A stretch of 64,000 nt of DNA from Halpernia humi. GTDB taxonomy: Bacteria; Bacteroidota; Bacteroidia; Flavobacteriales; Weeksellaceae. The notes below the pieces were generated by a model, which did not search any database, had not been told where the DNA came from, and saw only the letters and a list, made by a program, of their open reading frames with translations. Location: assembly GCF_900108025.1 (NCBI RefSeq), contig NZ_FNUS01000002.1, positions 62,001-126,000 of the forward strand. The letters run 5' to 3'. Shown here piece after piece: positions 1 through 64,000 of the stretch. Made by a program: the position numbers and the translations under genes. The first letter of the stretch is position 1; each line of letters starts with the position of its first letter.

Positions 1-144
1 AAAGTAATTATCGAAAGAAAATCTATCCTTTATCTTGCTGGTACCATTTTGGAATATTCTGGTGGTTTAAATGGAAAAGGTTTTGTTTTTAATAACCCAA
101 ACGCGAGCAGAACCTGTGGTTGCGGAGAGAGTTTTTCACTTTAA
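1..144 (+). CDS. sufA: A-type Fe-S carrier (HesB/IscA/SufA family), C-terminal part
   Basis: The frame is open from the first base of the window and gives the last 47 residues of a HesB/IscA-type protein. It ends with a [10 protein letters not shown] tail that carries the paired cysteines (CxC) of A-type carriers, and the preceding [14 protein letters not shown] stretch is also typical of the family. These proteins bind an Fe-S cluster or iron and pass clusters to apo-enzymes. The stop lies 9 bases before sufB, so the two are probably co-transcribed. The N-terminal cysteine and the start lie outside the window. Naming it sufA rather than iscA is inference from the sufB neighbour. Confidence 0.85.
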
Positions 145-153
145 TAAAAGAAT

Positions 154-1599
154 ATGAAATACACAGAAGACGATTTACGCGTTGATTTAGAAAATAAAAA
201 ATACGAATTCGGTTGGGAAACTATTTTGGATTACGAAGAATTCCCAATTGGTCTTAATGAAGATATTGTGCGTGCAATTTCTGCCAAGAAAGAAGAACCA
301 CAATGGATGACGGATTGGCGTTTGGAGGCATTTGCTATTTGGAAAAAAATGGAAGAACCCAATTGGGCAAATGTAAAATATGAAAAGCCAGACTTTCAGG
401 CCATTAAATATTATGCTGCACCAAAGAAAAAACCAGAATTGGCAAGTTTAGATGAAGTAGATCCAGAGTTGCTGAAAACATTTGCGAAACTGGGAATTAA
501 CATACACGAACAAAAAAGACTTTCTGGTGTTGCAGTTGATATTGTGATGGATTCAGTTTCGGTGAAAACAACTTTTACCAAAACTTTAAAAGAAAAAGGC
601 ATAATATTTTGCTCCATTTCTGAAGCAATAAAGGAATATCCAGAATTGGTTCGAAAATATTTAGGAAAAGTCGTTCCTCGTGGCGATAATTTTTATGCCG
701 CTTTAAACTCTGCGGTTTTCTCAGATGGAAGTTTTTGCTACATTCCAAAAGGTGTGAAATGCCCAATGGAACTTTCCACTTATTTTAGAATAAACCAAGC
801 AGGAACAGGCCAATTTGAAAGAACTTTATTAATCGCCGACGAAGGCAGTTACGTGTCTTACTTGGAAGGTTGCACCGCGCCTTCTCGCGATGAAAACCAA
901 TTGCACGCCGCCGTTGTAGAACTCATTGCAATGGACGATGCAGAAATAAAATATTCTACCGTCCAAAATTGGTATCCAGGAGATGAAAACGGTAAAGGTG
1001 GTGTTTTTAATTTTGTAACCAAACGAGGCGTTTGTGAGAAAAACGCAAAAATTTCTTGGACACAAGTAGAAACCGGTTCCGCCGTGACTTGGAAATATCC
1101 GTCTTGTATTTTAAAAGGCGATAATTCTATTGGCGAATTTTATTCCATCGCGGTAACTAATAATTTTCAATATGCAGACACGGGAACAAAAATGATCCAC
1201 ATCGGGAAAAATACCCGTTCCACCATCATTTCAAAAGGAATTTCCGCCGGAAAATCTAACAATTCTTACCGAGGTTTAGTGAAAGTAATGCCGTCTGCAA
1301 AAGGCGCCAGAAATTTTTCACAATGCGATTCTTTATTAATGGGCGATCAATGCGGCGCGCATACATTTCCATACATCGAAATTAAAGATCCGACGGCACA
1401 ATTGGAGCACGAAGCCACAACTTCAAAAATCGGTGAAGACCAAATTTTCTATTGCAACCAACGTGGTATTTCTACGGAAAAAGCGATTGCATTAATTGTA
1501 AATGGTTTCAGCAAAGAAGTTTTGAACAAACTCCCAATGGAATTCGCGATAGAAGCACAAAAATTGTTGGAGATTTCTTTGGAAGGAAGTGTTGGATAA
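154..1599 (+). CDS. sufB: Fe-S cluster scaffold SufB
   Basis: This is a 481-residue SufB, the usual length for the family. SufB pairs with SufD and the ATPase SufC in the cytoplasmic SufBC2D scaffold, on which Fe-S clusters are built from persulfide sulfur and iron. The C-terminal third has the conserved core with [19 protein letters not shown] followed by the [20 protein letters not shown] region that characterises SufB/SufD. The ATG lies 9 bases after the A-type carrier gene. A frameshifted foreign-looking gene and palindromic repeats now separate it from sufC, which may disturb the operon. Confidence 0.97.
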
Positions 1600-1602
1600 A
1601 GT

Positions 1603-1653
1603 TATTAACATTAAGAAGTTAAGTTTAATTTTCTTAAATTCTTAATGTTAATA
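1603..1653 (+). repeat. 21-bp palindromic repeat after sufB (family CATTAAG..TTAAG)
   Basis: Arms at 1603-1623 and 1633-1653 pair with one mismatch around a 9-base loop (AACATTAAGAAGTTAAG against CTTAAATTCTTAATGTT). A smaller palindrome, ATTGATAAATCAAT, lies just downstream near 1668-1681. The same two building blocks recur at 2102-2223 and inside the element at 45274-45491, so this is a dispersed repeat and not only a hairpin. It could also act as a terminator or RNA-stability element between sufB and the next gene. Confidence 0.75.
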
Positions 1654-1695
1654 TTTAAGAAATTGATAAATCAATTCTTTTGAAGAAAATTAAAT

Positions 1696-2099
1696 ATGAC
1701 TAAAGCAGAGGTAACACAGCTTTCTTATGACATTGTAGGATGTGCAATTAAAGTTCATAAAGAATTAGGACCGGGATTGCTAGAAAGTGTTTACGAAATA
1801 TGTTTGGCTTATGAATTAAAGGAAAAAGGATATTTAGTAAATCAGCAGGTTGCTACAAAAATCAATTACGGAAAGATAGAAATTGAAACACCACTAAAAG
1901 TAGATCTTCTAGTAAATGAAATGATTGTTATAGAGATTAAAACGGTTGAAAATTGTTACCTGTTCATCAAGCCCAATTGATGACTTATATGAAAATTTTG
2001 AAAAAGCCTCAAGGTCTTTTAATTAATTTTTATACAGATAATATTACAAAATCTATGATTCCATTGGTAAATGAATATTTTAAAAAATTAAAGGACTAA
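1696..2099 (+). pseudogene. GxxExxY protein gene with a single-base frameshift
   Basis: The first 85 codons match the GxxExxY family: GCAIKVHKELGPGLLESVYE holds the naming motif, and [17 protein letters not shown] precedes a breakpoint near 1950. The ORF then ends early at 1980. Moving to the next frame gives [16 protein letters not shown] and a normal family C-terminus ending at 2097-2099. Adding one A to the A-run at 1949-1952 would give the expected VEKLLPVHQ and join the parts into a protein of about 134 residues. The family resembles PD-(D/E)xK nucleases, but its function is not established. It sits between sufB and sufC with repeats on both sides. A sequencing error in the A-run is the main alternative to true decay. 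Confidence 0.85.
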
Positions 2100-2101
2100 A
2101 A

Positions 2102-2223
2102 TTTAAACATTAAGGAGTTAAGATTTCTCTTAATACGCTTAATAAAAATCAATTTATTGATTTACTTAAACATATAAAAAATAATTTAAACATTCTGAAT
2201 TACTTAATGCCTCAATGTTTAAA
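2102..2223 (+). repeat. Palindromic repeat element between the GxxExxY gene and sufC
   Basis: The ends at 2102-2122 and 2203-2223 are inverted copies with about three mismatches (AAACATTAAGGAGTTAAG and CTTAATGCCTCAATGTTT). The centre holds a second palindrome, AAATCAATTTATTGATTT. End and centre motifs match the repeat after sufB and the core of the element at 45274-45491. There is no coding potential. Confidence 0.7.
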
Positions 2224-2269
2224 AATAAAATGAAAATTAGGAAATATTTTTTAATATTAAAAATATAAA

Positions 2270-3013
2270 ATGCTACAAATTAAAAACTTACACGCCAAAA
2301 TAGAAGACGGCGCAGAAATTCTGAAAGGAATTAATCTCGAAATTAAACCTGGTGAAGTTCACGCCATAATGGGACCAAACGGTGCAGGAAAATCTACACT
2401 TTCATCCGTAATTTCAGGAAAAGATGAATACGAAGTAACCGAAGGCGAAATCATTTTTGAAGGTGAAAATATCAACGAAGACAAACCAGAAGACCGCGCT
2501 CATAAAGGCATTTTTATGTCCTTTCAATACCCTGTAGAAATCCCAGGTGTAACGGTAACTAATTTTATAAAAGCCGCGCTCAACGAAACCCGAAAAGCAA
2601 ACGGTTTAGAAGATATGCCGGCAAAAGAAATGCTCGCTTTGGTGCGCGAAAACTCGGCGAAATTAGATATTAAAAAAGATTTTTTGGCGCGCTCTCTTAA
2701 TGAAGGTTTTTCTGGCGGTGAGAAAAAGCGAAACGAAATTTTCCAAATGCTGATGCTCAATCCAAAACTCGCCATTTTAGATGAAACCGATTCTGGTTTG
2801 GACATTGATGCACTCAGAATTGTTGCAGATGGCGTAAATTCTTTTAGAAATGAAGGAAACGCCGTGCTTTTGATCACGCACTACCAAAGACTTTTAGATT
2901 ATATTAAGCCAGATTTCGTACACGTTTTAGCAGATGGAAAAATCATCAAAACGGGCGATGCATCTTTGGCTTTGGAACTAGAAGAAAAAGGCTACGACTG
3001 GCTTTTAAAATAA
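2270..3013 (+). CDS. sufC: SUF system ATPase SufC
   Basis: This 247-residue ABC-type ATPase has Walker A GPNGAGKS (35-42), signature FSGGEKKR (147-154) and Walker B ending AILDE (168-172) followed by the D-loop region SGLD. The FSGGEKKRNEI signature with its double lysine is typical of SufC as opposed to transporter ATPases. SufC binds SufB and SufD in the cytoplasm and drives the conformational change needed for cluster assembly. No membrane partner is present. The sufD start is 98 bases downstream. Confidence 0.97.
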   Translation: MLQIKNLHAKIEDGAEILKGINLEIKPGEVHAIMGPNGAGKSTLSSVISGKDEYEVTEGEIIFEGENINEDKPEDRAHKGIFMSFQYPVEIPGVTVTNFIKAALNETRKANGLEDMPAKEMLALVRENSAKLDIKKDFLARSLNEGFSGGEKKRNEIFQMLMLNPKLAILDETDSGLDIDALRIVADGVNSFRNEGNAVLLITHYQRLLDYIKPDFVHVLADGKIIKTGDASLALELEEKGYDWLLK

Positions 3014-3111
3014 CTTTTTCCCAAAAAAGCCAAGAGTTTCGGTTTTGTCCCCCAAAAGATAACCCCCAAAACTTTATCATTAAAAAAAACATTCAAGAAA
3101 AATCCCATAAA

Positions 3112-4392
3112 ATGGCATTATTTCAGCAAATAGAAGCACAAAAAGAACTTCTTTCCGGTGAAAAACTACAAAATCTAAATCATTTTTTACAGCAAGGTTT
3201 TCCTACTAAAAAAGATGAAGAATTCAAATATACCAATCTACGCGAAATTATAGAAAAAGACTACAGATTTTCGCCAGATTTAGACTATAATATCACTGAT
3301 AATCAATTGAGTGAACTTCATCTTGGCGAAGCAGATTTTGATTTTATTATTTTCATTAATGGAAAACTTCGCCCAGAATTATCTAAAATCTCTTGGGAAA
3401 AACCAGATTTTTTTAGTTTAAAAAACGCTACGAGCGACGCATCACAAAAGGATGTTTTAAGCCATTATTTTAATTCTATCGCTTCAGAAAAGAACGAGTT
3501 TGTAAATTTGAATTCTGCCTTTCAAACCGAAGGATTTTATTTAAAAGTAAGTAAAAACACCGTTGTAGAAAAGCCAATTCACGTTTTTTATATTTCGCAA
3601 AATCAGAAAGAAAACACCTTTTATAACGTTAGAAATTTACTAATCGCGGAAGAAGGTGCACAAATAGAAATTATAGAAAGTCATCATAATTTTGATGAAT
3701 TTTACACATTTACTAATGCCGTAACCGAAATTTTTGCAGATAGAAATTCCAAAGCAGATTGGCACAAATTGCAGAATGATAGCAGGTTTTCTTACCTTAT
3801 TGATAGCACTTTCGTGAAACAAGAAAGAGACAGTTTAGCCACCGTAAATACCTTTTCTTTTGGCGGAAAATTAACGAGGAATAATCTAGATTTTATCCAC
3901 AATGGCGAGAATATCCATTCATTTATGAACGGAATCACCATCATTGGGCAAGACCAATTGGTAGATCACCACACCGCAGTTCACCACAAAACACCAAATT
4001 GTGAAAGTTATCAAAATTATAAGGGAATTTTTAAGAATAATGCAAAAGGCGTTTTTAACGGGAAAGTTTTTGTGGAACAAGCCGCGCAGAAAACCAACGC
4101 ATATCAGCAAAACAACAATATTTTACTAGACGAAGGCGCCACAATCGACACCAAACCACAACTCGAAATTTTCGCGGATGACGTGAAATGTTCCCACGGT
4201 TGCACGGTCGGTCAACTCAATGAAGAAGCCCTTTTTTACCTTCGCGCGCGCGGTATCGGCTTAGAAAAAGCAAAGGCTTTGCTCCTTTTCGCATTTGCAA
4301 ATGATGCGATGGAAAATGTGGATATCGAGCCTCTGAAATTAAAAATTTCACAACTTTTAGCCAAAAAATTAGAAGTGGACATTCAGTTTTAA
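3112..4392 (+). CDS. sufD: SUF scaffold subunit SufD
   Basis: This is a 426-residue SufD homologue. It has the family N-terminus with GFPTKKDEEFKYTNLREI and the C-terminal core IFADDVKCSHGCTVGQLNEE, including the conserved C-S-H-G-C segment near residues 363-367. It completes the SufBC2D complex with the upstream genes. The ATG at 3112 fits the family start. The expected next genes, sufS and sufE, do not follow; a dispersed repeat begins 11 bases after the stop. Confidence 0.95.
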   Translation: MALFQQIEAQKELLSGEKLQNLNHFLQQGFPTKKDEEFKYTNLREIIEKDYRFSPDLDYNITDNQLSELHLGEADFDFIIFINGKLRPELSKISWEKPDFFSLKNATSDASQKDVLSHYFNSIASEKNEFVNLNSAFQTEGFYLKVSKNTVVEKPIHVFYISQNQKENTFYNVRNLLIAEEGAQIEIIESHHNFDEFYTFTNAVTEIFADRNSKADWHKLQNDSRFSYLIDSTFVKQERDSLATVNTFSFGGKLTRNNLDFIHNGENIHSFMNGITIIGQDQLVDHHTAVHHKTPNCESYQNYKGIFKNNAKGVFNGKVFVEQAAQKTNAYQQNNNILLDEGATIDTKPQLEIFADDVKCSHGCTVGQLNEEALFYLRARGIGLEKAKALLLFAFANDAMENVDIEPLKLKISQLLAKKLEVDIQF

Positions 4393-4403
4393 AAATATTT
4401 TTT

Positions 4404-4499
4404 GGGCGGACATTTCCCGCTCTACACTACAATCTTTTTTTACTCCGCTCCGCTCCGAAAAAAAAGGATTTCCGTTGCGATCGGGGCCGCAATTGGTTC
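4404..4499 (+). repeat. GC-rich dispersed intergenic repeat with central hairpin
   Basis: This block of about 95 bases is much richer in G+C than its surroundings. It begins GGGCGGACATTTCCCGC and has a central hairpin, ATCTTTTTTT paired with AAAAAAAAGGAT around a CTCCGCTCCGCTCCG loop. It resembles a class of intergenic repeats I know from Flavobacteriia, in which a GGGC start and a T-run/A-run hairpin are common. A second, diverged member lies at 56238-56318. It may also work as a terminator for the suf genes. Confidence 0.65.
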
Positions 4500-4523
4500 A
4501 TAAAAAGACTATAATTTTTGAAA

Positions 4524-5030
4524 ATGAAATTAAACCAAATACAATTACACTTAAACGCTTACAAAGAAAACGATCAAATTCTTGATGCAGCCAACTACAT
4601 CGTAGAAAGTTTTGGTTTAGAAAGTGAAAATTTTGCAGGTTTTGATTTTCGCCACGAGCTAGAAGCAAAATCCGTATTATTAACAACAGAAGGCGCACTC
4701 GGCGAAATGCAAACCGTAAAAATCCCGAGAAATTTATTTGATTTTGATTTGCCTTTGGTTCTAAATTTATTGGCGCACGAAATGCTCCACGTTCGCCAAA
4801 AAGAAGTAGGAAAAATTGTAGAAGATAAAAATGAACGAGAATTTCAGGCCTATTATGAAATGCTTTTTCATAGACATTTTCCTCAAATTCCAAATGCATC
4901 ACCGTTTTTTCAGAAACAATTTTCAGAAAAAGCCTTTGAATATTACCGCAGAATGGGCGAAAACTCTCAATTGCAAGCAAAATACAAAGCGCAAAAGGAA
5001 GAAATAGAGAAATTAATTGAAAGTCTTTAA
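4524..5030 (+). CDS. Conserved protein with HExxH motif (putative zinc-dependent)
   Basis: This 168-residue soluble protein has no signal peptide or membrane segment. The sequence NLLAHEMLHVRQK contains HEMLH (H85, E86, H89), the zinc-binding motif of many metallopeptidases. The glutamates in NEREFQAYYE about 17-23 residues later could supply the third ligand. The C-terminus is a charged probable coiled coil. I do not recognise the family. The ATG at 4524 was preferred over an in-frame TTG six bases upstream. The protease idea rests only on the motif. Confidence 0.7.
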   Translation: MKLNQIQLHLNAYKENDQILDAANYIVESFGLESENFAGFDFRHELEAKSVLLTTEGALGEMQTVKIPRNLFDFDLPLVLNLLAHEMLHVRQKEVGKIVEDKNEREFQAYYEMLFHRHFPQIPNASPFFQKQFSEKAFEYYRRMGENSQLQAKYKAQKEEIEKLIESL

Positions 5031-5039
5031 AACTACGGA

Positions 5040-5076
5040 TAAACCTTGTCAAGGTTCAAAACCTTGACAAGGTTTA
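5040..5076 (+). repeat. Inverted repeat of the AAACCTTGTCAAGGTT family
   Basis: Two 17-base arms (5040-5056 and 5060-5076) are perfectly complementary around a CAA loop, and each arm is itself nearly palindromic. Related copies lie at 25014-25032 and 59259-59291. It follows the HExxH gene by 9 bases and may serve as a terminator. The recurrence suggests a dispersed repeat. Confidence 0.75.
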
Positions 5077-5212
5077 AAAAACTTTTTGTTAAATAATTGA
5101 TCTTATTTTTAGTAACATTTCCTTAATTAAGCAGGACTTTCTTTAAAAAAAAATTTCGTGCATTCGTAGCATTATTATTTAAAATTCTTAAATTTACCTA
5201 AACACAAACTCA

Positions 5213-5908
5213 ATGATAAAAAACATTCCCATAGAAAAAATATTATTCCTTGATATTGAGACAGTTCCGAACCATCCAACTTGGGAAACGGTTTCAGAAA
5301 GCGAGCAAAAATTATGGGATAAAAAAACAAAACATCAACGGAAAGAAGATTTCACAGCAAGTGAATATTATGTAGAACGCGGTGGAATAATGGCGGAATT
5401 TGGCAGAATAATTTGCATCAGCGTCGGAATGGTGGAGAAAAATGAAACTTTAAAAATTAAAAGTTTTTCTGGCGATGACGAACTAAAATTATTGCAAGAA
5501 TTTGGTGAAATTTTCAACAGCCCGAAATTGCGCGATGTGATTCTCTGTGCGCACAACGGTAAAGAATTTGATTTCCCTTGGATTGCGCGCCGATTTTTAA
5601 TTAATGGCATGCAGCCGCCACTTCCGTTTCAGATGTTTGGCAAAAAACCTTGGGAAATTCCGCATTTAGATACGATGGAATTGTGGAAATTTGGCGATTA
5701 TAAAAGTTTTGTGTCGCTAGAACTTTTGGCGCATTTATTTGGCGTTCCCACTCCAAAAGACGACATAGACGGCTCTATGGTAGCATCTATTTATCATATA
5801 GAAAAAGACTTGCCGCGGATTGTGAACTATTGCGAGAAAGATGTTTTAACTTTGGCCAATGTTTTCCGTAAAATGCGTCAGGAAGATATTTTAAAACGAT
5901 TTGAATAA
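5213..5908 (+). CDS. Predicted 3'-5' exonuclease, DEDDy type (PolB exonuclease-like)
   Basis: This 231-residue protein has the three exonuclease motifs in order. Exo I is FLDIETVP with D14 and E16, Exo II is HNGKEFDFPW with D120, and Exo III is YCEKDVLTL with Y206 and D210. This is the DEDDy arrangement of the exonuclease domain related to DNA polymerase B, here as a stand-alone protein. It probably trims 3' ends of DNA or RNA using two metal ions; the natural substrate cannot be read from sequence. A TTCGTGCATTCGTAGC repeat lies in the leader at 5155-5170. Confidence 0.85.
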   Translation: MIKNIPIEKILFLDIETVPNHPTWETVSESEQKLWDKKTKHQRKEDFTASEYYVERGGIMAEFGRIICISVGMVEKNETLKIKSFSGDDELKLLQEFGEIFNSPKLRDVILCAHNGKEFDFPWIARRFLINGMQPPLPFQMFGKKPWEIPHLDTMELWKFGDYKSFVSLELLAHLFGVPTPKDDIDGSMVASIYHIEKDLPRIVNYCEKDVLTLANVFRKMRQEDILKRFE

Positions 5909-6099
5909 AATTAAATTTGCAAAATAGAACAAAGTGGGGACATCAATCGCATTTGCCCAAAACCTATAAATAGACGAAGTCAATAATTTATTACGTCTCC
6001 AAATAAATTAAAAGTGATTTGGATTAATTAACAAAAAAGTGTAAAAACCCAGTAAATGATACTAAATAATTATTTTAATGAAAAACAAATATCAGAATT

Positions 6100-6762
6100 A
6101 TGAGATTATTTAAAAATCTATTAGTTCTTTTCAGTGTCGTGTTTTTTTCAACTTTTGCCTTTGCGCAAAAGCCAGAGCGGGGTTTTACCGAAATACTACA
6201 AACCTATTATCTGCATCAGGATAAAGAGGTTGTGCAGAAAACAATTGATTTTGTAAATAAACCTACATCAGAATACAAAAGACTTGAACCAATAATGGTA
6301 GGTTTTTTTGGAGCGCTTTTTTCTAAAGATGCAACTATTAAAAATGAATTTGTTAAGAATATTGATAAAATTTCAAATGTAGATTTCAAAAAATTATTTG
6401 TGTTTTTAAGCGAGACAGATATTAACTCTATTTATGCTAAAGCGCCGCTTTCACCAGCGTTTAATGATATGAATTGGTCCTCATATTTCGCCACTGGAAA
6501 TGTAAAATATTTGGACAAAATAATTTTAAATATTCCTCTTGCTGCAAATACAAATGATTTGACTTTATTTTTAACAGGATCAACCGCAAAATGGTCTTTA
6601 TGTTCAAACGCAAAGCAAGATCAAAAGGTTAAAGAGTATCTTACAAGTGAGGAAAGCAGTAATCCAAGTTTAAAGGAAATATTAGAAAAAAATCCGGATG
6701 AATTCCAAAAAGAATTGATGGATGGTATTATGCGATTCAAGAACAAAGAGCTAAAAAATTAA
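6100..6762 (+). CDS. Secreted protein of unknown function
   Basis: This 220-residue protein has a clear Sec signal peptide (MRLFKNLLVLFSVVFFSTFAFAQ) and probable cleavage after AFA. The mature part is mostly helical in appearance, with no cysteine pairs or catalytic motifs that I can name. It lies 12 bases before the SufT-like gene in the same orientation. It is probably periplasmic or surface-attached; no function is offered. Confidence 0.75.
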   Translation: MRLFKNLLVLFSVVFFSTFAFAQKPERGFTEILQTYYLHQDKEVVQKTIDFVNKPTSEYKRLEPIMVGFFGALFSKDATIKNEFVKNIDKISNVDFKKLFVFLSETDINSIYAKAPLSPAFNDMNWSSYFATGNVKYLDKIILNIPLAANTNDLTLFLTGSTAKWSLCSNAKQDQKVKEYLTSEESSNPSLKEILEKNPDEFQKELMDGIMRFKNKELKN

Positions 6763-6774
6763 GTATAACAAAAA

Positions 6775-7104
6775 ATGAACTACACAGAAGACCAAATTGC
6801 TAAAATAGGCGATAATATAATTTTAGCCCTTAAAACGGTTTACGACCCAGAAATCCCAGTCGATATTTATGAATTGGGCTTAATTTATGACGTACAAATC
6901 TCGGAAATTGGTGAGGTGAAAGTAATTATGACTTTAACGACGCCTAATTGTCCTGTTGCAGAATCTCTTCCGCAAGAAGTAAAAGAAAAAGTAGCTGCCG
7001 TAGAAATGGTAAAAGAGGTAGATTTAGAACTTACATTTGAACCGGCTTGGAATAAAGAAATGATGAGCGAGGAGGCGAAATTTGAACTTGGAATTTTGTT
7101 TTAA
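6775..7104 (+). CDS. sufT: SufT/MIP18-family Fe-S maturation protein (DUF59)
   Basis: This 109-residue DUF59 protein has the family block DPEIPVDIYELGLIYDV (24-40) and the loop TLTTPNCPVAESLP with conserved C59. Members help mature Fe-S proteins, and in Bacteroidota they are usually encoded with suf genes, which fits sufBCD upstream. Here it is separated from sufD by about 2.4 kb of unrelated genes. The name sufT is given by family and context. Confidence 0.85.
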   Translation: MNYTEDQIAKIGDNIILALKTVYDPEIPVDIYELGLIYDVQISEIGEVKVIMTLTTPNCPVAESLPQEVKEKVAAVEMVKEVDLELTFEPAWNKEMMSEEAKFELGILF

Positions 7105-7185
7105 GTCTCGCGCAGTTGACGTAGATTTTTTTATGCAAAAATTACTTTTAATATAATTTTGTCATTAAAATTACTTTAAAAGATT

Positions 7186-7207
7186 GAACTCCTTCGGAGT
7201 TCTTTTT
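7186..7207 (+). terminator. Rho-independent terminator after sufT
   Basis: GAACTCC (7186-7192) pairs with GGAGTTC (7196-7202) around a TTC loop and is followed by five T residues. It fits an intrinsic terminator for the plus-strand unit ending with the SufT-like gene. Confidence 0.75.
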
Positions 7208-7238
7208 CAATATTATTCATTTTTTCTACAAAGATATT

Positions 7239-7257
7239 GCTCCTACGGAGCATTTTT
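7239..7257 (+). terminator. Second hairpin with T-run
   Basis: GCTCC (7239-7243) pairs with GGAGC (7247-7251), followed by ATTTTTA. It is a weaker stem than the one at 7186. It may be a back-up terminator or a copy of a common short intergenic hairpin. Confidence 0.5.
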
Positions 7258-7421
7258 ATTTTTCGGAAAATTCAAAGATAAAATGGTGTAATTTAAAATT
7301 TAATTTTACAAATCTTTGAAAGGATAAAAATGCAATTATAATTCGTGGGTTCGTGGCATAAAAAAAGAAATCCGTTTACATTTTTGTATCTGCTAAATCT
7401 GCGAAAGTTAAAACGCAGCGA

Positions 7422-8270
7422 TTAAAAATGAAATATTTTTTTCGCCAAATTAAAAGCACTTTCAAAATGCAATAAATTTTGCGGAATTTCAATTTTTTCT
7501 GTCGCCATAAAATTAAAAACCTGCTCTGTCGGCATATTTCCGACCAAATCATCTTTTGCAAAAGGGCAGCCGCCAATTCCTCTTATAGCAGAATCAAACC
7601 TACGGCAACCCTCGTCATAAGCGGCTTTTAATTTAATATAAGCATCTTCGTAACGGTTATGAAAATGGGCGCCAAAATTAATTTCAGGATATTTTTTCGG
7701 GATTTTATTAAATAAAAGTGAGATGCTTTCTGGCGTCGCAACACCCGTTGTGTCGGAAAGCAAAATGTTTTTTATACCAATTTCTGAAAACCTTTTTGCC
7801 CAAAAATCTACATCTTCCCATTTCCAAAATTCGCCGTAAGGATTTCCAAAAGCCATTGAAAAATAAATATTTAATTCTTTAGACTCGGCCTTTGCAAGGT
7901 TTGCTATTTTTAAAATAACATTAAATGCTTCCTCTTGTGATTTGTTGGTATTGCGATGTTGGAAGGTTTCAGAAATAGAAAACGGAAATCCCAGAATATC
8001 GATATTTGAATGTTTTAATGCTTTTTCTGCGCCCCGAAAATTGGCTACAATTACCGAAAGTTTGGTGTTAGAAAGAGATTTATCAATTTCATCTAGCACA
8101 ATCCCCGAATCTCTCATTTGCGGAATGGCTTTTGGCGAAACGAAACTACCGCAATCTAATACATCAAATTTTACCGCCATTAGTGCATTAATGTAGTCTA
8201 TTTTTTGCTGAGTTGGTATAAAACTTCCCCAACCTTGCATGGCATCTCGTGGGCATTCGGTCAAAAACAT
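7422..8270 (-). CDS. mvaB: Hydroxymethylglutaryl-CoA lyase
   Basis: This 282-residue HMGL-like TIM-barrel protein starts MFLTECPRDAMQGW, the metal- and substrate-binding first strand with the D-A pair. It contains GAHFHNR with the metal-binding histidines and the loop RGIGGCPFAKDDLVGN with the catalytic cysteine. HMG-CoA lyase cleaves 3-hydroxy-3-methylglutaryl-CoA to acetyl-CoA and acetoacetate in leucine degradation. The gene stands alone on the minus strand and is divergent from the polysaccharide exporter. Confidence 0.93.
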   Translation of the reverse strand: MFLTECPRDAMQGWGSFIPTQQKIDYINALMAVKFDVLDCGSFVSPKAIPQMRDSGIVLDEIDKSLSNTKLSVIVANFRGAEKALKHSNIDILGFPFSISETFQHRNTNKSQEEAFNVILKIANLAKAESKELNIYFSMAFGNPYGEFWKWEDVDFWAKRFSEIGIKNILLSDTTGVATPESISLLFNKIPKKYPEINFGAHFHNRYEDAYIKLKAAYDEGCRRFDSAIRGIGGCPFAKDDLVGNMPTEQVFNFMATEKIEIPQNLLHFESAFNLAKKIFHF

Positions 8271-8352
8271 GTATTAAAATCTTTGATTTCAAATATAAGA
8301 TTTTAAAACCTAACACAATATTTCATTAGAATATTAATTAAAAAATAATCGT

Positions 8353-8360
8353 TATTTTTG
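8353..8360 (+). promoter_or_regulatory. Candidate -7 box (TATTTTTG) before wzm
   Basis: TATTTTTG matches the Bacteroidota -7 consensus TAnnTTTG and lies 23 bases before the TTG start of the exporter permease gene. I see no clear -33 TTG at the usual spacing. It is a plausible start for the long plus-strand polysaccharide transcript. Confidence 0.45.
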
Positions 8361-8383
8361 CTCACTTAAACACAAACACACTT

Positions 8384-9226
8384 TTGAAAACTTCTGTCTA
8401 TTCTTCAGATAAGCAAACCCATTTCTTTCAGGAGTTGAAGGATATGTTTACCGATATTAAATCCTCTAATTTTTTAGCATTTCAATTAGCAAAAAGAGAT
8501 TTACAGTCACAATACAGACAATCTTTTCTCGGTTTTTTCTGGGCATTTGCTCCCATTATTACCAACTCTTTAGTTTGGATTTTTTTAAATAATTCTGGCA
8601 CAGTCAATGTAAATTCAGATCAGAAGATTCCTTATGTTTTATTTGTAGTTATAGGGACAACAGTTTGGAGTATTTTTACGGAAAGTATGATGATTCCTCT
8701 TACATCAGTAAACAGTGCCCGAAGCATATTATCAAAAATTAATTTTCCGAAAGAGGCACTTTTAATATCGGGAATATACAAACTAGGTTTCAATCTCGGC
8801 TTAAAATTATTGATGATTGCTTTATTTTTAGTAATTTATAGTGTGAAACCTGGAATAGAAATTTTGTATTTCCCCTTTATTTTAATTTCTATTATGTGTC
8901 TTTCTATGTCTATAGGATTGCTCATTACTCCTTTAGGTTTAATATATACAGATATTGCAAAAGTTATTACTACTGCCATTCCTTTTCTTATGTACTTTAC
9001 GCCGGTAGTTTATGCAGTTCCTCAACAAGGTTTTTTCAAAAAGTTATTCGAACTCAATCCACTTACGTTTTTATTTAATGATGCTCGAAACGCACTTGTC
9101 GGAATTTCTGTTGATAATCTAAACTTCGCATTGATAGTTTTGGTGATTAGTTCTATAATTTTGCTTATTGGCTTGGTGATTTTTAGAAAATCTATGCCAA
9201 TAATCATTGAAAAAATTGGAGGATAA
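8384..9226 (+). CDS. wzm: Polysaccharide ABC exporter, permease subunit (Wzm type)
   Basis: This 280-residue ABC-2 type permease has about six hydrophobic segments, and its N-terminal block LAKRDLQSQYRQSFLGFFWA is typical of O-antigen and teichoic-acid exporters (Wzm/TagG). It moves lipid-linked polysaccharide across the inner membrane with the ATPase encoded next. The gene starts at TTG 8384 if the full frame is used; an ATG at 8444 is an alternative that keeps the conserved block. Its stop overlaps the start of the ATPase gene, so the two are translationally coupled. Confidence 0.9.
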   Translation: MKTSVYSSDKQTHFFQELKDMFTDIKSSNFLAFQLAKRDLQSQYRQSFLGFFWAFAPIITNSLVWIFLNNSGTVNVNSDQKIPYVLFVVIGTTVWSIFTESMMIPLTSVNSARSILSKINFPKEALLISGIYKLGFNLGLKLLMIALFLVIYSVKPGIEILYFPFILISIMCLSMSIGLLITPLGLIYTDIAKVITTAIPFLMYFTPVVYAVPQQGFFKKLFELNPLTFLFNDARNALVGISVDNLNFALIVLVISSIILLIGLVIFRKSMPIIIEKIGG

Positions 9227-10425
9227 TGGTAGAGAATGAGGTTTTAGTATCAGTAAACAATGTGTCTAAAAAGTTTTCTAAGGATTTGAAATCCTCGTTG
9301 AAATACGGAGCATGGGATATTCTGAAAAGTAGTTTTGGCATTCCTATAAAAAAAGATTTGCGGCAAAAAGAATTTTGGGCTGTGAAAGACGTAAGTTTTG
9401 AGTTAAAGCGAGGAGAATGCATTGGACTAATCGGGCATAATGGTGCAGGAAAAAGCACACTACTCAAAGTTTTAAATGGTCTTTACAACCCAGACGAAGG
9501 AGAAATTGTGATGAAAGGAAAAGTAGGCGCATTGATAGAATTAGGCGCTGGATTTAATCCTATCCTTTCTGGTAGAGAAAACATTTATAATAATGCGTCT
9601 ATTTTGGGATTTACCAAAAAAGAAGTTGCTGCAAAAATAGACTCTATCATCGCCTTTTCTGAGATAGAAGATTTTATCGATATGCCAGTACAAAATTATT
9701 CTTCTGGTATGAAGGTAAGGTTAGGTTTTGCTGTTGCAGCGCATCTGGAACCAGATGTTTTAATCATCGATGAGGTTTTAGCAGTAGGAGATTTGGGATT
9801 TGTATTGAAATGTTTCAACAAAATTGATGAATTACTTCCTGAAACAGCCGTTATTTTTGTATCTCACAGTATGCCAATGGTTTCTAGGATTTGTAATCAG
9901 ATCATTTTGATGGATCATGGTAAAGTTGAATACATTGGAACGGATATAGGAAAAGGAGTGCAGTTTTATTATAACAAATTTTCTAATAATGATCAAAATA
10001 AAGTTTTTGATAATGGCACTTTTGAAATGTTTTCTTTGGAAACAAATTTAGTAGAAAATATAGCGCACTACAAAAAAGATTTTACGCTAACTTTTAGGTT
10101 TAAAGTTAATAGAAATATAGGCAATTGCCCTGTACTTTACCTAGAATTTAAAGACAAGGAACAAAAACCAATTGCTGGTGTGTTTGTAAAAGACGATATA
10201 AATCTGTCTTCAGAAAATTCGATAATTGTGTACCGAACTACCATTAAGAACCCCCTTTTTACTTTAGGTAAATACATTGTTGATGTTGGATTATATGAAC
10301 AAAATCTAGGTAAACCTTATTTACGAATTAATAATGCACTCGAATTTATTGTGAGTGGTGACAAAGAGCAATGGGTGCCTTTTCAATTAGAGACAGAAAA
10401 TATTGTTGCAATAGAATCAATTTAA
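9226..10425 (+). CDS. wzt: Polysaccharide ABC exporter, ATPase subunit with C-terminal binding domain (Wzt type)
   Basis: This 399-residue protein has an N-terminal ABC domain with Walker A GHNGAGKST (70-78), signature YSSGMKVRLG and Walker B VLIIDEVLAVGD. It is followed by a beta-rich C-terminal domain of about 135 residues. Such an extension is found in Wzt proteins that recognise a modified chain end before export, as in E. coli O9a. This suggests that a polymer is finished in the cytoplasm and capped before transport. It overlaps the permease gene and is followed after 3 bases by the aminotransferase gene. Confidence 0.93.
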   Translation: MVENEVLVSVNNVSKKFSKDLKSSLKYGAWDILKSSFGIPIKKDLRQKEFWAVKDVSFELKRGECIGLIGHNGAGKSTLLKVLNGLYNPDEGEIVMKGKVGALIELGAGFNPILSGRENIYNNASILGFTKKEVAAKIDSIIAFSEIEDFIDMPVQNYSSGMKVRLGFAVAAHLEPDVLIIDEVLAVGDLGFVLKCFNKIDELLPETAVIFVSHSMPMVSRICNQIILMDHGKVEYIGTDIGKGVQFYYNKFSNNDQNKVFDNGTFEMFSLETNLVENIAHYKKDFTLTFRFKVNRNIGNCPVLYLEFKDKEQKPIAGVFVKDDINLSSENSIIVYRTTIKNPLFTLGKYIVDVGLYEQNLGKPYLRINNALEFIVSGDKEQWVPFQLETENIVAIESI

Positions 10426-10428
10426 TTT

Positions 10429-11511
10429 ATGATACCAGTAACCAAACCTTTCCTCCCACTAAAAGAAGATTATGGGAAATATTTAGACGGCATTTGGACC
10501 AGAAACTGGCTCACGAACATGGGGCCATTGGCAAACGATTTGGAACTAAAACTAAAAGAAATTCTAAAAGTAAAGCATCTGCTTTTTGTAACCAATGGAA
10601 CTGTAGCATTGCAAATGGCTATAAAAGCATTAGAATTAGAAGGCGAAATTATTACCACCCCTTTTTCATTTGTGGCTACAACAAGTACGATAGTTTGGGA
10701 AAATTGCAAACCTGTTTTTGTAGATATTGATGAAAATTCTTTAAACATAGATGCCAATAAAATAGAAGCCGCAATTACGGATAAAACTTCTGCAATTTTG
10801 GCAACTCACGTTTACGGAAATCCTTGTGATGTAGAAAGAATCGAAAAGATTGCAGAGAAACATAATTTAAAAGTAATATATGATGGAGCACATGCTTTTG
10901 GAGTTGAAGTAAATGGAAAATCTATTTTTGAATTTGGTGATATTTCTACATGCTCTTTGCACGCAACTAAACTATATCATTCTATAGAAGGCGGATTGGT
11001 GATTACAAAAGACCCACATTTATTGAAAAAATTAGCGTACATGCGAAATTTCGGATTTGATGGGCCGGAGAAATTTGCTGAATTGGGTTTGAATGCAAAA
11101 AATTCTGAATTTCATGCAGCAATGGGTTTAGCAAATCTTAAATATTTAGAAAAAATTCATCAGAAAAGAAAATTACTTTCGCACAGATATGATGAAAAAC
11201 TAAGAACATTCAAGGCGCGAAGACCGATTTGGCATTCCGAATCTGAAAATAATTTTTCCTATTATCCTATAATTTTCGAAAACGAGGAACTAATGCTTAA
11301 ATGCATAGAAAATTTGAAATCTTATGAAATTTTCACGCGAAGATATTTTTATCCCTCATTGGCAGACTCGCTTCCATACGTAGAAAGAAAACAACTTTCG
11401 GTAACCGATCAGACCTCCAAAAGAGTCTTATGCCTTCCTTTATACCATGATTTAACTATAGAGGAAGTAGATATGATTTGTAGGTTATTATTGAGAATTC
11501 AAAATAATTAA
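10429..11511 (+). CDS. vioA: DegT-family sugar-nucleotide aminotransferase (VioA-like)
   Basis: This 360-residue PLP enzyme of the DegT/DnrJ/EryC1/StrS family has the Schiff-base lysine K181 in SLHATKLYHSIEGG. The start IPVTKPFLPLKEDYGKYLDG and the TTPFSFVATTSTIVW block resemble VioA, which aminates dTDP-4-keto-6-deoxyglucose to dTDP-4-amino-4,6-dideoxyglucose. The VioF-like formyltransferase 80 bases downstream supports this substrate. RmlA and RmlB, needed for the precursor, are not in the window. The family call is firm; the exact sugar is inference. Confidence 0.8.
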   Translation: MIPVTKPFLPLKEDYGKYLDGIWTRNWLTNMGPLANDLELKLKEILKVKHLLFVTNGTVALQMAIKALELEGEIITTPFSFVATTSTIVWENCKPVFVDIDENSLNIDANKIEAAITDKTSAILATHVYGNPCDVERIEKIAEKHNLKVIYDGAHAFGVEVNGKSIFEFGDISTCSLHATKLYHSIEGGLVITKDPHLLKKLAYMRNFGFDGPEKFAELGLNAKNSEFHAAMGLANLKYLEKIHQKRKLLSHRYDEKLRTFKARRPIWHSESENNFSYYPIIFENEELMLKCIENLKSYEIFTRRYFYPSLADSLPYVERKQLSVTDQTSKRVLCLPLYHDLTIEEVDMICRLLLRIQNN

Positions 11512-11591
11512 AAAGTAGAATCTAGGATAGAATTTGCATTAAATAATCAAAATATATAGAACATATTTACAAAATAATTAGGAGCAATATT

Positions 11592-12332
11592 ATGTACAAA
11601 AATATTTTAATTATATCAGATAACCTGCACTTATGTAAAGGGTTTGAAAACATAATATGCGAATTTAATATCCCAAACGTAGAATGGACTTTTTCTATAA
11701 GTCCGTTTTCTCAAATTGAAGATTTTAATCTCGAATTACAAAACAATGTTAGTATAACGAATCTAAAAGAAGACAGTGAAATAGAAATGCTTTTAAAAAA
11801 GCACGATTTAATTTTTTCAATTCATTGTAAACAAATCTTTCCAGAGAAATTATTAAGTCAGGTGAAATGCATTAACATTCATCCTGGATATAACCCAATA
11901 AATAGAGGATGGTATCCACAAGTTTTTGCAATTATCAATGACACACAGATTGGTGCTACTATCCATGAAATTGACGCAAAATTAGATCATGGCCCAATAA
12001 TAGATCGAGATTTTGTAGAAAAAAATAGTTGGGACACATCTCTTAGTTTGTATGAAAAAGTAATTAAATTGGAGATGAAACTTTTAAGAAAAAATTTAAC
12101 AAAAATTATTGAAAACTCATATAAAACAATTCAAGCAGAAGGCGAAGGTCATTTATATTTGAAAAAAGATTTTAATAATTTGTGTGAAATAAAATTGGAT
12201 GAAATGCAAACGGTACAAAAAACAATAGACAAGTTAAGAGCATTAACTCACGGAGAATATAAAAATGCTTACTATATTGATAAAATAAGTGGTAAAAAAA
12301 TTTTTATAAAAATTCAATTTGAAAAGCAATAA
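11592..12332 (+). CDS. vioF: Sugar-nucleotide N-formyltransferase (VioF-like)
   Basis: This 246-residue formyltransferase has the Asn-His-Asp triad of the fold: N95 and H97 in INIHPGYNPINRGWYPQ and D132 in KLDHGPI. The RGWYPQVF segment and the length are those of dTDP-4-amino-4,6-dideoxyglucose formyltransferase (VioF), not of methionyl-tRNA or purine formyltransferases. It would use N10-formyl-tetrahydrofolate to make dTDP-4-formamido-4,6-dideoxyglucose. It follows the VioA-like gene, its expected partner, and is 3 bases from the next glycosyltransferase gene. Confidence 0.85.
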   Translation: MYKNILIISDNLHLCKGFENIICEFNIPNVEWTFSISPFSQIEDFNLELQNNVSITNLKEDSEIEMLLKKHDLIFSIHCKQIFPEKLLSQVKCINIHPGYNPINRGWYPQVFAIINDTQIGATIHEIDAKLDHGPIIDRDFVEKNSWDTSLSLYEKVIKLEMKLLRKNLTKIIENSYKTIQAEGEGHLYLKKDFNNLCEIKLDEMQTVQKTIDKLRALTHGEYKNAYYIDKISGKKIFIKIQFEKQ

Positions 12333-12335
12333 TAA

Positions 12336-13226
12336 ATGAAAGTATCTGCGTGTATAATTACTTATAATCAAGAAGAATACATTTCACAATGCTTGGATGG
12401 TGTACTTTCTCAAATTGTTGATTTTGATTATGAGATTATTATTGGCGAAGATAAATCTACAGATGGTACTTTGGAAATTTGTAAAAAATACGCGGATAAA
12501 CATCCTACTAAAATAACGCTTATAGAAAGAAGTGAAAATTTAGGAATGATTGGTAATTGGTTAGAAACCATAATGTCATGCAAAGGAAAATACATCGCGC
12601 TCTGCGAAGGAGACGATTATTGGACAGATCCTTTGAAACTTCAAAAACAAGTCGATTTTTTAGAAGCAAATGATGAGTTTGCATTATGCTTCCATCCTGT
12701 TAAAATTTTGAAAAAAGATGGAGAAATTGAGGATGACTTTATCACCAAAATACCAGAGAACTTTCAGGAAAGAATGACTTTAGCATCCAATTCCAATTAT
12801 ATTCATACTCCTTCTGTTGTTTTTAGAAATATTGTAGAAAAAGAACTACATACTATGGAATTTAAAAACTCGCCTATTGGTGATTATTTTCTGTACCTGA
12901 TTATAAGCAAATATGGTAAAATTGGCTATTTGGAAGATAATATGGCGGTTTATAGATTTGGTGTGGGCGTTTTTAGCGCAATTTCCACTGCAAAACAAAG
13001 AAGCGCTAATCTTTTGCTTTATATTAATTTATATGCAGTAGAAAAAAATGAAATAATCAAAGAAATTTTCTATAAAAACATTTTGAATTTAGTTCAATTT
13101 TCAGAAAATAAGTTAGTAGAGTTAGATTATCGGCAAAAATTATTAAATACCAGAAGACACAGTGCTATTGAGAGACTTTATAGTCTTATGAAAAAAGTAT
13201 TGCTTTACATCGGCATAGCAAAGTAA
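12336..13226 (+). CDS. GT2 glycosyltransferase
   Basis: This 296-residue GT-A enzyme has the nucleotide-binding block GEDKSTDGTLEI (37-48) and the metal-binding EGDDYW (91-96), followed by TDPLKLQKQ. The C-terminus is not clearly membrane-spanning, so it probably acts at the inner face of the inner membrane. By position just after the VioA/VioF-like pair it may transfer the formamido sugar, but this is a guess. Its start is 3 bases after the formyltransferase stop. Confidence 0.85.
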   Translation: MKVSACIITYNQEEYISQCLDGVLSQIVDFDYEIIIGEDKSTDGTLEICKKYADKHPTKITLIERSENLGMIGNWLETIMSCKGKYIALCEGDDYWTDPLKLQKQVDFLEANDEFALCFHPVKILKKDGEIEDDFITKIPENFQERMTLASNSNYIHTPSVVFRNIVEKELHTMEFKNSPIGDYFLYLIISKYGKIGYLEDNMAVYRFGVGVFSAISTAKQRSANLLLYINLYAVEKNEIIKEIFYKNILNLVQFSENKLVELDYRQKLLNTRRHSAIERLYSLMKKVLLYIGIAK

Positions 13227-13231
13227 AAAAC

Positions 13232-14260
13232 ATGAGTTTTACAATCAATCGCAATAATAATTTTGATTTTTTAAGGCTAATTCTGGCTTCAATTGTTATT
13301 GTTTCTCATTCTTATCCTCTAACTAAAAATGATGAAATACTTGCGGTTTTAACGAATGGTCAAATAGATTTTGGTAGTTTGGCAGTAAATTGTTTTTTCG
13401 TGCTAAGTGGCTATTTTATATTTTTAAGTTTACAAAGGAGCAAAACGGTCACCAATTACATTTGGAAAAGAGTTTTAAGATTATATCCGGCACTTTTAGG
13501 TTTAATGGTTTTTACTTTCTTGCTGATACCCATTTTATATGATGGAAATCACCTTACTTCCGCCATCAAAAATTATTGGCATTATGCTATTGGAGGTTTA
13601 TCGCTCTACAACGTAAAATATTTTATCCCAGGTGTTTTTGAACTCAACCCTTACAAAGGTGCAATAAATGGTAGTTTGTGGACAATTGCTTACGAATTTT
13701 CAATTTATATGCTCCTTGTTTTTCTTTATTTTTTTAGAAGCAGAAGAGTATCCATCATCATATTGTCAATTGGATTCTTTCTTTCATATTGGCTTTTTCA
13801 AAACGAAAGCACTTTTGCTTACCAAATTTTCTTAAAAATTAATCTTGATGCCGTGCAACTTTATCGCCTTTCAACTTACTTTTTAGCAGGCAGCCTTATT
13901 ACATTTTTAGATTTTAAAATAATTAATTCCATATATTCAAGATTAGGTTTATTTTTAATCCTCATAGTGTCTTTAGTTTTTAATTTTTATAGAGAAATTG
14001 CACCCTTTGCTTTACCACTTTTAATCATTTTATTAGGCATTTTAAACACAAAATATATTAATAGTTTAGGAGCGAAAATTGGCGATATTTCTTACGGCGT
14101 GTATGTTTACGGGTTTTTAGTGCAGCAAATTTTTATGAATTATTTTAATCTAAATCCTTTAGAATTGATGTTTTTAAGTTTGATAATTACCTATATTTTG
14201 GCTTATTTTTCTTGGCATTTTATCGAAGAAAAAATGATGAAATACAAAAACATAATATGA
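13232..14260 (+). CDS. Acyltransferase 3 family membrane O-acyltransferase (OafA/YrhL-like)
   Basis: This 342-residue integral membrane protein has about ten hydrophobic segments. The N-terminal FDFLRLILASIVIVSHSYPL carries the family R15 and H26, and NGSLWTIAYEFSIYML is also typical. Such enzymes add acetyl or other acyl groups to cell-surface sugars. It is 5 bases downstream of the GT2 gene, and its stop overlaps the next gene in an ATGA. Confidence 0.9.
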   Translation: MSFTINRNNNFDFLRLILASIVIVSHSYPLTKNDEILAVLTNGQIDFGSLAVNCFFVLSGYFIFLSLQRSKTVTNYIWKRVLRLYPALLGLMVFTFLLIPILYDGNHLTSAIKNYWHYAIGGLSLYNVKYFIPGVFELNPYKGAINGSLWTIAYEFSIYMLLVFLYFFRSRRVSIIILSIGFFLSYWLFQNESTFAYQIFLKINLDAVQLYRLSTYFLAGSLITFLDFKIINSIYSRLGLFLILIVSLVFNFYREIAPFALPLLIILLGILNTKYINSLGAKIGDISYGVYVYGFLVQQIFMNYFNLNPLELMFLSLIITYILAYFSWHFIEEKMMKYKNII

Positions 14261-15171
14261 AAAAATTAGCGATCGTAATCCCTTTTTACAAAATAGATTT
14301 CTTTGAAGAAACCTTAAAATCAGTCGCACAGCAAACAAACAAAGATTTTTCGCTTTACATAGGAAATGATGCAAGCAAACACGATCCGCTTCCTATAATC
14401 TCAAAATATTTTTCAGAAGAAGACTATCATTATTTTAATTACGAAGACAATCTTGGCGGGAAAAATCTTGCATTGCAATGGGAAAGAATTTTAGAAAATG
14501 TAAAAGAAGATTGGTTCCAAATTTTAGGAGATGATGACATGATTTCTGCTAATTTTGTAGAAGAATTTCATAAAAATCTCCCAACCGTAACGGCAAACAA
14601 TATTACTGCAATTAAATGCTCTCATAATATAATAAATGAACAACAAGAAGTTTTACATGCAATTTCTCACAAAGAAAATTTAATTGCGGCAACGGAGCTT
14701 TTCAAGTTAAAATATTATGGATTAATGCCGAGCAGTCTCTCAGAAAATATTTTTCTAAAATCAGCTTACTTAAAATATAAATTTCTAAAAATCCCTTTTG
14801 CTTGGGGTGCTGATGATTTTGCAATACTTACTTTTTCAGGCTTAAAAAATGTGTTTTACATATCTTCCGCATTAGTAACAGTAAGGGTTTCTCAATTTAG
14901 CATCTCTGGAAATAATTCTAATCAAAACGAAAAAAGATACGGCTACCATTTAATGAGAAAACAGGTTCTTAATAACTTTTCAGGATATTTTGAGAAAAGA
15001 TTTCTGATAAAAATGCTCAATGATCATTTTGATTATTGCGCAAATAATTTATCCAACCCCAACCTTCATCTCATTAAAATCCTCTTGCTTCGGGGCTATC
15101 CAAAAAGGTTTTTCTATATGTTTAAAAGTACACTTAAAATAAAATACAATATTTTAACGCAAAAAAAATGA
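14257..15171 (+). CDS. GT2 glycosyltransferase
   Basis: This 304-residue GT-A protein begins KKLAIVIPFYKIDFFEETL, with the nucleotide-binding pattern IGNDAS and the DxD-type motif GDDDMI (91-96). I chose the ATG at 14257, overlapping the preceding stop, over an in-frame start 45 bases upstream inside the acyltransferase gene. The acceptor cannot be predicted. Its own stop overlaps the next start. Confidence 0.85.
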   Translation: MKKLAIVIPFYKIDFFEETLKSVAQQTNKDFSLYIGNDASKHDPLPIISKYFSEEDYHYFNYEDNLGGKNLALQWERILENVKEDWFQILGDDDMISANFVEEFHKNLPTVTANNITAIKCSHNIINEQQEVLHAISHKENLIAATELFKLKYYGLMPSSLSENIFLKSAYLKYKFLKIPFAWGADDFAILTFSGLKNVFYISSALVTVRVSQFSISGNNSNQNEKRYGYHLMRKQVLNNFSGYFEKRFLIKMLNDHFDYCANNLSNPNLHLIKILLLRGYPKRFFYMFKSTLKIKYNILTQKK

Positions 15172-15980
15172 TTACAACACGAAGGCTAAAATTATTTTTA
15201 GAATTATTTTACCTCAAAATAAGAATGAAAACTAGTAGCAAGATTCGCCAACAGATTCTTGACAAAAAAAGCATTCCCGTAATCATCATCAACTATAACC
15301 AACTTTTTTATCTTCGCCAATTAATCGATTTTTTACGAAAACGAGAGTTCAAAAATATTGTCATTATTGATAACGCATCTTCTTATCAACCGCTTTTAGA
15401 CTATTACGACGAGATTAAAAACGAAGTTACCGTCGAAAAATTAAAAACAAATTCTGGCCACGAAGTATTTTTTAAAAACAAATCACTCCGAAAAAAATAC
15501 GGACAAGGTTTTTATTTTCTTACTGATGCCGACATTGTTCCCAATGAAAATTTGCCCCAAAATTTCGAATGCGTTATGCTAGATTATTTATTAAAATATT
15601 ACAAAAAAGTAAATAAAATAGGCTTTGCAATAGATACCAAAAATATCCCAGATTTTTTCCCCCTAAAAGAAAAAGTGCAAAGTTGGGAAACCCGTTTCTG
15701 GAAAAATGAAATTGAAAAAGACGTTTATTTAGCCTATATTGATACCACTTTTGCACTCTATAAACCGAAATATCCCAAATCTATTTTCAATTTAATAAAA
15801 CCAATGGAAGCCATAAGATTAGGTGGAAATTTCACTTGCAAACACGGCGGTTGGTACACAAACCCGAATGACTTGTCAGATGAAAACTTATTTTACATCA
15901 AAACCGCCAACCAATCTGCTTCTTGGAAAGTGGACGAAAAAGGCGCACATTTGTCTTCAGAATATAACCCATTTATCTAA
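15168..15980 (+). CDS. Putative glycosyltransferase, GT-A fold
   Basis: This 270-residue protein has a GT-A core, VIIINYNQLFYLRQLIDFL, then VIIDNASS and the metal-binding region FLTDADIVPN. A helical N-terminal extension of about 30 residues precedes the core. The C-terminal half contains an aromatic patch, CKHGGWY. It overlaps the upstream gene by 4 bases. The family is diverged, and the substrate is unknown. Confidence 0.75.
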   Translation: MITTRRLKLFLELFYLKIRMKTSSKIRQQILDKKSIPVIIINYNQLFYLRQLIDFLRKREFKNIVIIDNASSYQPLLDYYDEIKNEVTVEKLKTNSGHEVFFKNKSLRKKYGQGFYFLTDADIVPNENLPQNFECVMLDYLLKYYKKVNKIGFAIDTKNIPDFFPLKEKVQSWETRFWKNEIEKDVYLAYIDTTFALYKPKYPKSIFNLIKPMEAIRLGGNFTCKHGGWYTNPNDLSDENLFYIKTANQSASWKVDEKGAHLSSEYNPFI

Positions 15981-15985
15981 ATTTA

Positions 15986-16873
15986 ATGCTTTCCATTATC
16001 ATTTCATCCTATCAAAAAGACTTCTACGAGAATCTTGTTGAAAATATAAACGAGACAATTGGCGAGGCTTTTTTATATGAAATTTTACCAATTTGGAATC
16101 CAAAATTGATGGGAATTTGTGCCGCCTACAATCTTGGAGCAAAAAAATCTAAATTTGAAAATCTCTTATTTTTACACGAAGATTTAATCTTTAAAACCAA
16201 AAATTGGGGCGAAAAACTAATTTCACATTTAACCCAAAAAAATACCGGAATTATTGGTGTTGCAGGTTCTTCTTATGTGCCAAAAGCACCTTTTAGTTGG
16301 ACGGTTGCGGAGAAATATAATGTTGTGAATATTTTACAAGGCAACAAAGAAGACGCAAACTCTATCCTTTTAAACAGCACAAAAAGCAATAGAAATAAAG
16401 TTTTCGCTGTAGATGGCGTTTTTCTCGCCGTAAAAAAAGAAGTTTTTAATCAATGTAAATTTGATGAAGATTTGCTTAAAGGTTTTCATGGCTATGATTT
16501 GGATTTTAGTTTAAGCGTTGCAAAACAATTTCAAAATTATGTGATAGATGATATTTTAATAGAACATTTTTCTAAAGGAAACCTTGATTGTGAGTGGTTG
16601 CAAGCCAACATAAAAGTAAGACAAAAACACAATTTTAAGTTTCAAGAAAGAGCAGATGCCGAAACGGAAAGACAAAATTTTTTAGGATTTTTGTATAAAT
16701 ATTTTGAGTGTAAACCTGTAAATTTTAAAAATCTTATTTTCACGCTTGGTTTTTATCCTTTTTGGAGTTTAAAAATGAAAGACCATTATTTAATTTTAAA
16801 AAAATATTTTAATTATTTCAGATACCGTGCAGATATTAATAAAAAACAAATCATTACAAAATTGTTGAAATAA
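15986..16873 (+). CDS. StrF-type glycosyltransferase (GT2-like)
   Basis: This 295-residue protein begins LSIIISSYQKDFYENLVENI and has the HEDLIF motif and a FAVDGVFLAVKKEVF block followed by GFHGYDLDFSL. This pattern is that of the StrF domain in cell-wall glycosyltransferases. It is predicted to be cytoplasmic, with a hydrophobic aromatic stretch near the end. It overlaps the next gene by one base. Confidence 0.8.
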   Translation: MLSIIISSYQKDFYENLVENINETIGEAFLYEILPIWNPKLMGICAAYNLGAKKSKFENLLFLHEDLIFKTKNWGEKLISHLTQKNTGIIGVAGSSYVPKAPFSWTVAEKYNVVNILQGNKEDANSILLNSTKSNRNKVFAVDGVFLAVKKEVFNQCKFDEDLLKGFHGYDLDFSLSVAKQFQNYVIDDILIEHFSKGNLDCEWLQANIKVRQKHNFKFQERADAETERQNFLGFLYKYFECKPVNFKNLIFTLGFYPFWSLKMKDHYLILKKYFNYFRYRADINKKQIITKLLK

Positions 16874-17790
16874 TGCCAAAAATATTCGTCATAATCGTTA
16901 CGTACAACGCCATGAAATGGGCAGAAAAATGCTTTTCTAGTTTAAGAGAATCATCTTTACCAGTGCAAACTATTGTGATTGATAATGGCTCAAAAGATGG
17001 AACTCAGGATTATATTAAAAATAATTTCCCAGAAGTAGATTTAATTTTATCCAAAGAAAATTTGGGCTTCGGGAAAGCCAATAATCTGGGCATAGAAAAA
17101 GCCTACAAACAAGGCGCAGATTTTTTTTATTTAATGAATCAAGATGCTTGGGTTTTTGAAAATTCTTTTCAAGATTTGCTAGAAGTTTATGAAAATCATC
17201 CAAATAAAGAAGAAATTGGCATTTTAAGTCCGATGCATTTAGACGGAAGCGAAAAGAAATTGGATGTTTTTTTAGATAAATACATCGCCCAAAATTTTGA
17301 AAGTAGAATGATTTCAGATTTTTATTTGAATGATACAAAGTCGTTTTATGAAATAAAATTTGTGAACGCTGCGCATTGGTTTTTACCTAAAGATACTATA
17401 GAAAAAGTGGGTGGTTTTAATCCTTACTTTTTTCATTACGGTGAAGATAATGAATATGTAAACCGGCTGCATTTTTACAAAAAGAAAATATTTCTTTGCC
17501 CAAAAAGCAAAGTGGTGCACGATGGAAAACAAGATTTAGCAAAAGTAAATTATGAAAAATATGCAAATTTGGGAATTGAAACAAAAATATTAAATCCAAA
17601 TGTGCCAAATGCTTTGAAGCAAGAGAAAAAGGCTTTGAGGCAAAGTATGCTGAAGAATTTGCTTTTCGGGAATTTCAAAAATTCAAAAAAATTATACAAT
17701 CGGTATAAAAAAATTATGGCAGAAAGTTCTATTTTAGAGGATTTGAAAGCCAAAGTGAGCAAAGAAGCAGCACCATTTCTAAATTTATAA
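16873..17790 (+). CDS. GT2 glycosyltransferase (rhamnosyltransferase-like)
   Basis: This 305-residue GT-A enzyme has VIVTYNAMKWAEKCFSSL, VIDNGSKDGT, the region NLGFGKANNLGIEKA and FYLMNQDAWV, followed by FFHYGEDNEYVNRLHF. The combination of LGFGKANN and the HYGED motif is typical of the rhamnosyltransferase-like branch of GT2. The donor sugar is not certain. It closes a run of tightly packed genes; about 210 bases follow before the next start. Confidence 0.85.
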   Translation: MPKIFVIIVTYNAMKWAEKCFSSLRESSLPVQTIVIDNGSKDGTQDYIKNNFPEVDLILSKENLGFGKANNLGIEKAYKQGADFFYLMNQDAWVFENSFQDLLEVYENHPNKEEIGILSPMHLDGSEKKLDVFLDKYIAQNFESRMISDFYLNDTKSFYEIKFVNAAHWFLPKDTIEKVGGFNPYFFHYGEDNEYVNRLHFYKKKIFLCPKSKVVHDGKQDLAKVNYEKYANLGIETKILNPNVPNALKQEKKALRQSMLKNLLFGNFKNSKKLYNRYKKIMAESSILEDLKAKVSKEAAPFLNL

Positions 17791-17826
17791 ATGGGCTTCA
17801 ACTTATTTTTAAGAATAATTAAACAG

Positions 17827-17969
17827 CTATGAAATTGCCAAGAACAAGTTTGCTAGCAAACATTCATCAAGAAAGGCGATTGCAGGTCACTGTTTAAAAT
17901 AAATAACTACTTATGAAATCGCCATTAGCAAATTTGCAAACCAACACCGATGAAGATTAAGGCGATAAC
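17827..17969 (+). repeat. Imperfect direct repeat of about 57 bases
   Basis: Two related stretches, 17827-17883 and 17911-17969, share TATGAAATyGCCA, a following aaGTTTGC/aaATTTGC, an AAC..CATCAAGAA or GATGAAGAT segment and GGCGAT. Each opens a short frame (22 and 15 codons). They fill the gap between two glycosyltransferase genes. They could be remnants of a gene or a small mobile repeat; I do not recognise them. Confidence 0.5.
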
Positions 17970-18001
17970 ATATGACCTTTAAAAAAAATAGAAATCTACA
18001 T

Positions 18002-18928
18002 ATGAATCAAAAAATTACAATAGTAATTCCTGTTTATAATTCAGCGAAATTTTTGCATAAAACGTTAAAAGCAGTTGATGACCAAAGAAAAGCGTCTAAC
18101 TGGGATTTAGAACTTGTTTTGGTAGAAGACGGTAGCCCAGACAATAGTTTTGAAGTAATCGAAAAATTAGCGCAGCAATATTCTTATATAAAAGCGGTAA
18201 AACTCTCTAGAAATTTTGGGCATCAAATCGCTGTGAAAACGGGTTTGTCTTATGCAACTGGAGATTATATTGCCATAATTGATGATGATTTGCAGGATCC
18301 GCCGTCTTTATTGCCGCGTTTTTTTGCGGAATTAGAAAAAGGTTTTGAAGTGGCGTATGGCATTAGAAAAAATAGAAAAGAAGGCGAAGTAAAGAAAACG
18401 GCTTACAAAGTTTTTTATCGCATTTTAAATTCTATTAGCGATACAAAAATACCAATAGACTCTGGTGATTTTTGTGTGATGACGAAAAATGTAAAAGAAA
18501 AAATGCTCACTTTAAATGAGCAAAACCCCTATTTGAGAGGTATTAGAGCATGGGTTGGTTTTAAACAAATTGGGTTAGAGTACGAAAGAAGTGGCAGAAT
18601 TGAAGGCGAATCTGGTTACTCGCTGAAAAAATTAATCAAAATTGCAAAAGATGGTATTTTTTCTTTTTCTTCTATACCACTTCAGATCATCACTTTGCTA
18701 GGAAATTTGGGTTTAGTAATATCTATTTTATTTTCCGTTTTTACAATCTTTAGGTATTTTAATAATGAGATAGAAGTGGCAGGCTATACCACAATGATTA
18801 TTTTGCTTTTATTTTTTAGTTCCCTCATACTGGTGAGTTTAGGTATCATCGGAGAATATATTTATAGAATATATAACGAGGTGCGCAACAGGCCTTATAC
18901 AATTATCGAAAAAACCGTGAATATATGA
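18002..18928 (+). CDS. Membrane GT2 glycosyltransferase (GtrB/ArnC/DPM1-like)
   Basis: This protein has a GT-A domain with VIPVYNSAKFL, VEDGSPDNSFEVI and the polyprenyl-phosphate motif IIDDDLQDPP (93-102). Two C-terminal membrane helices follow (about residues 228-250 and 260-285). This architecture is that of enzymes that load a sugar onto undecaprenyl phosphate. It could supply the lipid-linked donor for the GT-C protein encoded 1.5 kb downstream. The start at 18002 is preferred by family alignment; an in-frame ATG at 17972 adds ten basic residues. Confidence 0.88.
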   Translation: MNQKITIVIPVYNSAKFLHKTLKAVDDQRKASNWDLELVLVEDGSPDNSFEVIEKLAQQYSYIKAVKLSRNFGHQIAVKTGLSYATGDYIAIIDDDLQDPPSLLPRFFAELEKGFEVAYGIRKNRKEGEVKKTAYKVFYRILNSISDTKIPIDSGDFCVMTKNVKEKMLTLNEQNPYLRGIRAWVGFKQIGLEYERSGRIEGESGYSLKKLIKIAKDGIFSFSSIPLQIITLLGNLGLVISILFSVFTIFRYFNNEIEVAGYTTMIILLLFFSSLILVSLGIIGEYIYRIYNEVRNRPYTIIEKTVNI

Positions 18929-19593
18929 TTATTGGAAATGGTGTTTTGGCGAATTCTTTAAGGAAAATAGATGCAGATGATGTTGTTTTTTTTGCATCAG
19001 GAGTTTCAAATTCATTGGAAATTAGAAGCAGCGAGTTTGATAGAGAAACGAATTTGCTAGAAGAAATAATTGCAAAATATCCCGATAAAAAATTGGTGTA
19101 TTTTTCCACTTGCAGTATCTATGATTTATCTAAAAAACAGAGCAAATATGTGCTTCACAAATTGAATGTAGAACATATTATAGCAAGAAAATGCAAAAAA
19201 TATGTGATTTTCAGAATTGGAAACGCTGTTGGCAAAGGTGGAAACAAAAACACACTTATCAATTTTTTATCGTATTCTTTAGAAAATTCTAAAATTATTC
19301 AACTTCATAGTAAAGCGAAAAGAGTTTTTATTGGCGTAGAAGATATTGCGCTTTTCATTAAGCAAAATTTAGAAAATATTAATAATGAAATTTTTAATCT
19401 CGTTTACCCACATCAATTCGCTTTAAACCAAGTAGTTGAAGCATTAGAAAGTCATCTAAACAAAAAGGCAAATTGTGAGATTATTAATGAAGGTTCTTTT
19501 TATGAAATTACATTTGAGGAAAGCACCAAAACTTTCTTCGCAGAAACCAACCCAGAAGAATATTTAAAAAAATTATTTACGACTTATTTGTAA
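18925..19593 (+). CDS. Short NAD-dependent epimerase/dehydratase-like protein
   Basis: This 222-residue protein resembles extended SDR enzymes. An abbreviated GNG turn lies at the N-terminus, YFSTCSIYD forms the strand with the catalytic serine region, and KYVLHKLNVE supplies a Y-x3-K pair. It is shorter than usual epimerases (about 300 residues) and lacks the full GxxGxxG loop, so catalysis is uncertain. It overlaps the GtrB-like gene by 4 bases and probably acts on the sugar handled there. Confidence 0.7.
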   Translation: MIIGNGVLANSLRKIDADDVVFFASGVSNSLEIRSSEFDRETNLLEEIIAKYPDKKLVYFSTCSIYDLSKKQSKYVLHKLNVEHIIARKCKKYVIFRIGNAVGKGGNKNTLINFLSYSLENSKIIQLHSKAKRVFIGVEDIALFIKQNLENINNEIFNLVYPHQFALNQVVEALESHLNKKANCEIINEGSFYEITFEESTKTFFAETNPEEYLKKLFTTYL

Positions 19594-19664
19594 ATTTGAC
19601 GTTCTAACAACTCATACGATATTAGAAAAAATCTAAAAAGCCATAAAAACGCAATTAAAATAAA

Positions 19665-20450
19665 ATGAAAGAAAAAATACAATCGATTTTAGATCCAAAA
19701 TTCAGTTACGAGTACAAAGACGGGAAATTTGTTTTTTTAGAATTTAAAGAAGAAATCGTTTCTGATTCTTTAGATAAAATAAAGACTTTTTTTAAAAAAT
19801 TTATTTGGTTGTATGAGTTGCTTATTTATGTAATCGCGCCACTTTATCCTTCTAGATATTATTATCTAAAACGGGTTTTGAAGCGCACCAAAGACAAAGA
19901 TTTAGTTATCATCAATCTTGGCAGCGGCTACACAGATTTGCGAGATGATATGATCAATGTAGATCTTATTCCGTATGCGCCAGTGAACGTGGTTTGTGAT
20001 ATTACAAAACTTCCTTTTAAAGATAATTCTGTCGATCAAATTATCAATATCGCGGTTTTAGAACACGTCCCGAATCCGAGAGAAGTCATTGCAGAAATTC
20101 ATCGTGTGCTGAAACCCGGCGGCAAATTATTATGCGAAATCCCTTTTATGCAAGCCTTTCACGCGTCGCCGTATGATTTCCAAAGATATACTTATGAAGG
20201 GATAAAAGTGCAGTTTCAAAATTTCAAAAATTTAAAAATACATTCTATAAGTCCCACTGGCGGAATGCTTTGGCCTTTGCAAGAATGGATCGTGATGTTG
20301 TTTTCTTTTGGGATAAAAACCTTGCATAACATACTGCTAATCATTGTGATGTGTCTTACTTTTCCTATTAAATTTTTAGATGTGATTTTGCAATACCATC
20401 CTTTAAGCAAAAACATTGCATCTTGTTTTATTTTTGAATGCGAAAAATAG
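19665..20450 (+). CDS. Class I SAM-dependent methyltransferase
   Basis: This 261-residue Methyltransf_11-type protein has motif I INLGSGYTDLRDDMINVD, LPFKDNSVDQIINIAVLEHV and the post-motif EIHRVLKPGGKLLCEIPF. The FHASPYDFQRYTYEGI segment is common in methyltransferases of polysaccharide clusters. It probably methylates a sugar in the locus, and a role in chain termination is possible given the Wzt extension. The hydrophobic C-terminal tail may associate with the membrane. Confidence 0.85.
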   Translation: MKEKIQSILDPKFSYEYKDGKFVFLEFKEEIVSDSLDKIKTFFKKFIWLYELLIYVIAPLYPSRYYYLKRVLKRTKDKDLVIINLGSGYTDLRDDMINVDLIPYAPVNVVCDITKLPFKDNSVDQIINIAVLEHVPNPREVIAEIHRVLKPGGKLLCEIPFMQAFHASPYDFQRYTYEGIKVQFQNFKNLKIHSISPTGGMLWPLQEWIVMLFSFGIKTLHNILLIIVMCLTFPIKFLDVILQYHPLSKNIASCFIFECEK

Positions 20451-20457
20451 CGTAATA

Positions 20458-22056
20458 ATGAAAAAACTACTTCAAAACCCAATTTATCTTTTATCTAGTT
20501 TAGTATTTTTAATTGGCGCCGTTGTTTTAGCGTATCTCACCTATTCTAATTTAGACAAAGGTTTTATTTTTAATGATGAAGCCTATTATTTATCTTATTA
20601 TAGAAATACAGGCGAAAGTTTGAGTTTTGATCGAAGTAATTTCTTTAGGATTTTTAAATTTCTCTATACGCCAAATATCTATCATTTCAGAATTATTTCC
20701 ATCACGACTTTGGTTTTGAGTAATTTTTTGCTCTGCTTTTCTGTTTTTAAATTTCTAAATTTCAAAAAATATATTTTTTTCTTGAGTTTTTTAGGGATTT
20801 TTATTGGCTTTCAAAGTTGGGAAATAAACAATCTTGTTTTGCACCAGTATATTGGGAATACCATTTTGGTAAATGTGGGCGTTTCTTTGATTTTATTTTC
20901 ATTAATAACCGAAAAAAAAATTATTTTAATTTTAGCAGGCTTCGTCATTTCATTCACTTTATTTGATGGAAATACGCATGCAGTGGTGAATGCGCCACTA
21001 TTTGCTTTTTTAATTTTTATGACTCCGAAAGAATGGAGGATAAAGCTAATTTATTTTTTACTTGGCTATATTGTGGGCATTATTATCTATTTTACTTTTC
21101 TAGATACTTTAGCACATTTTTTTCACCAATTCAAATTTTTAGAAGAATACCTGCATTATAACAGGAAACAACACTCCAAAACCTTTATGGTTCTTTGGGC
21201 GCTTTATCTCTTTTTAAATGCAATTTTACCCTCAATAATTGTGGTTTTCTTGCTTTGGAAAGCGAAATTTTCCGAAAAATCTCTTAAAATATTCGATAAA
21301 GTAATCCTCTTTGTCGCATTGGCAACTTTTGGCTTATTCTTTTTCTTTCAAGAGTATTTTGTTTTTTCGTTTATCGTTCTCACCCATTTTCTTGCCATAA
21401 AATTTTGTTTAAGCAAAACAGAATCTAAACAAAATAAATATCTCATTATTCTCCTGCTCGTGATACCTTATTGTTTAACTTTCGGCTCGCAGACTTGGTT
21501 TCATTTGCGTTTAAATGCATATAAATTTTATTATTTTCTACTTATTTTCATTGTGCTTTTTAGATCTTACAAAAGTATATTTTGGGTAATCGGCTATCTT
21601 ATTCCTGTTTCTTTTATGATTTCGTCGTTTCACAATATTCTTCATGTAAAAGGCTGGAAAGACTTCGTTTTCACGGAGCAAACAGAAAAAGTAAAAGTAA
21701 ACGGATACGATTTGTATTTAGATAAAGGACGAAAAAAAGACCTCGATGATCTTCGGCCTTATTTACACAACCAAAAAAATGTAATATATTCTAGCAATCA
21801 TCTCATGGGCTATTTGTATATTTTAGATGCTGCGCCGCCTATTTATTATTATTTTACGCTAAAAGATTACATTGCATTTATCATTAAAAAAGTAGGCAAA
21901 ACACCCGATGATTACATTTATATAGAAAGCAATGATTATCCTTTCTATCCAAAAGAAATCGTGCCTTTAAAATTTGTAAGCCATCCAGAAAAGTATAAAG
22001 TGGTGAAGGCGGGGAGATTTACATTATACCTTCCAGGAAATTTTCAAAAAAAATAA
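20458..22056 (+). CDS. Multi-pass GT-C type glycosyltransferase (putative)
   Basis: This 532-residue membrane protein has about ten to twelve predicted transmembrane segments and a C-terminal soluble domain of about 110 residues. The first extracytoplasmic loop carries FIFNDEAYY with D40 and E41, the acidic position used by GT-C enzymes such as ArnT and PMT. The donor would be a polyprenyl-phosphate sugar, fitting the GtrB-like gene upstream. I chose the ATG at 20458, after the methyltransferase stop. Assignment to a named GT family is not possible by eye. Confidence 0.75.
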   Translation: MKKLLQNPIYLLSSLVFLIGAVVLAYLTYSNLDKGFIFNDEAYYLSYYRNTGESLSFDRSNFFRIFKFLYTPNIYHFRIISITTLVLSNFLLCFSVFKFLNFKKYIFFLSFLGIFIGFQSWEINNLVLHQYIGNTILVNVGVSLILFSLITEKKIILILAGFVISFTLFDGNTHAVVNAPLFAFLIFMTPKEWRIKLIYFLLGYIVGIIIYFTFLDTLAHFFHQFKFLEEYLHYNRKQHSKTFMVLWALYLFLNAILPSIIVVFLLWKAKFSEKSLKIFDKVILFVALATFGLFFFFQEYFVFSFIVLTHFLAIKFCLSKTESKQNKYLIILLLVIPYCLTFGSQTWFHLRLNAYKFYYFLLIFIVLFRSYKSIFWVIGYLIPVSFMISSFHNILHVKGWKDFVFTEQTEKVKVNGYDLYLDKGRKKDLDDLRPYLHNQKNVIYSSNHLMGYLYILDAAPPIYYYFTLKDYIAFIIKKVGKTPDDYIYIESNDYPFYPKEIVPLKFVSHPEKYKVVKAGRFTLYLPGNFQKK

Positions 22057-22058
22057 AA

Positions 22059-23858
22059 ATGTGCGGAATAGCAGGAATAATAACTCCAAACGCCAAAAAT
22101 TATTCTGAAAAAATTCAGAAAATGACCGACGCAATTGCGTATCGCGGGCCAGATTCTGCGCATCAGGAATTTTATGAAAACGCCGCTTTAGGGCATAGAA
22201 GACTTTCCATAATAGACTTGTCAGAAAATGGAAACCAACCCATGTTTTCTGATACAAAAAACGAATGCATAGTTTTAAACGGTGAAATTTATGGATTTCT
22301 TGATATTAAAAAAAATTATTCAACTTATCCTTTCCGCGGCACTACCGATACAGAAGTAGTTTTGGCGATGTATCAAAAAAGCGGTGCAAATTTATTGCAA
22401 GAACTTCCAGGTATGTTTGCTTTTGCAATTTGGGACGACAAAAAACAAGAACTATTTTGCGCGAGAGATCGTTTCGGTGAAAAACCTTTTTATTACGCAT
22501 TCGGAAAAAATAATGAATTTATTTTCGCCTCAGAAATCAAAGCCATTTTGGCGTCCGGTTTAGTAAAGCCCGAAATAGACAAATCGCAAATCGCCTATTA
22601 CCTAAAAAACGGCTACATTCATCCACATAAAAGTATTTATAAAAATATTTTTAACTTAAAACCAGCGCATCAATTAATATTAAAGGAAGGCAAAGTTGAA
22701 ACAAAACCTTATTGGAAAATCCCTACAGAAACCTCCAATTTAAGCCTGAACGATAGTGTTGAAAAGTTCCAATTTCTGCTAGATGATGCTGTGAAAAAAC
22801 AAATGGTAGCAGACGTTCCAGTCGGTTCTTTTCTTTCGGGCGGTTTAGATTCTAGCACCATTGTGGCGATTGCTTCTAAATACAAAAAGAATTTAAAAAC
22901 CTTGGTTTACGGTTTTGAAACAGGTGATTTAAACGAAATGCCCTACGCAAAAGCGATTGCCGATAAATACGAAACCGATCACCATATTTTGTTAGACAGA
23001 AAACAGAAAATTTCTGAAACGTTGCAAGAAATTTACGCTTATATGGATGAACCTTTGATGGATTCTTCACTTTTGCCAACGCATCTTATTTTTAAAGAAG
23101 CCTCAAAAAACCTAAAAGTAGTGCTTTCTGGTGATGTCGGCGACGAACTTTTTGGTGGCTACACTTTTTATAAATACAATATTGATCTTTCCCAAAAAGG
23201 CTATTATCCGACGATTTTATCTAAAATGTTACTTTTAGGAAACAGATTAAAAAATGTTGGTTCAGAAAGATTGCTGCGTGCGAAATACTCAGATTCTATA
23301 GATTTTCATCAAAATAAAGTGCGAAATCATTTCACGCCTTCGGAGATCAAAAAACTCGGAATATCGGATGATATTCCAACCCAAGATTTTAGTTTTAAGC
23401 CAAATCCTGAAGATTTTAATGATTTAATGCGCATCGATTTAGAAAAATATGTCCCCGGAAACATGCTGTTGAAAGGTGATAGAACTGCAATGCACAATTC
23501 TGTTGAAGCAAGAATTCCTTTTCTAGACAAAGATTTTGCGGAATTTTGCATCCAATTACCATGGCAATTTAAAGTCAATAAATCCGAAGATAAAATTATT
23601 TTAAGAAAAGCCTATTCTAAAGCGTGGACCGAAGAAATTGCAAAACGCGGCAAAAATGGTTTCGGAGCGCATGTAAATGAATGGTTTAAAGAGCCAGAAC
23701 TTCAGGAATTAAGTAGAAATTTACTTGAAAATAAAGAAAGCCCTATTTTCAAATTTTTAAATTTTGAGGAAGTTCAAAAAAAATTAAACCATCAAACTCA
23801 ACATTGGAGTTTACTTGTTTTGGCACTTTGGTTTCAAAATCATAAAAATATTATCTAA
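22059..23858 (+). CDS. asnB: Asparagine synthase (glutamine-hydrolysing) family
   Basis: This 599-residue two-domain enzyme has an N-terminal glutaminase starting MCGIAGIITP with nucleophile C2 and the segment YRGPDS. The C-terminal ATP-pyrophosphatase domain contains SFLSGGLDSSTIVA. In polysaccharide loci, AsnB-like enzymes often amidate uronic-acid sugars instead of making free asparagine. That role is likely here from context but is not shown by sequence. Its start is 2 bases after the GT-C gene, and its stop overlaps the next gene by one base. Confidence 0.92.
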   Translation: MCGIAGIITPNAKNYSEKIQKMTDAIAYRGPDSAHQEFYENAALGHRRLSIIDLSENGNQPMFSDTKNECIVLNGEIYGFLDIKKNYSTYPFRGTTDTEVVLAMYQKSGANLLQELPGMFAFAIWDDKKQELFCARDRFGEKPFYYAFGKNNEFIFASEIKAILASGLVKPEIDKSQIAYYLKNGYIHPHKSIYKNIFNLKPAHQLILKEGKVETKPYWKIPTETSNLSLNDSVEKFQFLLDDAVKKQMVADVPVGSFLSGGLDSSTIVAIASKYKKNLKTLVYGFETGDLNEMPYAKAIADKYETDHHILLDRKQKISETLQEIYAYMDEPLMDSSLLPTHLIFKEASKNLKVVLSGDVGDELFGGYTFYKYNIDLSQKGYYPTILSKMLLLGNRLKNVGSERLLRAKYSDSIDFHQNKVRNHFTPSEIKKLGISDDIPTQDFSFKPNPEDFNDLMRIDLEKYVPGNMLLKGDRTAMHNSVEARIPFLDKDFAEFCIQLPWQFKVNKSEDKIILRKAYSKAWTEEIAKRGKNGFGAHVNEWFKEPELQELSRNLLENKESPIFKFLNFEEVQKKLNHQTQHWSLLVLALWFQNHKNII

Positions 23859-25006
23859 TGAAGATCGGCATCACAGATAAATCTTACCCCACAGAGAGGA
23901 ATATTTTAAATAAAGTTTCTGGCGCAGAATATTTGGTTTTAAGAAAAAATAATAATCTTTTTCATTCGCTTTCAACTTTAAAAAACTTAATTTTTAGAAA
24001 AAAAATTGATTTTAAAGGCCAATATTTTTTTTATCAGAAACCTAAAATTGATGTTTTGCATCTTTTTAACGACATTAATTATTCTAGCCAAAAGTGGGTG
24101 TCAACCTGCGAAACTTTGGTGCCAAGATTTAATGAAACAAAAGACGACCACCAAAAAGTAGAACCATCACACACAAAAAATAAGAAGACAGAAAAAGCTT
24201 TAAAAAAAATTGCAAAAAAAAATTGTTTGGGCATAATTTGCATTTCAGATGCTGGTGCAAACATCCAATTTGAATTGCTCAAAAACTATCCAAAACTTGA
24301 AAATACGATTAAAAATAAGATTTTCGTACTTCATCCGCCGCAAAAATTAATTGATAGAAATAGCGAAGAATTTTACAAAAATTTAGAAACCTTTCATTTT
24401 ATTTTTGTTGGCTCCCAATTTTTCCGCAAAGGCGGCGTAGAAATGATTGAAGTTTTGCAAAAATTAAAGGAAAAATATAAGTTTAAACTTACATTAATTT
24501 CGACTTTTGAAACCGACAATTATGTCACAAAAATATCAAAAGAAGAAGCCTCGAAATATGTAGAAACACTCAAAAATGAAACATGGCTAGAAATTTTTGA
24601 AAAATTACCAAACGAAAAAGTTTTAGAATTAATTAAAAAATCTCATGTTGGCTTGCTTCCAACATGGTCGGATACTTATGGTTTTTCAGTTTTAGAAATG
24701 CAGGCAGCCGGAGTTCCCGTAATATCTACCGATATTCGTGCATTGCCAGAAATAAATAATGAAGATTGTGGTTGGCTGCTTCATCTCCCGCAGAACCGCC
24801 TAAAACAAGCGCTTTATTTTACAGAAGAGCAAAAGGAAATTTTAAAAAACACATTAAAGGAACAACTTGAAACCGTACTAATTAATATTTTTGAACATCC
24901 AGAACAGTTGATTAGAAAATCTAAAAATTCGGTAAAAAGAATTCAGGAAATGCATGAACCTAAAATTTTTGAAGAGAATTTAAAAGAAATTTATAATAAA
25001 TCTTAA
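23858..25006 (+). CDS. GT4 glycosyltransferase
   Basis: This 382-residue GT-B enzyme has the C-terminal donor-binding region FVGSQFFRKGGVEMIEVLQ, then LLPTWSDTYGFSVLEMQAAG with the E-x7-E type pair, and PVISTDIRALPE. The N-terminal domain is diverged. It transfers a sugar from a nucleotide donor, probably with retention of configuration, inside the cell. A palindromic repeat follows 7 bases after the stop. Confidence 0.85.
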   Translation: MKIGITDKSYPTERNILNKVSGAEYLVLRKNNNLFHSLSTLKNLIFRKKIDFKGQYFFYQKPKIDVLHLFNDINYSSQKWVSTCETLVPRFNETKDDHQKVEPSHTKNKKTEKALKKIAKKNCLGIICISDAGANIQFELLKNYPKLENTIKNKIFVLHPPQKLIDRNSEEFYKNLETFHFIFVGSQFFRKGGVEMIEVLQKLKEKYKFKLTLISTFETDNYVTKISKEEASKYVETLKNETWLEIFEKLPNEKVLELIKKSHVGLLPTWSDTYGFSVLEMQAAGVPVISTDIRALPEINNEDCGWLLHLPQNRLKQALYFTEEQKEILKNTLKEQLETVLINIFEHPEQLIRKSKNSVKRIQEMHEPKIFEENLKEIYNKS

Positions 25007-25013
25007 GACCTAA

Positions 25014-25032
25014 TTAAACCTTCAAGGTTTAA
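25014..25032 (+). repeat. Single-arm palindrome TTAAACCTTCAAGGTTTAA
   Basis: This 19-base palindrome in the gap between two glycosyltransferase genes matches one arm of the repeats at 5040-5076 and 59259-59291. It is too short for a strong terminator. Confidence 0.6.
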
Positions 25033-25049
25033 ATAAGTAAAAAAATAAA

Positions 25050-25994
25050 ATGTTAAACATCTCCGTCATCATCCCAGTTTACAACGCAGAAGTTTTCCTA
25101 GAGAAAGCAGTGAATTCTGCGCTGCAACATGATGAGGTGAAGGAAATTCTTTTAATTGAAGATAAATCTACAGATACTTCTTTGGAACTTTGTCGAAAAT
25201 TAGCCGCAGAAAATTCTAAAATATTTTTATTGCAACATCCCGACAAAGGAAATCACGGCGCTGGTGCCAGTAGAAATCTTGGTTTAGAAAAGGCTACACA
25301 AGATTTTATTGCGTTTTTAGATGCCGATGATTATTATCTTCCGAACCGTTTTGAGGCAGAAAAAGAGTTGTTTAAAGACCCTAAAATCGAAGGTGTTTTT
25401 GGCGCAATCGGAACAGAGTTTCTTTCAGAAAAAGGAAAAAAAGAGTTTCAAGAAAAGTTTAAACAAGTGACTCTAACTACTGTAAAATATCCTGCGGAAG
25501 GTGCGCAAGTTTTTGAAGGATTAATGGGAATTCGAAAAGGATTTGGGCACTTTTTTCATCTTAATACTTTAACGGTAAAAGCCGAAAATATTAAAAAGAA
25601 TAAGTTAAAATTTAATGAAAAACTACGTATTCATCAAGATACAGATTTTATCGTTAAAATGTCTTATCATCTTTATTTAAAATCTGGTATTATAGATAAA
25701 GCGGTTGCAATAAGAGGTGTGCACGATGACAATAGAATCACGAAAGTAAAGCAATATTCTTCTACCTATTTTAGAAACATGTTTTTGCTGTACGAATCGC
25801 GCTATATTTGGAGTAAAAAGCAAGAAAAATTGAGTCCAGTTTTAAAAAAAACTATAAAAAATCGCTACATCAGTTATAGAATTGCTACTAGAACGGGCTT
25901 TTCAAAATATTTCACTTATGTTACAAATTCACTTTTCAACCCAGTTTTATTAAAAACAAGATATAGATTTGTTGCATTAAAGAAGCATTTATGA
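25050..25994 (+). CDS. GT2 glycosyltransferase, paralogue A
   Basis: This 314-residue GT-A enzyme has ISVIIPVYNAE, LIEDKSTDTSLEL, the segment GNHGAGASRNLGLE and AFLDADDYYLPNRF. It is clearly paralogous to the protein at 27896-28834: both share HPDK-NHGAGASRN-G and YLPNRF-AEKELFK. The two copies flank a diverged glycosyltransferase and an FkbM methyltransferase. The stop overlaps the next start in an ATGA. Confidence 0.88.
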   Translation: MLNISVIIPVYNAEVFLEKAVNSALQHDEVKEILLIEDKSTDTSLELCRKLAAENSKIFLLQHPDKGNHGAGASRNLGLEKATQDFIAFLDADDYYLPNRFEAEKELFKDPKIEGVFGAIGTEFLSEKGKKEFQEKFKQVTLTTVKYPAEGAQVFEGLMGIRKGFGHFFHLNTLTVKAENIKKNKLKFNEKLRIHQDTDFIVKMSYHLYLKSGIIDKAVAIRGVHDDNRITKVKQYSSTYFRNMFLLYESRYIWSKKQEKLSPVLKKTIKNRYISYRIATRTGFSKYFTYVTNSLFNPVLLKTRYRFVALKKHL

Positions 25995-27073
25995 TTAAAA
26001 AGAGAATCAAGCAAATTTTAGCCTTAATACAAGATATTGGATTTTTTATTTATCTTAAATATTTTCATTCGCCAAAAGTAAATGAGAACAAAAAAATATT
26101 TATAAGTTTTAAAAATCCAAATTTGTACCACCGCTATTTTTATAATTTAGTTAAAACTTTGCAATTAGGAGGTTATTCGGTATTTTACCCAATGTCATTC
26201 AGTAGATTTAGAAATTTACGAACTGGCGATCCCTATTTGGCGCTTTTGTTTAAAGAAAACGATTTATTAATTATAAAAAACACCAAGAAAAATTCGAGTT
26301 TTGTAGAATTAAAAGATGAAATGTTTAGTGCGGATTACTATAAAACTTTTTTTGAAGATAGTAATGTTGAAAAGAATTCTTATCACATTCCGATGAGTTT
26401 TCATCCGAATATGTACGCCGAAAATCTTTGGGATGAGCCCTTAGCCAAGCGCAATGAGCGGGTTGATGCAATATTTACTTTTGGGAATTTTGATCGACGC
26501 GTTTATAAAACCATAGATCAATATCCCTTTGAAGTATTGAACCGAGCAGATTTAATAGAATTTTTCAGTAAAAAACAGGACTTTATTAGTATTGACAATC
26601 AGGAGAGTTTGAATGATTTACTTAGAAATGGATGTGATACAAAGTTCATTTTTGTTGAAAAATCTAATTTCCAAATACCGATGAAAGAAGTACGAAAATA
26701 TTTGTCTAATTTTCGCTATTTTCTTTGTGTTCCAGGTGTTTTTGCGCCTTTAAGTCATAATTTTATTGAAGCAATGTCGGCCGGATGTGTCCCAATTATC
26801 GAAAAAAATTATGCTGAAACTATTTATCCACCACTTGAAAATGGTATAAATGCCATTATATTTGAAGATTTATTAGATTTAGATAATATTTTAACCAATC
26901 AACTTTTTAAAAAAAGCAATGAAGAAAGAAAAAATTTAGAAGAAAATGCAAAAATATATTACAATAATTTTCTTCATCCAAAGTCTGCAGGGAAAAACAT
27001 TTTAGATAACATTGAAAAGCATCCGATTTATCTTAATGCAAGTGAGCGCAGTGTAAAATTAATTAAAAAATAA
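25991..27073 (+). CDS. Putative GT-B/exostosin-like glycosyltransferase
   Basis: This 360-residue protein has a C-terminal segment, FAPLSHNFIEAMSAGCVPII, that matches the donor-binding loop of GT-B and exostosin-like (GT47) enzymes. The N-terminal part has no recognisable motif. It lies between the two paralogous GT2 genes and overlaps the first. A glycosyltransferase role is likely; the family is uncertain. Confidence 0.65.
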   Translation: MIKKRIKQILALIQDIGFFIYLKYFHSPKVNENKKIFISFKNPNLYHRYFYNLVKTLQLGGYSVFYPMSFSRFRNLRTGDPYLALLFKENDLLIIKNTKKNSSFVELKDEMFSADYYKTFFEDSNVEKNSYHIPMSFHPNMYAENLWDEPLAKRNERVDAIFTFGNFDRRVYKTIDQYPFEVLNRADLIEFFSKKQDFISIDNQESLNDLLRNGCDTKFIFVEKSNFQIPMKEVRKYLSNFRYFLCVPGVFAPLSHNFIEAMSAGCVPIIEKNYAETIYPPLENGINAIIFEDLLDLDNILTNQLFKKSNEERKNLEENAKIYYNNFLHPKSAGKNILDNIEKHPIYLNASERSVKLIKK

Positions 27074-27076
27074 ACT

Positions 27077-27895
27077 ATGAAAACCACAACGCTTATTTAT
27101 AATGTGTTATTTAAAGAAGGTATCGTTAATTTTATTAAAAGGAAAAGAAACATCACCTTTTTGGATAGCAAAACCATATTTACAATCAATTATCGGGATA
27201 AAAAAACCAAAATTGTGTTGAACCGAAAATTTGGACATGTAGATTTGAAGATTTTTAAAAATGGCATTTATGAAAAAGAAATAGTAGATGATATTTTTAA
27301 TGAATTAGATTCTTCTAAAAATTTTGTAGATATTGGCGCAAATATTGGGCAGCACAGTTTACTGATGGCATCCTACTGCAAAAATGTCTATTCTTTTGAG
27401 CCGATTCCGGCAGTTTTTAAACAATTTAAAGAAAGCGTTGGCTTAAATAATTACAAAAATATCCATCTTTTTAATACAGCAGTTGGGAGTAAAAAAGAGG
27501 AAAAATCTTTTAATTTTGTAACGAATCATGCAGGTACAAGTTCGTTTGTTGAAAGAGAAAATCCGAATTCTGAAGTGATGACAGTGCATATTGATACACT
27601 TCAAAATCTACTTGGCGACACCAAAATAGATGTCCTCAAATTGGATGTAGAAGGCTACGAATCGGTAGTGATATTGGGAAATAAAGAAAAAATATTGCGT
27701 GACAAACCTGTTATTTTTATGGAATATAACCCAGATTGGATAGAAAAAGAAGGCTCTTTTACAAGAAATGAAGTTTTTGATTTTTTTATAGACAATGATT
27801 TTACGGTTTTCAGTAGAAATAATAACAAAACCTTGTCTAAAGCAGATTTAGATACCAATAGCCAAGACAATTGGATTATAAAACCTGCGCTATAA
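27077..27895 (+). CDS. FkbM family methyltransferase
   Basis: This 272-residue protein has motif I NFVDIGANIGQHSLLMAS and the characteristic later block IDVLKLDVEGYESVVILG of FkbM-type SAM-dependent O-methyltransferases. In polysaccharide loci these methylate sugar hydroxyls. It could make the end-cap read by the Wzt C-terminal domain, which is inference. It starts 3 bases after the previous gene and touches the next. Confidence 0.88.
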   Translation: MKTTTLIYNVLFKEGIVNFIKRKRNITFLDSKTIFTINYRDKKTKIVLNRKFGHVDLKIFKNGIYEKEIVDDIFNELDSSKNFVDIGANIGQHSLLMASYCKNVYSFEPIPAVFKQFKESVGLNNYKNIHLFNTAVGSKKEEKSFNFVTNHAGTSSFVERENPNSEVMTVHIDTLQNLLGDTKIDVLKLDVEGYESVVILGNKEKILRDKPVIFMEYNPDWIEKEGSFTRNEVFDFFIDNDFTVFSRNNNKTLSKADLDTNSQDNWIIKPAL

Positions 27896-28834
27896 ATGAA
27901 AATCTCCGTCATCATTCCCGTTTATAATGCAGAAAAATTTATTACGCAAGCTGTAGAATCTGCGCTTCAATTTCAGGAGGTTTCTGAAGTGGTTTTGGTG
28001 GAAGATAATTCGCCAGACAATGCATTGGAAGTTTGCAAAAAATTAGCAGAAAATAACCCTCGTGTAAAATTATATCAACATCCCGACAAAAAAAACCATG
28101 GCGCAGGTGCGAGTAGAAATCTAGGAATAGAAAAATCATCGGGAGATTTTGTTGCTTTTTTGGATGCAGATGATTTTTATCTTCCAAATCGTTTTGATGC
28201 TGAAAAAGAATTGTTTAAAAATACTGAAGTAGAAGGCGTTTACGGCGCAATTGGCGTAAAATATTATTCTGAAAAAGCACGAGAACAATATTTTCATATT
28301 TACCAAGAAAAATTAGATACGGTTTACAAAAAAGCAAAGCCGGAAGACGTTTGTCCGGGCCAAATGAATTTGCGCGGAAGTTTTGGCTTAATTCATCTCG
28401 ATACTTTAACAATCAGAAAATCTGCGCTTTATAAAATGCCAAATTTGTTTAATGCAAGTTTGCGATTGCACCAAGATACAGAATTTACGATAAGGCTTTC
28501 TTATTATTTAAAATTATTTACAGGCATAAATGATGAAGCAATCGCCATTCGTGGCGTTCACGAAAACAATAGAATTACCAAAATCGAGACGAAAGAAGTA
28601 AAACCTGCAAGCACAAAAATTCTAATGTGGAATCAATTAAAAAATTGGGCAGAAAACGAGCCAAATTTCCCAGAAGAATATAAAAAACACATAGAAAGAA
28701 CACAGCGCAGTTTCGAAATTGCAAATGCTGGTTTCGTTAAAAAATGGGCGATGATTGTGAAATATTTTTTTCTAGATTTTCAATCCATCCGCTCGGGCTT
28801 GTATAATATTAATTTCCGAAAAGATTTATTTTAA
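27896..28834 (+). CDS. GT2 glycosyltransferase, paralogue B
   Basis: This 312-residue GT-A enzyme is closely related to the one at 25050-25994 and shares ISVIIPVYNAE, NHGAGASRNLGIEK and AFLDADDFYLPNRF. It ends the plus-strand run that began at the exporter. Its 3' end overlaps that of the minus-strand gene at 28831 by 4 bases, leaving no room for a terminator between the convergent units. Confidence 0.88.
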   Translation: MKISVIIPVYNAEKFITQAVESALQFQEVSEVVLVEDNSPDNALEVCKKLAENNPRVKLYQHPDKKNHGAGASRNLGIEKSSGDFVAFLDADDFYLPNRFDAEKELFKNTEVEGVYGAIGVKYYSEKAREQYFHIYQEKLDTVYKKAKPEDVCPGQMNLRGSFGLIHLDTLTIRKSALYKMPNLFNASLRLHQDTEFTIRLSYYLKLFTGINDEAIAIRGVHENNRITKIETKEVKPASTKILMWNQLKNWAENEPNFPEEYKKHIERTQRSFEIANAGFVKKWAMIVKYFFLDFQSIRSGLYNINFRKDLF

Positions 28835-29778
28835 TTTTCCAATAATTTTTTGCCGAGAACTTTAGAAAATTCATACCTGGATTTTTTATTCAAATGCACC
28901 AAATCTAAGTATTTATAATCATTTGGAACGAGATTATAATCAGTATAACTCACCTTATATTTTTTGGCAATTTGCTCCATTTTTTCATCAAAATCTGGTA
29001 TTCTTGTTTGCTCAATTTTATAGGGCGTAGAATCAATCGGGTTTCTTACCATAATCACTTTTCCATGCTGTTGCAAAAGTTCAATTGTTTTTTCTAAATA
29101 TTTCGCTCTGTTTTCAGACCATTTCAAGCCATTAATAAGATTTTGAAATAAAATCATTTTTCGTTTCATTTCTACCACTTTCCTTTTTGGCGGGTAATCT
29201 TTTAAACTAATGACATCTACTTCGCCATTATCCAAAATTTTTACTTCTGCCATCGGGTTTACAGGTGGCCGAATTTTATCATTTAAAACCTTTGTAATAG
29301 AAAAATCATAATTTTCTAATAAATAAGGAATATTTGGGTTTAAGTTTACAAAGTCAGTTTCGGCAAGCGATTTATCGTTTTCAAAATAATACTCTGGCGA
29401 ATCTGGTTTGTTTTTATCGACCATTAAAGTACTCGGCTCCACAGAAATTATGAAAAGACTGTTTTTCGTATCTGTTTTTAATTTCTTTTTGATTGACTCC
29501 AAATACGCGGGGCCATAAGGAGAATGCCCCCAAGTAAAGGCATAATTATAAAACTTAACCTTGGGATATTTTTTATTAACAATACTGTCTATTATTGCTG
29601 GGCTCAGACCTGCCGCGCGCGAACTCCCTATAATTAGTGCATTTTGTTGGGGAGAAGTAAATCTTTTATAAAAATCATCCGTCGTTTTCCCGGTGAGATA
29701 AACGGCGTAGCAAACTACGGCAAAAGGCACTATTGAAAAAAGCACCAATTTTAATATAGAATTTCTAAAATTGTGCAT
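28831..29778 (-). CDS. SGNH/DltD-AlgJ-like membrane-anchored acyl-transfer protein (putative)
   Basis: This 315-residue protein has one N-terminal membrane anchor (about residues 9-28) and an extracytoplasmic domain. NALIIGSSRAAGLSP near residues 46-60 could hold a nucleophilic serine, and DLVHLNKKS has a D292-x2-H295 pair, an arrangement typical of SGNH hydrolase-like proteins. It is encoded directly after the MBOAT protein, with a 14-base overlap. This is the pairing seen for AlgI/AlgJ-type and DltB/DltD systems that acylate surface polymers. The assignment is moderate because motif spacing is loose. Confidence 0.7.
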   Translation of the reverse strand: MHNFRNSILKLVLFSIVPFAVVCYAVYLTGKTTDDFYKRFTSPQQNALIIGSSRAAGLSPAIIDSIVNKKYPKVKFYNYAFTWGHSPYGPAYLESIKKKLKTDTKNSLFIISVEPSTLMVDKNKPDSPEYYFENDKSLAETDFVNLNPNIPYLLENYDFSITKVLNDKIRPPVNPMAEVKILDNGEVDVISLKDYPPKRKVVEMKRKMILFQNLINGLKWSENRAKYLEKTIELLQQHGKVIMVRNPIDSTPYKIEQTRIPDFDEKMEQIAKKYKVSYTDYNLVPNDYKYLDLVHLNKKSRYEFSKVLGKKLLEN

Positions 29779-31198
29779 AAATGTATCCTTTTGGTGCTAA
29801 ATAAAATAAAAATATCAGAAAAACCAACACATAGTAAAATCCCCACCGCACAATTCTGGGTTTAGAATCTAGGAAATTAGCAGTCGGAAATTCTTGATTT
29901 CTCGTGAGCCATTCTATTGCCATCATAAAAATAATTAATATTGCAACAAATCGCTGAAATTGAAAATTAGGCTTTTGAAAAAACGATAATGAAAAAATAC
30001 CTTTATAATAATGCAGCGCCATTTCTAAACTTTTAGAGAAAAATAGCACTTGCAAAAGCGCGAAAGAAATGAAGGTAATTATCATATTTTTTGCCTCTCT
30101 AAAAGTGGGCAAAATATTTAGATTTGGCTTTATTTTTTTACCCATTTTTCCACCTAAAATTAATGGGATAAACATAATGCCACTCACTAAACCATGAAAA
30201 ATATAATGCCATTCTGCGCCGTGCCAAAAACCGATGATGATAAAATTAATGATAATCGCTAAAATTAATCCGAATTTTCCATAATCTCTAAACTGAATAG
30301 AAAGCGGCGTGAATACATAATCTGTAACCCAAGAAGTAAGAGAAATATGCCATCTTCGCCAATAATCTGCCACATTTTGTGCAAAAAATGGGAAATTAAA
30401 ATTCTTCTGAACATTGATGCCCAACAATTTGCCAATCCCAATTGCCATATCAGAATAACCAGAAAAATCTGCGTATAATTGGATGAAATACAAAATCATC
30501 CCCACAAATAATGCGCTTCCGTTTAAACCCTCATATTTTGAAAATAACTCTGTGGTAATCACCGCAATTTGATCTGCAATTACTAATTTTTTAAAAAGTC
30601 CCCAAAGAATTTGTCTTAAACCCAAACTGAAAAGCGTGGCATTAAAAATTCTTTTCTCTTTTAATTGATTTAAAAAAACAAAAGAGCGATCGATAGGTCC
30701 TGCAATAATACAAGGGAAAAACGCGACATAAACCAAATATTCTAAAAGCGATTTGGATTCTTTTAATTTTCTATTTTTAATATCTAATAAATAACCCAGC
30801 ATCCGGAAAGAATAAAAACTAATCCCAATCGGGATGATGTATTGTAAAGTAGAAATATTGCCTTTAGAATGGAAAATTTTAAGCAAATCATTAAAATTTT
30901 CAATAAAAAAATTGGTGTATTTAAAATAAATTAATTGCCCCAAAACAACTAAAACGCCCAATCTTAACCACCATTTTTTCTCCGTATCTTTTGCGATAAG
31001 TAGTTGTTTGCCAATAAAATAAGTCGCAACCGAAGTGCCGAAAATGAGCAAAATAAATTGGTAAGACCAAATTGCGAAAAAAATATAACTCCCGATTAAT
31101 AAAATTATATTCTGGGTTTTGTTGGTCTTCGCCAAACGCCAATAAATAAAGAAAAGCGCTATGAAAAAAAAGATGAAATGATAAGAGTTTAAAAGCAT
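29765..31198 (-). CDS. MBOAT family O-acyltransferase (AlgI/DltB-like)
   Basis: This 477-residue integral membrane protein has the MBOAT hallmarks. ADYWRRWHISLTSWVTDYVF (278-297) is followed by a loop, and IIGFWHGAEWHYIFHG carries the catalytic histidine H326. MBOAT proteins move acyl groups from a carrier across the membrane to sugars, in alginate acetylation or in D-alanylation by DltB. An acyl carrier protein and an FkbH enzyme are encoded just upstream in the same operon, so the donor is probably a carrier-bound acid and not acetyl-CoA. Confidence 0.93.
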   Translation of the reverse strand: MLLNSYHFIFFFIALFFIYWRLAKTNKTQNIILLIGSYIFFAIWSYQFILLIFGTSVATYFIGKQLLIAKDTEKKWWLRLGVLVVLGQLIYFKYTNFFIENFNDLLKIFHSKGNISTLQYIIPIGISFYSFRMLGYLLDIKNRKLKESKSLLEYLVYVAFFPCIIAGPIDRSFVFLNQLKEKRIFNATLFSLGLRQILWGLFKKLVIADQIAVITTELFSKYEGLNGSALFVGMILYFIQLYADFSGYSDMAIGIGKLLGINVQKNFNFPFFAQNVADYWRRWHISLTSWVTDYVFTPLSIQFRDYGKFGLILAIIINFIIIGFWHGAEWHYIFHGLVSGIMFIPLILGGKMGKKIKPNLNILPTFREAKNMIITFISFALLQVLFFSKSLEMALHYYKGIFSLSFFQKPNFQFQRFVAILIIFMMAIEWLTRNQEFPTANFLDSKPRIVRWGFYYVLVFLIFLFYLAPKGYIYAQF

Positions 31199-31235
31199 TT
31201 TAAATAATAAATGTAAAAATTAAACCAAGTTTGTC

Positions 31236-31475
31236 CTACAATTTCGCTTCTAAAGAATCCATCAATTCGCCTAGATTATTCCAACTTTGGATTTCCGACG
31301 AGGTAAATCTTTTTTTAAAAGCCTTTTCTATGGCTACAATTAATTGTATGTGCGACAAAGAATCCCATTCTTCAACATCGTCTGCGGTGGTTTCTGCAGA
31401 AAGCACGATGTCATCATTTTCTAATTCTTCACGGAAAATCCCGGTGATTTTTTCTAAAATTTCTTCTCTTGTCAT
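31236..31475 (-). CDS. Acyl carrier protein (FkbH-associated)
   Basis: This 79-residue carrier protein has the phosphopantetheine site S39 in EEWDSLSHIQLIVAIE, with the canonical D-S-L. It sits 3 bases after the FkbH gene and upstream of the MBOAT gene. It is therefore the likely carrier for the acid loaded by FkbH. The four-helix ACP length is normal. Confidence 0.92.
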   Translation of the reverse strand: MTREEILEKITGIFREELENDDIVLSAETTADDVEEWDSLSHIQLIVAIEKAFKKRFTSSEIQSWNNLGELMDSLEAKL

Positions 31476-31478
31476 TTT

Positions 31479-33197
31479 TTATTTTTTTAAAATATAAACT
31501 TCTTTTGGCTCATAATTTTCAATATTTAAAAGCCATTTATTTTCGTGTTCTACAAAACCCAATCTTTCGTAATGCTTTTCTACCATTTGGTTTTTAGCGG
31601 TTGCGATGTATTCTCCGATGATGTTTTTATAGCCTTTTTCTTTCGCCAATTCTACAATTGTATTTAATGTAAAATCTTCCATACCTCGTTTTAATACTCG
31701 GCAACTCATTAGCCAAGTATTAATGAAAACATTTTCTGAATCTATTTTTTCTAAAATAATCACGCAAATTAAGCCATTATCACCGTATTTATCTTCTAAA
31801 GTAAAAGAAATGGTGTGGAAATTTTCATCATTCATCACGGTTTGTATTTCCTCTTCCGTGTATCTGATGGTTCTTAAATTAAATTGATTCGAACGTTGCG
31901 TAAGTTGTGAAACTCTTGGTTTTGAGAAATTATTAAACGCCTGAACGTCCGAAACCATATTCATGCTTTTAAGAAAATCTTCAAGGTTCGTGAAACTATC
32001 CAAAGCAATCACGCGCTGCGCTTCTACTTGATATTGCTTCGTTCTTTCGGCGTCGTTTTCAGAAAAACTGGTGGTTTCAAAAAGATCTAATCCATATAAA
32101 TACTCTAAATATTCCGCTGGATCCTCGGGTAATTCTGGCACACAAACTTCGGGCAAATTTTCCCGAACAATATTGCGCTCAAACGGATTATCATCTAAAA
32201 AAACCATAGAATCAAACCCGATATTTAATACATTTTGAATTTTTCTGATATTATCGGCTTTGTTGTCCCAATTGGCAACGAAAAAGGCAATATCTTCCAA
32301 TTTCAAAACCATGTCTGGATGTTTTTCAAAAGGCTCTTTTGCTTTGTCTTCGTCATTTTTGCTACAAACAGCAACTATAATTCCGCGTTTTTGCAAGGCT
32401 TTTACCCAATATTGAAGTTCCGTAAAAACCTTTCCAATCCCTAAACTCCCAATCTGGATTTTTTCTAAACCATCATCGCCAATTATTCCGCCCCAGGTGG
32501 TGTTATCTAAATCAAGAATAATACATTTTTTAAATTTCCCTTCCAATGAAGCCAAAATGCTAAAAATATTGTGAGCCACGATTGGCAAAGCGTCAAGCGA
32601 TAAAACCATTTCTGTATTCACATAAATATTCGGAGCGAACATAAAATTTCTGCCGAATTTATTTTGAATAGAAAGCAAATCTGCAATAAAAAGATTATCT
32701 TTTTTTACCGCTAATTCTTGCAATAAATAATTGAGTTTATTTTGCTGAAATACAAATGAAGATTCTACTTTCGTAGCAAAATTTCCAAAAACCTGGTTGT
32801 CAATTCCTGGGAAATTGCAAAATATCACTTTGCTTTTTGTGCGGTTTTGGATGGTAGAATAAAGTTCTTCGATTGCATTTATTTTATTTTGAGCAAAATC
32901 TAATGGAGAATTATAAGATTTATAGAAAAGGCTTAATAATTTGTGCGAAGATTCAAAAATAATCGTGTAATTGGCCTCAAATTCATAATATTCTGAAGTT
33001 GGATCTAAAATCTGCCGTGAAATTTGCCCGAAATCTGCCTCAAAAATTTCTAAATCAAAACCTTCATCAAATGCGATTCCTTTTAGCGCAACATTTAAAA
33101 ATTGCGTCGCCGTATCGCCGAGTAAGGCTACTTTTACTTTTTTTAGTCCGTCGGTATTTTTACTTAAATTTTTCTTTAATTGTGTGAAGGTTTTCAT
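31479..33197 (-). CDS. FkbH-like HAD-superfamily protein
   Basis: This 572-residue protein has a central HAD domain with CIILDLDNTTWGGIIGDDG (D229, D231) and a C-terminal GNAT-like region ending in the YERLGF segment, the layout of FkbH. Characterised FkbH-type enzymes dephosphorylate 1,3-bisphosphoglycerate and load the glyceryl group onto an ACP; the adjacent ACP gene fits. The operon thus suggests a glyceryl-derived or similar acid for surface modification. The product is inferred, as FkbH homologues in Bacteroidota are little studied. Confidence 0.9.
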   Translation of the reverse strand: MKTFTQLKKNLSKNTDGLKKVKVALLGDTATQFLNVALKGIAFDEGFDLEIFEADFGQISRQILDPTSEYYEFEANYTIIFESSHKLLSLFYKSYNSPLDFAQNKINAIEELYSTIQNRTKSKVIFCNFPGIDNQVFGNFATKVESSFVFQQNKLNYLLQELAVKKDNLFIADLLSIQNKFGRNFMFAPNIYVNTEMVLSLDALPIVAHNIFSILASLEGKFKKCIILDLDNTTWGGIIGDDGLEKIQIGSLGIGKVFTELQYWVKALQKRGIIVAVCSKNDEDKAKEPFEKHPDMVLKLEDIAFFVANWDNKADNIRKIQNVLNIGFDSMVFLDDNPFERNIVRENLPEVCVPELPEDPAEYLEYLYGLDLFETTSFSENDAERTKQYQVEAQRVIALDSFTNLEDFLKSMNMVSDVQAFNNFSKPRVSQLTQRSNQFNLRTIRYTEEEIQTVMNDENFHTISFTLEDKYGDNGLICVIILEKIDSENVFINTWLMSCRVLKRGMEDFTLNTIVELAKEKGYKNIIGEYIATAKNQMVEKHYERLGFVEHENKWLLNIENYEPKEVYILKK

Positions 33198-33204
33198 CTA
33201 ATTT

Positions 33205-33975
33205 TTACTTTACAAAAACACCAATATATTTTCCTTCATATTCAATAACTTCCGTTTTTATCGAATGTTTTTCGCAAAAATCTTGGTACGCAGAATTATC
33301 GCCAATGTCATCACTGATGAATACGCCGCCTTTTCTTAAAGATTTGTAAAGTTGCTCATACGCCCAATTTCTGCCTTCGTAACTTTTATCAGAATCATAA
33401 TGAACAACATCACAAACTGCACTTTCTGCAAATATTTTTGGTAAAGATTCTCTGTCGGCTTGGCGGTGAAGTTTCCAGAATTTTTTTAAATTTTCTGGCA
33501 CTATACAACCTACGTATTGATCACCGTTTTGCCCCAAATACGGCATATCTGAACTGTAAAGTTTGCCATCTCTTTTCTCCACAGAAACTAAAGCGGCCAG
33601 CGAAGACCAACCGTATGCAACGCCAGTTTCAATTACACTTTTTGCATTTGTAAATTCGCAAGCGTAATAAATAAGTTCTAATGCACCAGGACCGCCCATT
33701 TTTATAGGGCAATCTTTTTCTTTTTGAGTGGCAATTTTAAAATCTTCTGCAAAAACTTCCGCAAAAGGGATGCTTTTTATGTCGAATAATTTTTTGATCA
33801 CATTTTCTTGCGTAGTCGCTTGTGAATTTGCCCAAGTTAAAGTTTTTTGCTTTCCGCGAAAGGCGCTTTTTCTATTAAAAATATTTTTAATGATTTTTCT
33901 TCCCAATTCAGGGTAAAGATCTGGTCTTTTTAAATATCCTATTAAAGTTTTGCTTACCCGTAAAATTTCGCCCAC
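33205..33975 (-). CDS. SAM-dependent methyltransferase (Methyltransf_24-like)
   Basis: This 256-residue protein has motif I SVIETGVAYGWSSLAAL and a later acidic block, VVHYDSDKSYEGRNWAYE, followed by LRKGGVFISDDIGDN. This matches class I methyltransferases of the CmcI/Methyltransf_24 type. It is the first gene of the minus-strand cassette, with a GTG start. The substrate may be a sugar or the carrier-bound acid; FkbG-like methyltransferases act on glyceryl-ACP derivatives, which makes the second option attractive. Confidence 0.8.
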   Translation of the reverse strand: MGEILRVSKTLIGYLKRPDLYPELGRKIIKNIFNRKSAFRGKQKTLTWANSQATTQENVIKKLFDIKSIPFAEVFAEDFKIATQKEKDCPIKMGGPGALELIYYACEFTNAKSVIETGVAYGWSSLAALVSVEKRDGKLYSSDMPYLGQNGDQYVGCIVPENLKKFWKLHRQADRESLPKIFAESAVCDVVHYDSDKSYEGRNWAYEQLYKSLRKGGVFISDDIGDNSAYQDFCEKHSIKTEVIEYEGKYIGVFVK

Positions 33976-33993
33976 TGTGTTTTTATTTGTTCA

Positions 33994-34001
33994 CAAAAAT
34001 A
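33994..34001 (-). promoter_or_regulatory. Candidate -7 box for the minus-strand cassette
   Basis: Read on the minus strand, this is TATTTTTG, a match to TAnnTTTG, 18 bases before the GTG start. A second box on the plus strand lies 28 bases away, so the intergenic region carries divergent promoters. Confidence 0.45.
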
Positions 34002-34029
34002 GCGAAAAATCACTAACACAGAAAATCTT

Positions 34030-34037
34030 TATATTTG
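34030..34037 (+). promoter_or_regulatory. Candidate -7 box TATATTTG before the GT2 gene
   Basis: It matches TAnnTTTG and lies 52 bases before the ATG at 34090. No obvious -33 TTG is seen. Confidence 0.45.
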
Positions 34038-34089
34038 TGCGTCTATTAAACCATTTTCTCCATAAAAAACGATAATATTTTAGTCTGCA

Positions 34090-34926
34090 ATGAAATTCTC
34101 AATTTTAATAGCAAATTATAACAATGGCAAGTTTTTCAAGGATTGTTTTTTAAGCATTTGCGCGCAAAGTTACCAAAATTGGGAAGTCGTAATTTTGGAT
34201 GATGCTTCTACAGATGATTCGGTTGCCATTATTAAAGACATCATTTCGGGCGATTCTCGTTTTCGTTTTTATGAAAACAAAGAAAATAAAGGTGTGGGAT
34301 TTACCAAAAGTAAATTAATTGATTTGGCAAATGGCGAAATTTGCGGCTACCTCGATCCAGATGATGCCATTTTAGAAAATGCATTGCAGGCTTCCATAGA
34401 CATTTTTAAGACAAAAAAATCAGCAGTTTTAACGTATTCGCGATTGGTGAAATGTGATGAAAACTTGAATCCTTTAGAAGAATTTCGCGCTGCAATGCAA
34501 GTTCCAAACGGGGATAAAAATTTTTTTAATTGTCCTATTCAAATTGCACCTTTTGTGGGTTTTAAAAAAGCGGTCTATTTGAAATGCGAAAAAATGAACG
34601 AAACTTTAAAAATAGCAGAAGACCAAGATTTGTATTTTAAAATGTATGAAAAAGGGAAAGTTTATTTTGTAAATCAAACAGATTATCTTTATCGCGCCCA
34701 TTCTGGCGGCATTTCTCAGAACGAAAATAAACAAAAATCTTATGATTTCTGGGCCGTTGCTATTTTTAATGCAATGAAACGGCGCGGTTTAAAAAGCATT
34801 AATGGCAAGCAAATCCCTGAAAAGTTTACGACTCCTAAAGATATTTTCGATTTATTAGTTTATCAAAATTCTATTCCTTATCGAATAAAAAAGAAATTAA
34901 AGGTTATTTTTCAATCTTTATTTTAA
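34090..34926 (+). CDS. GT2 glycosyltransferase
   Basis: This 278-residue GT-A enzyme has ILIANYNNGKFFKDCFLSI, VILDDASTDDSVAII, NKGVGFTKSKLI and the metal-binding GYLDPDDAI. It lies directly downstream of a divergent promoter region and 8 bases before a GT4 gene. The sugar and acceptor are unknown. Confidence 0.88.
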   Translation: MKFSILIANYNNGKFFKDCFLSICAQSYQNWEVVILDDASTDDSVAIIKDIISGDSRFRFYENKENKGVGFTKSKLIDLANGEICGYLDPDDAILENALQASIDIFKTKKSAVLTYSRLVKCDENLNPLEEFRAAMQVPNGDKNFFNCPIQIAPFVGFKKAVYLKCEKMNETLKIAEDQDLYFKMYEKGKVYFVNQTDYLYRAHSGGISQNENKQKSYDFWAVAIFNAMKRRGLKSINGKQIPEKFTTPKDIFDLLVYQNSIPYRIKKKLKVIFQSLF

Positions 34927-34934
34927 CTAAAATA

Positions 34935-36101
34935 ATGACTGCCAAAGAACACAAAAAAATAAAAATTCTCTTTCGCCACCGCTCTATGGAAATGGGTGGC
35001 GTAGAAAAAGTGATGCTCAGTATCATCAATAATCTAGACCAAAACAAATTCGAAATTACTGTTTGTCTAAATCTAAATCAAGGCGAATTGCGTGACGAAT
35101 TTCCTGCGCACGTAAGAAAAGTCTTTTTAACAGATGGAAGAGAAGATTTTTCTAAAAATAAAATCATTCAGAAATTTCAACTTTTAAAGCGAAAAATTAA
35201 ACTAGAACAACTCAGAAAAGAGCCTTCAATTGTTGATATAAAATATTTGAAAGAGCATTTCGATATTGAAATTGGAATGACTTACAACGATTTCGAAATG
35301 GTTTTAAATTCTAGCAACGAAAAATCAAAAAAAATTGGCTGGTTTCATTCTGAAATAAACGTTGCCGGTTTTGAGCCTTTGGTTCCTAATATTTTAAAAC
35401 AATTCCCGCAGTTTGATGAAATGGTTTATTGTTCGGAAAAAATCAAAAATTTGATGCACGAGCATCATCCAAACCTAAATTATCCGCGCGAGAAAGTGAT
35501 CATCAATGCCATTCCGATTGAAGAGATTAAAAGTAAAGCCGCAGAAAAAATGGCCGATTTCCCAGAAAGTCCAGTTTTTGTTTCGGTTGGAAGATTGCAT
35601 TTTAGAAAAGGCTATCATAAACTGATTTTGGCGCACGCAAAACTTGTCGCAGAAGGATTTCCACACAAAATTTTAATTGTAGGCGAAGGCGAACATCGGC
35701 AGAAATTAGAAGAATTAATTAAAGAAAACAAGGTGGAAAAATCTTTTATTTTGCTTGGGAATAAAATGAATCCGTATCCATACATCAAGCAAGCCGATTT
35801 TTTCATTCTTCCGTCCCAATCTGAAGCCTGGCCTTTGGTAATCGCAGAAGCATTAATTTTGCAAAAACCAATTATTGCAACAAAATGTGGTGATTTAGAA
35901 TTGATGATTCAGCACGGAAAAACAGGCTATCTTATTAATTATGAAGAAGATGAGATGTGTGCTGCGATGAAATTGTTTTTAACGAATGAAGCTGTAGTTT
36001 CCGAAATTAAAATTAATTTGCAAAGCATTGAAAAACAGTTTGATAACGAAAAAATCTTCAAAAGTGTAGAAGAAATGTTATTTGAACTTTTAGAAAAATA
36101 A
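34935..36101 (+). CDS. GT4 glycosyltransferase
   Basis: This 388-residue GT-B enzyme has the N-terminal glycine-rich MEMGGVEKVMLSII and the C-terminal FVSVGRLHFRKGYHKLI, ILIVGEGEHR and LPSQSEAWPLVIAEALI with the E-x7-E type pair. It is paralogous to the protein at 39079-40242; both share an NPYPYxKxADFxIL segment. The two copies bracket the DltA-like and carrier genes. Confidence 0.9.
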   Translation: MTAKEHKKIKILFRHRSMEMGGVEKVMLSIINNLDQNKFEITVCLNLNQGELRDEFPAHVRKVFLTDGREDFSKNKIIQKFQLLKRKIKLEQLRKEPSIVDIKYLKEHFDIEIGMTYNDFEMVLNSSNEKSKKIGWFHSEINVAGFEPLVPNILKQFPQFDEMVYCSEKIKNLMHEHHPNLNYPREKVIINAIPIEEIKSKAAEKMADFPESPVFVSVGRLHFRKGYHKLILAHAKLVAEGFPHKILIVGEGEHRQKLEELIKENKVEKSFILLGNKMNPYPYIKQADFFILPSQSEAWPLVIAEALILQKPIIATKCGDLELMIQHGKTGYLINYEEDEMCAAMKLFLTNEAVVSEIKINLQSIEKQFDNEKIFKSVEEMLFELLEK

Positions 36102-36132
36102 AAATAGTTTAGCCTAAAAAACACAATTTTAA

Positions 36133-37578
36133 ATGAATTCTTTTATAAAAAACTTACACCAATCTTTTTCGCAAAACAGCGATCAAATCTGTATTTCTAT
36201 TGATGGTGAAAATTTTAAATACAGTGAAGTTTTATATTTTTCTGAGCAAATCAGGCATCAACTTCAGGCGGTAAATTCACAAAATATTGGTATTTATTTG
36301 TCAGATGATGTTTTTATGTATGCTTCAATTTTAGCCGTTTGGCATGAAGGAAAAACCTACGTTCCGTTGCATCCAGAATTTCCTTTAAGTAAAAATCTAA
36401 GCGTAATTCAGCAAGCAAAAATTGAAACCGTTTTAACCTCCATTGAAATTAAGGATGATTTTGGTTTAAAATTAATCGATTCTCGGAAAGATTTTAATAA
36501 AATTCCAACGCCGCCAAAAGATTCAGCTTTAGAAAATAACGCTTACATTTTGTTTACTTCTGGAAGCACGGGAAACCCGAAAGGCGTTCCGATTACCTTT
36601 TCAAATTTATATTATTTTTCGGAATCTTTTCACGAAATTTTTGGGAAATTATCGCCTGAAGATAGCGTTTTGCAAATGTTTGAACTCACGTTTGATTTAT
36701 CGGTAATGAGTTATTTAATCCCCTGGTTGAACGGTGCAAAAGTAGTCGGGCTTCATAAAAAAGAAACAAAATCTTTGCAAATTCTCGATCTTTTGGAAGC
36801 CGATGAAATAACGGTCGCATTGATGGTTCCAAGTATTTTAAATTTAATTTTTCCTTATTTAGACGATAGCATAAAAAATTCTAGTCTTCGGCTAAATCTA
36901 TTTTGCGGCGAAGCATTATTGGTAAAACAAATAGAAAATTGGCGCGGTTTTATTCCAAATGCGAAAATTTATAATGTTTACGGTCCCACAGAAAATACTA
37001 TTTTTTGTACATTTTATGAAATTAATGAAAATATTAAAGAAAAAAATGGCATAATCAGCATTGGGAAATCGCTTCCAAATAGCACTATGAGTTTCATTGA
37101 TGAAAATTCTGATGAAGGCGAACTTTTACTTTCGGGGCAACTTTTAACCAAATTTTATTGGGAAAATGAAAGCAAAACCAAAGAGACATTTTTAGAAATT
37201 GACGGAAACAGATTTTACAAAACCGGTGATTATTGCTTGAAAGACACAGATGGTGATTTTTTCTACACCAACCGGATAGATTTTCAAGCCAAAATAAATG
37301 GTTTTCGGGTAGAATTATCTGAAATAGAATTTTTTGCCAACCAAAAATTGAAACAAGGCATAAGTCTAGCCACAACTTCTAAAGACAGCAATGGTAACGA
37401 TTTTCTGGTTTTATTTACTAATGATTTAGAAATTAAAGAGCAAGAATTATTAGATTATTTGCTCCAAAATCTCGCCGGTTATTCCATTCCTTCCAAAGTG
37501 ATAAAAATTGCAGAATTTCCGCACAATACTTCGGGGAAAATTGATAGACCACAACTGAAAAAAAACTATAATTTATGA
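36133..37578 (+). CDS. DltA-like amino-acid adenylating enzyme
   Basis: This 481-residue AMP-forming enzyme has FTSGSTGNPKGVP (141-153), TFDLSV (186-191), LFCGE (256-260), YGPTE (283-287), TGD (364-366) and a terminal SGKIDR with K469. D188 in FDLSV is the position that binds the substrate amine in DltA and NRPS adenylation domains. C258 in LFCGE matches the cysteine linked to D-alanine selectivity in Bacillus DltA. Length is close to DltA (about 500). It is predicted to activate an amino acid, possibly D-alanine, and load it on a carrier such as the one at 38188 or 31236. Confidence 0.8.
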   Translation: MNSFIKNLHQSFSQNSDQICISIDGENFKYSEVLYFSEQIRHQLQAVNSQNIGIYLSDDVFMYASILAVWHEGKTYVPLHPEFPLSKNLSVIQQAKIETVLTSIEIKDDFGLKLIDSRKDFNKIPTPPKDSALENNAYILFTSGSTGNPKGVPITFSNLYYFSESFHEIFGKLSPEDSVLQMFELTFDLSVMSYLIPWLNGAKVVGLHKKETKSLQILDLLEADEITVALMVPSILNLIFPYLDDSIKNSSLRLNLFCGEALLVKQIENWRGFIPNAKIYNVYGPTENTIFCTFYEINENIKEKNGIISIGKSLPNSTMSFIDENSDEGELLLSGQLLTKFYWENESKTKETFLEIDGNRFYKTGDYCLKDTDGDFFYTNRIDFQAKINGFRVELSEIEFFANQKLKQGISLATTSKDSNGNDFLVLFTNDLEIKEQELLDYLLQNLAGYSIPSKVIKIAEFPHNTSGKIDRPQLKKNYNL

Positions 37579-38195
37579 TGCTTCGGAATGCCAAGAAAGA
37601 AGATATTCCCTTTATTATAGACGGAATTTTAGAAATTGAAAAAACGGAAAATAGCAATAGTTACAATAATCTTTTCGGGACAGAAAGTGAAGAAACTAAG
37701 ATAATTCTCTCTGCTTTTTTTAACGATGAAGAAAATTTTGACACCGAATTATCGTTAAATAGTTTTGCGGTGGCAGAAATTGATGGCGAAATTGCAGGAT
37801 GTTGTTCCAAGATTTTTACAAATCAAGATTATTACAGAAATAAAGGTGAACTTTTCCCCATTCATCTTAGCAGCGACGTCTTAAAAATTTTTATGAATAA
37901 TGCGCAAACTTTGCCCGACAGCAGGGCAATTAGCGAAAATAAAAGTTTTGTAGAATATATTTTCGTATCAAAGTTTTTTAGAAAAAAAGGTGTTGCAGAA
38001 GCATTAATACAGAAAAGTATTGAAAAAATAAATTCAGAAAAAGTATATATTAATGTTTTTAGTACTAATGATTATGCCATAGAATATTATCGTAAATTGG
38101 GCTTTGAGAAGTTTAAAGAAGTAAAGATTGACGAGAATCCACCGAGGTTTTATCCGTCAGCGGAAAAATTAATTATGGTAAAAAAAATTAACTAA
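37575..38195 (+). CDS. GNAT family N-acetyltransferase
   Basis: This 206-residue GNAT protein has the acetyl-CoA-binding segment FVSKFFRKKGVAEALI (R/Q-x2-G-x-A type) and the C-terminal NDYAIEYYRKLGFEKFKE. It overlaps the DltA-like gene by 4 bases, so they are coupled. It may acylate the amino group of a sugar or of the activated amino acid. The 3' end overlaps the minus-strand carrier gene by 8 bases. Confidence 0.85.
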   Translation: MMLRNAKKEDIPFIIDGILEIEKTENSNSYNNLFGTESEETKIILSAFFNDEENFDTELSLNSFAVAEIDGEIAGCCSKIFTNQDYYRNKGELFPIHLSSDVLKIFMNNAQTLPDSRAISENKSFVEYIFVSKFFRKKGVAEALIQKSIEKINSEKVYINVFSTNDYAIEYYRKLGFEKFKEVKIDENPPRFYPSAEKLIMVKKIN

Positions 38196-38418
38196 AAACC
38201 TCTGGCGCAACAACTTCTGCAATATCATTTACCGTTTTTATAGTTCTGAAACTTCTAGGGTTTAATGTTGTACCCAATTCGTTTTCAATTAATTGCAGCA
38301 CTAAAACCGAAGTTAACGAACCGAAAGAACTCAATTCTTTAAAATTAGTTTCAGGTGTGATTTTAGATTCTTCGCCCAATTCTTTGCGTAGAAGTTCACA
38401 AAATTGCTCTTTTGTCAT
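38188..38418 (-). CDS. Acyl/peptidyl carrier protein with a GSL site
   Basis: This 76-residue protein has the carrier-protein pattern FGSLTSVLVLQLIENELG, with S34 as the presumed phosphopantetheine site. The usual D-S-L is changed to G-S-L. The ATG at 38418 was chosen over an in-frame TTG 21 bases upstream. It is convergent with the GNAT gene and next to the DltA-like gene, so it is a good candidate for its carrier (a DltC equivalent). Confidence 0.78.
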   Translation of the reverse strand: MTKEQFCELLRKELGEESKITPETNFKELSSFGSLTSVLVLQLIENELGTTLNPRSFRTIKTVNDIAEVVAPEVFS

Positions 38419-38436
38419 CGTGTTTTTTATTGTCTG

Positions 38437-38462
38437 CAAATATATTAATTATTTTAAATTTG
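38437..38462. promoter_or_regulatory. Divergent overlapping -7 boxes between carrier and acetyltransferase genes
   Basis: On the minus strand TATATTTG (38437-38444) faces the carrier gene, 18 bases from its ATG. On the plus strand TAAATTTG (38455-38462) lies only 4 bases before the ATG at 38467, with a TTG at 38430-38432 at 22-base spacing. The plus-strand transcript would start at or beside the ATG (leaderless). Confidence 0.5.
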
Positions 38463-38466
38463 CCTT

Positions 38467-39027
38467 ATGAATATTTTGTACAGAATTATAAATAAAATTT
38501 TCACTTTAATTGATGATTTTAAACACAAGGTTTATCTTCAAACCTGCATCAACAACGGTTTGAAATTAGGTGAAAATGTAAGTATTAGAAATGGCGTTTC
38601 CCTTGGTTCGGAGCCATTTCTGGTTACAATTGGCGATGGAAGTAGAATTGCTTCGGGAACCACTTTTGTAACACATTCTGGCGCAACCGTTAATATGCGC
38701 AAAATTGCAGGTTATGAAGAAGTTAGAAATTTTGGAAGAATAAAAATAGGAAAAAACTGTGCTGTGGGAAGCAATTGCGTGATTTTGCAAGATGTAGAAT
38801 TAGGAGATAATTGTATTTTAGGTGCGAATTCTGTGCTTTCAGAATCAATGCCTTCAAATACCGTTTTTGCAGGAAATCCAGCAAAATATGTGTGTGAAAT
38901 TGAAGATTATGGCGATTTTTTATTGAAAACCAATGTTAATTATCCGATAGAATTGGAACAAGACAGAAAAAAACTGAATGATTGGTTGAAAAAAAATCTC
39001 ATTGAGAAATATAAAGTGGCGAAGTAA
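38467..39027 (+). CDS. Left-handed beta-helix acyltransferase
   Basis: This 186-residue hexapeptide-repeat protein has GSEPFLVTIGDGSRIASGTT and FGRIKIGKNCAVGSNCVI, then LGDNCILGANSVL and the AGNPAKYV closing segment. This is the sugar O-acetyltransferase type (WbbJ/Maa-like), using acetyl-CoA. The start ATG is 4 bases after a -7-like box. Confidence 0.85.
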   Translation: MNILYRIINKIFTLIDDFKHKVYLQTCINNGLKLGENVSIRNGVSLGSEPFLVTIGDGSRIASGTTFVTHSGATVNMRKIAGYEEVRNFGRIKIGKNCAVGSNCVILQDVELGDNCILGANSVLSESMPSNTVFAGNPAKYVCEIEDYGDFLLKTNVNYPIELEQDRKKLNDWLKKNLIEKYKVAK

Positions 39028-39044
39028 AAATTATTAAAATAAAA

Positions 39045-39075
39045 CGTGTTAAGAAAACACGAAAAACTTAACACG
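39045..39075 (+). promoter_or_regulatory. Alternative hairpins just before a GT4 start codon
   Basis: CGTGTTAAG (39045-39053) pairs perfectly with CTTAACACG (39067-39075), ending 3 bases before the ATG at 39079. The same CGTGTT can instead pair with AACACG at 39056-39061. Two exclusive folds at a translation start could modulate initiation; this is inference from pairing alone. Confidence 0.4.
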
Positions 39076-39078
39076 AAA

Positions 39079-40242
39079 ATGGCTGAAAAAAAGAAAATCC
39101 TCATCAGAATTGGTTCGCTTCGCCACGGCGGTGCAGAAAAAGTATTGGTGACTTTTCTGAAAAATCTTCCGCCAGAAAAGTATGAGGTTGATTTGCTTTT
39201 GAACCTTTTTTCCGGAAAATATTTACCCGAAGTTCCAAATTGGGTGCGTATTTTTTATTTAATTAAAGGCGAAATGATCCCCACAAATCGCCCGAAAGAT
39301 ATACCAACCAAGGTTTTGCGTGTTTCTTACCAAAAAATATTGAAAATTTTTCCAAAACTTTTGTATCGTTTTATTTTAAAAAATAAAAAGTACGATGTAG
39401 AATTTGCTGCCATTCATGGGATGCGCGATGATATATTAAATTCGCCACAAAAAGCATCAAAAAAAATGGTTTGGATCCACAACGATTTAAGGAAAACCCA
39501 TTTTCACAATTATACGGACAACGAAATTAGGAAGTTTTTTGGCTTTGATAAAATTATGGTGATTTCCGAAAAAATACAGCAAGATTTTGAAAAATTGGCT
39601 AAAAACGAAAACGAAAAAGATAAAATCGTTCGGATTTATAATCCATTAGATACGGAAGAAATTTTAGAGAAAAGTGAAAAATCATTCATCATTCAGCAAT
39701 CATCACTCATAAAAAATGTTCCAATTTTTGTTTCTGTGGGGACGGTTTTTCCACAAAAAGGTTTTGATAGGTTGCTCAAAGTTCACAAAAAACTTTTAGA
39801 TGAAGGACTGAAACACCGTGTTTTAATAGTGGGCGACGGTTATGATTTTGAAAATATTAAAAGATTAATTTCAGAATTAAATATTTCAGAAAGCGCAACA
39901 ATGCTTGGTTTTTCAAACAATCCTTATCCTTATTTTAAAATGGCGGATTTCTACATTTTAAGTTCAAGGTATGAAGGTTTTCCGACAGTTTTGTTTGAAG
40001 CATTAACTTTAAAAAAGAACATTATTGCGACTGATGTTTCTGGCGTAAATGAGATGCTGGAGCACGGAAAATTAGGTTTGATTGTCGAAAATTCTGAAGA
40101 TGGTATTTATTTTGGAATGAAAAAAGCCTTGCAAAAGCCCGAAAGTTTTGATGTTTATCAAACTAATTTAGAACATTATAAAATGCCTTTTAATCTAGAA
40201 AACTCGGTAAATTCTATCATTAAAATTATAGACGAATTGTAA
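39079..40242 (+). CDS. GT4 glycosyltransferase
   Basis: This 387-residue GT-B enzyme has RIGSLRHGGAEKVLVTFL at the N-terminus and FVSVGTVFPQKGFDRLL, then ILSSRYEGFPTVLFEALTL in the donor domain. The ATG at 39079 was chosen over an in-frame GTG at 39046, which lies inside an inverted repeat. Residues about 195-215 come from a stretch rich in TCATTCATCATT-like words (39680-39712), unlike the rest of the gene. It is paralogous to 34935-36101. Confidence 0.88.
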   Translation: MAEKKKILIRIGSLRHGGAEKVLVTFLKNLPPEKYEVDLLLNLFSGKYLPEVPNWVRIFYLIKGEMIPTNRPKDIPTKVLRVSYQKILKIFPKLLYRFILKNKKYDVEFAAIHGMRDDILNSPQKASKKMVWIHNDLRKTHFHNYTDNEIRKFFGFDKIMVISEKIQQDFEKLAKNENEKDKIVRIYNPLDTEEILEKSEKSFIIQQSSLIKNVPIFVSVGTVFPQKGFDRLLKVHKKLLDEGLKHRVLIVGDGYDFENIKRLISELNISESATMLGFSNNPYPYFKMADFYILSSRYEGFPTVLFEALTLKKNIIATDVSGVNEMLEHGKLGLIVENSEDGIYFGMKKALQKPESFDVYQTNLEHYKMPFNLENSVNSIIKIIDEL

Positions 40243-40263
40243 AAATTTTTTCTTTTATCTTTG
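40237..40263 (+). promoter_or_regulatory. Promoter with TTG and TATCTTTG boxes
   Basis: TTG at 40237-40239 and TATCTTTG at 40256-40263 are 16 bases apart, a good Bacteroidota promoter. The ATG at 40269 comes 5 bases after the -7 box, predicting a leaderless or nearly leaderless mRNA. Confidence 0.6.
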
Positions 40264-40268
40264 CTCAA

Positions 40269-40823
40269 ATGTCTGAAAAAACTATTATCCAAAAAGATTT
40301 CTACCGCGAAAGTGGTGCTTATCTTTCCACTTTTCAAATTTGGAAGAAATGCATCAATCCCAATTTGCATTTTATTTATCTTTTAAGAATAGCACAAAAG
40401 TATTCTAAAAAATCCTTCGCTGGGATGTTTTGGCGTTTAGTTTTAAGACATTTTCAGATAAAATATGGTTTCCAGATTTACCCAGAAACGCAGATTGGTG
40501 AAGGGTTTTATCTCGGGCATTATGGTGGTTTAGTGATAAATCCTAAAGCGAAAATTGGTAAAAATTGCAATATTGCGCAAGGTGTGACCATCGCACAAGC
40601 CAATCGTGGTAAAAATGAAGGCGTACCAGAAATTGGCGATGAGGTTTGGATTGGCCCGAATGCAGTAATTGTTGGAAATATCAAAATCGGAAATAATGTT
40701 TTGATTGCACCAAATGCGTACGTAAATTATGATATTCCTGCAAATGCAGTTGTAATGGGAAATCCGGCAACTTTTACGCTAAATGAAAACGCTACTTTGG
40801 GCTATATTAATCATAAAATTTAA
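40269..40823 (+). CDS. Serine acetyltransferase-like hexapeptide acyltransferase
   Basis: This 184-residue protein has a helical N-terminus and a left-handed beta-helix (GEGFYLGHYGGLVINPKAKI, NIAQGVTIAQANRG, WIGPNAVIVGNIKIG, AGNPA-like VMGNPATF). It resembles the CysE/WcaB group. The location at the edge of the polysaccharide locus favours acetylation of a sugar over serine O-acetylation. It has its own promoter. Confidence 0.82.
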   Translation: MSEKTIIQKDFYRESGAYLSTFQIWKKCINPNLHFIYLLRIAQKYSKKSFAGMFWRLVLRHFQIKYGFQIYPETQIGEGFYLGHYGGLVINPKAKIGKNCNIAQGVTIAQANRGKNEGVPEIGDEVWIGPNAVIVGNIKIGNNVLIAPNAYVNYDIPANAVVMGNPATFTLNENATLGYINHKI

Positions 40824-40865
40824 TAAAAGTGTTATCCCAAACTTTTTTATGATATCTTTAGCACT

Positions 40866-40873
40866 TATTTTTG
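40866..40873 (+). promoter_or_regulatory. Candidate -7 box TATTTTTG before the carbonic anhydrase gene
   Basis: It matches TAnnTTTG, 41 bases before the ATG at 40915. The -33 element is not evident. Confidence 0.4.
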
Positions 40874-40914
40874 TATTGTTTACTTATTCAAATTAAAACC
40901 TCAAACCTGCCTAA

Positions 40915-41583
40915 ATGGAAAAATCATACACAACTATTTTCGAAAATAACAAGAAATGGTTAGAATCAAAATTAGAAAAAGATCAAGATTTTTTTAAAAT
41001 TCTTGCTCAAACCCAAACACCCGAATATCTCTATATTGGTTGCTCAGATAGCCGAGTTTCTGCGGAAGAAATGATGGGTATGCAACCGGGCGAATTGTTT
41101 GTGCATCGTAATATTGCGAATGTAGTAAACACTTTAGACATGAGTTCAACGGCGGTAATTCAGTATGCGGTAGAGCATTTGAAAGTAAAACATATTGTAA
41201 TTTGCGGTCATTATGGCTGTGGCGGTGTAAAAGCGGCGATGTCGGCAGAAGATTTTGGATTATTAAATCCTTGGTTAAGAACAATTCGTGATGTTTACAG
41301 GCTGCATCAAACAGAATTAGACGCAATTGAGGATCAACACAAACGCTACGATAGATTGGTGGAACTTAATGTGCAGGAACAATGCATCAACGTTATAAAA
41401 ATGGCCGTCGTGCAAGAGCAATATTTGTTAGATGAATATCCCGTTGTGCATGGCTGGGTTTTCGATATGGGAACGGGAAAATTGATAGATTTGGAAATTG
41501 ATTTTGAAAAAATCTTGAAAGACATTCAAAAAATCTATAACCTTACGGATTCTAATTGGGTGATGAGCCGAAAGAGGAAATAA
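40915..41583 (+). CDS. Beta-class carbonic anhydrase
   Basis: This 222-residue beta-carbonic anhydrase has the zinc ligands C43 and D45 with R47 in GCSDSRVSAEE, and H99 and C102 in CGHYGCGG. It interconverts CO2 and bicarbonate in the cytoplasm. A SulP transporter and a second carbonic anhydrase follow within 3 kb, suggesting bicarbonate supply or pH control. It has its own transcription unit. Confidence 0.95.
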   Translation: MEKSYTTIFENNKKWLESKLEKDQDFFKILAQTQTPEYLYIGCSDSRVSAEEMMGMQPGELFVHRNIANVVNTLDMSSTAVIQYAVEHLKVKHIVICGHYGCGGVKAAMSAEDFGLLNPWLRTIRDVYRLHQTELDAIEDQHKRYDRLVELNVQEQCINVIKMAVVQEQYLLDEYPVVHGWVFDMGTGKLIDLEIDFEKILKDIQKIYNLTDSNWVMSRKRK

Positions 41584-41725
41584 TATTTTAAAATATTCTT
41601 TTTCGTTTCAGCCAAAATATGTAGCCAAAGCCCTAACAATTTTAATGTAAAAATATTTTCGTTTTATATTTATAGTCTTTAAATATTAAAATGTGTTAAT
41701 ATTTAGATATAATCTATAATGCGGT

Positions 41726-41755
41726 TTGATTAATAAAAAAATCTACTTAAGTTTG
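41726..41755 (+). promoter_or_regulatory. Promoter with TTG and TAAGTTTG boxes
   Basis: TTG at 41726-41728 and TAAGTTTG at 41748-41755 are 19 bases apart. The ATG of the small exported protein follows 18 bases later. It is the best promoter candidate for the SulP-carbonic anhydrase unit. Confidence 0.6.
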
Positions 41756-41773
41756 TAACTTCTTAAAAGGAAA

Positions 41774-42067
41774 ATGAAGTATTTATCAATTATCGTTTTA
41801 CTTGTTTTTGTGAATTTTATGGCTTTACCCAGTATCGCCACATTATTTCATTTGGAAATAGCGAAGACAAATATAGTGCTTTCGGAAGAAGAATCACAAC
41901 ATTCGCCCTTGGTAATCAACGAGAAATCACTTCCAAAAGTTCTAGATATTAGTGATTTTGAACCCTTTTTCGTAGATGTTTTTACAAAAAAGTCTTTTTT
42001 CCTATTTGATGATGCCGTAAACTTATCGGCTTACCTTTCTATATTTTCTCCCCCTCCGGAAATTTAA
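41774..42067 (+). CDS. Small exported or membrane-anchored protein ending in FSPPPE
   Basis: This 97-residue protein has an N-terminal hydrophobic segment (about residues 4-22) acting as signal peptide or anchor, an acidic middle and the C-terminal tail FSPPPEI. I do not recognise a family. It is first in the unit with the SulP transporter and the second carbonic anhydrase, so a link to that transporter is possible. Confidence 0.65.
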   Translation: MKYLSIIVLLVFVNFMALPSIATLFHLEIAKTNIVLSEEESQHSPLVINEKSLPKVLDISDFEPFFVDVFTKKSFFLFDDAVNLSAYLSIFSPPPEI

Positions 42068-42084
42068 TCTTTTTCTTTAATATT

Positions 42085-42137
42085 TTGGCAAAATTTTTAT
42101 TTCTGCCAAAGATTGTTGAACCCGCATCACCGTGATG
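42085..42137 (+). promoter_or_regulatory. Hairpin and CATCAC-GTGATG palindrome before SulP
   Basis: Within the 113-base gap, TTTGGCA and TGCCAAA can pair (about 42085-42108), and CATCACCGTGATG (42125-42137) is a perfect 6-base inverted repeat around one base. The first may be a partial terminator and the second an operator. No regulator is assigned. Confidence 0.35.
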
Positions 42138-42180
42138 TAGGCTTTTCAATATCGTATTTATCAAAAAAAATTAAATTTAT

Positions 42181-43788
42181 ATGAAAAAAGCAAAAGGCTT
42201 TATAGGAGGGATTACAGAAAATTTACCCTCTGCGGTGGTCGTGTTTTTAGTGGCGTTGCCTCTATGTTTGGGAATTGCATTAGCATCAGGAGCCCCACCT
42301 TTATCTGGGGTGATTGCCGGCATTGTTGGTGGCTTAGTAATCGGGTTTTTATCCAATTCACATATTTCAGTTTCTGGTCCTGCAGCTGGTTTAGCAGCAA
42401 TTGTTTTAGGTGCAATCACAGAACTGGGAAGTTTTCAATTGTTTCTTTGTGCCGGCTTAATTGCAGGATTAATACAGTTGATTTTGGGATTTGTAAGAGC
42501 GGGAAGTATTTCAAATTATTTCCCAACAAATGTGATTGAAGGGATGCTTGCAGGAATCGGCGTGATAATTATTTTAAAACAAATTCCCCACGCGATAGGT
42601 TACGACCAAGATTTTGAAGGCCATCAGAGTTTATTTGATAATGGTTATAATTTAGGTTCTATCTCTGCATATTTGTCTAATTTAATTTCATCAGTTCAAG
42701 TAGGTGCTATTATCATCACAGTGGTTTCATTGGCTATTCTTTTGGCTTGGGATAAAATTCCAGCGCTAAAAAAAATAAAATTACTTCCTGGTGCTTTGGT
42801 AGCCGTAATTTTTGGGATTGTTTTAAATTCAATTTTTACCGCAACAGGAAGTGCGTTTGCGATCGGCAGCGAGCATTTGGTAAAACTTCCGGTACCACAA
42901 ACCGCAGCAGATTTTAAAAATTTAATTGTGCTGCCAGATTTTGCCGGTTTTCTAAATCCTAAAATTTGGATTTTGGGTGCCACAATTGCAATTGTCGCTT
43001 CTATTGAAACATTATTATGCATTGAAGCCTCGGATCGCTTGGATTCTCGCAGAAGAATTACGGATACAAATTTAGAATTAAAGGCGCAAGGAATTGGAAA
43101 TCTGATTAGTGCATTTATTGGTGGTTTACCCATGACTTCTGTGGTGGTTCGGTCTTCGGCAAATGCTAATTCTGGCGCTACCAATAAATCGTCTGCCATA
43201 ATGCACGGACTTTTACTTTTGATATGCGTGCTCACAATTCCTTTTTTATTGAATTTAATTCCGTTGGCAACTTTAGCGGCGGTTTTACTTTTGGTGGGTT
43301 ACAAACTCGCAAGTTTTGAAAAAATTAAGAATTTTTGGCGCAAGGGCAAATACCAATTTATTCCGTTTATTGCTACAATCATCGCCGTTGTTGCTACAGA
43401 TTTATTGAAGGGAGTTGGGATTGGCTTGGCGATTTCCATTATTTATATTTTGCAAGGAAATATGAAAAGAGCCTATTACTTTAGCAGAAAGGAATTGGAA
43501 GACGCAGATGAAGTAAACTTAAAACTTTCAGAAGAAGTTTCTTTCTTAAATAAAGCGGCCATTAAAAAAACCTTGAAAAACATCAGACCAGGCTCCCATG
43601 TTACCATTGATGCAAAAAACACGTCTTACATTACTACAGATGTTTTAGAAATGATACAGGATTTTGCAAATATACGCGCAAAAGAAGAAGATATAAAAGT
43701 GGAATTGCTAGGTTTTAAAACCTCATATAAAGATTATGAAAATGATCAACATTCTCATGTTACCATCGCGCACAGAAGAGCGATTTAA
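42181..43788 (+). CDS. SulP family anion transporter (probable bicarbonate transporter)
   Basis: This 535-residue protein has about ten to twelve membrane helices with the SulP N-terminal block PLCLGIALASGAPPLSGVIA and the core ISVSGPAAGLAAIV. The cytoplasmic STAS-like tail covers about residues 445-535. Its position between a small exported protein and a beta-carbonic anhydrase favours bicarbonate over sulfate, as in BicA-like systems. The substrate is inferred from neighbours. Confidence 0.92.
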   Translation: MKKAKGFIGGITENLPSAVVVFLVALPLCLGIALASGAPPLSGVIAGIVGGLVIGFLSNSHISVSGPAAGLAAIVLGAITELGSFQLFLCAGLIAGLIQLILGFVRAGSISNYFPTNVIEGMLAGIGVIIILKQIPHAIGYDQDFEGHQSLFDNGYNLGSISAYLSNLISSVQVGAIIITVVSLAILLAWDKIPALKKIKLLPGALVAVIFGIVLNSIFTATGSAFAIGSEHLVKLPVPQTAADFKNLIVLPDFAGFLNPKIWILGATIAIVASIETLLCIEASDRLDSRRRITDTNLELKAQGIGNLISAFIGGLPMTSVVVRSSANANSGATNKSSAIMHGLLLLICVLTIPFLLNLIPLATLAAVLLLVGYKLASFEKIKNFWRKGKYQFIPFIATIIAVVATDLLKGVGIGLAISIIYILQGNMKRAYYFSRKELEDADEVNLKLSEEVSFLNKAAIKKTLKNIRPGSHVTIDAKNTSYITTDVLEMIQDFANIRAKEEDIKVELLGFKTSYKDYENDQHSHVTIAHRRAI

Positions 43789-43810
43789 TACAATTTAATA
43801 AAAAAATAAA

Positions 43811-44446
43811 ATGAAAGCACATACAATAGAAACACAATCTACAATAACACCAGATAAAGCCATTCAAATTTTAAAAGAAGGCAACCAAAGATTCATCAAC
43901 AATTTAAAAGTAAACAGAAATCTTTTAGAACAAGTAAATGATACGCAGGAAGGACAATGGCCTTTTGCTGTTATTTTGAGTTGTATTGATAGCCGAACTT
44001 CGGCCGAACTTTTATTCGACCAAGGTTTGGGAGATATATTTAGTATCAGAATTGCAGGGAATTTTGTAAACCAAGACATTCTCGGTTCTATGGAATTTGG
44101 GTGTAACATTGCAGGTTCTAAAGTAATCGTAGTTCTCGGGCATTCAAAATGTGGCGCTCTAAAAGGCGGTTTAGATGCAGAAAAACTTGAAGATTTAGGA
44201 ATGGATAATCTCAACCATTTGGTTTATCATTTTGATCCTTGCATTAGAGAAATTATTAAAACTGATGAAGAGCGTTCTTCTTCCAATGAAGATTTGCTAG
44301 AAAGGTTGAATGTCTGCAACATCCAGAAAACAATCGCAGATATTAGACACCAAAGTTCTACACTAAAAAGATTAGAAAAAGAAGGCAAAATAAAAATTGT
44401 AGGCGCCAATTATAACGTAGAAACTGGCGAAGTGACTTGGATTTAA
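43811..44446 (+). CDS. Beta-class carbonic anhydrase, second copy
   Basis: This 211-residue beta-carbonic anhydrase has C58, D60 and R62 in SCIDSRTSAEL and H111 and C114 in GHSKCGALKGG. It belongs to a different subgroup from the copy at 40915, with little similarity beyond the motifs. It starts 22 bases after the SulP gene, so it is probably co-transcribed and coupled to bicarbonate transport. A terminator follows. Confidence 0.95.
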   Translation: MKAHTIETQSTITPDKAIQILKEGNQRFINNLKVNRNLLEQVNDTQEGQWPFAVILSCIDSRTSAELLFDQGLGDIFSIRIAGNFVNQDILGSMEFGCNIAGSKVIVVLGHSKCGALKGGLDAEKLEDLGMDNLNHLVYHFDPCIREIIKTDEERSSSNEDLLERLNVCNIQKTIADIRHQSSTLKRLEKEGKIKIVGANYNVETGEVTWI

Positions 44447-44474
44447 AAAAATAAAATTTTATAGTAATCATATC

Positions 44475-44507
44475 AAACTGTCTCAAAATTTTGGGGCAGT
44501 TTTTTTA
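44475..44507 (+). terminator. Terminator after the second carbonic anhydrase
   Basis: AAACTG..CAAAA (44475-44488) pairs with TTTTG..CAGT (44489-44500) with G-T pairs, followed by a run of seven T. Confidence 0.7.
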
Positions 44508-44566
44508 TTTATTTCATTTTATAATACCTTTACGTTGGAAATTATTTTTTTTAAAAGAGATATAGC

Positions 44567-45139
44567 ATGGAACATGAAAAATTATTGGATACAATTAAAA
44601 GTTATGATAAGATTTCAAAAGAAGAAGAAACAAATCTTGAAAATTTTTTCACAGCTCTGAAAATTAAAAAAGGAGAGGTCTTAATAAAAAGTAGCACGCC
44701 CTGTAATAAGTTGTTCTTTGTGAATTCTGGCTTATTACGTGATTTTTTTATTAATGAAACGGGAAACGAGATTACAACAATCATTACTTGTGAAGGACGC
44801 TTTTTAACCAATATCATTAGTTTTAACGGCTTCGCGGAAAATAATGAGACCATAGAATGTATTGAAGATGCTGAAATATTGTCTATTTCAAAAGAAAATT
44901 TTGATAAACTAATGCACTCATCAAAAAACCTAAAATGTATTTATGCAGATATTATAGAGGAGTATTACGCACTTCTAACAGAACGATTTCATTATCTAAA
45001 TACCAAAAATGTTGAACAAAAAATTAATCATCTAAAAAATGATTTTCCTTTTTTAATTAATCGTGTAAATGATAGTTTAATTGCTTCTTTTTTAGGCATC
45101 ACTAGGGAAACCTTTGTAAGGAACAAAAAATTTCTGTAA
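44567..45139 (+). CDS. Crp/Fnr family transcriptional regulator
   Basis: This 190-residue protein has an N-terminal cyclic-nucleotide-binding-like fold, including KIKKGEVLIKSSTPCNKLFFVNSG split around residue 40. The short C-terminal helix-turn-helix is LIASFLGITRETFVRNKK. Bacteroidota homologues of this size are common and often lack a known ligand; no cysteine cluster for Fe-S binding is seen. It stands alone between two terminators, and its targets cannot be read. Confidence 0.85.
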   Translation: MEHEKLLDTIKSYDKISKEEETNLENFFTALKIKKGEVLIKSSTPCNKLFFVNSGLLRDFFINETGNEITTIITCEGRFLTNIISFNGFAENNETIECIEDAEILSISKENFDKLMHSSKNLKCIYADIIEEYYALLTERFHYLNTKNVEQKINHLKNDFPFLINRVNDSLIASFLGITRETFVRNKKFL

Positions 45140-45144
45140 CAAAT

Positions 45145-45179
45145 GAAAACTGTGATTTCTGTCACAGTTTTCTCTTTTT
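45145..45179 (+). terminator. Terminator after the Crp/Fnr gene
   Basis: GAAAACTGTG (45145-45154) and CACAGTTTTC (45163-45172) form a perfect 10-base stem with an 8-base loop, followed by TCTTTTT. Confidence 0.85.
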
Positions 45180-45265
45180 GATTTTTAGAATTTTGTTAAT
45201 GTAATATCAGTGAATATTTTACAACAAACATTAAAAAATCAATTATTAACCTAAAAATCATTACG

Positions 45266-45996
45266 ATGACTAAGAGCCTGTTTAAATTTCATTCAATAAA
45301 TTTTTTATAGCCTTTTCTTAATTTTCTAAATTAAAATAAACTCTGTTTATTCTTAAATTTAACATTAAGAATTTCAGTGAGTTAAGTTTATTCTGATTAA
45401 GCAATCAATAAATTGATTTTTATTAAGTTTTTTAAGCGAAAATGGCTTAATTCCTTAATGGTAAAAATAAATTATAAATTTAAACAGGCTCTAAAAAACT
45501 ATTAAAATTATTGGGAGGTGCGACTTTATTTGTTGCTATTTTTCTTGGTTGTAGAAACGATGAAAATGTAAGTTTTCCAACGGAAAACCAAAAATTATCT
45601 AGCGAAGCCAAGCAAGCATTTCAAAAAGAAAGCCCTCAATTTTCAATTCTAAAATATGCTTCAAAAATTGAATGGGGAAATCCAATCGTTAGTAATGGCG
45701 CAGAATATGATGCTGTCGAAATTCCTTTGATTTTAAATGATAAAATCGGCGCTAAAATTGGAGACGAATTATCCAAGCCCAGTGCAAGATTATTATTGCG
45801 AAAATCTAAAACTTCTAATCAATGGGATTTTTATTTTTTACTTATTTCTAACGGAAATAATATACAAAATAATAAAATAACCTATAATCAAATGCAAGAT
45901 AATTTCCCAAATAAAATCGCGGTTTTTGATAAAGATAATAAAATTGTTAGTAGTTTTAATCTTGGTGGCAAAACTATATCAGTGGAAAAATTATGA
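45266..45996 (+). pseudogene. Lipoprotein gene split in codon 3 by a MITE-like insertion
   Basis: The original start ATGAC at 45266-45270 is followed by TAA (45271-45273), a 218-bp element and a second TAA (45492-45494). Removing the element and one TAA joins ATGACTAAA to AAACTATTA in frame with the 161-codon ORF from 45511. The restored protein has 169 residues and a textbook lipoprotein signal, MTKKLLKLLGGATLFVAIFL, with lipid-accepting C22 after the G. The body is intact, which suggests a recent insertion. A weak TTG at 45511 is the only in-frame start left near the 5' end. The function of the mature part is unknown; it overlaps the next gene by 4 bases. Confidence 0.88.
45274..45491 (+). 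mobile_element. MITE-like element, 218 bp, perfect terminal inverted repeats
   Basis: The ends GAGCCTGTTTAAATTT (45274-45289) and AAATTTAAACAGGCTC (45476-45491) are perfect 16-base inverted repeats, flanked on both sides by a TAA that serves as a 3-bp target duplication. No transposase is encoded, so it must be moved in trans. Three-base T-N-A duplications are known for IS5-family groups, which makes such a source plausible but unproven. The interior carries the CATTAAG..TTAAG and AATCAAT..ATTGATT repeats also seen at 1603-1690 and 2102-2223. Confidence 0.9.
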
Positions 45997-46673
45997 ACGC
46001 ACCCGTAATTTGCACGTACATTGGCTGGTGGTATGATGACGGTACTTTTGAACCAATCATGTTACTTGGCTGTAGTGGAGGCGATGGCGATATAAGCCCA
46101 AATTATGGCGACGGGGTTGGTGGTCACGGCGGTGGCGGTGGCGGTGGCGGAAACAATGGAGATAATTCAGGTTTAACAATGCCTCCTCCACCAAAAATAC
46201 CAATTGCAGATATGCAGAAGTTTTTAAGTTGTTTCAATATTCAGCAATCTGCAAATTTGACAATTTATGCAGCGCAAATGGGCAGTTCAAGTTTAGCAGG
46301 ACATGCGTTTATTACTATTACTCAAGGAAATAATACAATGACTTTCGGATTTTATCCTAAAAATGGATATGCTCAACAATTAATTGGCCCAGGTATTTTT
46401 GGTGATGATAGTGGACATCCTTACACAAATGCATGGGATGCGGGCTCTATTACACCAACACAATTGCAACAAATAATTGCGACTGCTTTAGCATATTCAA
46501 ATAGTAATTATAATCTCGGTTTTAGCAATTGTTCGGATTTTGTTTTAAGTGTATTGAATTTAATCGGACTCACTAATAATACTGCAGGAGTAAATACTCC
46601 CGATGATGTTGCTACTTTAATTGGTCATTTTGCAAATGGAACTGCATCCTCAACCCATAGAACCTGTAATTAA
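45993..46673 (+). CDS. Gly-rich protein with candidate permuted papain-fold domain
   Basis: This 226-residue protein has a short N-terminal part (YIGWWYDDGTFEPIMLLGC) and a Gly-rich linker at about residues 29-60. The C-terminal domain has H103 in LAGHAFITI and C179 in GFSNCSDFVLSVLN. A histidine before the cysteine is the order of permuted NlpC/P60-like papain folds. No signal peptide is seen. It overlaps the lipoprotein gene by 4 bases, and paralogous membrane proteins follow. A modular toxin with downstream immunity proteins is one reading; an ordinary cell-wall or amide hydrolase is another. Confidence 0.65.
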   Translation: MNAPVICTYIGWWYDDGTFEPIMLLGCSGGDGDISPNYGDGVGGHGGGGGGGGNNGDNSGLTMPPPPKIPIADMQKFLSCFNIQQSANLTIYAAQMGSSSLAGHAFITITQGNNTMTFGFYPKNGYAQQLIGPGIFGDDSGHPYTNAWDAGSITPTQLQQIIATALAYSNSNYNLGFSNCSDFVLSVLNLIGLTNNTAGVNTPDDVATLIGHFANGTASSTHRTCN

Positions 46674-46674
46674 T

Positions 46675-47088
46675 ATGACTGTAAAAATTCTTAAAATTGT
46701 TTTAGTTACCTCGTTTCTTTTTTCTGAGGGACTTGGAGAGCATGGAAATCTAAATTTTGCCATTTTGTTATTATATTTATATCAATTTATACATGACATT
46801 ATTACTTTCGCTAATTACCACAAAATATTTTGGGAAGGAGGCTCGCTTTCTATTCCTACTATTGCAACACTTATAATTATCTCAAAATGTAAATTTTATA
46901 AAGACAGATATCTGTTGTTATTTTGCTTTATTGCTTTATTAATTGCAATAATTTTCATGACAGGAATTTTAAATTTTGACAGTTACAATAAATTAACGAA
47001 TGGCTTCTTATTTCCCGCATCTATTTTCATAATAAGTTCTGTCTGGTTAGTTATTTTAAATTTTAGAAAACCGACAATAAAAAACTAA
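46675..47088 (+). CDS. Small four-helix membrane protein, array copy 1
   Basis: This 137-residue protein has about four hydrophobic segments. It shares KDRYLLLFCFIALL, SIFIISS and LNFRKPT with the protein encoded at 47090. It lacks the extra N-terminal helix of that copy. The ATG at 46675 is 1 base after the stop of the papain-fold gene, so they are coupled. Its family is unknown. Confidence 0.75.
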   Translation: MTVKILKIVLVTSFLFSEGLGEHGNLNFAILLLYLYQFIHDIITFANYHKIFWEGGSLSIPTIATLIIISKCKFYKDRYLLLFCFIALLIAIIFMTGILNFDSYNKLTNGFLFPASIFIISSVWLVILNFRKPTIKN

Positions 47089-47089
47089 C

Positions 47090-47620
47090 ATGAAAAATAA
47101 TCCACATCTTTCTGCTTTATTCATTTTTGTAATCTTCACTGCTCTATTAATTTTATTGCTGATTAGAATAAGTTTTAGAAAACCTGTGGCAAAAAAAGAA
47201 ATTCCTATAAAAATTTTAAAAATAATTGCTATTGTTTCTTTTCTCATTATTAATGGTATTCAGGAGAACGGGACAATTAATTTTGGTCTAATTTTAATGT
47301 ATTTTTTTGCTTTCTTTCATGATATCACTCATTTCCCAAGTTTCGGTATTTTTTGGGAAGGGGTTATCACAATTCCAATTATTGGGACTTTAATAACCTT
47401 TTCACTTTGCAGGAAATATAAAGACAGGTATCTTTTATTATTTTGTTTTATTGCATTATTAGCAATAATTCCTTTATTGACAGGAATTTTAGACCCTCAT
47501 AATTATAAAAGAATTTCATTAGATTTCATTATTCCAACATCTATTTTTATAATAAGTTCTATAATTCTAATCGTATTGAATTTTAGAAAACCCACAAAAA
47601 AGGATAATCTTGAAAAATAA
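47090..47620 (+). CDS. Small membrane protein, array copy 2
   Basis: This 176-residue paralogue of copy 1 has an added N-terminal helix (MKNNPHLSALFIFVIFTALL) and about five segments in total. The shared core includes KYKDRYLLLFCFIALLAIIP and SIFIISSIILIVLNFRKPT. The ATG is 1 base after the preceding stop. Tandem duplication of a membrane protein beside a possible effector is a pattern seen for immunity genes, but this is inference. Confidence 0.75.
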   Translation: MKNNPHLSALFIFVIFTALLILLLIRISFRKPVAKKEIPIKILKIIAIVSFLIINGIQENGTINFGLILMYFFAFFHDITHFPSFGIFWEGVITIPIIGTLITFSLCRKYKDRYLLLFCFIALLAIIPLLTGILDPHNYKRISLDFIIPTSIFIISSIILIVLNFRKPTKKDNLEK

Positions 47621-47833
47621 CCCCCATGTTTCTGCCTTATTCATTTTTGTAATCTGCTTAGTTTTATTGCTTTGTTATTAGTTGCGATTGCATATATGGG
47701 AATTTTAAACCCAATAAATTATGAAAGAATAACAAATTGGTTTATAATTCCATCTGTTATGTTTATAATAAGTTCTGTAACTTTAATCATTTTAAACTTT
47801 AGAAAACCTGTGAATAAAATAGTAGAAATATAG
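47610..47833 (+). pseudogene. Decayed third copy of the array membrane protein
   Basis: The first 15 codons match the start of copy 2 (KNNPHVSALFIFVI) with ATG changed to TTG. A large internal deletion and a frame change join this to FIALLLVAIAYMGILNP and the C-terminal IPSVMFIISSVTLIILNFRK, ending at 47831-47833. About 300 bases of the parental gene are missing. It overlaps the end of copy 2. Confidence 0.85.
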
Positions 47834-47863
47834 ATTCCCAGAAGATATTTTAGGAGAAAAGTT

Positions 47864-48427
47864 TTACTTCCCATTAAAACCCGTCATCGTATTTCCAATT
47901 CCTGCAAAAACGAATGACAAGCAGGCTTTAGAAAACTTCTCGATTCTTTCGGGAAGTTTTTCTTTTTCTTGCGTCTCCCATTTTCCGAGAACGTAATCAA
48001 CCTGTTTTCCTTCAGAAAATTCGGCAGAAATCCCAAATCTCAAGCGCGGATAATTTTGGGTTTGAAGTTGTTCTGCAACACTTTTCAAACCATTATGTCC
48101 CGCATCTGAACCTTTCATTTTTAATCTTAAAGTCCCGAATGGCAAAGCTAAATCATCAGTGATTATCAAAATATTTTCTAAAGGAATATTTTCTTTTTGC
48201 ATCCAAAATTTCACTGCATTTCCAGACAAATTCATATAAGTGTCGGGTTTTAAAATCAACACTTTTCTGCCTTTGTATTTTCCTTCTGCTAAAAGACCAA
48301 AGTTAGAAGATTTGAAAGGTACTTCTAAAGTTTCCGCAATTTTCTCTGCGACTTTAAAACCAATGTTGTGGCGCGTTTCTGCATATTCTTCGCCTTTATT
48401 TCCGAGACCAACGATGAGGTATTTCAA
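47864..48427 (-). CDS. pth: Peptidyl-tRNA hydrolase
   Basis: This 187-residue Pth has the N-terminal block GLGNKGEEYAETRHNIGF with N10 and catalytic H20, and LKPDTYMNLSGNAV and GSDAGHNGLKSV further on. It frees tRNA from prematurely released peptidyl-tRNA. The length is standard. It is 3 bases downstream of the lipoprotein gene at 48431 on the same strand. Confidence 0.97.
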   Translation of the reverse strand: MKYLIVGLGNKGEEYAETRHNIGFKVAEKIAETLEVPFKSSNFGLLAEGKYKGRKVLILKPDTYMNLSGNAVKFWMQKENIPLENILIITDDLALPFGTLRLKMKGSDAGHNGLKSVAEQLQTQNYPRLRFGISAEFSEGKQVDYVLGKWETQEKEKLPERIEKFSKACLSFVFAGIGNTMTGFNGK

Positions 48428-48430
48428 AAT

Positions 48431-49270
48431 TTAATAATATTCGTAAGTTGAAGTTTGCCCATTTTCAGTTACCGAAGTTGGGAATCCATCTGAATTATAA
48501 GTGTAAGTGAAGGTTCCGCTATCAGTTCCCGAAGTAATTTTTGTTGGATTATTTGCGCTAAATCCTTGTAATGCAAGAGAAGCATTAAATGAAAAAATAG
48601 TAGCAATATTAAATTCTATTGGCAAAGTATTGAACGGATTTTTTTTAGAATCGTAGCTGCTATAAGTGAAAGTTTGCGATGTTGGCGGCACAGGAACCGC
48701 TACGATGGCCGAAGTATTTGTTACTGTGCTTAAATTATTGCCATTCCAAGTGAAATCATAACTAGAATAAGATTGTTCTTGTGGCGGTGTTTGAAAATCA
48801 AAATTACCACGACGTATTTTTGAAACTTTTCCGTTAATATAGCTAATCACAGAAGTTGAATTTTGTGTAACGCCAGTTCCAATATCTTGGCTTTCATCTA
48901 CGCTAGTGAGTTGATTACCAGTGTAATTGAGTTTATAATTAGTAACAGAAGTAATACTGCCAATATTTGTAGTAGAGGCGATTTTTGTAATTTTTCCGTT
49001 GGTGTAAGTCAAATCAAAATTTTGAATTCCACCGAAAGAAACAGAGGTCAATTGATTACTCGTGTAAGTATAACTAATGATTGATGGTACGCCATTTTGG
49101 TCTTTTGTTGTTACTTTTTTTATGATTGTGCCAGACGGATTTGTCGTCCCAGAATCTACGGGTGTTTGTACGCCAAAAAGCAAATCGCCATCTCTATCTG
49201 CATTGGGCGAGCAAGAATTATAAACGAAAAGTACCGCAAAAAGGGTAAAAAATGAGATTAATTTTTTCAT
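48431..49270 (-). CDS. Lipoprotein with YD-like repeats
   Basis: This 279-residue protein has a lipoprotein signal peptide (MKKLISFFTLFAVLFVYNSC) with lipid-accepting C20. The mature part carries repeated Y-x-Y-x-G/S-NQLTSV and NGKITKI units, resembling the YD/RHS-like beta-strand repeats of Bacteroidota surface proteins. The ATG at 49270 was chosen over a TTG directly before it. A minus-strand -7-like TACTTTTG lies at 49284-49291. The function is unknown. Confidence 0.8.
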   Translation of the reverse strand: MKKLISFFTLFAVLFVYNSCSPNADRDGDLLFGVQTPVDSGTTNPSGTIIKKVTTKDQNGVPSIISYTYTSNQLTSVSFGGIQNFDLTYTNGKITKIASTTNIGSITSVTNYKLNYTGNQLTSVDESQDIGTGVTQNSTSVISYINGKVSKIRRGNFDFQTPPQEQSYSSYDFTWNGNNLSTVTNTSAIVAVPVPPTSQTFTYSSYDSKKNPFNTLPIEFNIATIFSFNASLALQGFSANNPTKITSGTDSGTFTYTYNSDGFPTSVTENGQTSTYEYY

Positions 49271-49302
49271 CAAAAAATTTTTACAAAAGTAATTGAAAAT
49301 TT

Positions 49303-52300
49303 TTAATTTAAACTAGAATACAGAATCCTTTCAAGTAACGCATTTACTTCATATATATTTTGCACATTTTCCTTCCGCATCATCAGTTGATTGCCTTCCG
49401 TTGAATGTTTTTCCTTCAATTTTGCCTCATGCTGATTTCTGCTTAAATAATTAATGATATTTTTAAACCTGTCACTTTGGTAAAATTTATCCTGCGGATT
49501 TGATGGAAAATAACCCAGAAACACACCATTTTTTACCACGATTTTATCAAAACCAATCTCTTCTGCAATCCATTTTAACTCAACAGATTTTAATAAATTA
49601 ACCGCTTCTGAAGGCAATTTTCCAAACCGATCAATTAAATTTTTCTCAAAAACCTGCATTTCCGTTTGGTTGGGGATTTCTGCTAATTGTTGGTATAAAG
49701 CCAAACGCTCTTCCACAGAACTCACATAATAATCGGGCAACATCAATTCTAAATCGGTGTCAATATTAACATCTTTTGTTGATTTAAACAATTTTTTTCT
49801 GTCGTCTTCATTTTCAAATAAATCTTCAAAATCTTCATCATTTTGTAGTTCTTCGAGCGCTTCCTGCATTATTTTTTGATAGGTTTCAAAACCCATTTCA
49901 TTGATGAAACCGCTTTGCTCGCCACCCAACAAATCTCCTGCGCCACGAATTTCCAAATCTTTCATCGCAATTTGAAAACCACTTCCCAAATCTGAAAATT
50001 GCTCGATGGCTTCCAAACGTTTTCGCGCGTCAGAAGTAATCATATCAAACGGCGGCGTGATCAAATAGCAAAAGGCTTTTCTGTTGCTTCGCCCAACTCT
50101 TCCGCGCATTTGGTGCAAATCTGCCATTCCAAAACGTTGTGCATCATTAATGAAAATCGTGTTTGCATTCGGAACATCAACGCCAGATTCAATAATGGTG
50201 GTAGAAACCAAAACGTCATATTTCCCTTCCATAAAATCCAAAACATTGCGTTCCAGTTGTTTTCCATCCATTTGCCCGTGACCCGTAATCACCTTTGCAT
50301 CAGGCACTAAACGCTGGATTAAACCTGCAATATCTTTTAAATTTTCAATTCTGTTATTAATAAAATAAACCTGTCCGTCTCGCTGAATTTCATAAGAAAC
50401 CGCATCTCGAATTATTTCTTCCGAAAAACCAATCGTTTGCGTTTCCACCGGCTGTCTGTTTGGCGGAGGCGTTTTTATCACCGAAAGATCTCGGGCAGCC
50501 ATTAACGAAAACTGCAAAGTCCGCGGAATTGGAGTTGCGGTTAAGGTTAAAGTATCAATGGAAGTTTTTAAATTTTTTAATTTGTCTTTTACAGCCACAC
50601 CAAATTTATGCTCTTCATCAATAATTAATAAACCTAAATCTTTAAATTTCACCGCACTTCCCGCCAATTGATGTGTTCCGATGACGATGTCAATTTTTCC
50701 GTCTTTCAAGCCTGCTAAAGTTTCTGCTTTTTGTTTCGCAGAACGGAAGCGGTTCAAGTAAGAAATCGTCACCGGGAAATCTTTCAGTCTTTCTTTAAAA
50801 CTTCGGTAATGTTGAAAAGCCAAAATCGTAGTCGGAACCAAAATCGCCACTTGTTTTCCGTCGGTCGCCGCTTTAAAAGCCGCGCGGATTGCAATCTCTG
50901 TTTTACCAAAACCCACATCGCCACAAATTAAACGGTCCATAATGGTTTCTTTTTCCATGTCGGTTTTCACATCGAAAGTCGCTTTTTCCTGATCCGGTGT
51001 ATCTTCATAAAGAAAACTGGCTTCGAGTTCATTTTGGAGGTAAGTGTCTGGCGCATAAGCAAATCCTTTCGCAGATTTCCGTTGTGCATATAATTTAATT
51101 AAATCAAAAGCAATCTGTTTAACTTTTGCTTTTGTTTTTTGTTTTAAAGATTTCCACGCCGGCGAACCAAGTTTTGAAAGCACAATTTCCCGACCTTCTG
51201 GTCCGTTGTATTTTGAAATTTTGTGCAAAGAATGAATGCTTACATAAAGCAAATCGCCGTTTTTATAAGTTAATTTAAAACATTCCTGAACTTTTCCGTT
51301 GTTGTTCACTTTCACCAAACCCATAAATTTTCCCACGCCGTGATCGATATGTGTAATATAATCGCCGACTTTTAAAGACATTAAATCTTTTAAGGTTAAT
51401 TGTTCGCTTTTGGCAAAATTATTTTTTGCCTGAAATCTTTGGTATCGGTCAAAGATCTGATGGTCGGTGTAAATCAAAAGTTTGTGCGCATCGTCTACAA
51501 AACCTTCGTGCAATTCAGATTTAAAACTTTTAAAAGGCACATTTTTTTCCAAAGACTGAAAAATAGATTCCAAACGGTCTTTTTGCTTTTCACCAGAAAA
51601 GGAAATCCAAATATCATATTTATCGGCTAATTTTTCCTCTAAATTTTCAGTTAATAATTCAAAGTTTTTATTGAACGCCGGCTGCGATGTTTGCTGAAAC
51701 TCGATACTAAAAAAATCTTTCGTGAAAAGAGAATTCGTTATTGAAATAAAATCGATTTGATGAAACTGTTCCAAAGATTTTGAAAATTCTTCCGGCGAAA
51801 TAAACAGTTCCGAAGGTTTTTGATGTTTGATGTCTTTATTTAAATTTTCAAATTTTTCTTCTGATTTTTTATAAAAATCTTTGATTTTTAAAGCGCCAAA
51901 TTCCAGATTTTTAGACAAAATAAAAGAATCTTTGGGCAGCAAATTTAAAACTGAAACCTTCGTTGTAGAAGTGGACGCGCTCATATTTGAAACCAACTGA
52001 AAACCTTCTACTTTATCCTTGGAAAGTTGCGTCTCAATATCAAATTTTTTGATGCTTTCGATTTCATTTCCAAAAAAAGTAATGCGAAAAGGTTGTTCAT
52101 TAGAAAAGGAAAAAACATCAACAATTCCGCCACGCACGGAAAATTCGCCTGGTTCTGAAACAAAATCTGTCGGCTGAAATTGGTAATGATTCAACAGTTC
52201 ATCTACAAAATCAAAATCCAGTTTGTCGCCCACTTTTAAAGTGTGGGAAATCGCGGAAAAATCTTCTTTTTTAATGACTTTCTCGGCAATTGCCAACACC

Positions 52301-52677
52301 GGCGAAATAATCACTTTCGGCGATTTTTCTGTTAAAATTTTATTTAAAACTTCCGTTCTTAAAACCAAATTGGCGTTTTGCGTTTTCTCGATTTGGTAAG
52401 GTTCAAGATGCGTTTGCGGAAAATAAAGCACATTTTCTTTGCCCAAAAGTTCTTCCAATTCCGTCGTGATATAAAGCGCTTCTTCTTTATCATCAACCAA
52501 AAAGAAAATATTTTTTTTCTGGGTTAAAAACAATTCTGCCGTGAAAAGCGAATGCGCCGAACCCGCAAAACCTTTCACAGAAAGTTTCTTTTTATCTAGA
52601 TTTTTGAATAGTTCTGCCGCAAAATTATTTTTCAATAAATGTGGAAGAAGGCTTTCCTGTATGGACTTTAACTGCAT
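49303..52677 (-). CDS. mfd: Transcription-repair coupling factor Mfd
   Basis: This 1124-residue protein is the expected length for Mfd. An N-terminal UvrB-like region is followed by the RNA-polymerase-interacting domain with KVGDYITHIDHGVGKFMGL. The translocase has Walker A GDVGFGKTE, LLIIDEEHKFG and TLTATPIPRTLQ, and the RecG-like block GRVGRSNRKAFCYL. It removes stalled RNA polymerase and recruits UvrA to the lesion. The small membrane-anchored protein at 52686 is 8 bases upstream. Confidence 0.98.
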   Translation of the reverse strand: MQLKSIQESLLPHLLKNNFAAELFKNLDKKKLSVKGFAGSAHSLFTAELFLTQKKNIFFLVDDKEEALYITTELEELLGKENVLYFPQTHLEPYQIEKTQNANLVLRTEVLNKILTEKSPKVIISPVLAIAEKVIKKEDFSAISHTLKVGDKLDFDFVDELLNHYQFQPTDFVSEPGEFSVRGGIVDVFSFSNEQPFRITFFGNEIESIKKFDIETQLSKDKVEGFQLVSNMSASTSTTKVSVLNLLPKDSFILSKNLEFGALKIKDFYKKSEEKFENLNKDIKHQKPSELFISPEEFSKSLEQFHQIDFISITNSLFTKDFFSIEFQQTSQPAFNKNFELLTENLEEKLADKYDIWISFSGEKQKDRLESIFQSLEKNVPFKSFKSELHEGFVDDAHKLLIYTDHQIFDRYQRFQAKNNFAKSEQLTLKDLMSLKVGDYITHIDHGVGKFMGLVKVNNNGKVQECFKLTYKNGDLLYVSIHSLHKISKYNGPEGREIVLSKLGSPAWKSLKQKTKAKVKQIAFDLIKLYAQRKSAKGFAYAPDTYLQNELEASFLYEDTPDQEKATFDVKTDMEKETIMDRLICGDVGFGKTEIAIRAAFKAATDGKQVAILVPTTILAFQHYRSFKERLKDFPVTISYLNRFRSAKQKAETLAGLKDGKIDIVIGTHQLAGSAVKFKDLGLLIIDEEHKFGVAVKDKLKNLKTSIDTLTLTATPIPRTLQFSLMAARDLSVIKTPPPNRQPVETQTIGFSEEIIRDAVSYEIQRDGQVYFINNRIENLKDIAGLIQRLVPDAKVITGHGQMDGKQLERNVLDFMEGKYDVLVSTTIIESGVDVPNANTIFINDAQRFGMADLHQMRGRVGRSNRKAFCYLITPPFDMITSDARKRLEAIEQFSDLGSGFQIAMKDLEIRGAGDLLGGEQSGFINEMGFETYQKIMQEALEELQNDEDFEDLFENEDDRKKLFKSTKDVNIDTDLELMLPDYYVSSVEERLALYQQLAEIPNQTEMQVFEKNLIDRFGKLPSEAVNLLKSVELKWIAEEIGFDKIVVKNGVFLGYFPSNPQDKFYQSDRFKNIINYLSRNQHEAKLKEKHSTEGNQLMMRKENVQNIYEVNALLERILYSSLN

Positions 52678-52685
52678 TTTTTATT

Positions 52686-53042
52686 TTATTCTAAACCAAA
52701 TTTATCTTTATAATTAAACTTTTCAATTTTCTCAGACTTTTTTATAACTAATTCTAAAGATTCTTTCGGCTTTAAAATTGAATCGCCGATAGAAATTTTA
52801 TTCCACCAATCTTCATATACTATGAGACTGTCTGTTTTACCGTCCATTTTTCTATAAACAATAAACGGAATACCATGATTGTCATGATTAATATATTTTT
52901 TAATAACTATTGATTTTATTTCTCTCCCTTCCACATCATTTAAAAAGCCATCATTGTTTTTTGAAGAAAAAACAAATTTATATAGAACTACTATCAACAG
53001 TACAATTGCCATTAGAAATAGGTCTCTATTTTTATTTTTCAT
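52686..53042 (-). CDS. Small membrane-anchored protein
   Basis: This 118-residue protein has one N-terminal transmembrane helix (about residues 9-25) and a charged outer domain containing IVYEDWWNKISIGDS. No family is recognised. It lies 8 bases upstream of mfd on the same strand and may share its transcript; a functional link is not implied. Confidence 0.65.
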   Translation of the reverse strand: MKNKNRDLFLMAIVLLIVVLYKFVFSSKNNDGFLNDVEGREIKSIVIKKYINHDNHGIPFIVYRKMDGKTDSLIVYEDWWNKISIGDSILKPKESLELVIKKSEKIEKFNYKDKFGLE

Positions 53043-53087
53043 TTTTCAACAATACTTTATTAAAATTTGTTTCTAATTTGTAAATAA

Positions 53088-53114
53088 GCCGTTTTCATTA
53101 AAACCGAAAACGGC
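53088..53114. repeat. 9-bp inverted repeat GCCGTTTTC
   Basis: GCCGTTTTC (53088-53096) and GAAAACGGC (53106-53114) are perfectly complementary with a 9-base loop. It lies between the toxin-antitoxin pair and the small membrane protein and could be a terminator on either strand. Confidence 0.6.
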
Positions 53115-53118
53115 AAAA

Positions 53119-53147
53119 AACGATTTCGGGATTTCCCCGAGATCGTT
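53119..53147 (-). terminator. Terminator of the toxin-antitoxin operon
   Basis: Read on the minus strand, AACGATCTCGGG pairs with CCCGAAATCGTT (one mismatch) around a short loop and runs into a T-run. It is placed about 100 bases after the toxin gene. Confidence 0.7.
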
Positions 53148-53252
53148 TGTGAAGTGCAAATTTACGAAATATTTTAAGGTTCTTCTTTTTAAGTAAAATT
53201 TCCTAATTACTTCATCTTGCTGCGAAAAGTGTCTTCACGAAAGAGTTAAACA

Positions 53253-53546
53253 TTAAATTTTACCGATTTTCTCTTCGCTACTTTCAGCATGTAAAACAGC
53301 AAGAATAACAATTTTGTTTTCTTCAATTAAATAATAAATATGATAGGGAAATTGTTTTTGTAAAATTGTTTTCGCGGATTTATATTTTGTCTCAAAACCT
53401 TCTGGAGAGTTTAGAATTGTTAGTTTTGCTTCTTCTAATCTGTTTAAAAAATCTTCTGCTAATTTAGGATTTATGAGAAAATAATAATCCAGCGCTTCTA
53501 AAATATCATCCTCAACTCTCGGTCTGTTTTCAAAGACAAAAGTCAT
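53253..53546 (-). CDS. ParE/RelE-type toxin
   Basis: This 97-residue protein has the ParE/RelE fold pattern. An N-terminal helical part is followed by DYYFLINPKLAEDFLNRLEE, then a central strand with SPEGFETKYKSAKTILQKQFPYHIYYLIEENKI split around residue 60 (the FPYHIYY core). It is the second gene of a two-gene unit, overlapping the antitoxin gene in an ATGA. It probably acts on gyrase or on mRNA at the ribosome; which one cannot be told by eye. Confidence 0.85.
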   Translation of the reverse strand: MTFVFENRPRVEDDILEALDYYFLINPKLAEDFLNRLEEAKLTILNSPEGFETKYKSAKTILQKQFPYHIYYLIEENKIVILAVLHAESSEEKIGKI

Positions 53547-53794
53547 AAACTATATTTTTTTCTTAAATCTTTTAGCAAATCATCAAAATTCATATTATTT
53601 TTCGGATTTTCGCGGTAATCTGCCAAACGTTCTTCTACAATTTTGTTATGCCATTCTGGTATTTCAACATTTTCTTGGCTTTTTTCCTTTTCAGAAACTG
53701 AATTTTCTTTTTTATAATCCGCGCCAATAACATCTAAAAATTCTTGAAAAAAAGATTGTTTTTCGTCGGGTATTTGAACGCTGTAAGAAATCAT
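53543..53794 (-). CDS. Antitoxin of a ParE/RelE-type pair
   Basis: This 83-residue, highly charged protein has a C-terminal block EERLADYRENPKNNMNFDDL typical of the addiction-module antitoxin family (Addiction_mod component). That region usually wraps the toxin. It precedes and overlaps the toxin gene, the normal order. It probably represses its own promoter. Confidence 0.82.
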   Translation of the reverse strand: MISYSVQIPDEKQSFFQEFLDVIGADYKKENSVSEKEKSQENVEIPEWHNKIVEERLADYRENPKNNMNFDDLLKDLRKKYSL

Positions 53795-53958
53795 AGCAAA
53801 CTTATTTTATTTTAATACTATTTTAAATGAAAAAAATTCTTTCAAATAGTAATGCTAAATTAATCAATTAAATTTAAAAAACCTTTAAATGCCAAGTAGC
53901 CCACTTTTTTGATATTTTTCAAAAAATACTTTCCTTTGCAAAAAAAAACATCAAAAAA

Positions 53959-54846
53959 ATGAAAAAAATTATCGCTCTTTTCCTACTTTTTGTAGGAATT
54001 ACTGCTTTCTCACAAGAAAAACCAAAAGATTCTGCGTGGTCCATTCAAGGGCAAAATACTTTAATGCTCAACCAAGCCGCATTTTCTAATTGGATTGGCG
54101 GCGGCGCAAATAACGTCGGCTGGATTGTAGGCGCAAATTATAATTTAACCTACGAAAAAGACAAAGATCTTTGGGAAAACATCATCAATCTTGGCTACGG
54201 ACAAAATAATACAAAAGGCATCGGAACGCGCAAAACGCAAGACGTGATTGATCTTTCTACAAATTACGGAAGAAAAATTGCAGAAAGTAATTGGTATTAT
54301 TCCGTGGGCGCAAGTTTGAAAACGCAATTTGCCGCCGGCTATGAAAACGGAAATGATCCTGCAGCCGCAAAAATTTCAAATTTTATGGCACCCGGTTATG
54401 TGAATTTTGGCGTTGGCTTTACTTACAAACCAAATGAAAATTTAACCGTTTCACTTCGCCCAGCAAATGCGAGATGGACTTTCGTTTTAGATAAAGATTT
54501 GCAACAGGCAGGAAATTATGGACTAAAAAACAATGGCGATTCTTCGCTTTTTCAGTTTGGATTTTTGGGAACAGCTCAATATAAATTAAAATTAATGGAA
54601 AATATTAGTTTGATAAACAACGTATCTGTTTTCTCGAATTATTTAGACCATCCAGATCGATTAGTTTTATCTTATGGCGGCATTCTTAATATGAAAATTA
54701 ATAAATATATTTCTTCTGTAGTTACTGTGGATGTGATGTATGACCATAACCAAATCCAAAAAACACAAGTGAAACAAACTTTGGGAATTGGCATAGCATA
54801 TAATATTGACAATGGCATAAAACGCTCAAAGAACAAAATTCAATAA
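53959..54846 (+). CDS. DUF3078 outer-membrane protein
   Basis: This 295-residue protein has a signal peptide (MKKIIALFLLFVGITAFSQ) and the DUF3078 opening with NTLMLNQAAFSNWIGGGANN. Many alternating aromatic strands follow, indicating a beta-barrel. The family is widespread in Bacteroidota, and its function is not established. It is transcribed away from the toxin-antitoxin operon. Confidence 0.88.
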   Translation: MKKIIALFLLFVGITAFSQEKPKDSAWSIQGQNTLMLNQAAFSNWIGGGANNVGWIVGANYNLTYEKDKDLWENIINLGYGQNNTKGIGTRKTQDVIDLSTNYGRKIAESNWYYSVGASLKTQFAAGYENGNDPAAAKISNFMAPGYVNFGVGFTYKPNENLTVSLRPANARWTFVLDKDLQQAGNYGLKNNGDSSLFQFGFLGTAQYKLKLMENISLINNVSVFSNYLDHPDRLVLSYGGILNMKINKYISSVVTVDVMYDHNQIQKTQVKQTLGIGIAYNIDNGIKRSKNKIQ

Positions 54847-54944
54847 ATTGTAATTATAAAATTTGTTAAAGTTTGAAAACCAATATTTTGAGTTGTTTTT
54901 TATTTTAACTTTACTTTACAATTAACCAATAAATTTTTTTAAAA

Positions 54945-55211
54945 ATGAAAAAATTATTAACCGCACTTTCTCTTGTTTTAGCTATAGGATTCGCAAGTGC
55001 GCAACAAACAACGCCGTCTGCTTCTAAAAAGCAAACTACGGCTGCAAAAACACCTGCAAAATCCGCCAAATCTGCCAAAAAAGCGAAGCCAGCAAGGCCA
55101 GCAACAACGGCTGGAGTAAAATTGAAAAAAGACGGAACGCCAGATAAACGCTATAAAAATGCAAAACATCTAAAAAAAGATGGAACGCCAGACAAGAGAT
55201 ACAAAAAATAA
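54945..55211 (+). CDS. Small secreted Lys/Ala-rich protein with KKDGTPDKRYK repeats
   Basis: This 88-residue protein has a signal peptide (MKKLLTALSLVLAIGFASAQ), a Lys/Ala/Pro/Thr-rich linker and two copies of LKKDGTPDKRYK (60-71 and 76-87). The repeat period is 16 residues. I know the KKDGTPD-RYK word from small secreted proteins of Flavobacteriia, but no function is assigned. It is very basic, so it may bind nucleic acid, phosphate or LPS. A strong terminator follows. Confidence 0.82.
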   Translation: MKKLLTALSLVLAIGFASAQQTTPSASKKQTTAAKTPAKSAKSAKKAKPARPATTAGVKLKKDGTPDKRYKNAKHLKKDGTPDKRYKK

Positions 55212-55223
55212 AAACTGAATATT

Positions 55224-55253
55224 AAACCTTACGCCAAAAACGTAAGGTTTTTT
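55224..55253 (+). terminator. Terminator after the KKDGTPD protein
   Basis: AAACCTTACG (55224-55233) and CGTAAGGTTT (55241-55250) form a perfect 10-base stem with a 7-base loop, followed by further T residues. Confidence 0.88.
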
Positions 55254-55256
55254 CTT

Positions 55257-55264
55257 TAAATTTG
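55257..55264 (+). promoter_or_regulatory. -7 box TAAATTTG before a lipoprotein gene
   Basis: It matches TAnnTTTG and lies 4 bases after the terminator above. The ATG at 55271 is only 6 bases downstream, predicting a nearly leaderless mRNA. Confidence 0.5.
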
Positions 55265-55270
55265 TCGCTG

Positions 55271-55624
55271 ATGAAGATTTTATATTTAATTTTACTCATT
55301 GTAGTAGTCTCTTGCACAACAACTGGCGAAGAGCAATCGCGCGCGTACGTAGAAGGTAAAGTGCTTACAAATCTTCCCGCCACAAATGTTAAAATTCAGC
55401 TTGAAAGTAAGAACATTATTATTTCTGAAACAATTTTAAATTCAGATAAGACTTTTACACTTTCCGGACCAATTCCTGGTGAAGATTTTTCTTTAAAATC
55501 CAACTTTAAAATTAAATCTTTTACTGGTAGAAGTGACTTAAAAATAACCGAAGATTCTTTGTCTATCGAGTTTCCCAAAGGTGCTAATTATGAGAACGCA
55601 TTAGAATTAAAATTAGTTAAATGA
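55271..55624 (+). CDS. Small lipoprotein
   Basis: This 117-residue protein has the signal MKILYLILLIVVVSC and lipid-accepting C15. The mature part looks like a single beta-sandwich unit. The ATG at 55271 was chosen over a TTG 9 bases upstream, which would sit at the promoter. It overlaps the beta-barrel gene by 4 bases, and the two probably act together at the outer membrane. Its function is unknown. Confidence 0.78.
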   Translation: MKILYLILLIVVVSCTTTGEEQSRAYVEGKVLTNLPATNVKIQLESKNIIISETILNSDKTFTLSGPIPGEDFSLKSNFKIKSFTGRSDLKITEDSLSIEFPKGANYENALELKLVK

Positions 55625-56229
55625 AAAATTTCTATTTATTTCTAATTTTTTTTCCATTAACTTTTTTCAGTCAAAAGAAGAAAGAATTTAAAATTTATGG
55701 CTCTTTAGACGCCAAAGTTTTAATTATGAAATCTTTTGGCAATAATTTTTATAACAAAACATTGCAACCTTTGGTGGGATTTGGTTTTGGCTTAAATTTT
55801 CTCACCAATGTCAAGGATTTTGGTTTAAGCTTTAACTATTATTTTCTAAAAGCGACTGGGAAATATGATCAAACTAATATTTATGGAAGTTTGTCTGCAC
55901 CGCAAATGAATCTTTATGAGATTGATCTTTTTCATCAAAACAAATTAGGCGAAGATTTTTTAGTAGAAGAATTTGCAGGCGTTAGCGTTTATCGCGTAAA
56001 CAGTAGTTTTATTTACACTTCAAAAAATTATTCTCAAGGAAATACAGGGTTCAATTTTGGCTCAAACTTGGTTTACAATTTAGATCCAGAAGGCAAGCAA
56101 CAGGCTTTTATTGGTGGAAAATTTAATTTTTATAATGCTAAAATCATTAATGAAAACCCAGAAATCCAAAGGTTTTTCTCACGCGCCTATTTTGGCTCTC
56201 TTATTTTGGGTTATCGGTTTAATTTTTAA
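55621..56229 (+). CDS. Outer-membrane beta-barrel protein
   Basis: This 202-residue protein has a signal peptide cleaved near FFSQ and about eight alternating aromatic/glycine strands, such as LVGFGFGLNFL, ending in the typical C-terminal GYRFNF with terminal phenylalanine. It is coupled to the lipoprotein gene upstream. It could be a small porin-like or structural barrel. Confidence 0.8.
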   Translation: MKNFYLFLIFFPLTFFSQKKKEFKIYGSLDAKVLIMKSFGNNFYNKTLQPLVGFGFGLNFLTNVKDFGLSFNYYFLKATGKYDQTNIYGSLSAPQMNLYEIDLFHQNKLGEDFLVEEFAGVSVYRVNSSFIYTSKNYSQGNTGFNFGSNLVYNLDPEGKQQAFIGGKFNFYNAKIINENPEIQRFFSRAYFGSLILGYRFNF

Positions 56230-56237
56230 AAAATTTT

Positions 56238-56318
56238 GGGCAGCATTTCCGCGCTCCGTTCCCGCTTTTTTGCTCGTCGTTCCTCCTCACAAAAAGAGCT
56301 CCACTCAGCACGGGCTGC
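56238..56318 (+). repeat. GC-rich dispersed intergenic repeat, second copy
   Basis: This 81-base block begins GGGCAGCATTTCCGCGCTCC and ends CGGGCTGC, with an internal T-run/A-run hairpin (CTTTTTTG against CAAAAAGAG). Its base composition differs sharply from the flanks. The layout matches the element at 4404-4499. It follows the barrel gene by 8 bases. Confidence 0.65.
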
Positions 56319-56412
56319 AAAGTATCGCATCAAACAAAATTTTTATCAAAACAAAATAATTTTGTTTCTCAAATATTAAAATATTTTAATCTAAACACCG
56401 TATTTTTGTATA

Positions 56413-57924
56413 ATGATAGGTGAAAGTATTAAAAAATATTTAGCAATAATTTGGGCAAAAAACCAAGTAAAAAAATCGCAAGATTTTAAATTAAATGCTG
56501 TTGAAAACCAAGAAAAATTGCTTTTAAATTTAATAAAAACCGCAGAAAAAACACTTTTCGGGCGAGAACACCAATTTGAAAATATAAAAAACATTCAAGA
56601 TTTTCAAAACCAAGTTCCAATCGCAGATTACGAAGATTTAAAACCTTACATAGAAAGAATTAAAAAAGGACAAGCCAATATTTTGTGGACGGGAAATCCG
56701 GAATATTTTGCAAAAACTTCTGGTACCACTTCTGGCAGCAAATATATCCCGATTTCAAAAGAAGGAATGCCGTATCAAACTGGCGCGGCGAAAAGTATGC
56801 TCTTTCATTATATCGCTCAAAAAAATAATGCAGATTTTGTAAACGGAAAAATGATTTTCTTGCAAGGAAGCCCAAAATTAGAAGAAAAATTCGGTATAAA
56901 AACTGGCAGACTTTCGGGAATTGTGGCACATCATATTCCAAATTATTTGCAGAAAAACCGCCTTCCAACATTTAAAACCAATGAAATTGAAGATTGGGAA
57001 ACTAAAGTTGATGAAATAGTAAAGGAAACCGAAAAAGAAAATATGACTTTAATTTCGGGAATTCCGCCGTGGCTCATTATGTATTTTGAAAAATTAATAG
57101 AAAGAAACGGTAAAAAAATTACTCAACTTTTTCCTAATTTACAACTAATCATTACCGGCGGCGTCAATTATGAACCTTACCGCGAAAAAATGGAAAATCT
57201 TCTCGGTGGAAAAGTAGATATTTTACAAACATTTCCCGCAAGTGAAGGTTTTTTCGCCTTCCAAGACGACTTTAAAAAAGATGGTTTATTGCTCCAAACC
57301 AATCACGGGATTTTTTACGAATTTATTCCTTTAGAATTTTACGGCAAAAAAGATGCACCCAGATTGACTTTAAAAGACATTGAACTTAATAAAGATTATG
57401 CTTTAATTTTAAGTACAAATTCTGGTTTGTGGGCATATTCTATTGGTGATGTGGTAAGATTTATTTCAAAAAATCCGTATCGTATTTTAGTGAGCGGCAG
57501 AACCAAACATTACACTTCTGCTTTTGGTGAACATGTGATTGCGTTTGAAGTAGAAGAAGCGATGAAAGCAACGGTGGAAAAACATTCTGCGCAGATTACA
57601 GAGTTTCATTTAGCACCACAAGTCACGCCAAAAAACGGTGAGTTGCCGTTTCACGAATGGTTTGTAGAATTTGAAAAAGAACCAGAAAACCCCGAATTAT
57701 TTAAAAAAACTTTAGACGAAGAAATGCGAAAACGCAATTCTTATTACGACGATTTAATTTCTGGTAATATTTTGCAACCTCTGAAAATCATTAAATTAAA
57801 TAAAAACGCCTTCCAAGATTACGCAAAATCTGAAGGCAAATTAGGCGGGCAAAATAAAATTCCGCGTTTGGCAAATGATAGAAAAATTGCAGACTTTTTG
57901 GAAAAATTAAAAGCGAAAAATTAA
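56413..57924 (+). CDS. GH3-like acyl-adenylating protein
   Basis: This 503-residue member of the GH3 family has the ATP-binding motif KTSGTTSGSKYIPIS (about 97-111) and a later YSIGDVVRFI segment. Plant GH3 enzymes join amino acids to hormones through acyl adenylates; bacterial members are presumed to use the same chemistry on unknown acids. No partner gene is adjacent. Confidence 0.88.
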   Translation: MIGESIKKYLAIIWAKNQVKKSQDFKLNAVENQEKLLLNLIKTAEKTLFGREHQFENIKNIQDFQNQVPIADYEDLKPYIERIKKGQANILWTGNPEYFAKTSGTTSGSKYIPISKEGMPYQTGAAKSMLFHYIAQKNNADFVNGKMIFLQGSPKLEEKFGIKTGRLSGIVAHHIPNYLQKNRLPTFKTNEIEDWETKVDEIVKETEKENMTLISGIPPWLIMYFEKLIERNGKKITQLFPNLQLIITGGVNYEPYREKMENLLGGKVDILQTFPASEGFFAFQDDFKKDGLLLQTNHGIFYEFIPLEFYGKKDAPRLTLKDIELNKDYALILSTNSGLWAYSIGDVVRFISKNPYRILVSGRTKHYTSAFGEHVIAFEVEEAMKATVEKHSAQITEFHLAPQVTPKNGELPFHEWFVEFEKEPENPELFKKTLDEEMRKRNSYYDDLISGNILQPLKIIKLNKNAFQDYAKSEGKLGGQNKIPRLANDRKIADFLEKLKAKN

Positions 57925-57972
57925 CCTTAAATTTGTAAATAAGATAAAATTATTAAAATTAATTTCTAAAAT

Positions 57973-59232
57973 ATGACTCCAAATTTCAGCGCCGAATGGC
58001 AAGAAAAACTTCAAACCAGATTTCTAAATTATGTAAAAATATTTTCTACAAGCGACCCAGAAAGTGAGAGCACGCCTTCCACAGAAAGGCAGTGGGAGAT
58101 TGCAAACTATATTTTTAAAGAATTGAAAGACTTAGGTTTAGAAGATGTTTCTTTGGATGAAAACGGATACATTTATGCTTATGTGCCATCAAATTTAGAA
58201 AATGATGACGAGCCAACTGTTGGTTTTATAGCGCATTACGACACTTCTCCAGATTTTAGTGGGGAAAATGTGAACCCACAAATTTGGACAAATTATGAGG
58301 GTGGAAATTTAGTTTTAAATAAGAATACAAATTTTACTTTATCGCCCGAAAAATTTCCGATTTTGAAACAATACATCGGCGAAACTTTAATCACAACCGA
58401 CGGAACAACACTTTTAGGTGCAGATGACAAAGCGGGTTTAGCAGAAATTGTAACCGCAGCAGAATTTTTATTAGCACATCCCGAAATTAAAAGAAGCAGA
58501 ATTGCTATTGGTTTTACACCAGATGAAGAAATTGGGCGTGGCGCACATAAATTTGATGTGAAAAAATTTGGCGCAGAATGGGCTTACACAATGGATGGAA
58601 GCGAAGTGGGCGAGTTAGAATTTGAAAATTTCAATGCTGCACAAGCGGTCGTAAATATTCACGGATTGAGTGTTCATCCCGGTTATGCTTTTGGTAAAAT
58701 GGTAAATGCAAGTCTTTTGGCGGCAGAATTTGTTCAAATGCTTCCTGAAAATGAAACGCCTGCAACCACAAAAGGTTTTGACGGATTTTTCCATTTAACA
58801 GATTTAAAATCTGATGTTTCGGAAGCTAAAATTCAATACATTATTCGAGATCACGATGCTGATAAATTTGAAAATCGTAAAACATTAATTGCTGAAAAAG
58901 TAAAAGAATTTAATCAAAAATACGGAGAGAATACCGCTGAAATTGAGATTAAAGAACAATACAGAAACATGAAACAGCAATTTGAAGGTAAAATGCACAT
59001 TGTTGATATTGCGGAACAGGCGATGAAAGATGCAGAAATTAAACCTTTAATTAAAGCCATTCGCGGCGGAACCGACGGTGCACAATTGTCTTATATGGGA
59101 TTACCTTGTCCAAATATTTTTGCAGGCGGCCTTAATTTTCACGGACCATACGAATTTGTTTCTGTAGAAAGTATGGTGAAAGCGGTGAAAGTGATTTTAA
59201 ATATTGCGCAGGCGAAGAAAAAGCAGAATTAA
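57973..59232 (+). CDS. pepT: Peptidase T
   Basis: This 419-residue M20B metallopeptidase has the zinc-binding segments VGFIAHYDTSPDFSG and LGADDKAGLAEI, the catalytic glutamates in TPDEEIGRG, and a dimerisation domain with INIHGLSVHPG-like text. It removes the N-terminal residue of tripeptides in the cytoplasm. Length and motifs are standard. A palindromic repeat follows. Confidence 0.96.
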   Translation: MTPNFSAEWQEKLQTRFLNYVKIFSTSDPESESTPSTERQWEIANYIFKELKDLGLEDVSLDENGYIYAYVPSNLENDDEPTVGFIAHYDTSPDFSGENVNPQIWTNYEGGNLVLNKNTNFTLSPEKFPILKQYIGETLITTDGTTLLGADDKAGLAEIVTAAEFLLAHPEIKRSRIAIGFTPDEEIGRGAHKFDVKKFGAEWAYTMDGSEVGELEFENFNAAQAVVNIHGLSVHPGYAFGKMVNASLLAAEFVQMLPENETPATTKGFDGFFHLTDLKSDVSEAKIQYIIRDHDADKFENRKTLIAEKVKEFNQKYGENTAEIEIKEQYRNMKQQFEGKMHIVDIAEQAMKDAEIKPLIKAIRGGTDGAQLSYMGLPCPNIFAGGLNFHGPYEFVSVESMVKAVKVILNIAQAKKKQN

Positions 59233-59258
59233 TTTTTTATCTAGTCTGAAATAATATT

Positions 59259-59291
59259 AAACCTTCAAGGTTTTTAAAACCTTGAAGGTTT
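59259..59291 (+). repeat. Inverted repeat AAACCTTCAAGGTTTT
   Basis: Arms 59259-59274 and 59276-59291 are perfectly complementary around one base. It lies between the convergent pepT and thiL genes and may terminate both. It belongs to the family at 5040-5076 and 25014-25032. Confidence 0.78.
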
Positions 59292-59330
59292 GATTGAAAA
59301 AACTTTTGTCAAAGTTTTAAAAAAATTATT

Positions 59331-60374
59331 TTAAAACGCCTTCCAACCTTGTGCTGTTAAAGCAACCAATTCATTGCTTCCGCTAGCGACCAAAAAGTTA
59401 CCTTGCTCTAAATCTACAGCGTGACCAATAATTGAGAAATCTGGATTATTTTTAATTTTTTCAAAATCTGCAGGAGAGATTGTGAACAATAATTCGTAAT
59501 CTTCACCGCCGTTTAAAGCGCACATTGTTGGGTTCAGATTAAGTTCATTAGCAGTTGTAATCGTTAAAGGATCGAGCGGTAATTTATTTTCATACACATG
59601 AAATCCCACTTGGCTTTTTTCTGATAAATGTAAAATTTCAGACGCTAAACCATCAGAAATATCAATCATAGAAGTCGGTTTAATATCTAAATCTTCTAAA
59701 ATTGTCTTGATGTCTGTTCTGGCTTCAGGTTTTAATTGGCGTTCCAAAATATAATCATAACCTTCCATTTCTGGCTGCATATTTGGATCAGCAAGAAAAA
59801 CGGCATGTTCTCTTTCTAAAATTTGCAAGCCAGTGTATGCGCCGCCTAAATCACCCGTTACAACTAGTAAATCATTGGCTTTGGCTCCATTTCTTTGCAC
59901 AATATTTTCTGAATTTTCCAGACCAATTGCAGTAATTGTAAGCACCAAGCCCGCTTGCGAACTTGTGGTATCGCCGCCGACTAAATCTACTTTATATTTT
60001 TTGCACGCCAAAGAAATGCCCAAATAAATTTCTTCTAAAGCCTCTACAGGAAAACGATTGGAAACAGCTAATGAAACTAAAATCTGCGTGGGAACGGCGT
60101 TCATCGCAGCAATATCACTTAAATTTACAACAACTGCTTTGTAACCCAAATGTTTCAGCGGCACATATCCTAAATTAAAATGAACACCTTCTGCCAAAGT
60201 ATCGGTAGAAATCACTACTTTTTTACCATCAGGGTTAATCACCGCAGCATCGTCTCCAACAGAAATTTCGGTAGATTCATTTTTAAAACTAAAATTTTCG
60301 GTAAGATGTTTTATGAGGCCAAATTCTCCATATTTCGAAATCGGCGTTAATTGTGTTGATTGGTCTTCTAACAT
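59331..60374 (-). CDS. thiL: Thiamine-monophosphate kinase
   Basis: This 347-residue ThiL has GDDAAVI near the N-terminus, VGGDTTSSQAGLVLT, VTGDLGGAY and MIDISDGLASE, the conserved acidic Mg-ATP motifs. It phosphorylates thiamine monophosphate to thiamine pyrophosphate. It is 16 bases downstream of the thioesterase gene in the same direction. Confidence 0.95.
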   Translation of the reverse strand: MLEDQSTQLTPISKYGEFGLIKHLTENFSFKNESTEISVGDDAAVINPDGKKVVISTDTLAEGVHFNLGYVPLKHLGYKAVVVNLSDIAAMNAVPTQILVSLAVSNRFPVEALEEIYLGISLACKKYKVDLVGGDTTSSQAGLVLTITAIGLENSENIVQRNGAKANDLLVVTGDLGGAYTGLQILEREHAVFLADPNMQPEMEGYDYILERQLKPEARTDIKTILEDLDIKPTSMIDISDGLASEILHLSEKSQVGFHVYENKLPLDPLTITTANELNLNPTMCALNGGEDYELLFTISPADFEKIKNNPDFSIIGHAVDLEQGNFLVASGSNELVALTAQGWKAF

Positions 60375-60390
60375 TTTTCTTTATTTTTAA

Positions 60391-60927
60391 TTATTCAGAA
60401 TCTACTTCTTTGTTTTTTCGCCAAGTGAAAGTGTTTCTTTTATGAAACGCTTCCACGTTTTCTGGTTTAAACGGTAAATTTCTTAAATCTTCTTTGGTTA
60501 AAATTTTGCAATTTTCATCTTTGAAAGCATCCATTACTTCTAAAATATCATCGGGTGGTGTGGTCGCCTTTCGCAGCATTGTATCTATCCAAACACCAGT
60601 GGCTTCGGCGGTGGCGCAATGTGTTCCGTCTGGTAAATAAAATTTATGTAGAAATTGGTAAATACTTGCGTCTTCGGAAGAGCCAGAAACTTCTAAACTC
60701 ACAAACACCGTTTGGTCTGCGAAAATTTCCTTAAAAAAAGAATAACGTTCATGCAGAATTACCGGCCCAATGCCCCAACGTGAAAGTTGCACTAAACCAA
60801 TCTTTTGTTGGTTCATAAAAGCCATTCTGGTTTGGGCGCAATATTCTACATAACTGGAATTGGCGAGGTGTCGGTTCGCATCAATATCGCTCCAGCGAAC
60901 CTCGAATTTATAATGAAAAATAGACAT
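60391..60927 (-). CDS. Acyl-CoA thioesterase, 4HBT hot-dog fold
   Basis: This 178-residue hot-dog protein starts FHYKFEVRWSDIDANRHLAN, which carries the D-x-N-x-H-type active region of 4-hydroxybenzoyl-CoA-thioesterase-like enzymes, and continues with NSSYVEYCAQTRMAF. It hydrolyses acyl-CoA esters; chain preference is unknown. It probably shares a transcript with thiL. Confidence 0.88.
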   Translation of the reverse strand: MSIFHYKFEVRWSDIDANRHLANSSYVEYCAQTRMAFMNQQKIGLVQLSRWGIGPVILHERYSFFKEIFADQTVFVSLEVSGSSEDASIYQFLHKFYLPDGTHCATAEATGVWIDTMLRKATTPPDDILEVMDAFKDENCKILTKEDLRNLPFKPENVEAFHKRNTFTWRKNKEVDSE

Positions 60928-60948
60928 AATTTTAATTAAATTTTAGCC

Positions 60949-60956
60949 CAAATTTA
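60949..60956 (-). promoter_or_regulatory. Candidate -7 box TAAATTTG (minus strand)
   Basis: On the minus strand TAAATTTG lies 21 bases before the thioesterase ATG. The -33 element is not clear. Confidence 0.4.
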
Positions 60957-61009
60957 CGCATTTCGAGTGGCGTAGAAAAATTGTAATTTTAACGAAATAA
61001 TTTTTAGAA

Positions 61010-62230
61010 ATGCAAGAACGATCGAGAAAGAAAGTAATAATTATTGGCGGTGGTGCGGCAGGTTTTTTTTGTGCCGCCAATTTAGATGAAGAAAAATTTG
61101 AAGTTCTTATTTTAGAACAAAATTCTGACGTTTTACAAAAAGTAAAAATTTCTGGAGGCGGCAGATGCAACGTGTCGCACGCGTGTTTCGATCCGCAAGA
61201 ATTGGTTGGTTTTTATCCACGTGGGAATAAAGAATTGCGAAGTGTTTTCAGCAGGTTTCAGCCAGGAGATATGATGGAATGGCTTCAAAATAAAAATGTG
61301 GAACTCAAAATTGAAGAAGATAATCGCATTTTTCCGATGAGTAATTCTTCTTCAAGCATCATCAATTGTTTCATCAATGAAATTCAAAATAAAAAATTTG
61401 AAGTAAAAACCCAGCAAAGTGTTCAGAAAATTATTTTTGAAAATGAACAGTTTTTAATTAAAACAAAAACTAACGAATTTAAGGCTGATTTTCTGGTTTT
61501 TACCTCGGGAAGTGCGCCAAAATCTTTGAAAATTTTAGAAGAACTTAATTTTAAAATTATTCCGCCAGTTCCGTCACTTTTTACTTTTAATATTAAAGAT
61601 GAGGCGCTGAAAGATTTAATGGGAACTTCATTTTTAAACGCAGAAGTCTCTATTCCTGCTTTAAAAATGGAAGAATCGGGACCGATGTTGATTACACATT
61701 GGGGACTTTCTGGACCCGCAATTTTAAAAATATCTGCTTGGAAAGCACTTGAGTTAGCAAAATTAAAATATCAGTTTGAAATTTGCGTTAATTTTTTAGG
61801 AATAGATGAAGAAACTGCCGAAAATGTTTTTAAAAATTTTAAAGAAAATAATCCCAAAAAAGCCATCGGAACATCGAAAATATTTGAAATTACAACCCGT
61901 TTTTGGCATCGGGTTTTGTGGTTGAGCAAAATAAATTTAGATAAAAACATTTCGCAAATCAGTAAAGTTGAGGTTCAAAATCTAATTCAAAATCTTTGTG
62001 GAAGAACAATGAAAGTGACTGGCAAATCGACTTACAAAGATGAATTTGTAACTGCAGGCGGCGTATATTTAAAGGAAATTAATTTTAAAACCATGGAAAG
62101 CAAAAAGCACAAAAACTTTTATTTGGCGGGCGAAGTTTTGAATATTGATGCCGTAACGGGCGGTTTTAATTTTCAAGCGTGTTGGAGCGAAGCGTGGATT
62201 ATTGCAGAATCTTTAAATCAAAAATTTTAA
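61010..62230 (+). CDS. YhiN/HI0933-like FAD-dependent oxidoreductase
   Basis: This 406-residue flavoprotein has the dinucleotide-binding start KVIIIGGGAAGFFCAANL, the family motif KVKISGGGRCNVSHA and the C-terminal FAD block NIDAVTGGFNFQACWSEAW. The HI0933/YhiN family is widespread, and its substrate is unsettled, although some members are annotated as aminoacetone oxidases. It is transcribed divergently from the thioesterase. Confidence 0.92.
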   Translation: MQERSRKKVIIIGGGAAGFFCAANLDEEKFEVLILEQNSDVLQKVKISGGGRCNVSHACFDPQELVGFYPRGNKELRSVFSRFQPGDMMEWLQNKNVELKIEEDNRIFPMSNSSSSIINCFINEIQNKKFEVKTQQSVQKIIFENEQFLIKTKTNEFKADFLVFTSGSAPKSLKILEELNFKIIPPVPSLFTFNIKDEALKDLMGTSFLNAEVSIPALKMEESGPMLITHWGLSGPAILKISAWKALELAKLKYQFEICVNFLGIDEETAENVFKNFKENNPKKAIGTSKIFEITTRFWHRVLWLSKINLDKNISQISKVEVQNLIQNLCGRTMKVTGKSTYKDEFVTAGGVYLKEINFKTMESKKHKNFYLAGEVLNIDAVTGGFNFQACWSEAWIIAESLNQKF

Positions 62231-62241
62231 AAGAGAAACAA

Positions 62242-62272
62242 TTGCACGCCATTTTAAAAACTTTTATATTTG
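62242..62272 (+). promoter_or_regulatory. Promoter with TTG and TATATTTG boxes
   Basis: TTG at 62242-62244 and TATATTTG at 62265-62272 are 20 bases apart, and the ATG of the lipoprotein gene follows at 62285. Confidence 0.6.
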
Positions 62273-62284
62273 ATAAAAAATAAA

Positions 62285-62608
62285 ATGAAAAAATTATTTC
62301 CTTTATTCGCTTTAGTTCTGATGCTTTTTTTAACCTCTTGCCAAACGCTTGTAGTTTCGCAACAAAAACCATTGAAAGACAATAGTTTTGATCTTTATCA
62401 GAAATATACCATCCAAACCCAAGATGCAAAAATAGTTTCTATGAAAGTTTTAAAAATAGATGATACCAAAATCTATGGCAAAACACGAAAAGGCGAATCT
62501 GTAGAAATAGAAAAAAGCAATATTCGGCAAGTGAAAAAATTAGATATTTTGGCTTCTGTTGGTATTGCGGTTGCGGCGATTGCAGCAGTTATTTTTGTGC
62601 CGATTTAA
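62285..62608 (+). CDS. Small lipoprotein
   Basis: This 107-residue protein has the signal MKKLFPLFALVLMLFLTSC and C19. A beta-rich domain contains KTRKGESVEIEKSNIRQVKK, and the C-terminal hydrophobic helix ends in VAAIAAVIFVPI. The two ends could bridge the membrane. The start at 62285 was chosen because it follows the promoter and gives a good signal; an earlier in-frame start lies at 62270. It overlaps the convergent gene by 20 bases. Confidence 0.78.
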   Translation: MKKLFPLFALVLMLFLTSCQTLVVSQQKPLKDNSFDLYQKYTIQTQDAKIVSMKVLKIDDTKIYGKTRKGESVEIEKSNIRQVKKLDILASVGIAVAAIAAVIFVPI

Positions 62609-62981
62609 TAAACATGTTTTTTAGTTTAACATCTAATAACCAAATAGATACACAACCAATTGCATAACAAGCAATATCAATCCAACTGAAAGAATTTCCT
62701 AAAACAATTAATGCTAATTGATTTTTCCCCAAGCCTAAAAGTTCTGCGAAATGAAAATATTGTAGAAACTCTACCACGCAGGAAAATATAAAAATCCAGA
62801 AAATTAATCTGCTTTTTTGAAGTTTAAAGATACTTAAAATAAAAGTATAGATTAAAATCACCACCAAAACATCACCGAAATAAGATCTCAGAAAAACAAT
62901 ATTTTTATAGGTAGTTGCAATTAAAACTTCAGCAATGAAGATTAAAATGGTGAGAAGGAAATATTTGAGGTTGAATTTCAT
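62589..62981 (-). CDS. DUF2809-like membrane protein
   Basis: This 130-residue protein has four hydrophobic segments. The NIVFLRSYFGDVLVVILIY block, the later VEFLQYFHFAELLGL and NSFSWIDIACYAIG are typical of DUF2809 proteins, distantly like VanZ. The ATG at 62981 was chosen; a longer frame upstream would run across the promoter and start of the divergent gene. Its function is unknown. Confidence 0.82.
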   Translation of the reverse strand: MKFNLKYFLLTILIFIAEVLIATTYKNIVFLRSYFGDVLVVILIYTFILSIFKLQKSRLIFWIFIFSCVVEFLQYFHFAELLGLGKNQLALIVLGNSFSWIDIACYAIGCVSIWLLDVKLKNMFIKSAQK

Positions 62982-62997
62982 TTTTAATTTATCTTTG
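62971..62997 (+). promoter_or_regulatory. Promoter with TTG and TATCTTTG boxes
   Basis: TTG at 62971-62973 and TATCTTTG at 62990-62997 are 16 bases apart, and the ATG at 63013 follows 15 bases later. The -33 element lies inside the first codons of the divergent DUF2809-like gene. Confidence 0.6.
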
Positions 62998-63012
62998 CTA
63001 AAATAACAATTT

Positions 63013-63405
63013 ATGAAGAAATTTATCTTTTTTATTCTATTATTAATTTCTGGATTTGCTTTTTCGCAAGTTAAAGAATCGATCAAAGCAGAATCTGAAT
63101 TTAATGACAAAGTTGATCAGGCTTCTGAATTTCCGGGTGGAATAAATGCTTTAAGGGCAAAGATTGCACATAATTTTAATGTAGATAAAGTTAAGGGGTC
63201 CGGAATAAGCCGAACAGTAATTACATTTATAGTCGATAGGGAAGGTGAAATCTCATTTATTAAGGCGGTTGGCAAAAATAGATCATTTAATAAAGAGGCG
63301 AAGAGTGCTGTTTCAAAGATTAAAGATATTTGGAAACCAGCAATAGTAAATGGCGAAAAAGTTCGTAGTCGATATCGACTTCCTTTAACAATGGATTTTA
63401 ATTAA
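63013..63405 (+). CDS. Secreted TonB C-terminal-domain protein, copy 1
   Basis: This 130-residue protein has a signal peptide (MKKFIFFILLLISGFAFSQ) and one TonB_C-like domain, with FPGGINALRAKI and then VITFIVDREGEISFIKAVG and WKPAIVNGEKV. There is no membrane anchor and no proline-rich spacer, so it is not a complete energy transducer. Such short proteins are common in Flavobacteriia. It is a tandem duplicate of the next gene. Confidence 0.85.
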   Translation: MKKFIFFILLLISGFAFSQVKESIKAESEFNDKVDQASEFPGGINALRAKIAHNFNVDKVKGSGISRTVITFIVDREGEISFIKAVGKNRSFNKEAKSAVSKIKDIWKPAIVNGEKVRSRYRLPLTMDFN

Positions 63406-63421
63406 ACTTTAATAATATTTT

Positions 63422-63817
63422 ATGAAGAAATTTATTTTTTTAATTCTATTATTAATTTCCGGATTTGCCTTTTCGCAAACCCAAAACGCAGTTGCTAAAG
63501 ACTCTAATAATGAGAAAATATTAAATGATAAACCATCAATATTTCCCAAAGGAACAGAAGTCTTTCGAAAAATGATTTCGGATAATTTCAGAATGAGAAA
63601 AATTAATTCTCATAAAAATATTTTTTGCGAAATTACATTTATAGTTGAAAGAGATGGAACAATTTCGAATATTAAAGCGAAAGGGAATGATGAAGATTTT
63701 AATAAAGAAGCAATAAGAGCAGTTAGTAAAATTAAAGACAAATGGATTCCCGCTGAAATAAATGGTCAAAAAGTTTGCTCTCGTTACAGAGTTCCATTAA
63801 ACATCAATTTTAACTAA
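63422..63817 (+). CDS. Secreted TonB C-terminal-domain protein, copy 2
   Basis: This 131-residue paralogue of the upstream gene has a nearly identical signal peptide (MKKFIFLILLLISGFAFSQ) and a related TonB_C domain (ITFIVERDGTISNIKAKG, WIPAEINGQKV). The FPGG segment has changed to FPKG. It starts 16 bases after copy 1 and ends immediately before the mutS stop on the other strand. Confidence 0.85.
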   Translation: MKKFIFLILLLISGFAFSQTQNAVAKDSNNEKILNDKPSIFPKGTEVFRKMISDNFRMRKINSHKNIFCEITFIVERDGTISNIKAKGNDEDFNKEAIRAVSKIKDKWIPAEINGQKVCSRYRVPLNINFN

Positions 63818-64000
63818 TCATTTCCCAATCATTTTTTTAATAGAATTCAACTTCATCAGCGCCTCAATCGGCGTTAATGTATTAATATCCATTTTCGTCA
63901 ATTCTTCACGGATATTTTCTAAAACTGGATCATCTAATTGGAAAAAAGAGAGTTGCAAATTTTCTTCCGTTACGCGCTTTATTTTTTCAGAATTTCCCTT
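63818..64000 (-). CDS. mutS: DNA mismatch repair protein MutS, C-terminal end
   Basis: The last 60 residues are present in frame to the window edge and end with [20 protein letters not shown], the conserved MutS C-terminus (LTPxEAL). MutS recognises mismatches in DNA. The rest of the gene is outside the window. Confidence 0.92.

Follow-up and report, generated by a model that had tools for sequence, protein, structure and literature searches.

The gene cluster between positions 28831 and 33975 of the window (the whole 64,000-nucleotide stretch of Halpernia humi DNA analyzed here) raises the question of whether it acylates a surface glycan and, if so, which acyl group is transferred and by what route. 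According to their open reading frame positions, five genes encoding a methyltransferase (MT), an FkbH-type protein, an acyl carrier protein (ACP), an MBOAT protein, and an SGNH protein form one tightly packed minus-strand operon. Gaps of 7 and 3 bases separate the MT gene from fkbH and fkbH from the ACP gene, 37 bases lie between the ACP and MBOAT genes, and the MBOAT and SGNH genes overlap by 14 bases. These genes and their two neighbors are as follows.

27896..28834, plus strand: glycosyltransferase of family GT2 (PF00535), left border of the insertion slot
28831..29778, minus strand: predicted membrane-anchored SGNH transferase, 315 aa (weak Lipase_GDSL_2 match, E 0.008; SGNH fold in the structure model)
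29765..31198, minus strand: DltB-like MBOAT, 477 aa (PF03062, E 2.1e-19; TIGR04091, E 7e-50)
31236..31475, minus strand: ACP, 79 aa, with a DSL site (PF00550, E 9.4e-7)
31479..33197, minus strand: FkbH-type loader, 572 aa, with a predicted role in glyceryl-ACP synthesis (TIGR01686, 299.8 bits; FkbH_N, E 8.5e-69)
33205..33975, minus strand: SAM-dependent MT (PF13578, E 2.9e-10), at the head of the apparent transcription unit; marks the variable slot as its resident border
34090..34926, plus strand: glycosyltransferase of family GT2 (PF00535), beyond the MT gene

The surroundings are those of a polysaccharide locus, comprising an ABC exporter pair (8384-10425), a DegT aminotransferase, a formyltransferase, many glycosyltransferases, and GNAT and other acyltransferases. 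Reading frame positions and profile matches therefore agree with a preliminary description of this DNA, which had placed a five-gene minus-strand cassette inside such a locus. In the present analysis, FkbH, ACP, MBOAT, and SGNH constitute a four-gene module, and the MT is judged to lie outside it.

The first element of the module has the features expected of a loader. In the profile search, FkbH scored above the TIGR01686 cut-off of 146.65 bits, and it contains the HAD catalytic motif DLDNT at residues 229 to 233 (about 32499-32513). Both this motif and Cys C499 are invariant in five aligned sequences (the window and four relatives), and PDB entry 3slr (BF1531) was matched over residues 2 to 381 with an E value of 9.4e-147. 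Described FkbH relatives derive a glyceryl unit from 1,3-bisphosphoglycerate. Family membership suggests that glyceryl is the substrate here as well. The DSL site noticed earlier in the ACP occupies residues 38 to 40, with the phosphopantetheine Ser39 encoded at about 31359-31361. In the open-licence literature, FkbH and glyceryl are associated with natural-product clusters (including PMC7489565 and PMC4552970), and glycerate is the unit that FkbH-ACP pairs handle in tetronate biosynthesis (PMC4979870, PMC7489565).

The MBOAT resembles DltB in sequence and in fold. It matched DltB in the PDB by sequence, and DltB was also the best fold match of its structure model (E 9e-13); against TIGR04091, the DltB model, it reached 170.3 bits, under the equivalog cut-off of 375. 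Pfam MBOAT_2 (PF13813), which proved to be the wrong model, gave no match to this protein. The previously reported H326 is the histidine of a GFWHG motif (about 30221-30223) and was present in all 75 aligned MBOATs. The same was true for Tyr474 (about 29777-29779) and Phe477 in the C-terminal sequence YIYAQF, which fits the FXYXXF shuttle motif with Tyr replacing Phe at position 1, a position held by Phe in 72 of the 75 sequences and by Tyr in three. In PMC12148441, an acyl-Tyr shuttle at FXYXXF is shown for PatA and DltX, and DltB receives its acyl group from a carrier.

The profile match of the SGNH protein to Lipase_GDSL_2 stayed under the cut-off, and a sequence search of the PDB returned nothing at E values of 1 or less. 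The structure model, of middling quality (pLDDT 71), nevertheless matched SGNH folds, which bears out the earlier view of an SGNH-like membrane protein: PatB (7tjb) ranked first in Foldseek (E 8.4e-5), ahead of DltD (6o93; E 1.9e-3), and the top VIA matches were GDSL lipases, tied with PatB. A putative triad of Ser53, Asp292, and His295 is invariant in 10 aligned sequences.

We consider it reasonably probable that the module is a carrier-fed MBOAT-SGNH system that acylates a surface glycan with a glyceryl group, with the MT serving another step. FkbH would take a glyceryl unit and load it onto the small ACP. The MBOAT would accept glyceryl-ACP at the cytoplasmic face, and His326 would move the glyceryl group to the protein's own Tyr474 on the periplasmic side, from where the membrane-anchored SGNH protein would take it on Ser53 and form an ester on the polysaccharide of the locus. 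The neighboring MT would act in a different step of the same glycan locus. The glyceryl group, each of the transfer steps, and the acceptor are predictions from sequence.

The layout is a hybrid of two known systems. With Dlt D-alanylation (DltA, DltC, DltB, DltX, DltD) it shares a small carrier as donor, encoded here 37 bases upstream of the MBOAT gene, as well as the DltB-like MBOAT, the acyl-Tyr shuttle motif, and the SGNH partner. It differs from Dlt in that the loader is FkbH and the operon lacks an adenylating DltA, and in that the MBOAT itself carries the shuttle peptide as a fusion, whereas Dlt has a separate DltX; the cassette contains no separate DltX gene, and its packed reading frames leave no room for one. 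Further differences are the subthreshold score for true DltB and the glycan, which comes from an ABC-exporter locus, whereas the Dlt acceptor is teichoic acid. With PatAB-type O-acetylation the module has in common a fused C-terminal FXYXXF-like motif, the catalytic His, and a PatB-like SGNH fold. In contrast to Pat, where the donor is acetyl-CoA, it has a dedicated ACP and FkbH and the residues of a carrier-linked MBOAT clade, and its donor is presumed to be acyl-ACP. The FkbH and adjoining stand-alone ACP also recall polyketide glyceryl units (tetronates, methoxymalonyl-ACP), except that the cassette has no FabH-like protein, dehydrogenases, or PKS and that a glycan is apparently the destination of the exported acyl group. 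The best reading is a system of the D-alanine type known from Gram-positive bacteria, with another enzyme as loader. We found no description of an FkbH-ACP-MBOAT-SGNH system in the open-licence literature. Within that literature, as far as the sources were available, FkbH with MBOAT led only to suomilide or aeruginosin peptides, and FkbH with O-antigen gave no match. PMC12148441 states that, among MBOAT-SGNH systems, a carrier occurs only in Dlt. With a carrier and a fused shuttle together, the family described here is clearly a candidate for an exception, and it makes carrier-gated export directly testable in harmless environmental bacteria.

The conserved gene order in other genomes is consistent with a functional unit. 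Among the best-scoring 80 of 571 confirmed FkbH loci, which are not a random sample, FkbH, ACP, and MBOAT were collinear in 52, representing several phyla, and an SGNH gene usually followed. The FkbH chain included an ACP in 72 and an MBOAT in 55 of these 80, counts that contain several loci with less than 1 kb of sequence behind FkbH (L066, L093, L101, L102, L117) and rest on gene labels from profiles built on the same loci; many of the records are metagenome assembled, so that a contig may be misplaced. In a contrast set of 23 MBOATs, from 20 stretches picked by MBOAT score and none beside FkbH, not one had an ACP, MaoC, or VOC gene in its chain. Across a spread sample of the phylum, FkbH was matched in only 17 of 198 genomes, which were inspected as wide stretches (eight besides the window) or short loci (the other eight); within these stretches, FkbH, ACP, and MBOAT occurred together only in the window genome and in G181. 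As the combination is this rare, most FkbH-like proteins of the phylum do something else, a point against the glyceryl reading. In the family, the surroundings of FkbH were compared in four of 12 FkbH-positive genomes (the window genome, L175, L176, and L177), all of which carry the cassette; FkbH of the other eight, G212 among them, shows 33 to 39% identity. The window FkbH shares 75 to 84% identity with FkbH of 14 other family loci, while the downstream genes change. The genome of L175 has a single FkbH match, and this FkbH is accompanied by two sets of ACP, MBOAT, and SGNH genes.

The distribution of the MT is different. The preliminary description had assigned it to the acyl chemistry, by analogy with FkbG, and with the FkbH-ACP-MBOAT order it had proposed a set of five genes. 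The three-gene order recurs, as shown above, but the MT was part of the FkbH chain in only nine of the best 80 of 571 loci, all of them from Chryseobacterium or Kaistella. Within the family, 47 of 120 genomes encode the MT, and 42 of these have no FkbH match at an E value of 1e-3 or less. Besides the window, 19 of the 47 were examined: three carry the cassette, six have an exact empty site in which GT2 adjoins an MT that was kept, and the rest show other genes or another order. At the six empty sites the distance between the stop codons of GT2 and MT is -4 to +3 bases, and the equivalent of the glycosyltransferase at 34090-34926 neighbors the MT on the other side, in L174 with one unlabelled reading frame in between. 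Furthermore, other acyltransferase genes are located between MT and FkbH in eight loci (L049, L050, L051, L053, L054, L055, L175, L176). On the basis of its occurrence without FkbH and of the empty sites, the MT is judged not to be a member of the cassette, and the FkbG-like role is not supported.

These data also bear on the idea that the carrier-fed route delivers a methylated glycerate or methoxymalonate-like unit made with the adjacent MT. The MT gene is indeed codirectional and immediately upstream of fkbH; for suomilide, PMC13122637 proposes an FkbH whose O-methyltransferase domain acts on glycerate, and another methyltransferase is found inside the module in 11 of the best 80 of 571 loci. 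The methoxymalonyl-ACP pathway, however, uses two dehydrogenases (PMC7489565), and the cassette has no dehydrogenase gene. Along with the independence of the MT from FkbH, this renders a methylated acyl group quite unlikely. The MT may have a second, acquired role in this strain.

The donor used by the MBOAT can be approached through its phylogeny. In a quick tree with long branches, which took in 99 of 106 MBOAT-labelled genes, the window protein fell into a clade of 41 sequences (SH-aLRT 100). Four of the seven genes left out were removed by the length filter, and three were in loci without six-frame annotation (L150, L172, L181), that of L150 being linked to an ACP. When any ACP on the strand counted as adjacent at a distance of up to 3.5 kb, 40 of the 41 clade members and seven of 34 members of a carrier-less clade were ACP adjacent. 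The seven were additional MBOATs that followed another MBOAT-SGNH pair or belonged to the same array, and under a strict rule adopted after these first counts, which allowed tailoring genes and FkbH but no other MBOAT or SGNH in between and changed 10 labels, the carrier-less clade counted 0 of 34. At residue 314, 36 of 41 sequences without an adjacent ACP have Asn, versus one of 58 with one. GG (300-301) and Arg-Asn (313-314), nearly fixed in carrier-less MBOATs, are absent here. DltB, which was kept out of the choice of columns, was ACP-like at 10 of the top 20 separating columns, carrier-less-like at three, neither at four, and unaligned at three. At residue 292, the second strongest column, it has Arg as in carrier-less MBOATs; some of the differences are therefore unrelated to the donor, and common descent, as well as a common type of donor, could explain the resemblance to DltB. 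The full signature is also missing from all 18 MBOATs that adjoin an ACP but lie outside the clade (from Clostridia, some Bacteroidota, and other groups), and that of L106 looks carrier-less by its residues. The separating residues may report the donor of an MBOAT.

An ordinary acetyl-CoA O-acetyltransferase would explain the MBOAT-SGNH pair if FkbH and ACP fed a separate cytoplasmic acylation, such as amino-sugar N-acylation. The contrast-set MBOATs have no carriers, the locus itself holds GNAT and other acyltransferases, and, outside Dlt, pathways of the MBOAT-SGNH kind have no carrier, evidently since they use acyl-CoA (PMC12148441). We regard this explanation as unlikely, given the ACP adjacency at the level of a clade, the residue signature partly common to DltB, and the absence of GG and Arg-Asn of the carrier-less type; L053, L054, and L176 moreover hold both a carrier-linked MBOAT and a separate one of the carrier-less clade. 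The link between ACP and MBOAT is backed by the order of the genes, the MBOAT tree, the separating residues, and the shuttle motif. Carrier-based surface acylation with an FkbH loader, the core of the preliminary description, is supported.

Another possible source of the acyl group is an adenylation protein encoded at 36133-37578, 2.2 kb from the MT, which matches DltA models (E 2.2e-74, under the cut-off). If it charged the cassette ACP with an amino acid, the system would be a Gram-negative Dlt, and FkbH would have some other role. This protein forms a trio with a GNAT and an ACP of its own (38188-38439; PF00550, E 7.2e-9), which recurs in L180 at an empty site, in a genome with no FkbH match and with no MBOAT in 18 kb. 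Among 11 Chryseobacterium or Kaistella cassette loci, inspected with 9-kb flanks, only L052 has the adenylation protein and GNAT. As the trio is separate from FkbH and the cassette, we give loading by this neighbor hardly any credence.

The glyceryl-transferring module may be one variant of many. In relatives, the additional genes encode MaoC together with SDR, VOC, a methyltransferase, or a transketolase, variability which implies interchangeable acyl groups. In bryostatin-type loading, FkbH acts with DH and KR, a precedent for lactyl. The same activities come together in relatives that combine FkbH with MaoC and SDR, there as stand-alone enzymes adjoining the MBOAT; the window has none of these. 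In the open-licence literature, FkbH with bryostatin and lactyl gave no match, and the matches for bryostatin and FkbH contained, in the parts available, no bryostatin loading chemistry. FkbH of the window might itself load another C3 unit (lactyl, pyruvyl, or phosphoglyceryl), with the route as described and an ester other than glyceryl. MaoC plus SDR of relatives could turn glyceryl into lactyl, the transferases may take related C3 groups, and a window-type MBOAT does occur beside MaoC-SDR in L058. With no MaoC or SDR in the window cassette, and with glycerate handled by the tetronate FkbH-ACP pairs, such a unit appears very unlikely here.

We tentatively suggest, as a plausible extension of glyceryl transfer, a widespread modular acyl-ACP assembly line, in which an FkbH glyceryl starter is combined with swappable ACP-editing enzymes and a carrier-gated MBOAT clade with fused Tyr shuttle exports any ACP cargo. 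The editing enzymes would be MaoC plus SDR, yielding lactyl; VOC with or without methyltransferase; and a split transketolase with an aldo-keto reductase. If so, polyketide-style chemistry would diversify O-antigen-like decorations in Bacteroidota and beyond, with an insertion slot beside the resident MT gene in Chryseobacterium relatives. Such tailoring genes, the C-terminal shuttle, and the Dlt/Pat hybrid layout had been overlooked in the original interpretation, of which the carrier-based acylation is supported and the MT role is not. From gene content alone, unusual esters such as glyceryl and lactyl are to be expected on the surface glycans of bacteria.

The genes of the cassette, encoding FkbH (31479-33197), an ACP (31236-31475), an MBOAT (29765-31198) and an SGNH protein (28831-29778), follow a SAM methyltransferase gene (MT; 33205-33975). 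As described previously, the five form a single minus-strand group; their spacings are 7, 3 and 37 bases, with a final 14-base overlap. FkbH scored above its NCBIfam cut-off, and the ACP is a PP-binding domain carrying DSL at residues 38 to 40. Within its genome, no protein other than this MBOAT matched the DltB model (E 7e-50), and the histidine reported at position 326 lies inside GFWHG. The SGNH gene gave, by sequence, a weak GDSL match at best. The upstream region encodes an ABC exporter pair together with an aminotransferase, a formyltransferase and numerous glycosyltransferases, marking this as an exporter-type glycan locus and bearing out the polysaccharide locus proposed earlier. The FkbH-ACP-MBOAT-SGNH cassette is real and coherent, and no description of it as a surface-glycan system was found in the open-licence literature searched.

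To follow the gene order in relatives, a check suggested in the preliminary description, named genomes were scanned with an FkbH alignment, and gene labels were assigned with profiles built from the best 80 of 571 loci, the same 80 that were analyzed. The same-strand chain around FkbH contained an ACP in 72 of these 80 loci and an MBOAT in 55; FkbH, ACP and MBOAT were collinear in 52. An SGNH-labelled gene came next after 46 of the 65 MBOATs in these chains. Judged by record titles, the FkbH-ACP-MBOAT trio occurs in Bacteroidota, Clostridia, Treponema (L080), Verrucomicrobiota (L113), Omnitrophota (L099), Desulfovibrio (L110) and others, with many of the loci on metagenome-assembled records. 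A contrast set comprised 20 stretches from top-scoring MBOAT matches in phylum genomes, none with FkbH beside the MBOAT. The chains of its 23 MBOATs contained no gene for an ACP, MaoC or VOC protein; an SDR was present for two and an aldo-keto reductase for one. FkbH was present in 17 of 198 genomes sampled evenly across the phylum; among the loci inspected, ACP and MBOAT stood beside it in just two genomes, the window's own and G181, so the cassette is widespread yet uncommon.

Whether the MBOAT is fed by a carrier or by CoA was addressed with a tree of 99 MBOATs, in which the window protein fell into a clade of 41 (SH-aLRT 100). Under a strict adjacency rule, an adjoining ACP was found for 40/41 members of this clade versus 0/34 of the other large clade; the looser initial rule gave 40/41 versus 7/34. 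The adjacency label changed 8 times on the tree, compared with about 32 times in shuffles, indicating that it is clustered yet has more than one origin. Eighteen further ACP-adjacent MBOATs lay outside the window clade (Clostridia, some Bacteroidota and others). Columns that best separated the clades include 132, 170, 292, 300-301, 313, 314 and 318; residue 314 is Asn in 36/41 rows without an adjacent ACP and in 1/58 rows with one. DltB, which receives its acyl group from a carrier, was left out of column choice. At the top 20 columns it resembled the ACP clade in 10, the carrier-less clade in 3 and neither in 4, with 3 unaligned. Against this likeness, DltB has Arg at position 292, and the MBOAT of locus L106 adjoins an ACP but carries carrier-less residues. 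The resemblance could be explained by common descent as well as by common function. The main idea of the preliminary description, a predicted carrier-based acylation, is supported by gene order, MBOAT phylogeny, the residue signature and the C-terminal shuttle motif; its methyltransferase part is not.

In predicted chemistry, the cassette would work like the D-alanylation system, Dlt. Membership in Dlt itself was rejected: the loader is FkbH, the operon has no separate DltX gene, and the MBOAT scores 170 bits against the 375 needed for the DltB equivalog. PMC12148441 shows acyl-Tyr formation in a C-terminal FXYXXF motif of PatA, reports this motif also on the separate microprotein DltX, and states that among MBOAT-SGNH systems all but Dlt are without a carrier, evidently through use of acyl-CoA. 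Unlike those, the cassette MBOAT adjoins a predicted ACP gene. It ends in YIYAQF, and Tyr474 and His326 were kept in 75/75 aligned MBOATs. Its predicted structure (pLDDT 84, final seven residues at low confidence) best matched DltB (E 9e-13). In the SGNH protein, Ser53, Asp292 and His295 were invariant among 10 aligned sequences. Foldseek placed PatB first for its predicted structure (pLDDT 71; E 8.4e-5, DltD E 1.9e-3). VIA-align tied generic GDSL lipases (Z 13.5) with PatB (Z 12.7). The layout is thus a hybrid, sharing its carrier protein with Dlt and the shuttle motif fused to the MBOAT C-terminus with Pat.

The assignment of MT to the cassette chemistry was contradicted by its distribution and by empty sites that keep it. 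Of 120 family genomes, 47 had MT matches and 12 had FkbH; both occurred in five, four of which (the window's genome counted) had FkbH of at least 77% identity, leaving 42 of the 47 without an FkbH match. In L164, L165, L167, L169, L174 and L180, the counterpart of the glycosyltransferase gene that borders the window's cassette (27896-28834, plus strand) has its stop at -4 to +3 bases relative to the end of MT. The same spot in the window spans 4,370 bases and holds exactly SGNH, MBOAT, ACP and FkbH. Elsewhere this slot (28834-33205) contains AT3 acyltransferases (L170, L173, L182), AT3 plus an MBOAT-SGNH pair (L172), YdjC-like proteins among other genes (L166, L168, L171) or, in some relatives, the FkbH cassette. 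Judged from gene content, it is a variable decoration site next to a resident MT, which may have a second role in this strain.

MT set aside, the cassette holds no further acyl-modifying gene, and unmodified glyceryl is therefore the simplest prediction for its acyl group. Among the 54 loci with both ACP and MBOAT (within the best 80 of 571), 20 were similarly bare, 13 had MaoC and SDR, 5 VOC, 5 VOC and a methyltransferase, and 4 MaoC and a split transketolase (3 of them also an aldo-keto reductase); the remaining 7 had different mixtures. Across the best 80 of 571, MaoC and SDR co-occurred (both 22, MaoC only 6, SDR only 3; Fisher p 2e-11), and MaoC and VOC avoided each other (both in 1; p 5e-4); these p-values are descriptive, since related loci are not independent. 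We infer that MaoC and SDR would convert glyceryl-ACP to lactyl-ACP by dehydration and ketoreduction, for which bryostatin loading may offer a parallel. Split transketolase genes accompany MaoC at FkbH loci titled Treponema (L080), Bacteroidales (L081), Hoylesella (L087), Desulfovibrio (L110) and Verrucomicrobiota (L113), three of which also encode an aldo-keto reductase. The acyl group assembled on the ACP there may be longer or branched.

In 14 other family loci, FkbH is 75 to 84% identical to that of the window, and the tailoring and transferase genes differ. L175 combines one FkbH, the sole one found in its genome, with two ACP-MBOAT-SGNH sets, one with and one without MaoC-SDR, whose ACPs are 79% identical. 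This fits a single loader serving exchangeable export units. In two Chryseobacterium loci (L056, 10716-12044; L104, 10710-12035), related proteins of 441 to 442 aa are encoded between FkbH and ACP; the L056 copy had no match in Pfam.

A second carrier module lies nearby:
36133-37578, plus strand, DltA-like adenylation protein
37575-38195, plus strand, GNAT
38188-38439, minus strand, second ACP

At this spot, relatives have KASIII-ACP with or without an SDR (L172, L176) or nothing (L164); L180 has the adenylation protein-GNAT-ACP trio, and neither FkbH nor MBOAT was found in the 18 kb examined at that locus. The module is perhaps involved in N-acylation of an amino sugar. A DegT aminotransferase and an N-formyltransferase are encoded at 10429-12332, and the glycan may accordingly include a formylated amino sugar. 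In L076, FkbH-ACP-VOC is flanked by very large proteins (2119 and 2073 aa) with adenylation or FkbH domains; this trio thus seems to be present in a Bacteroidales natural-product cluster as well.
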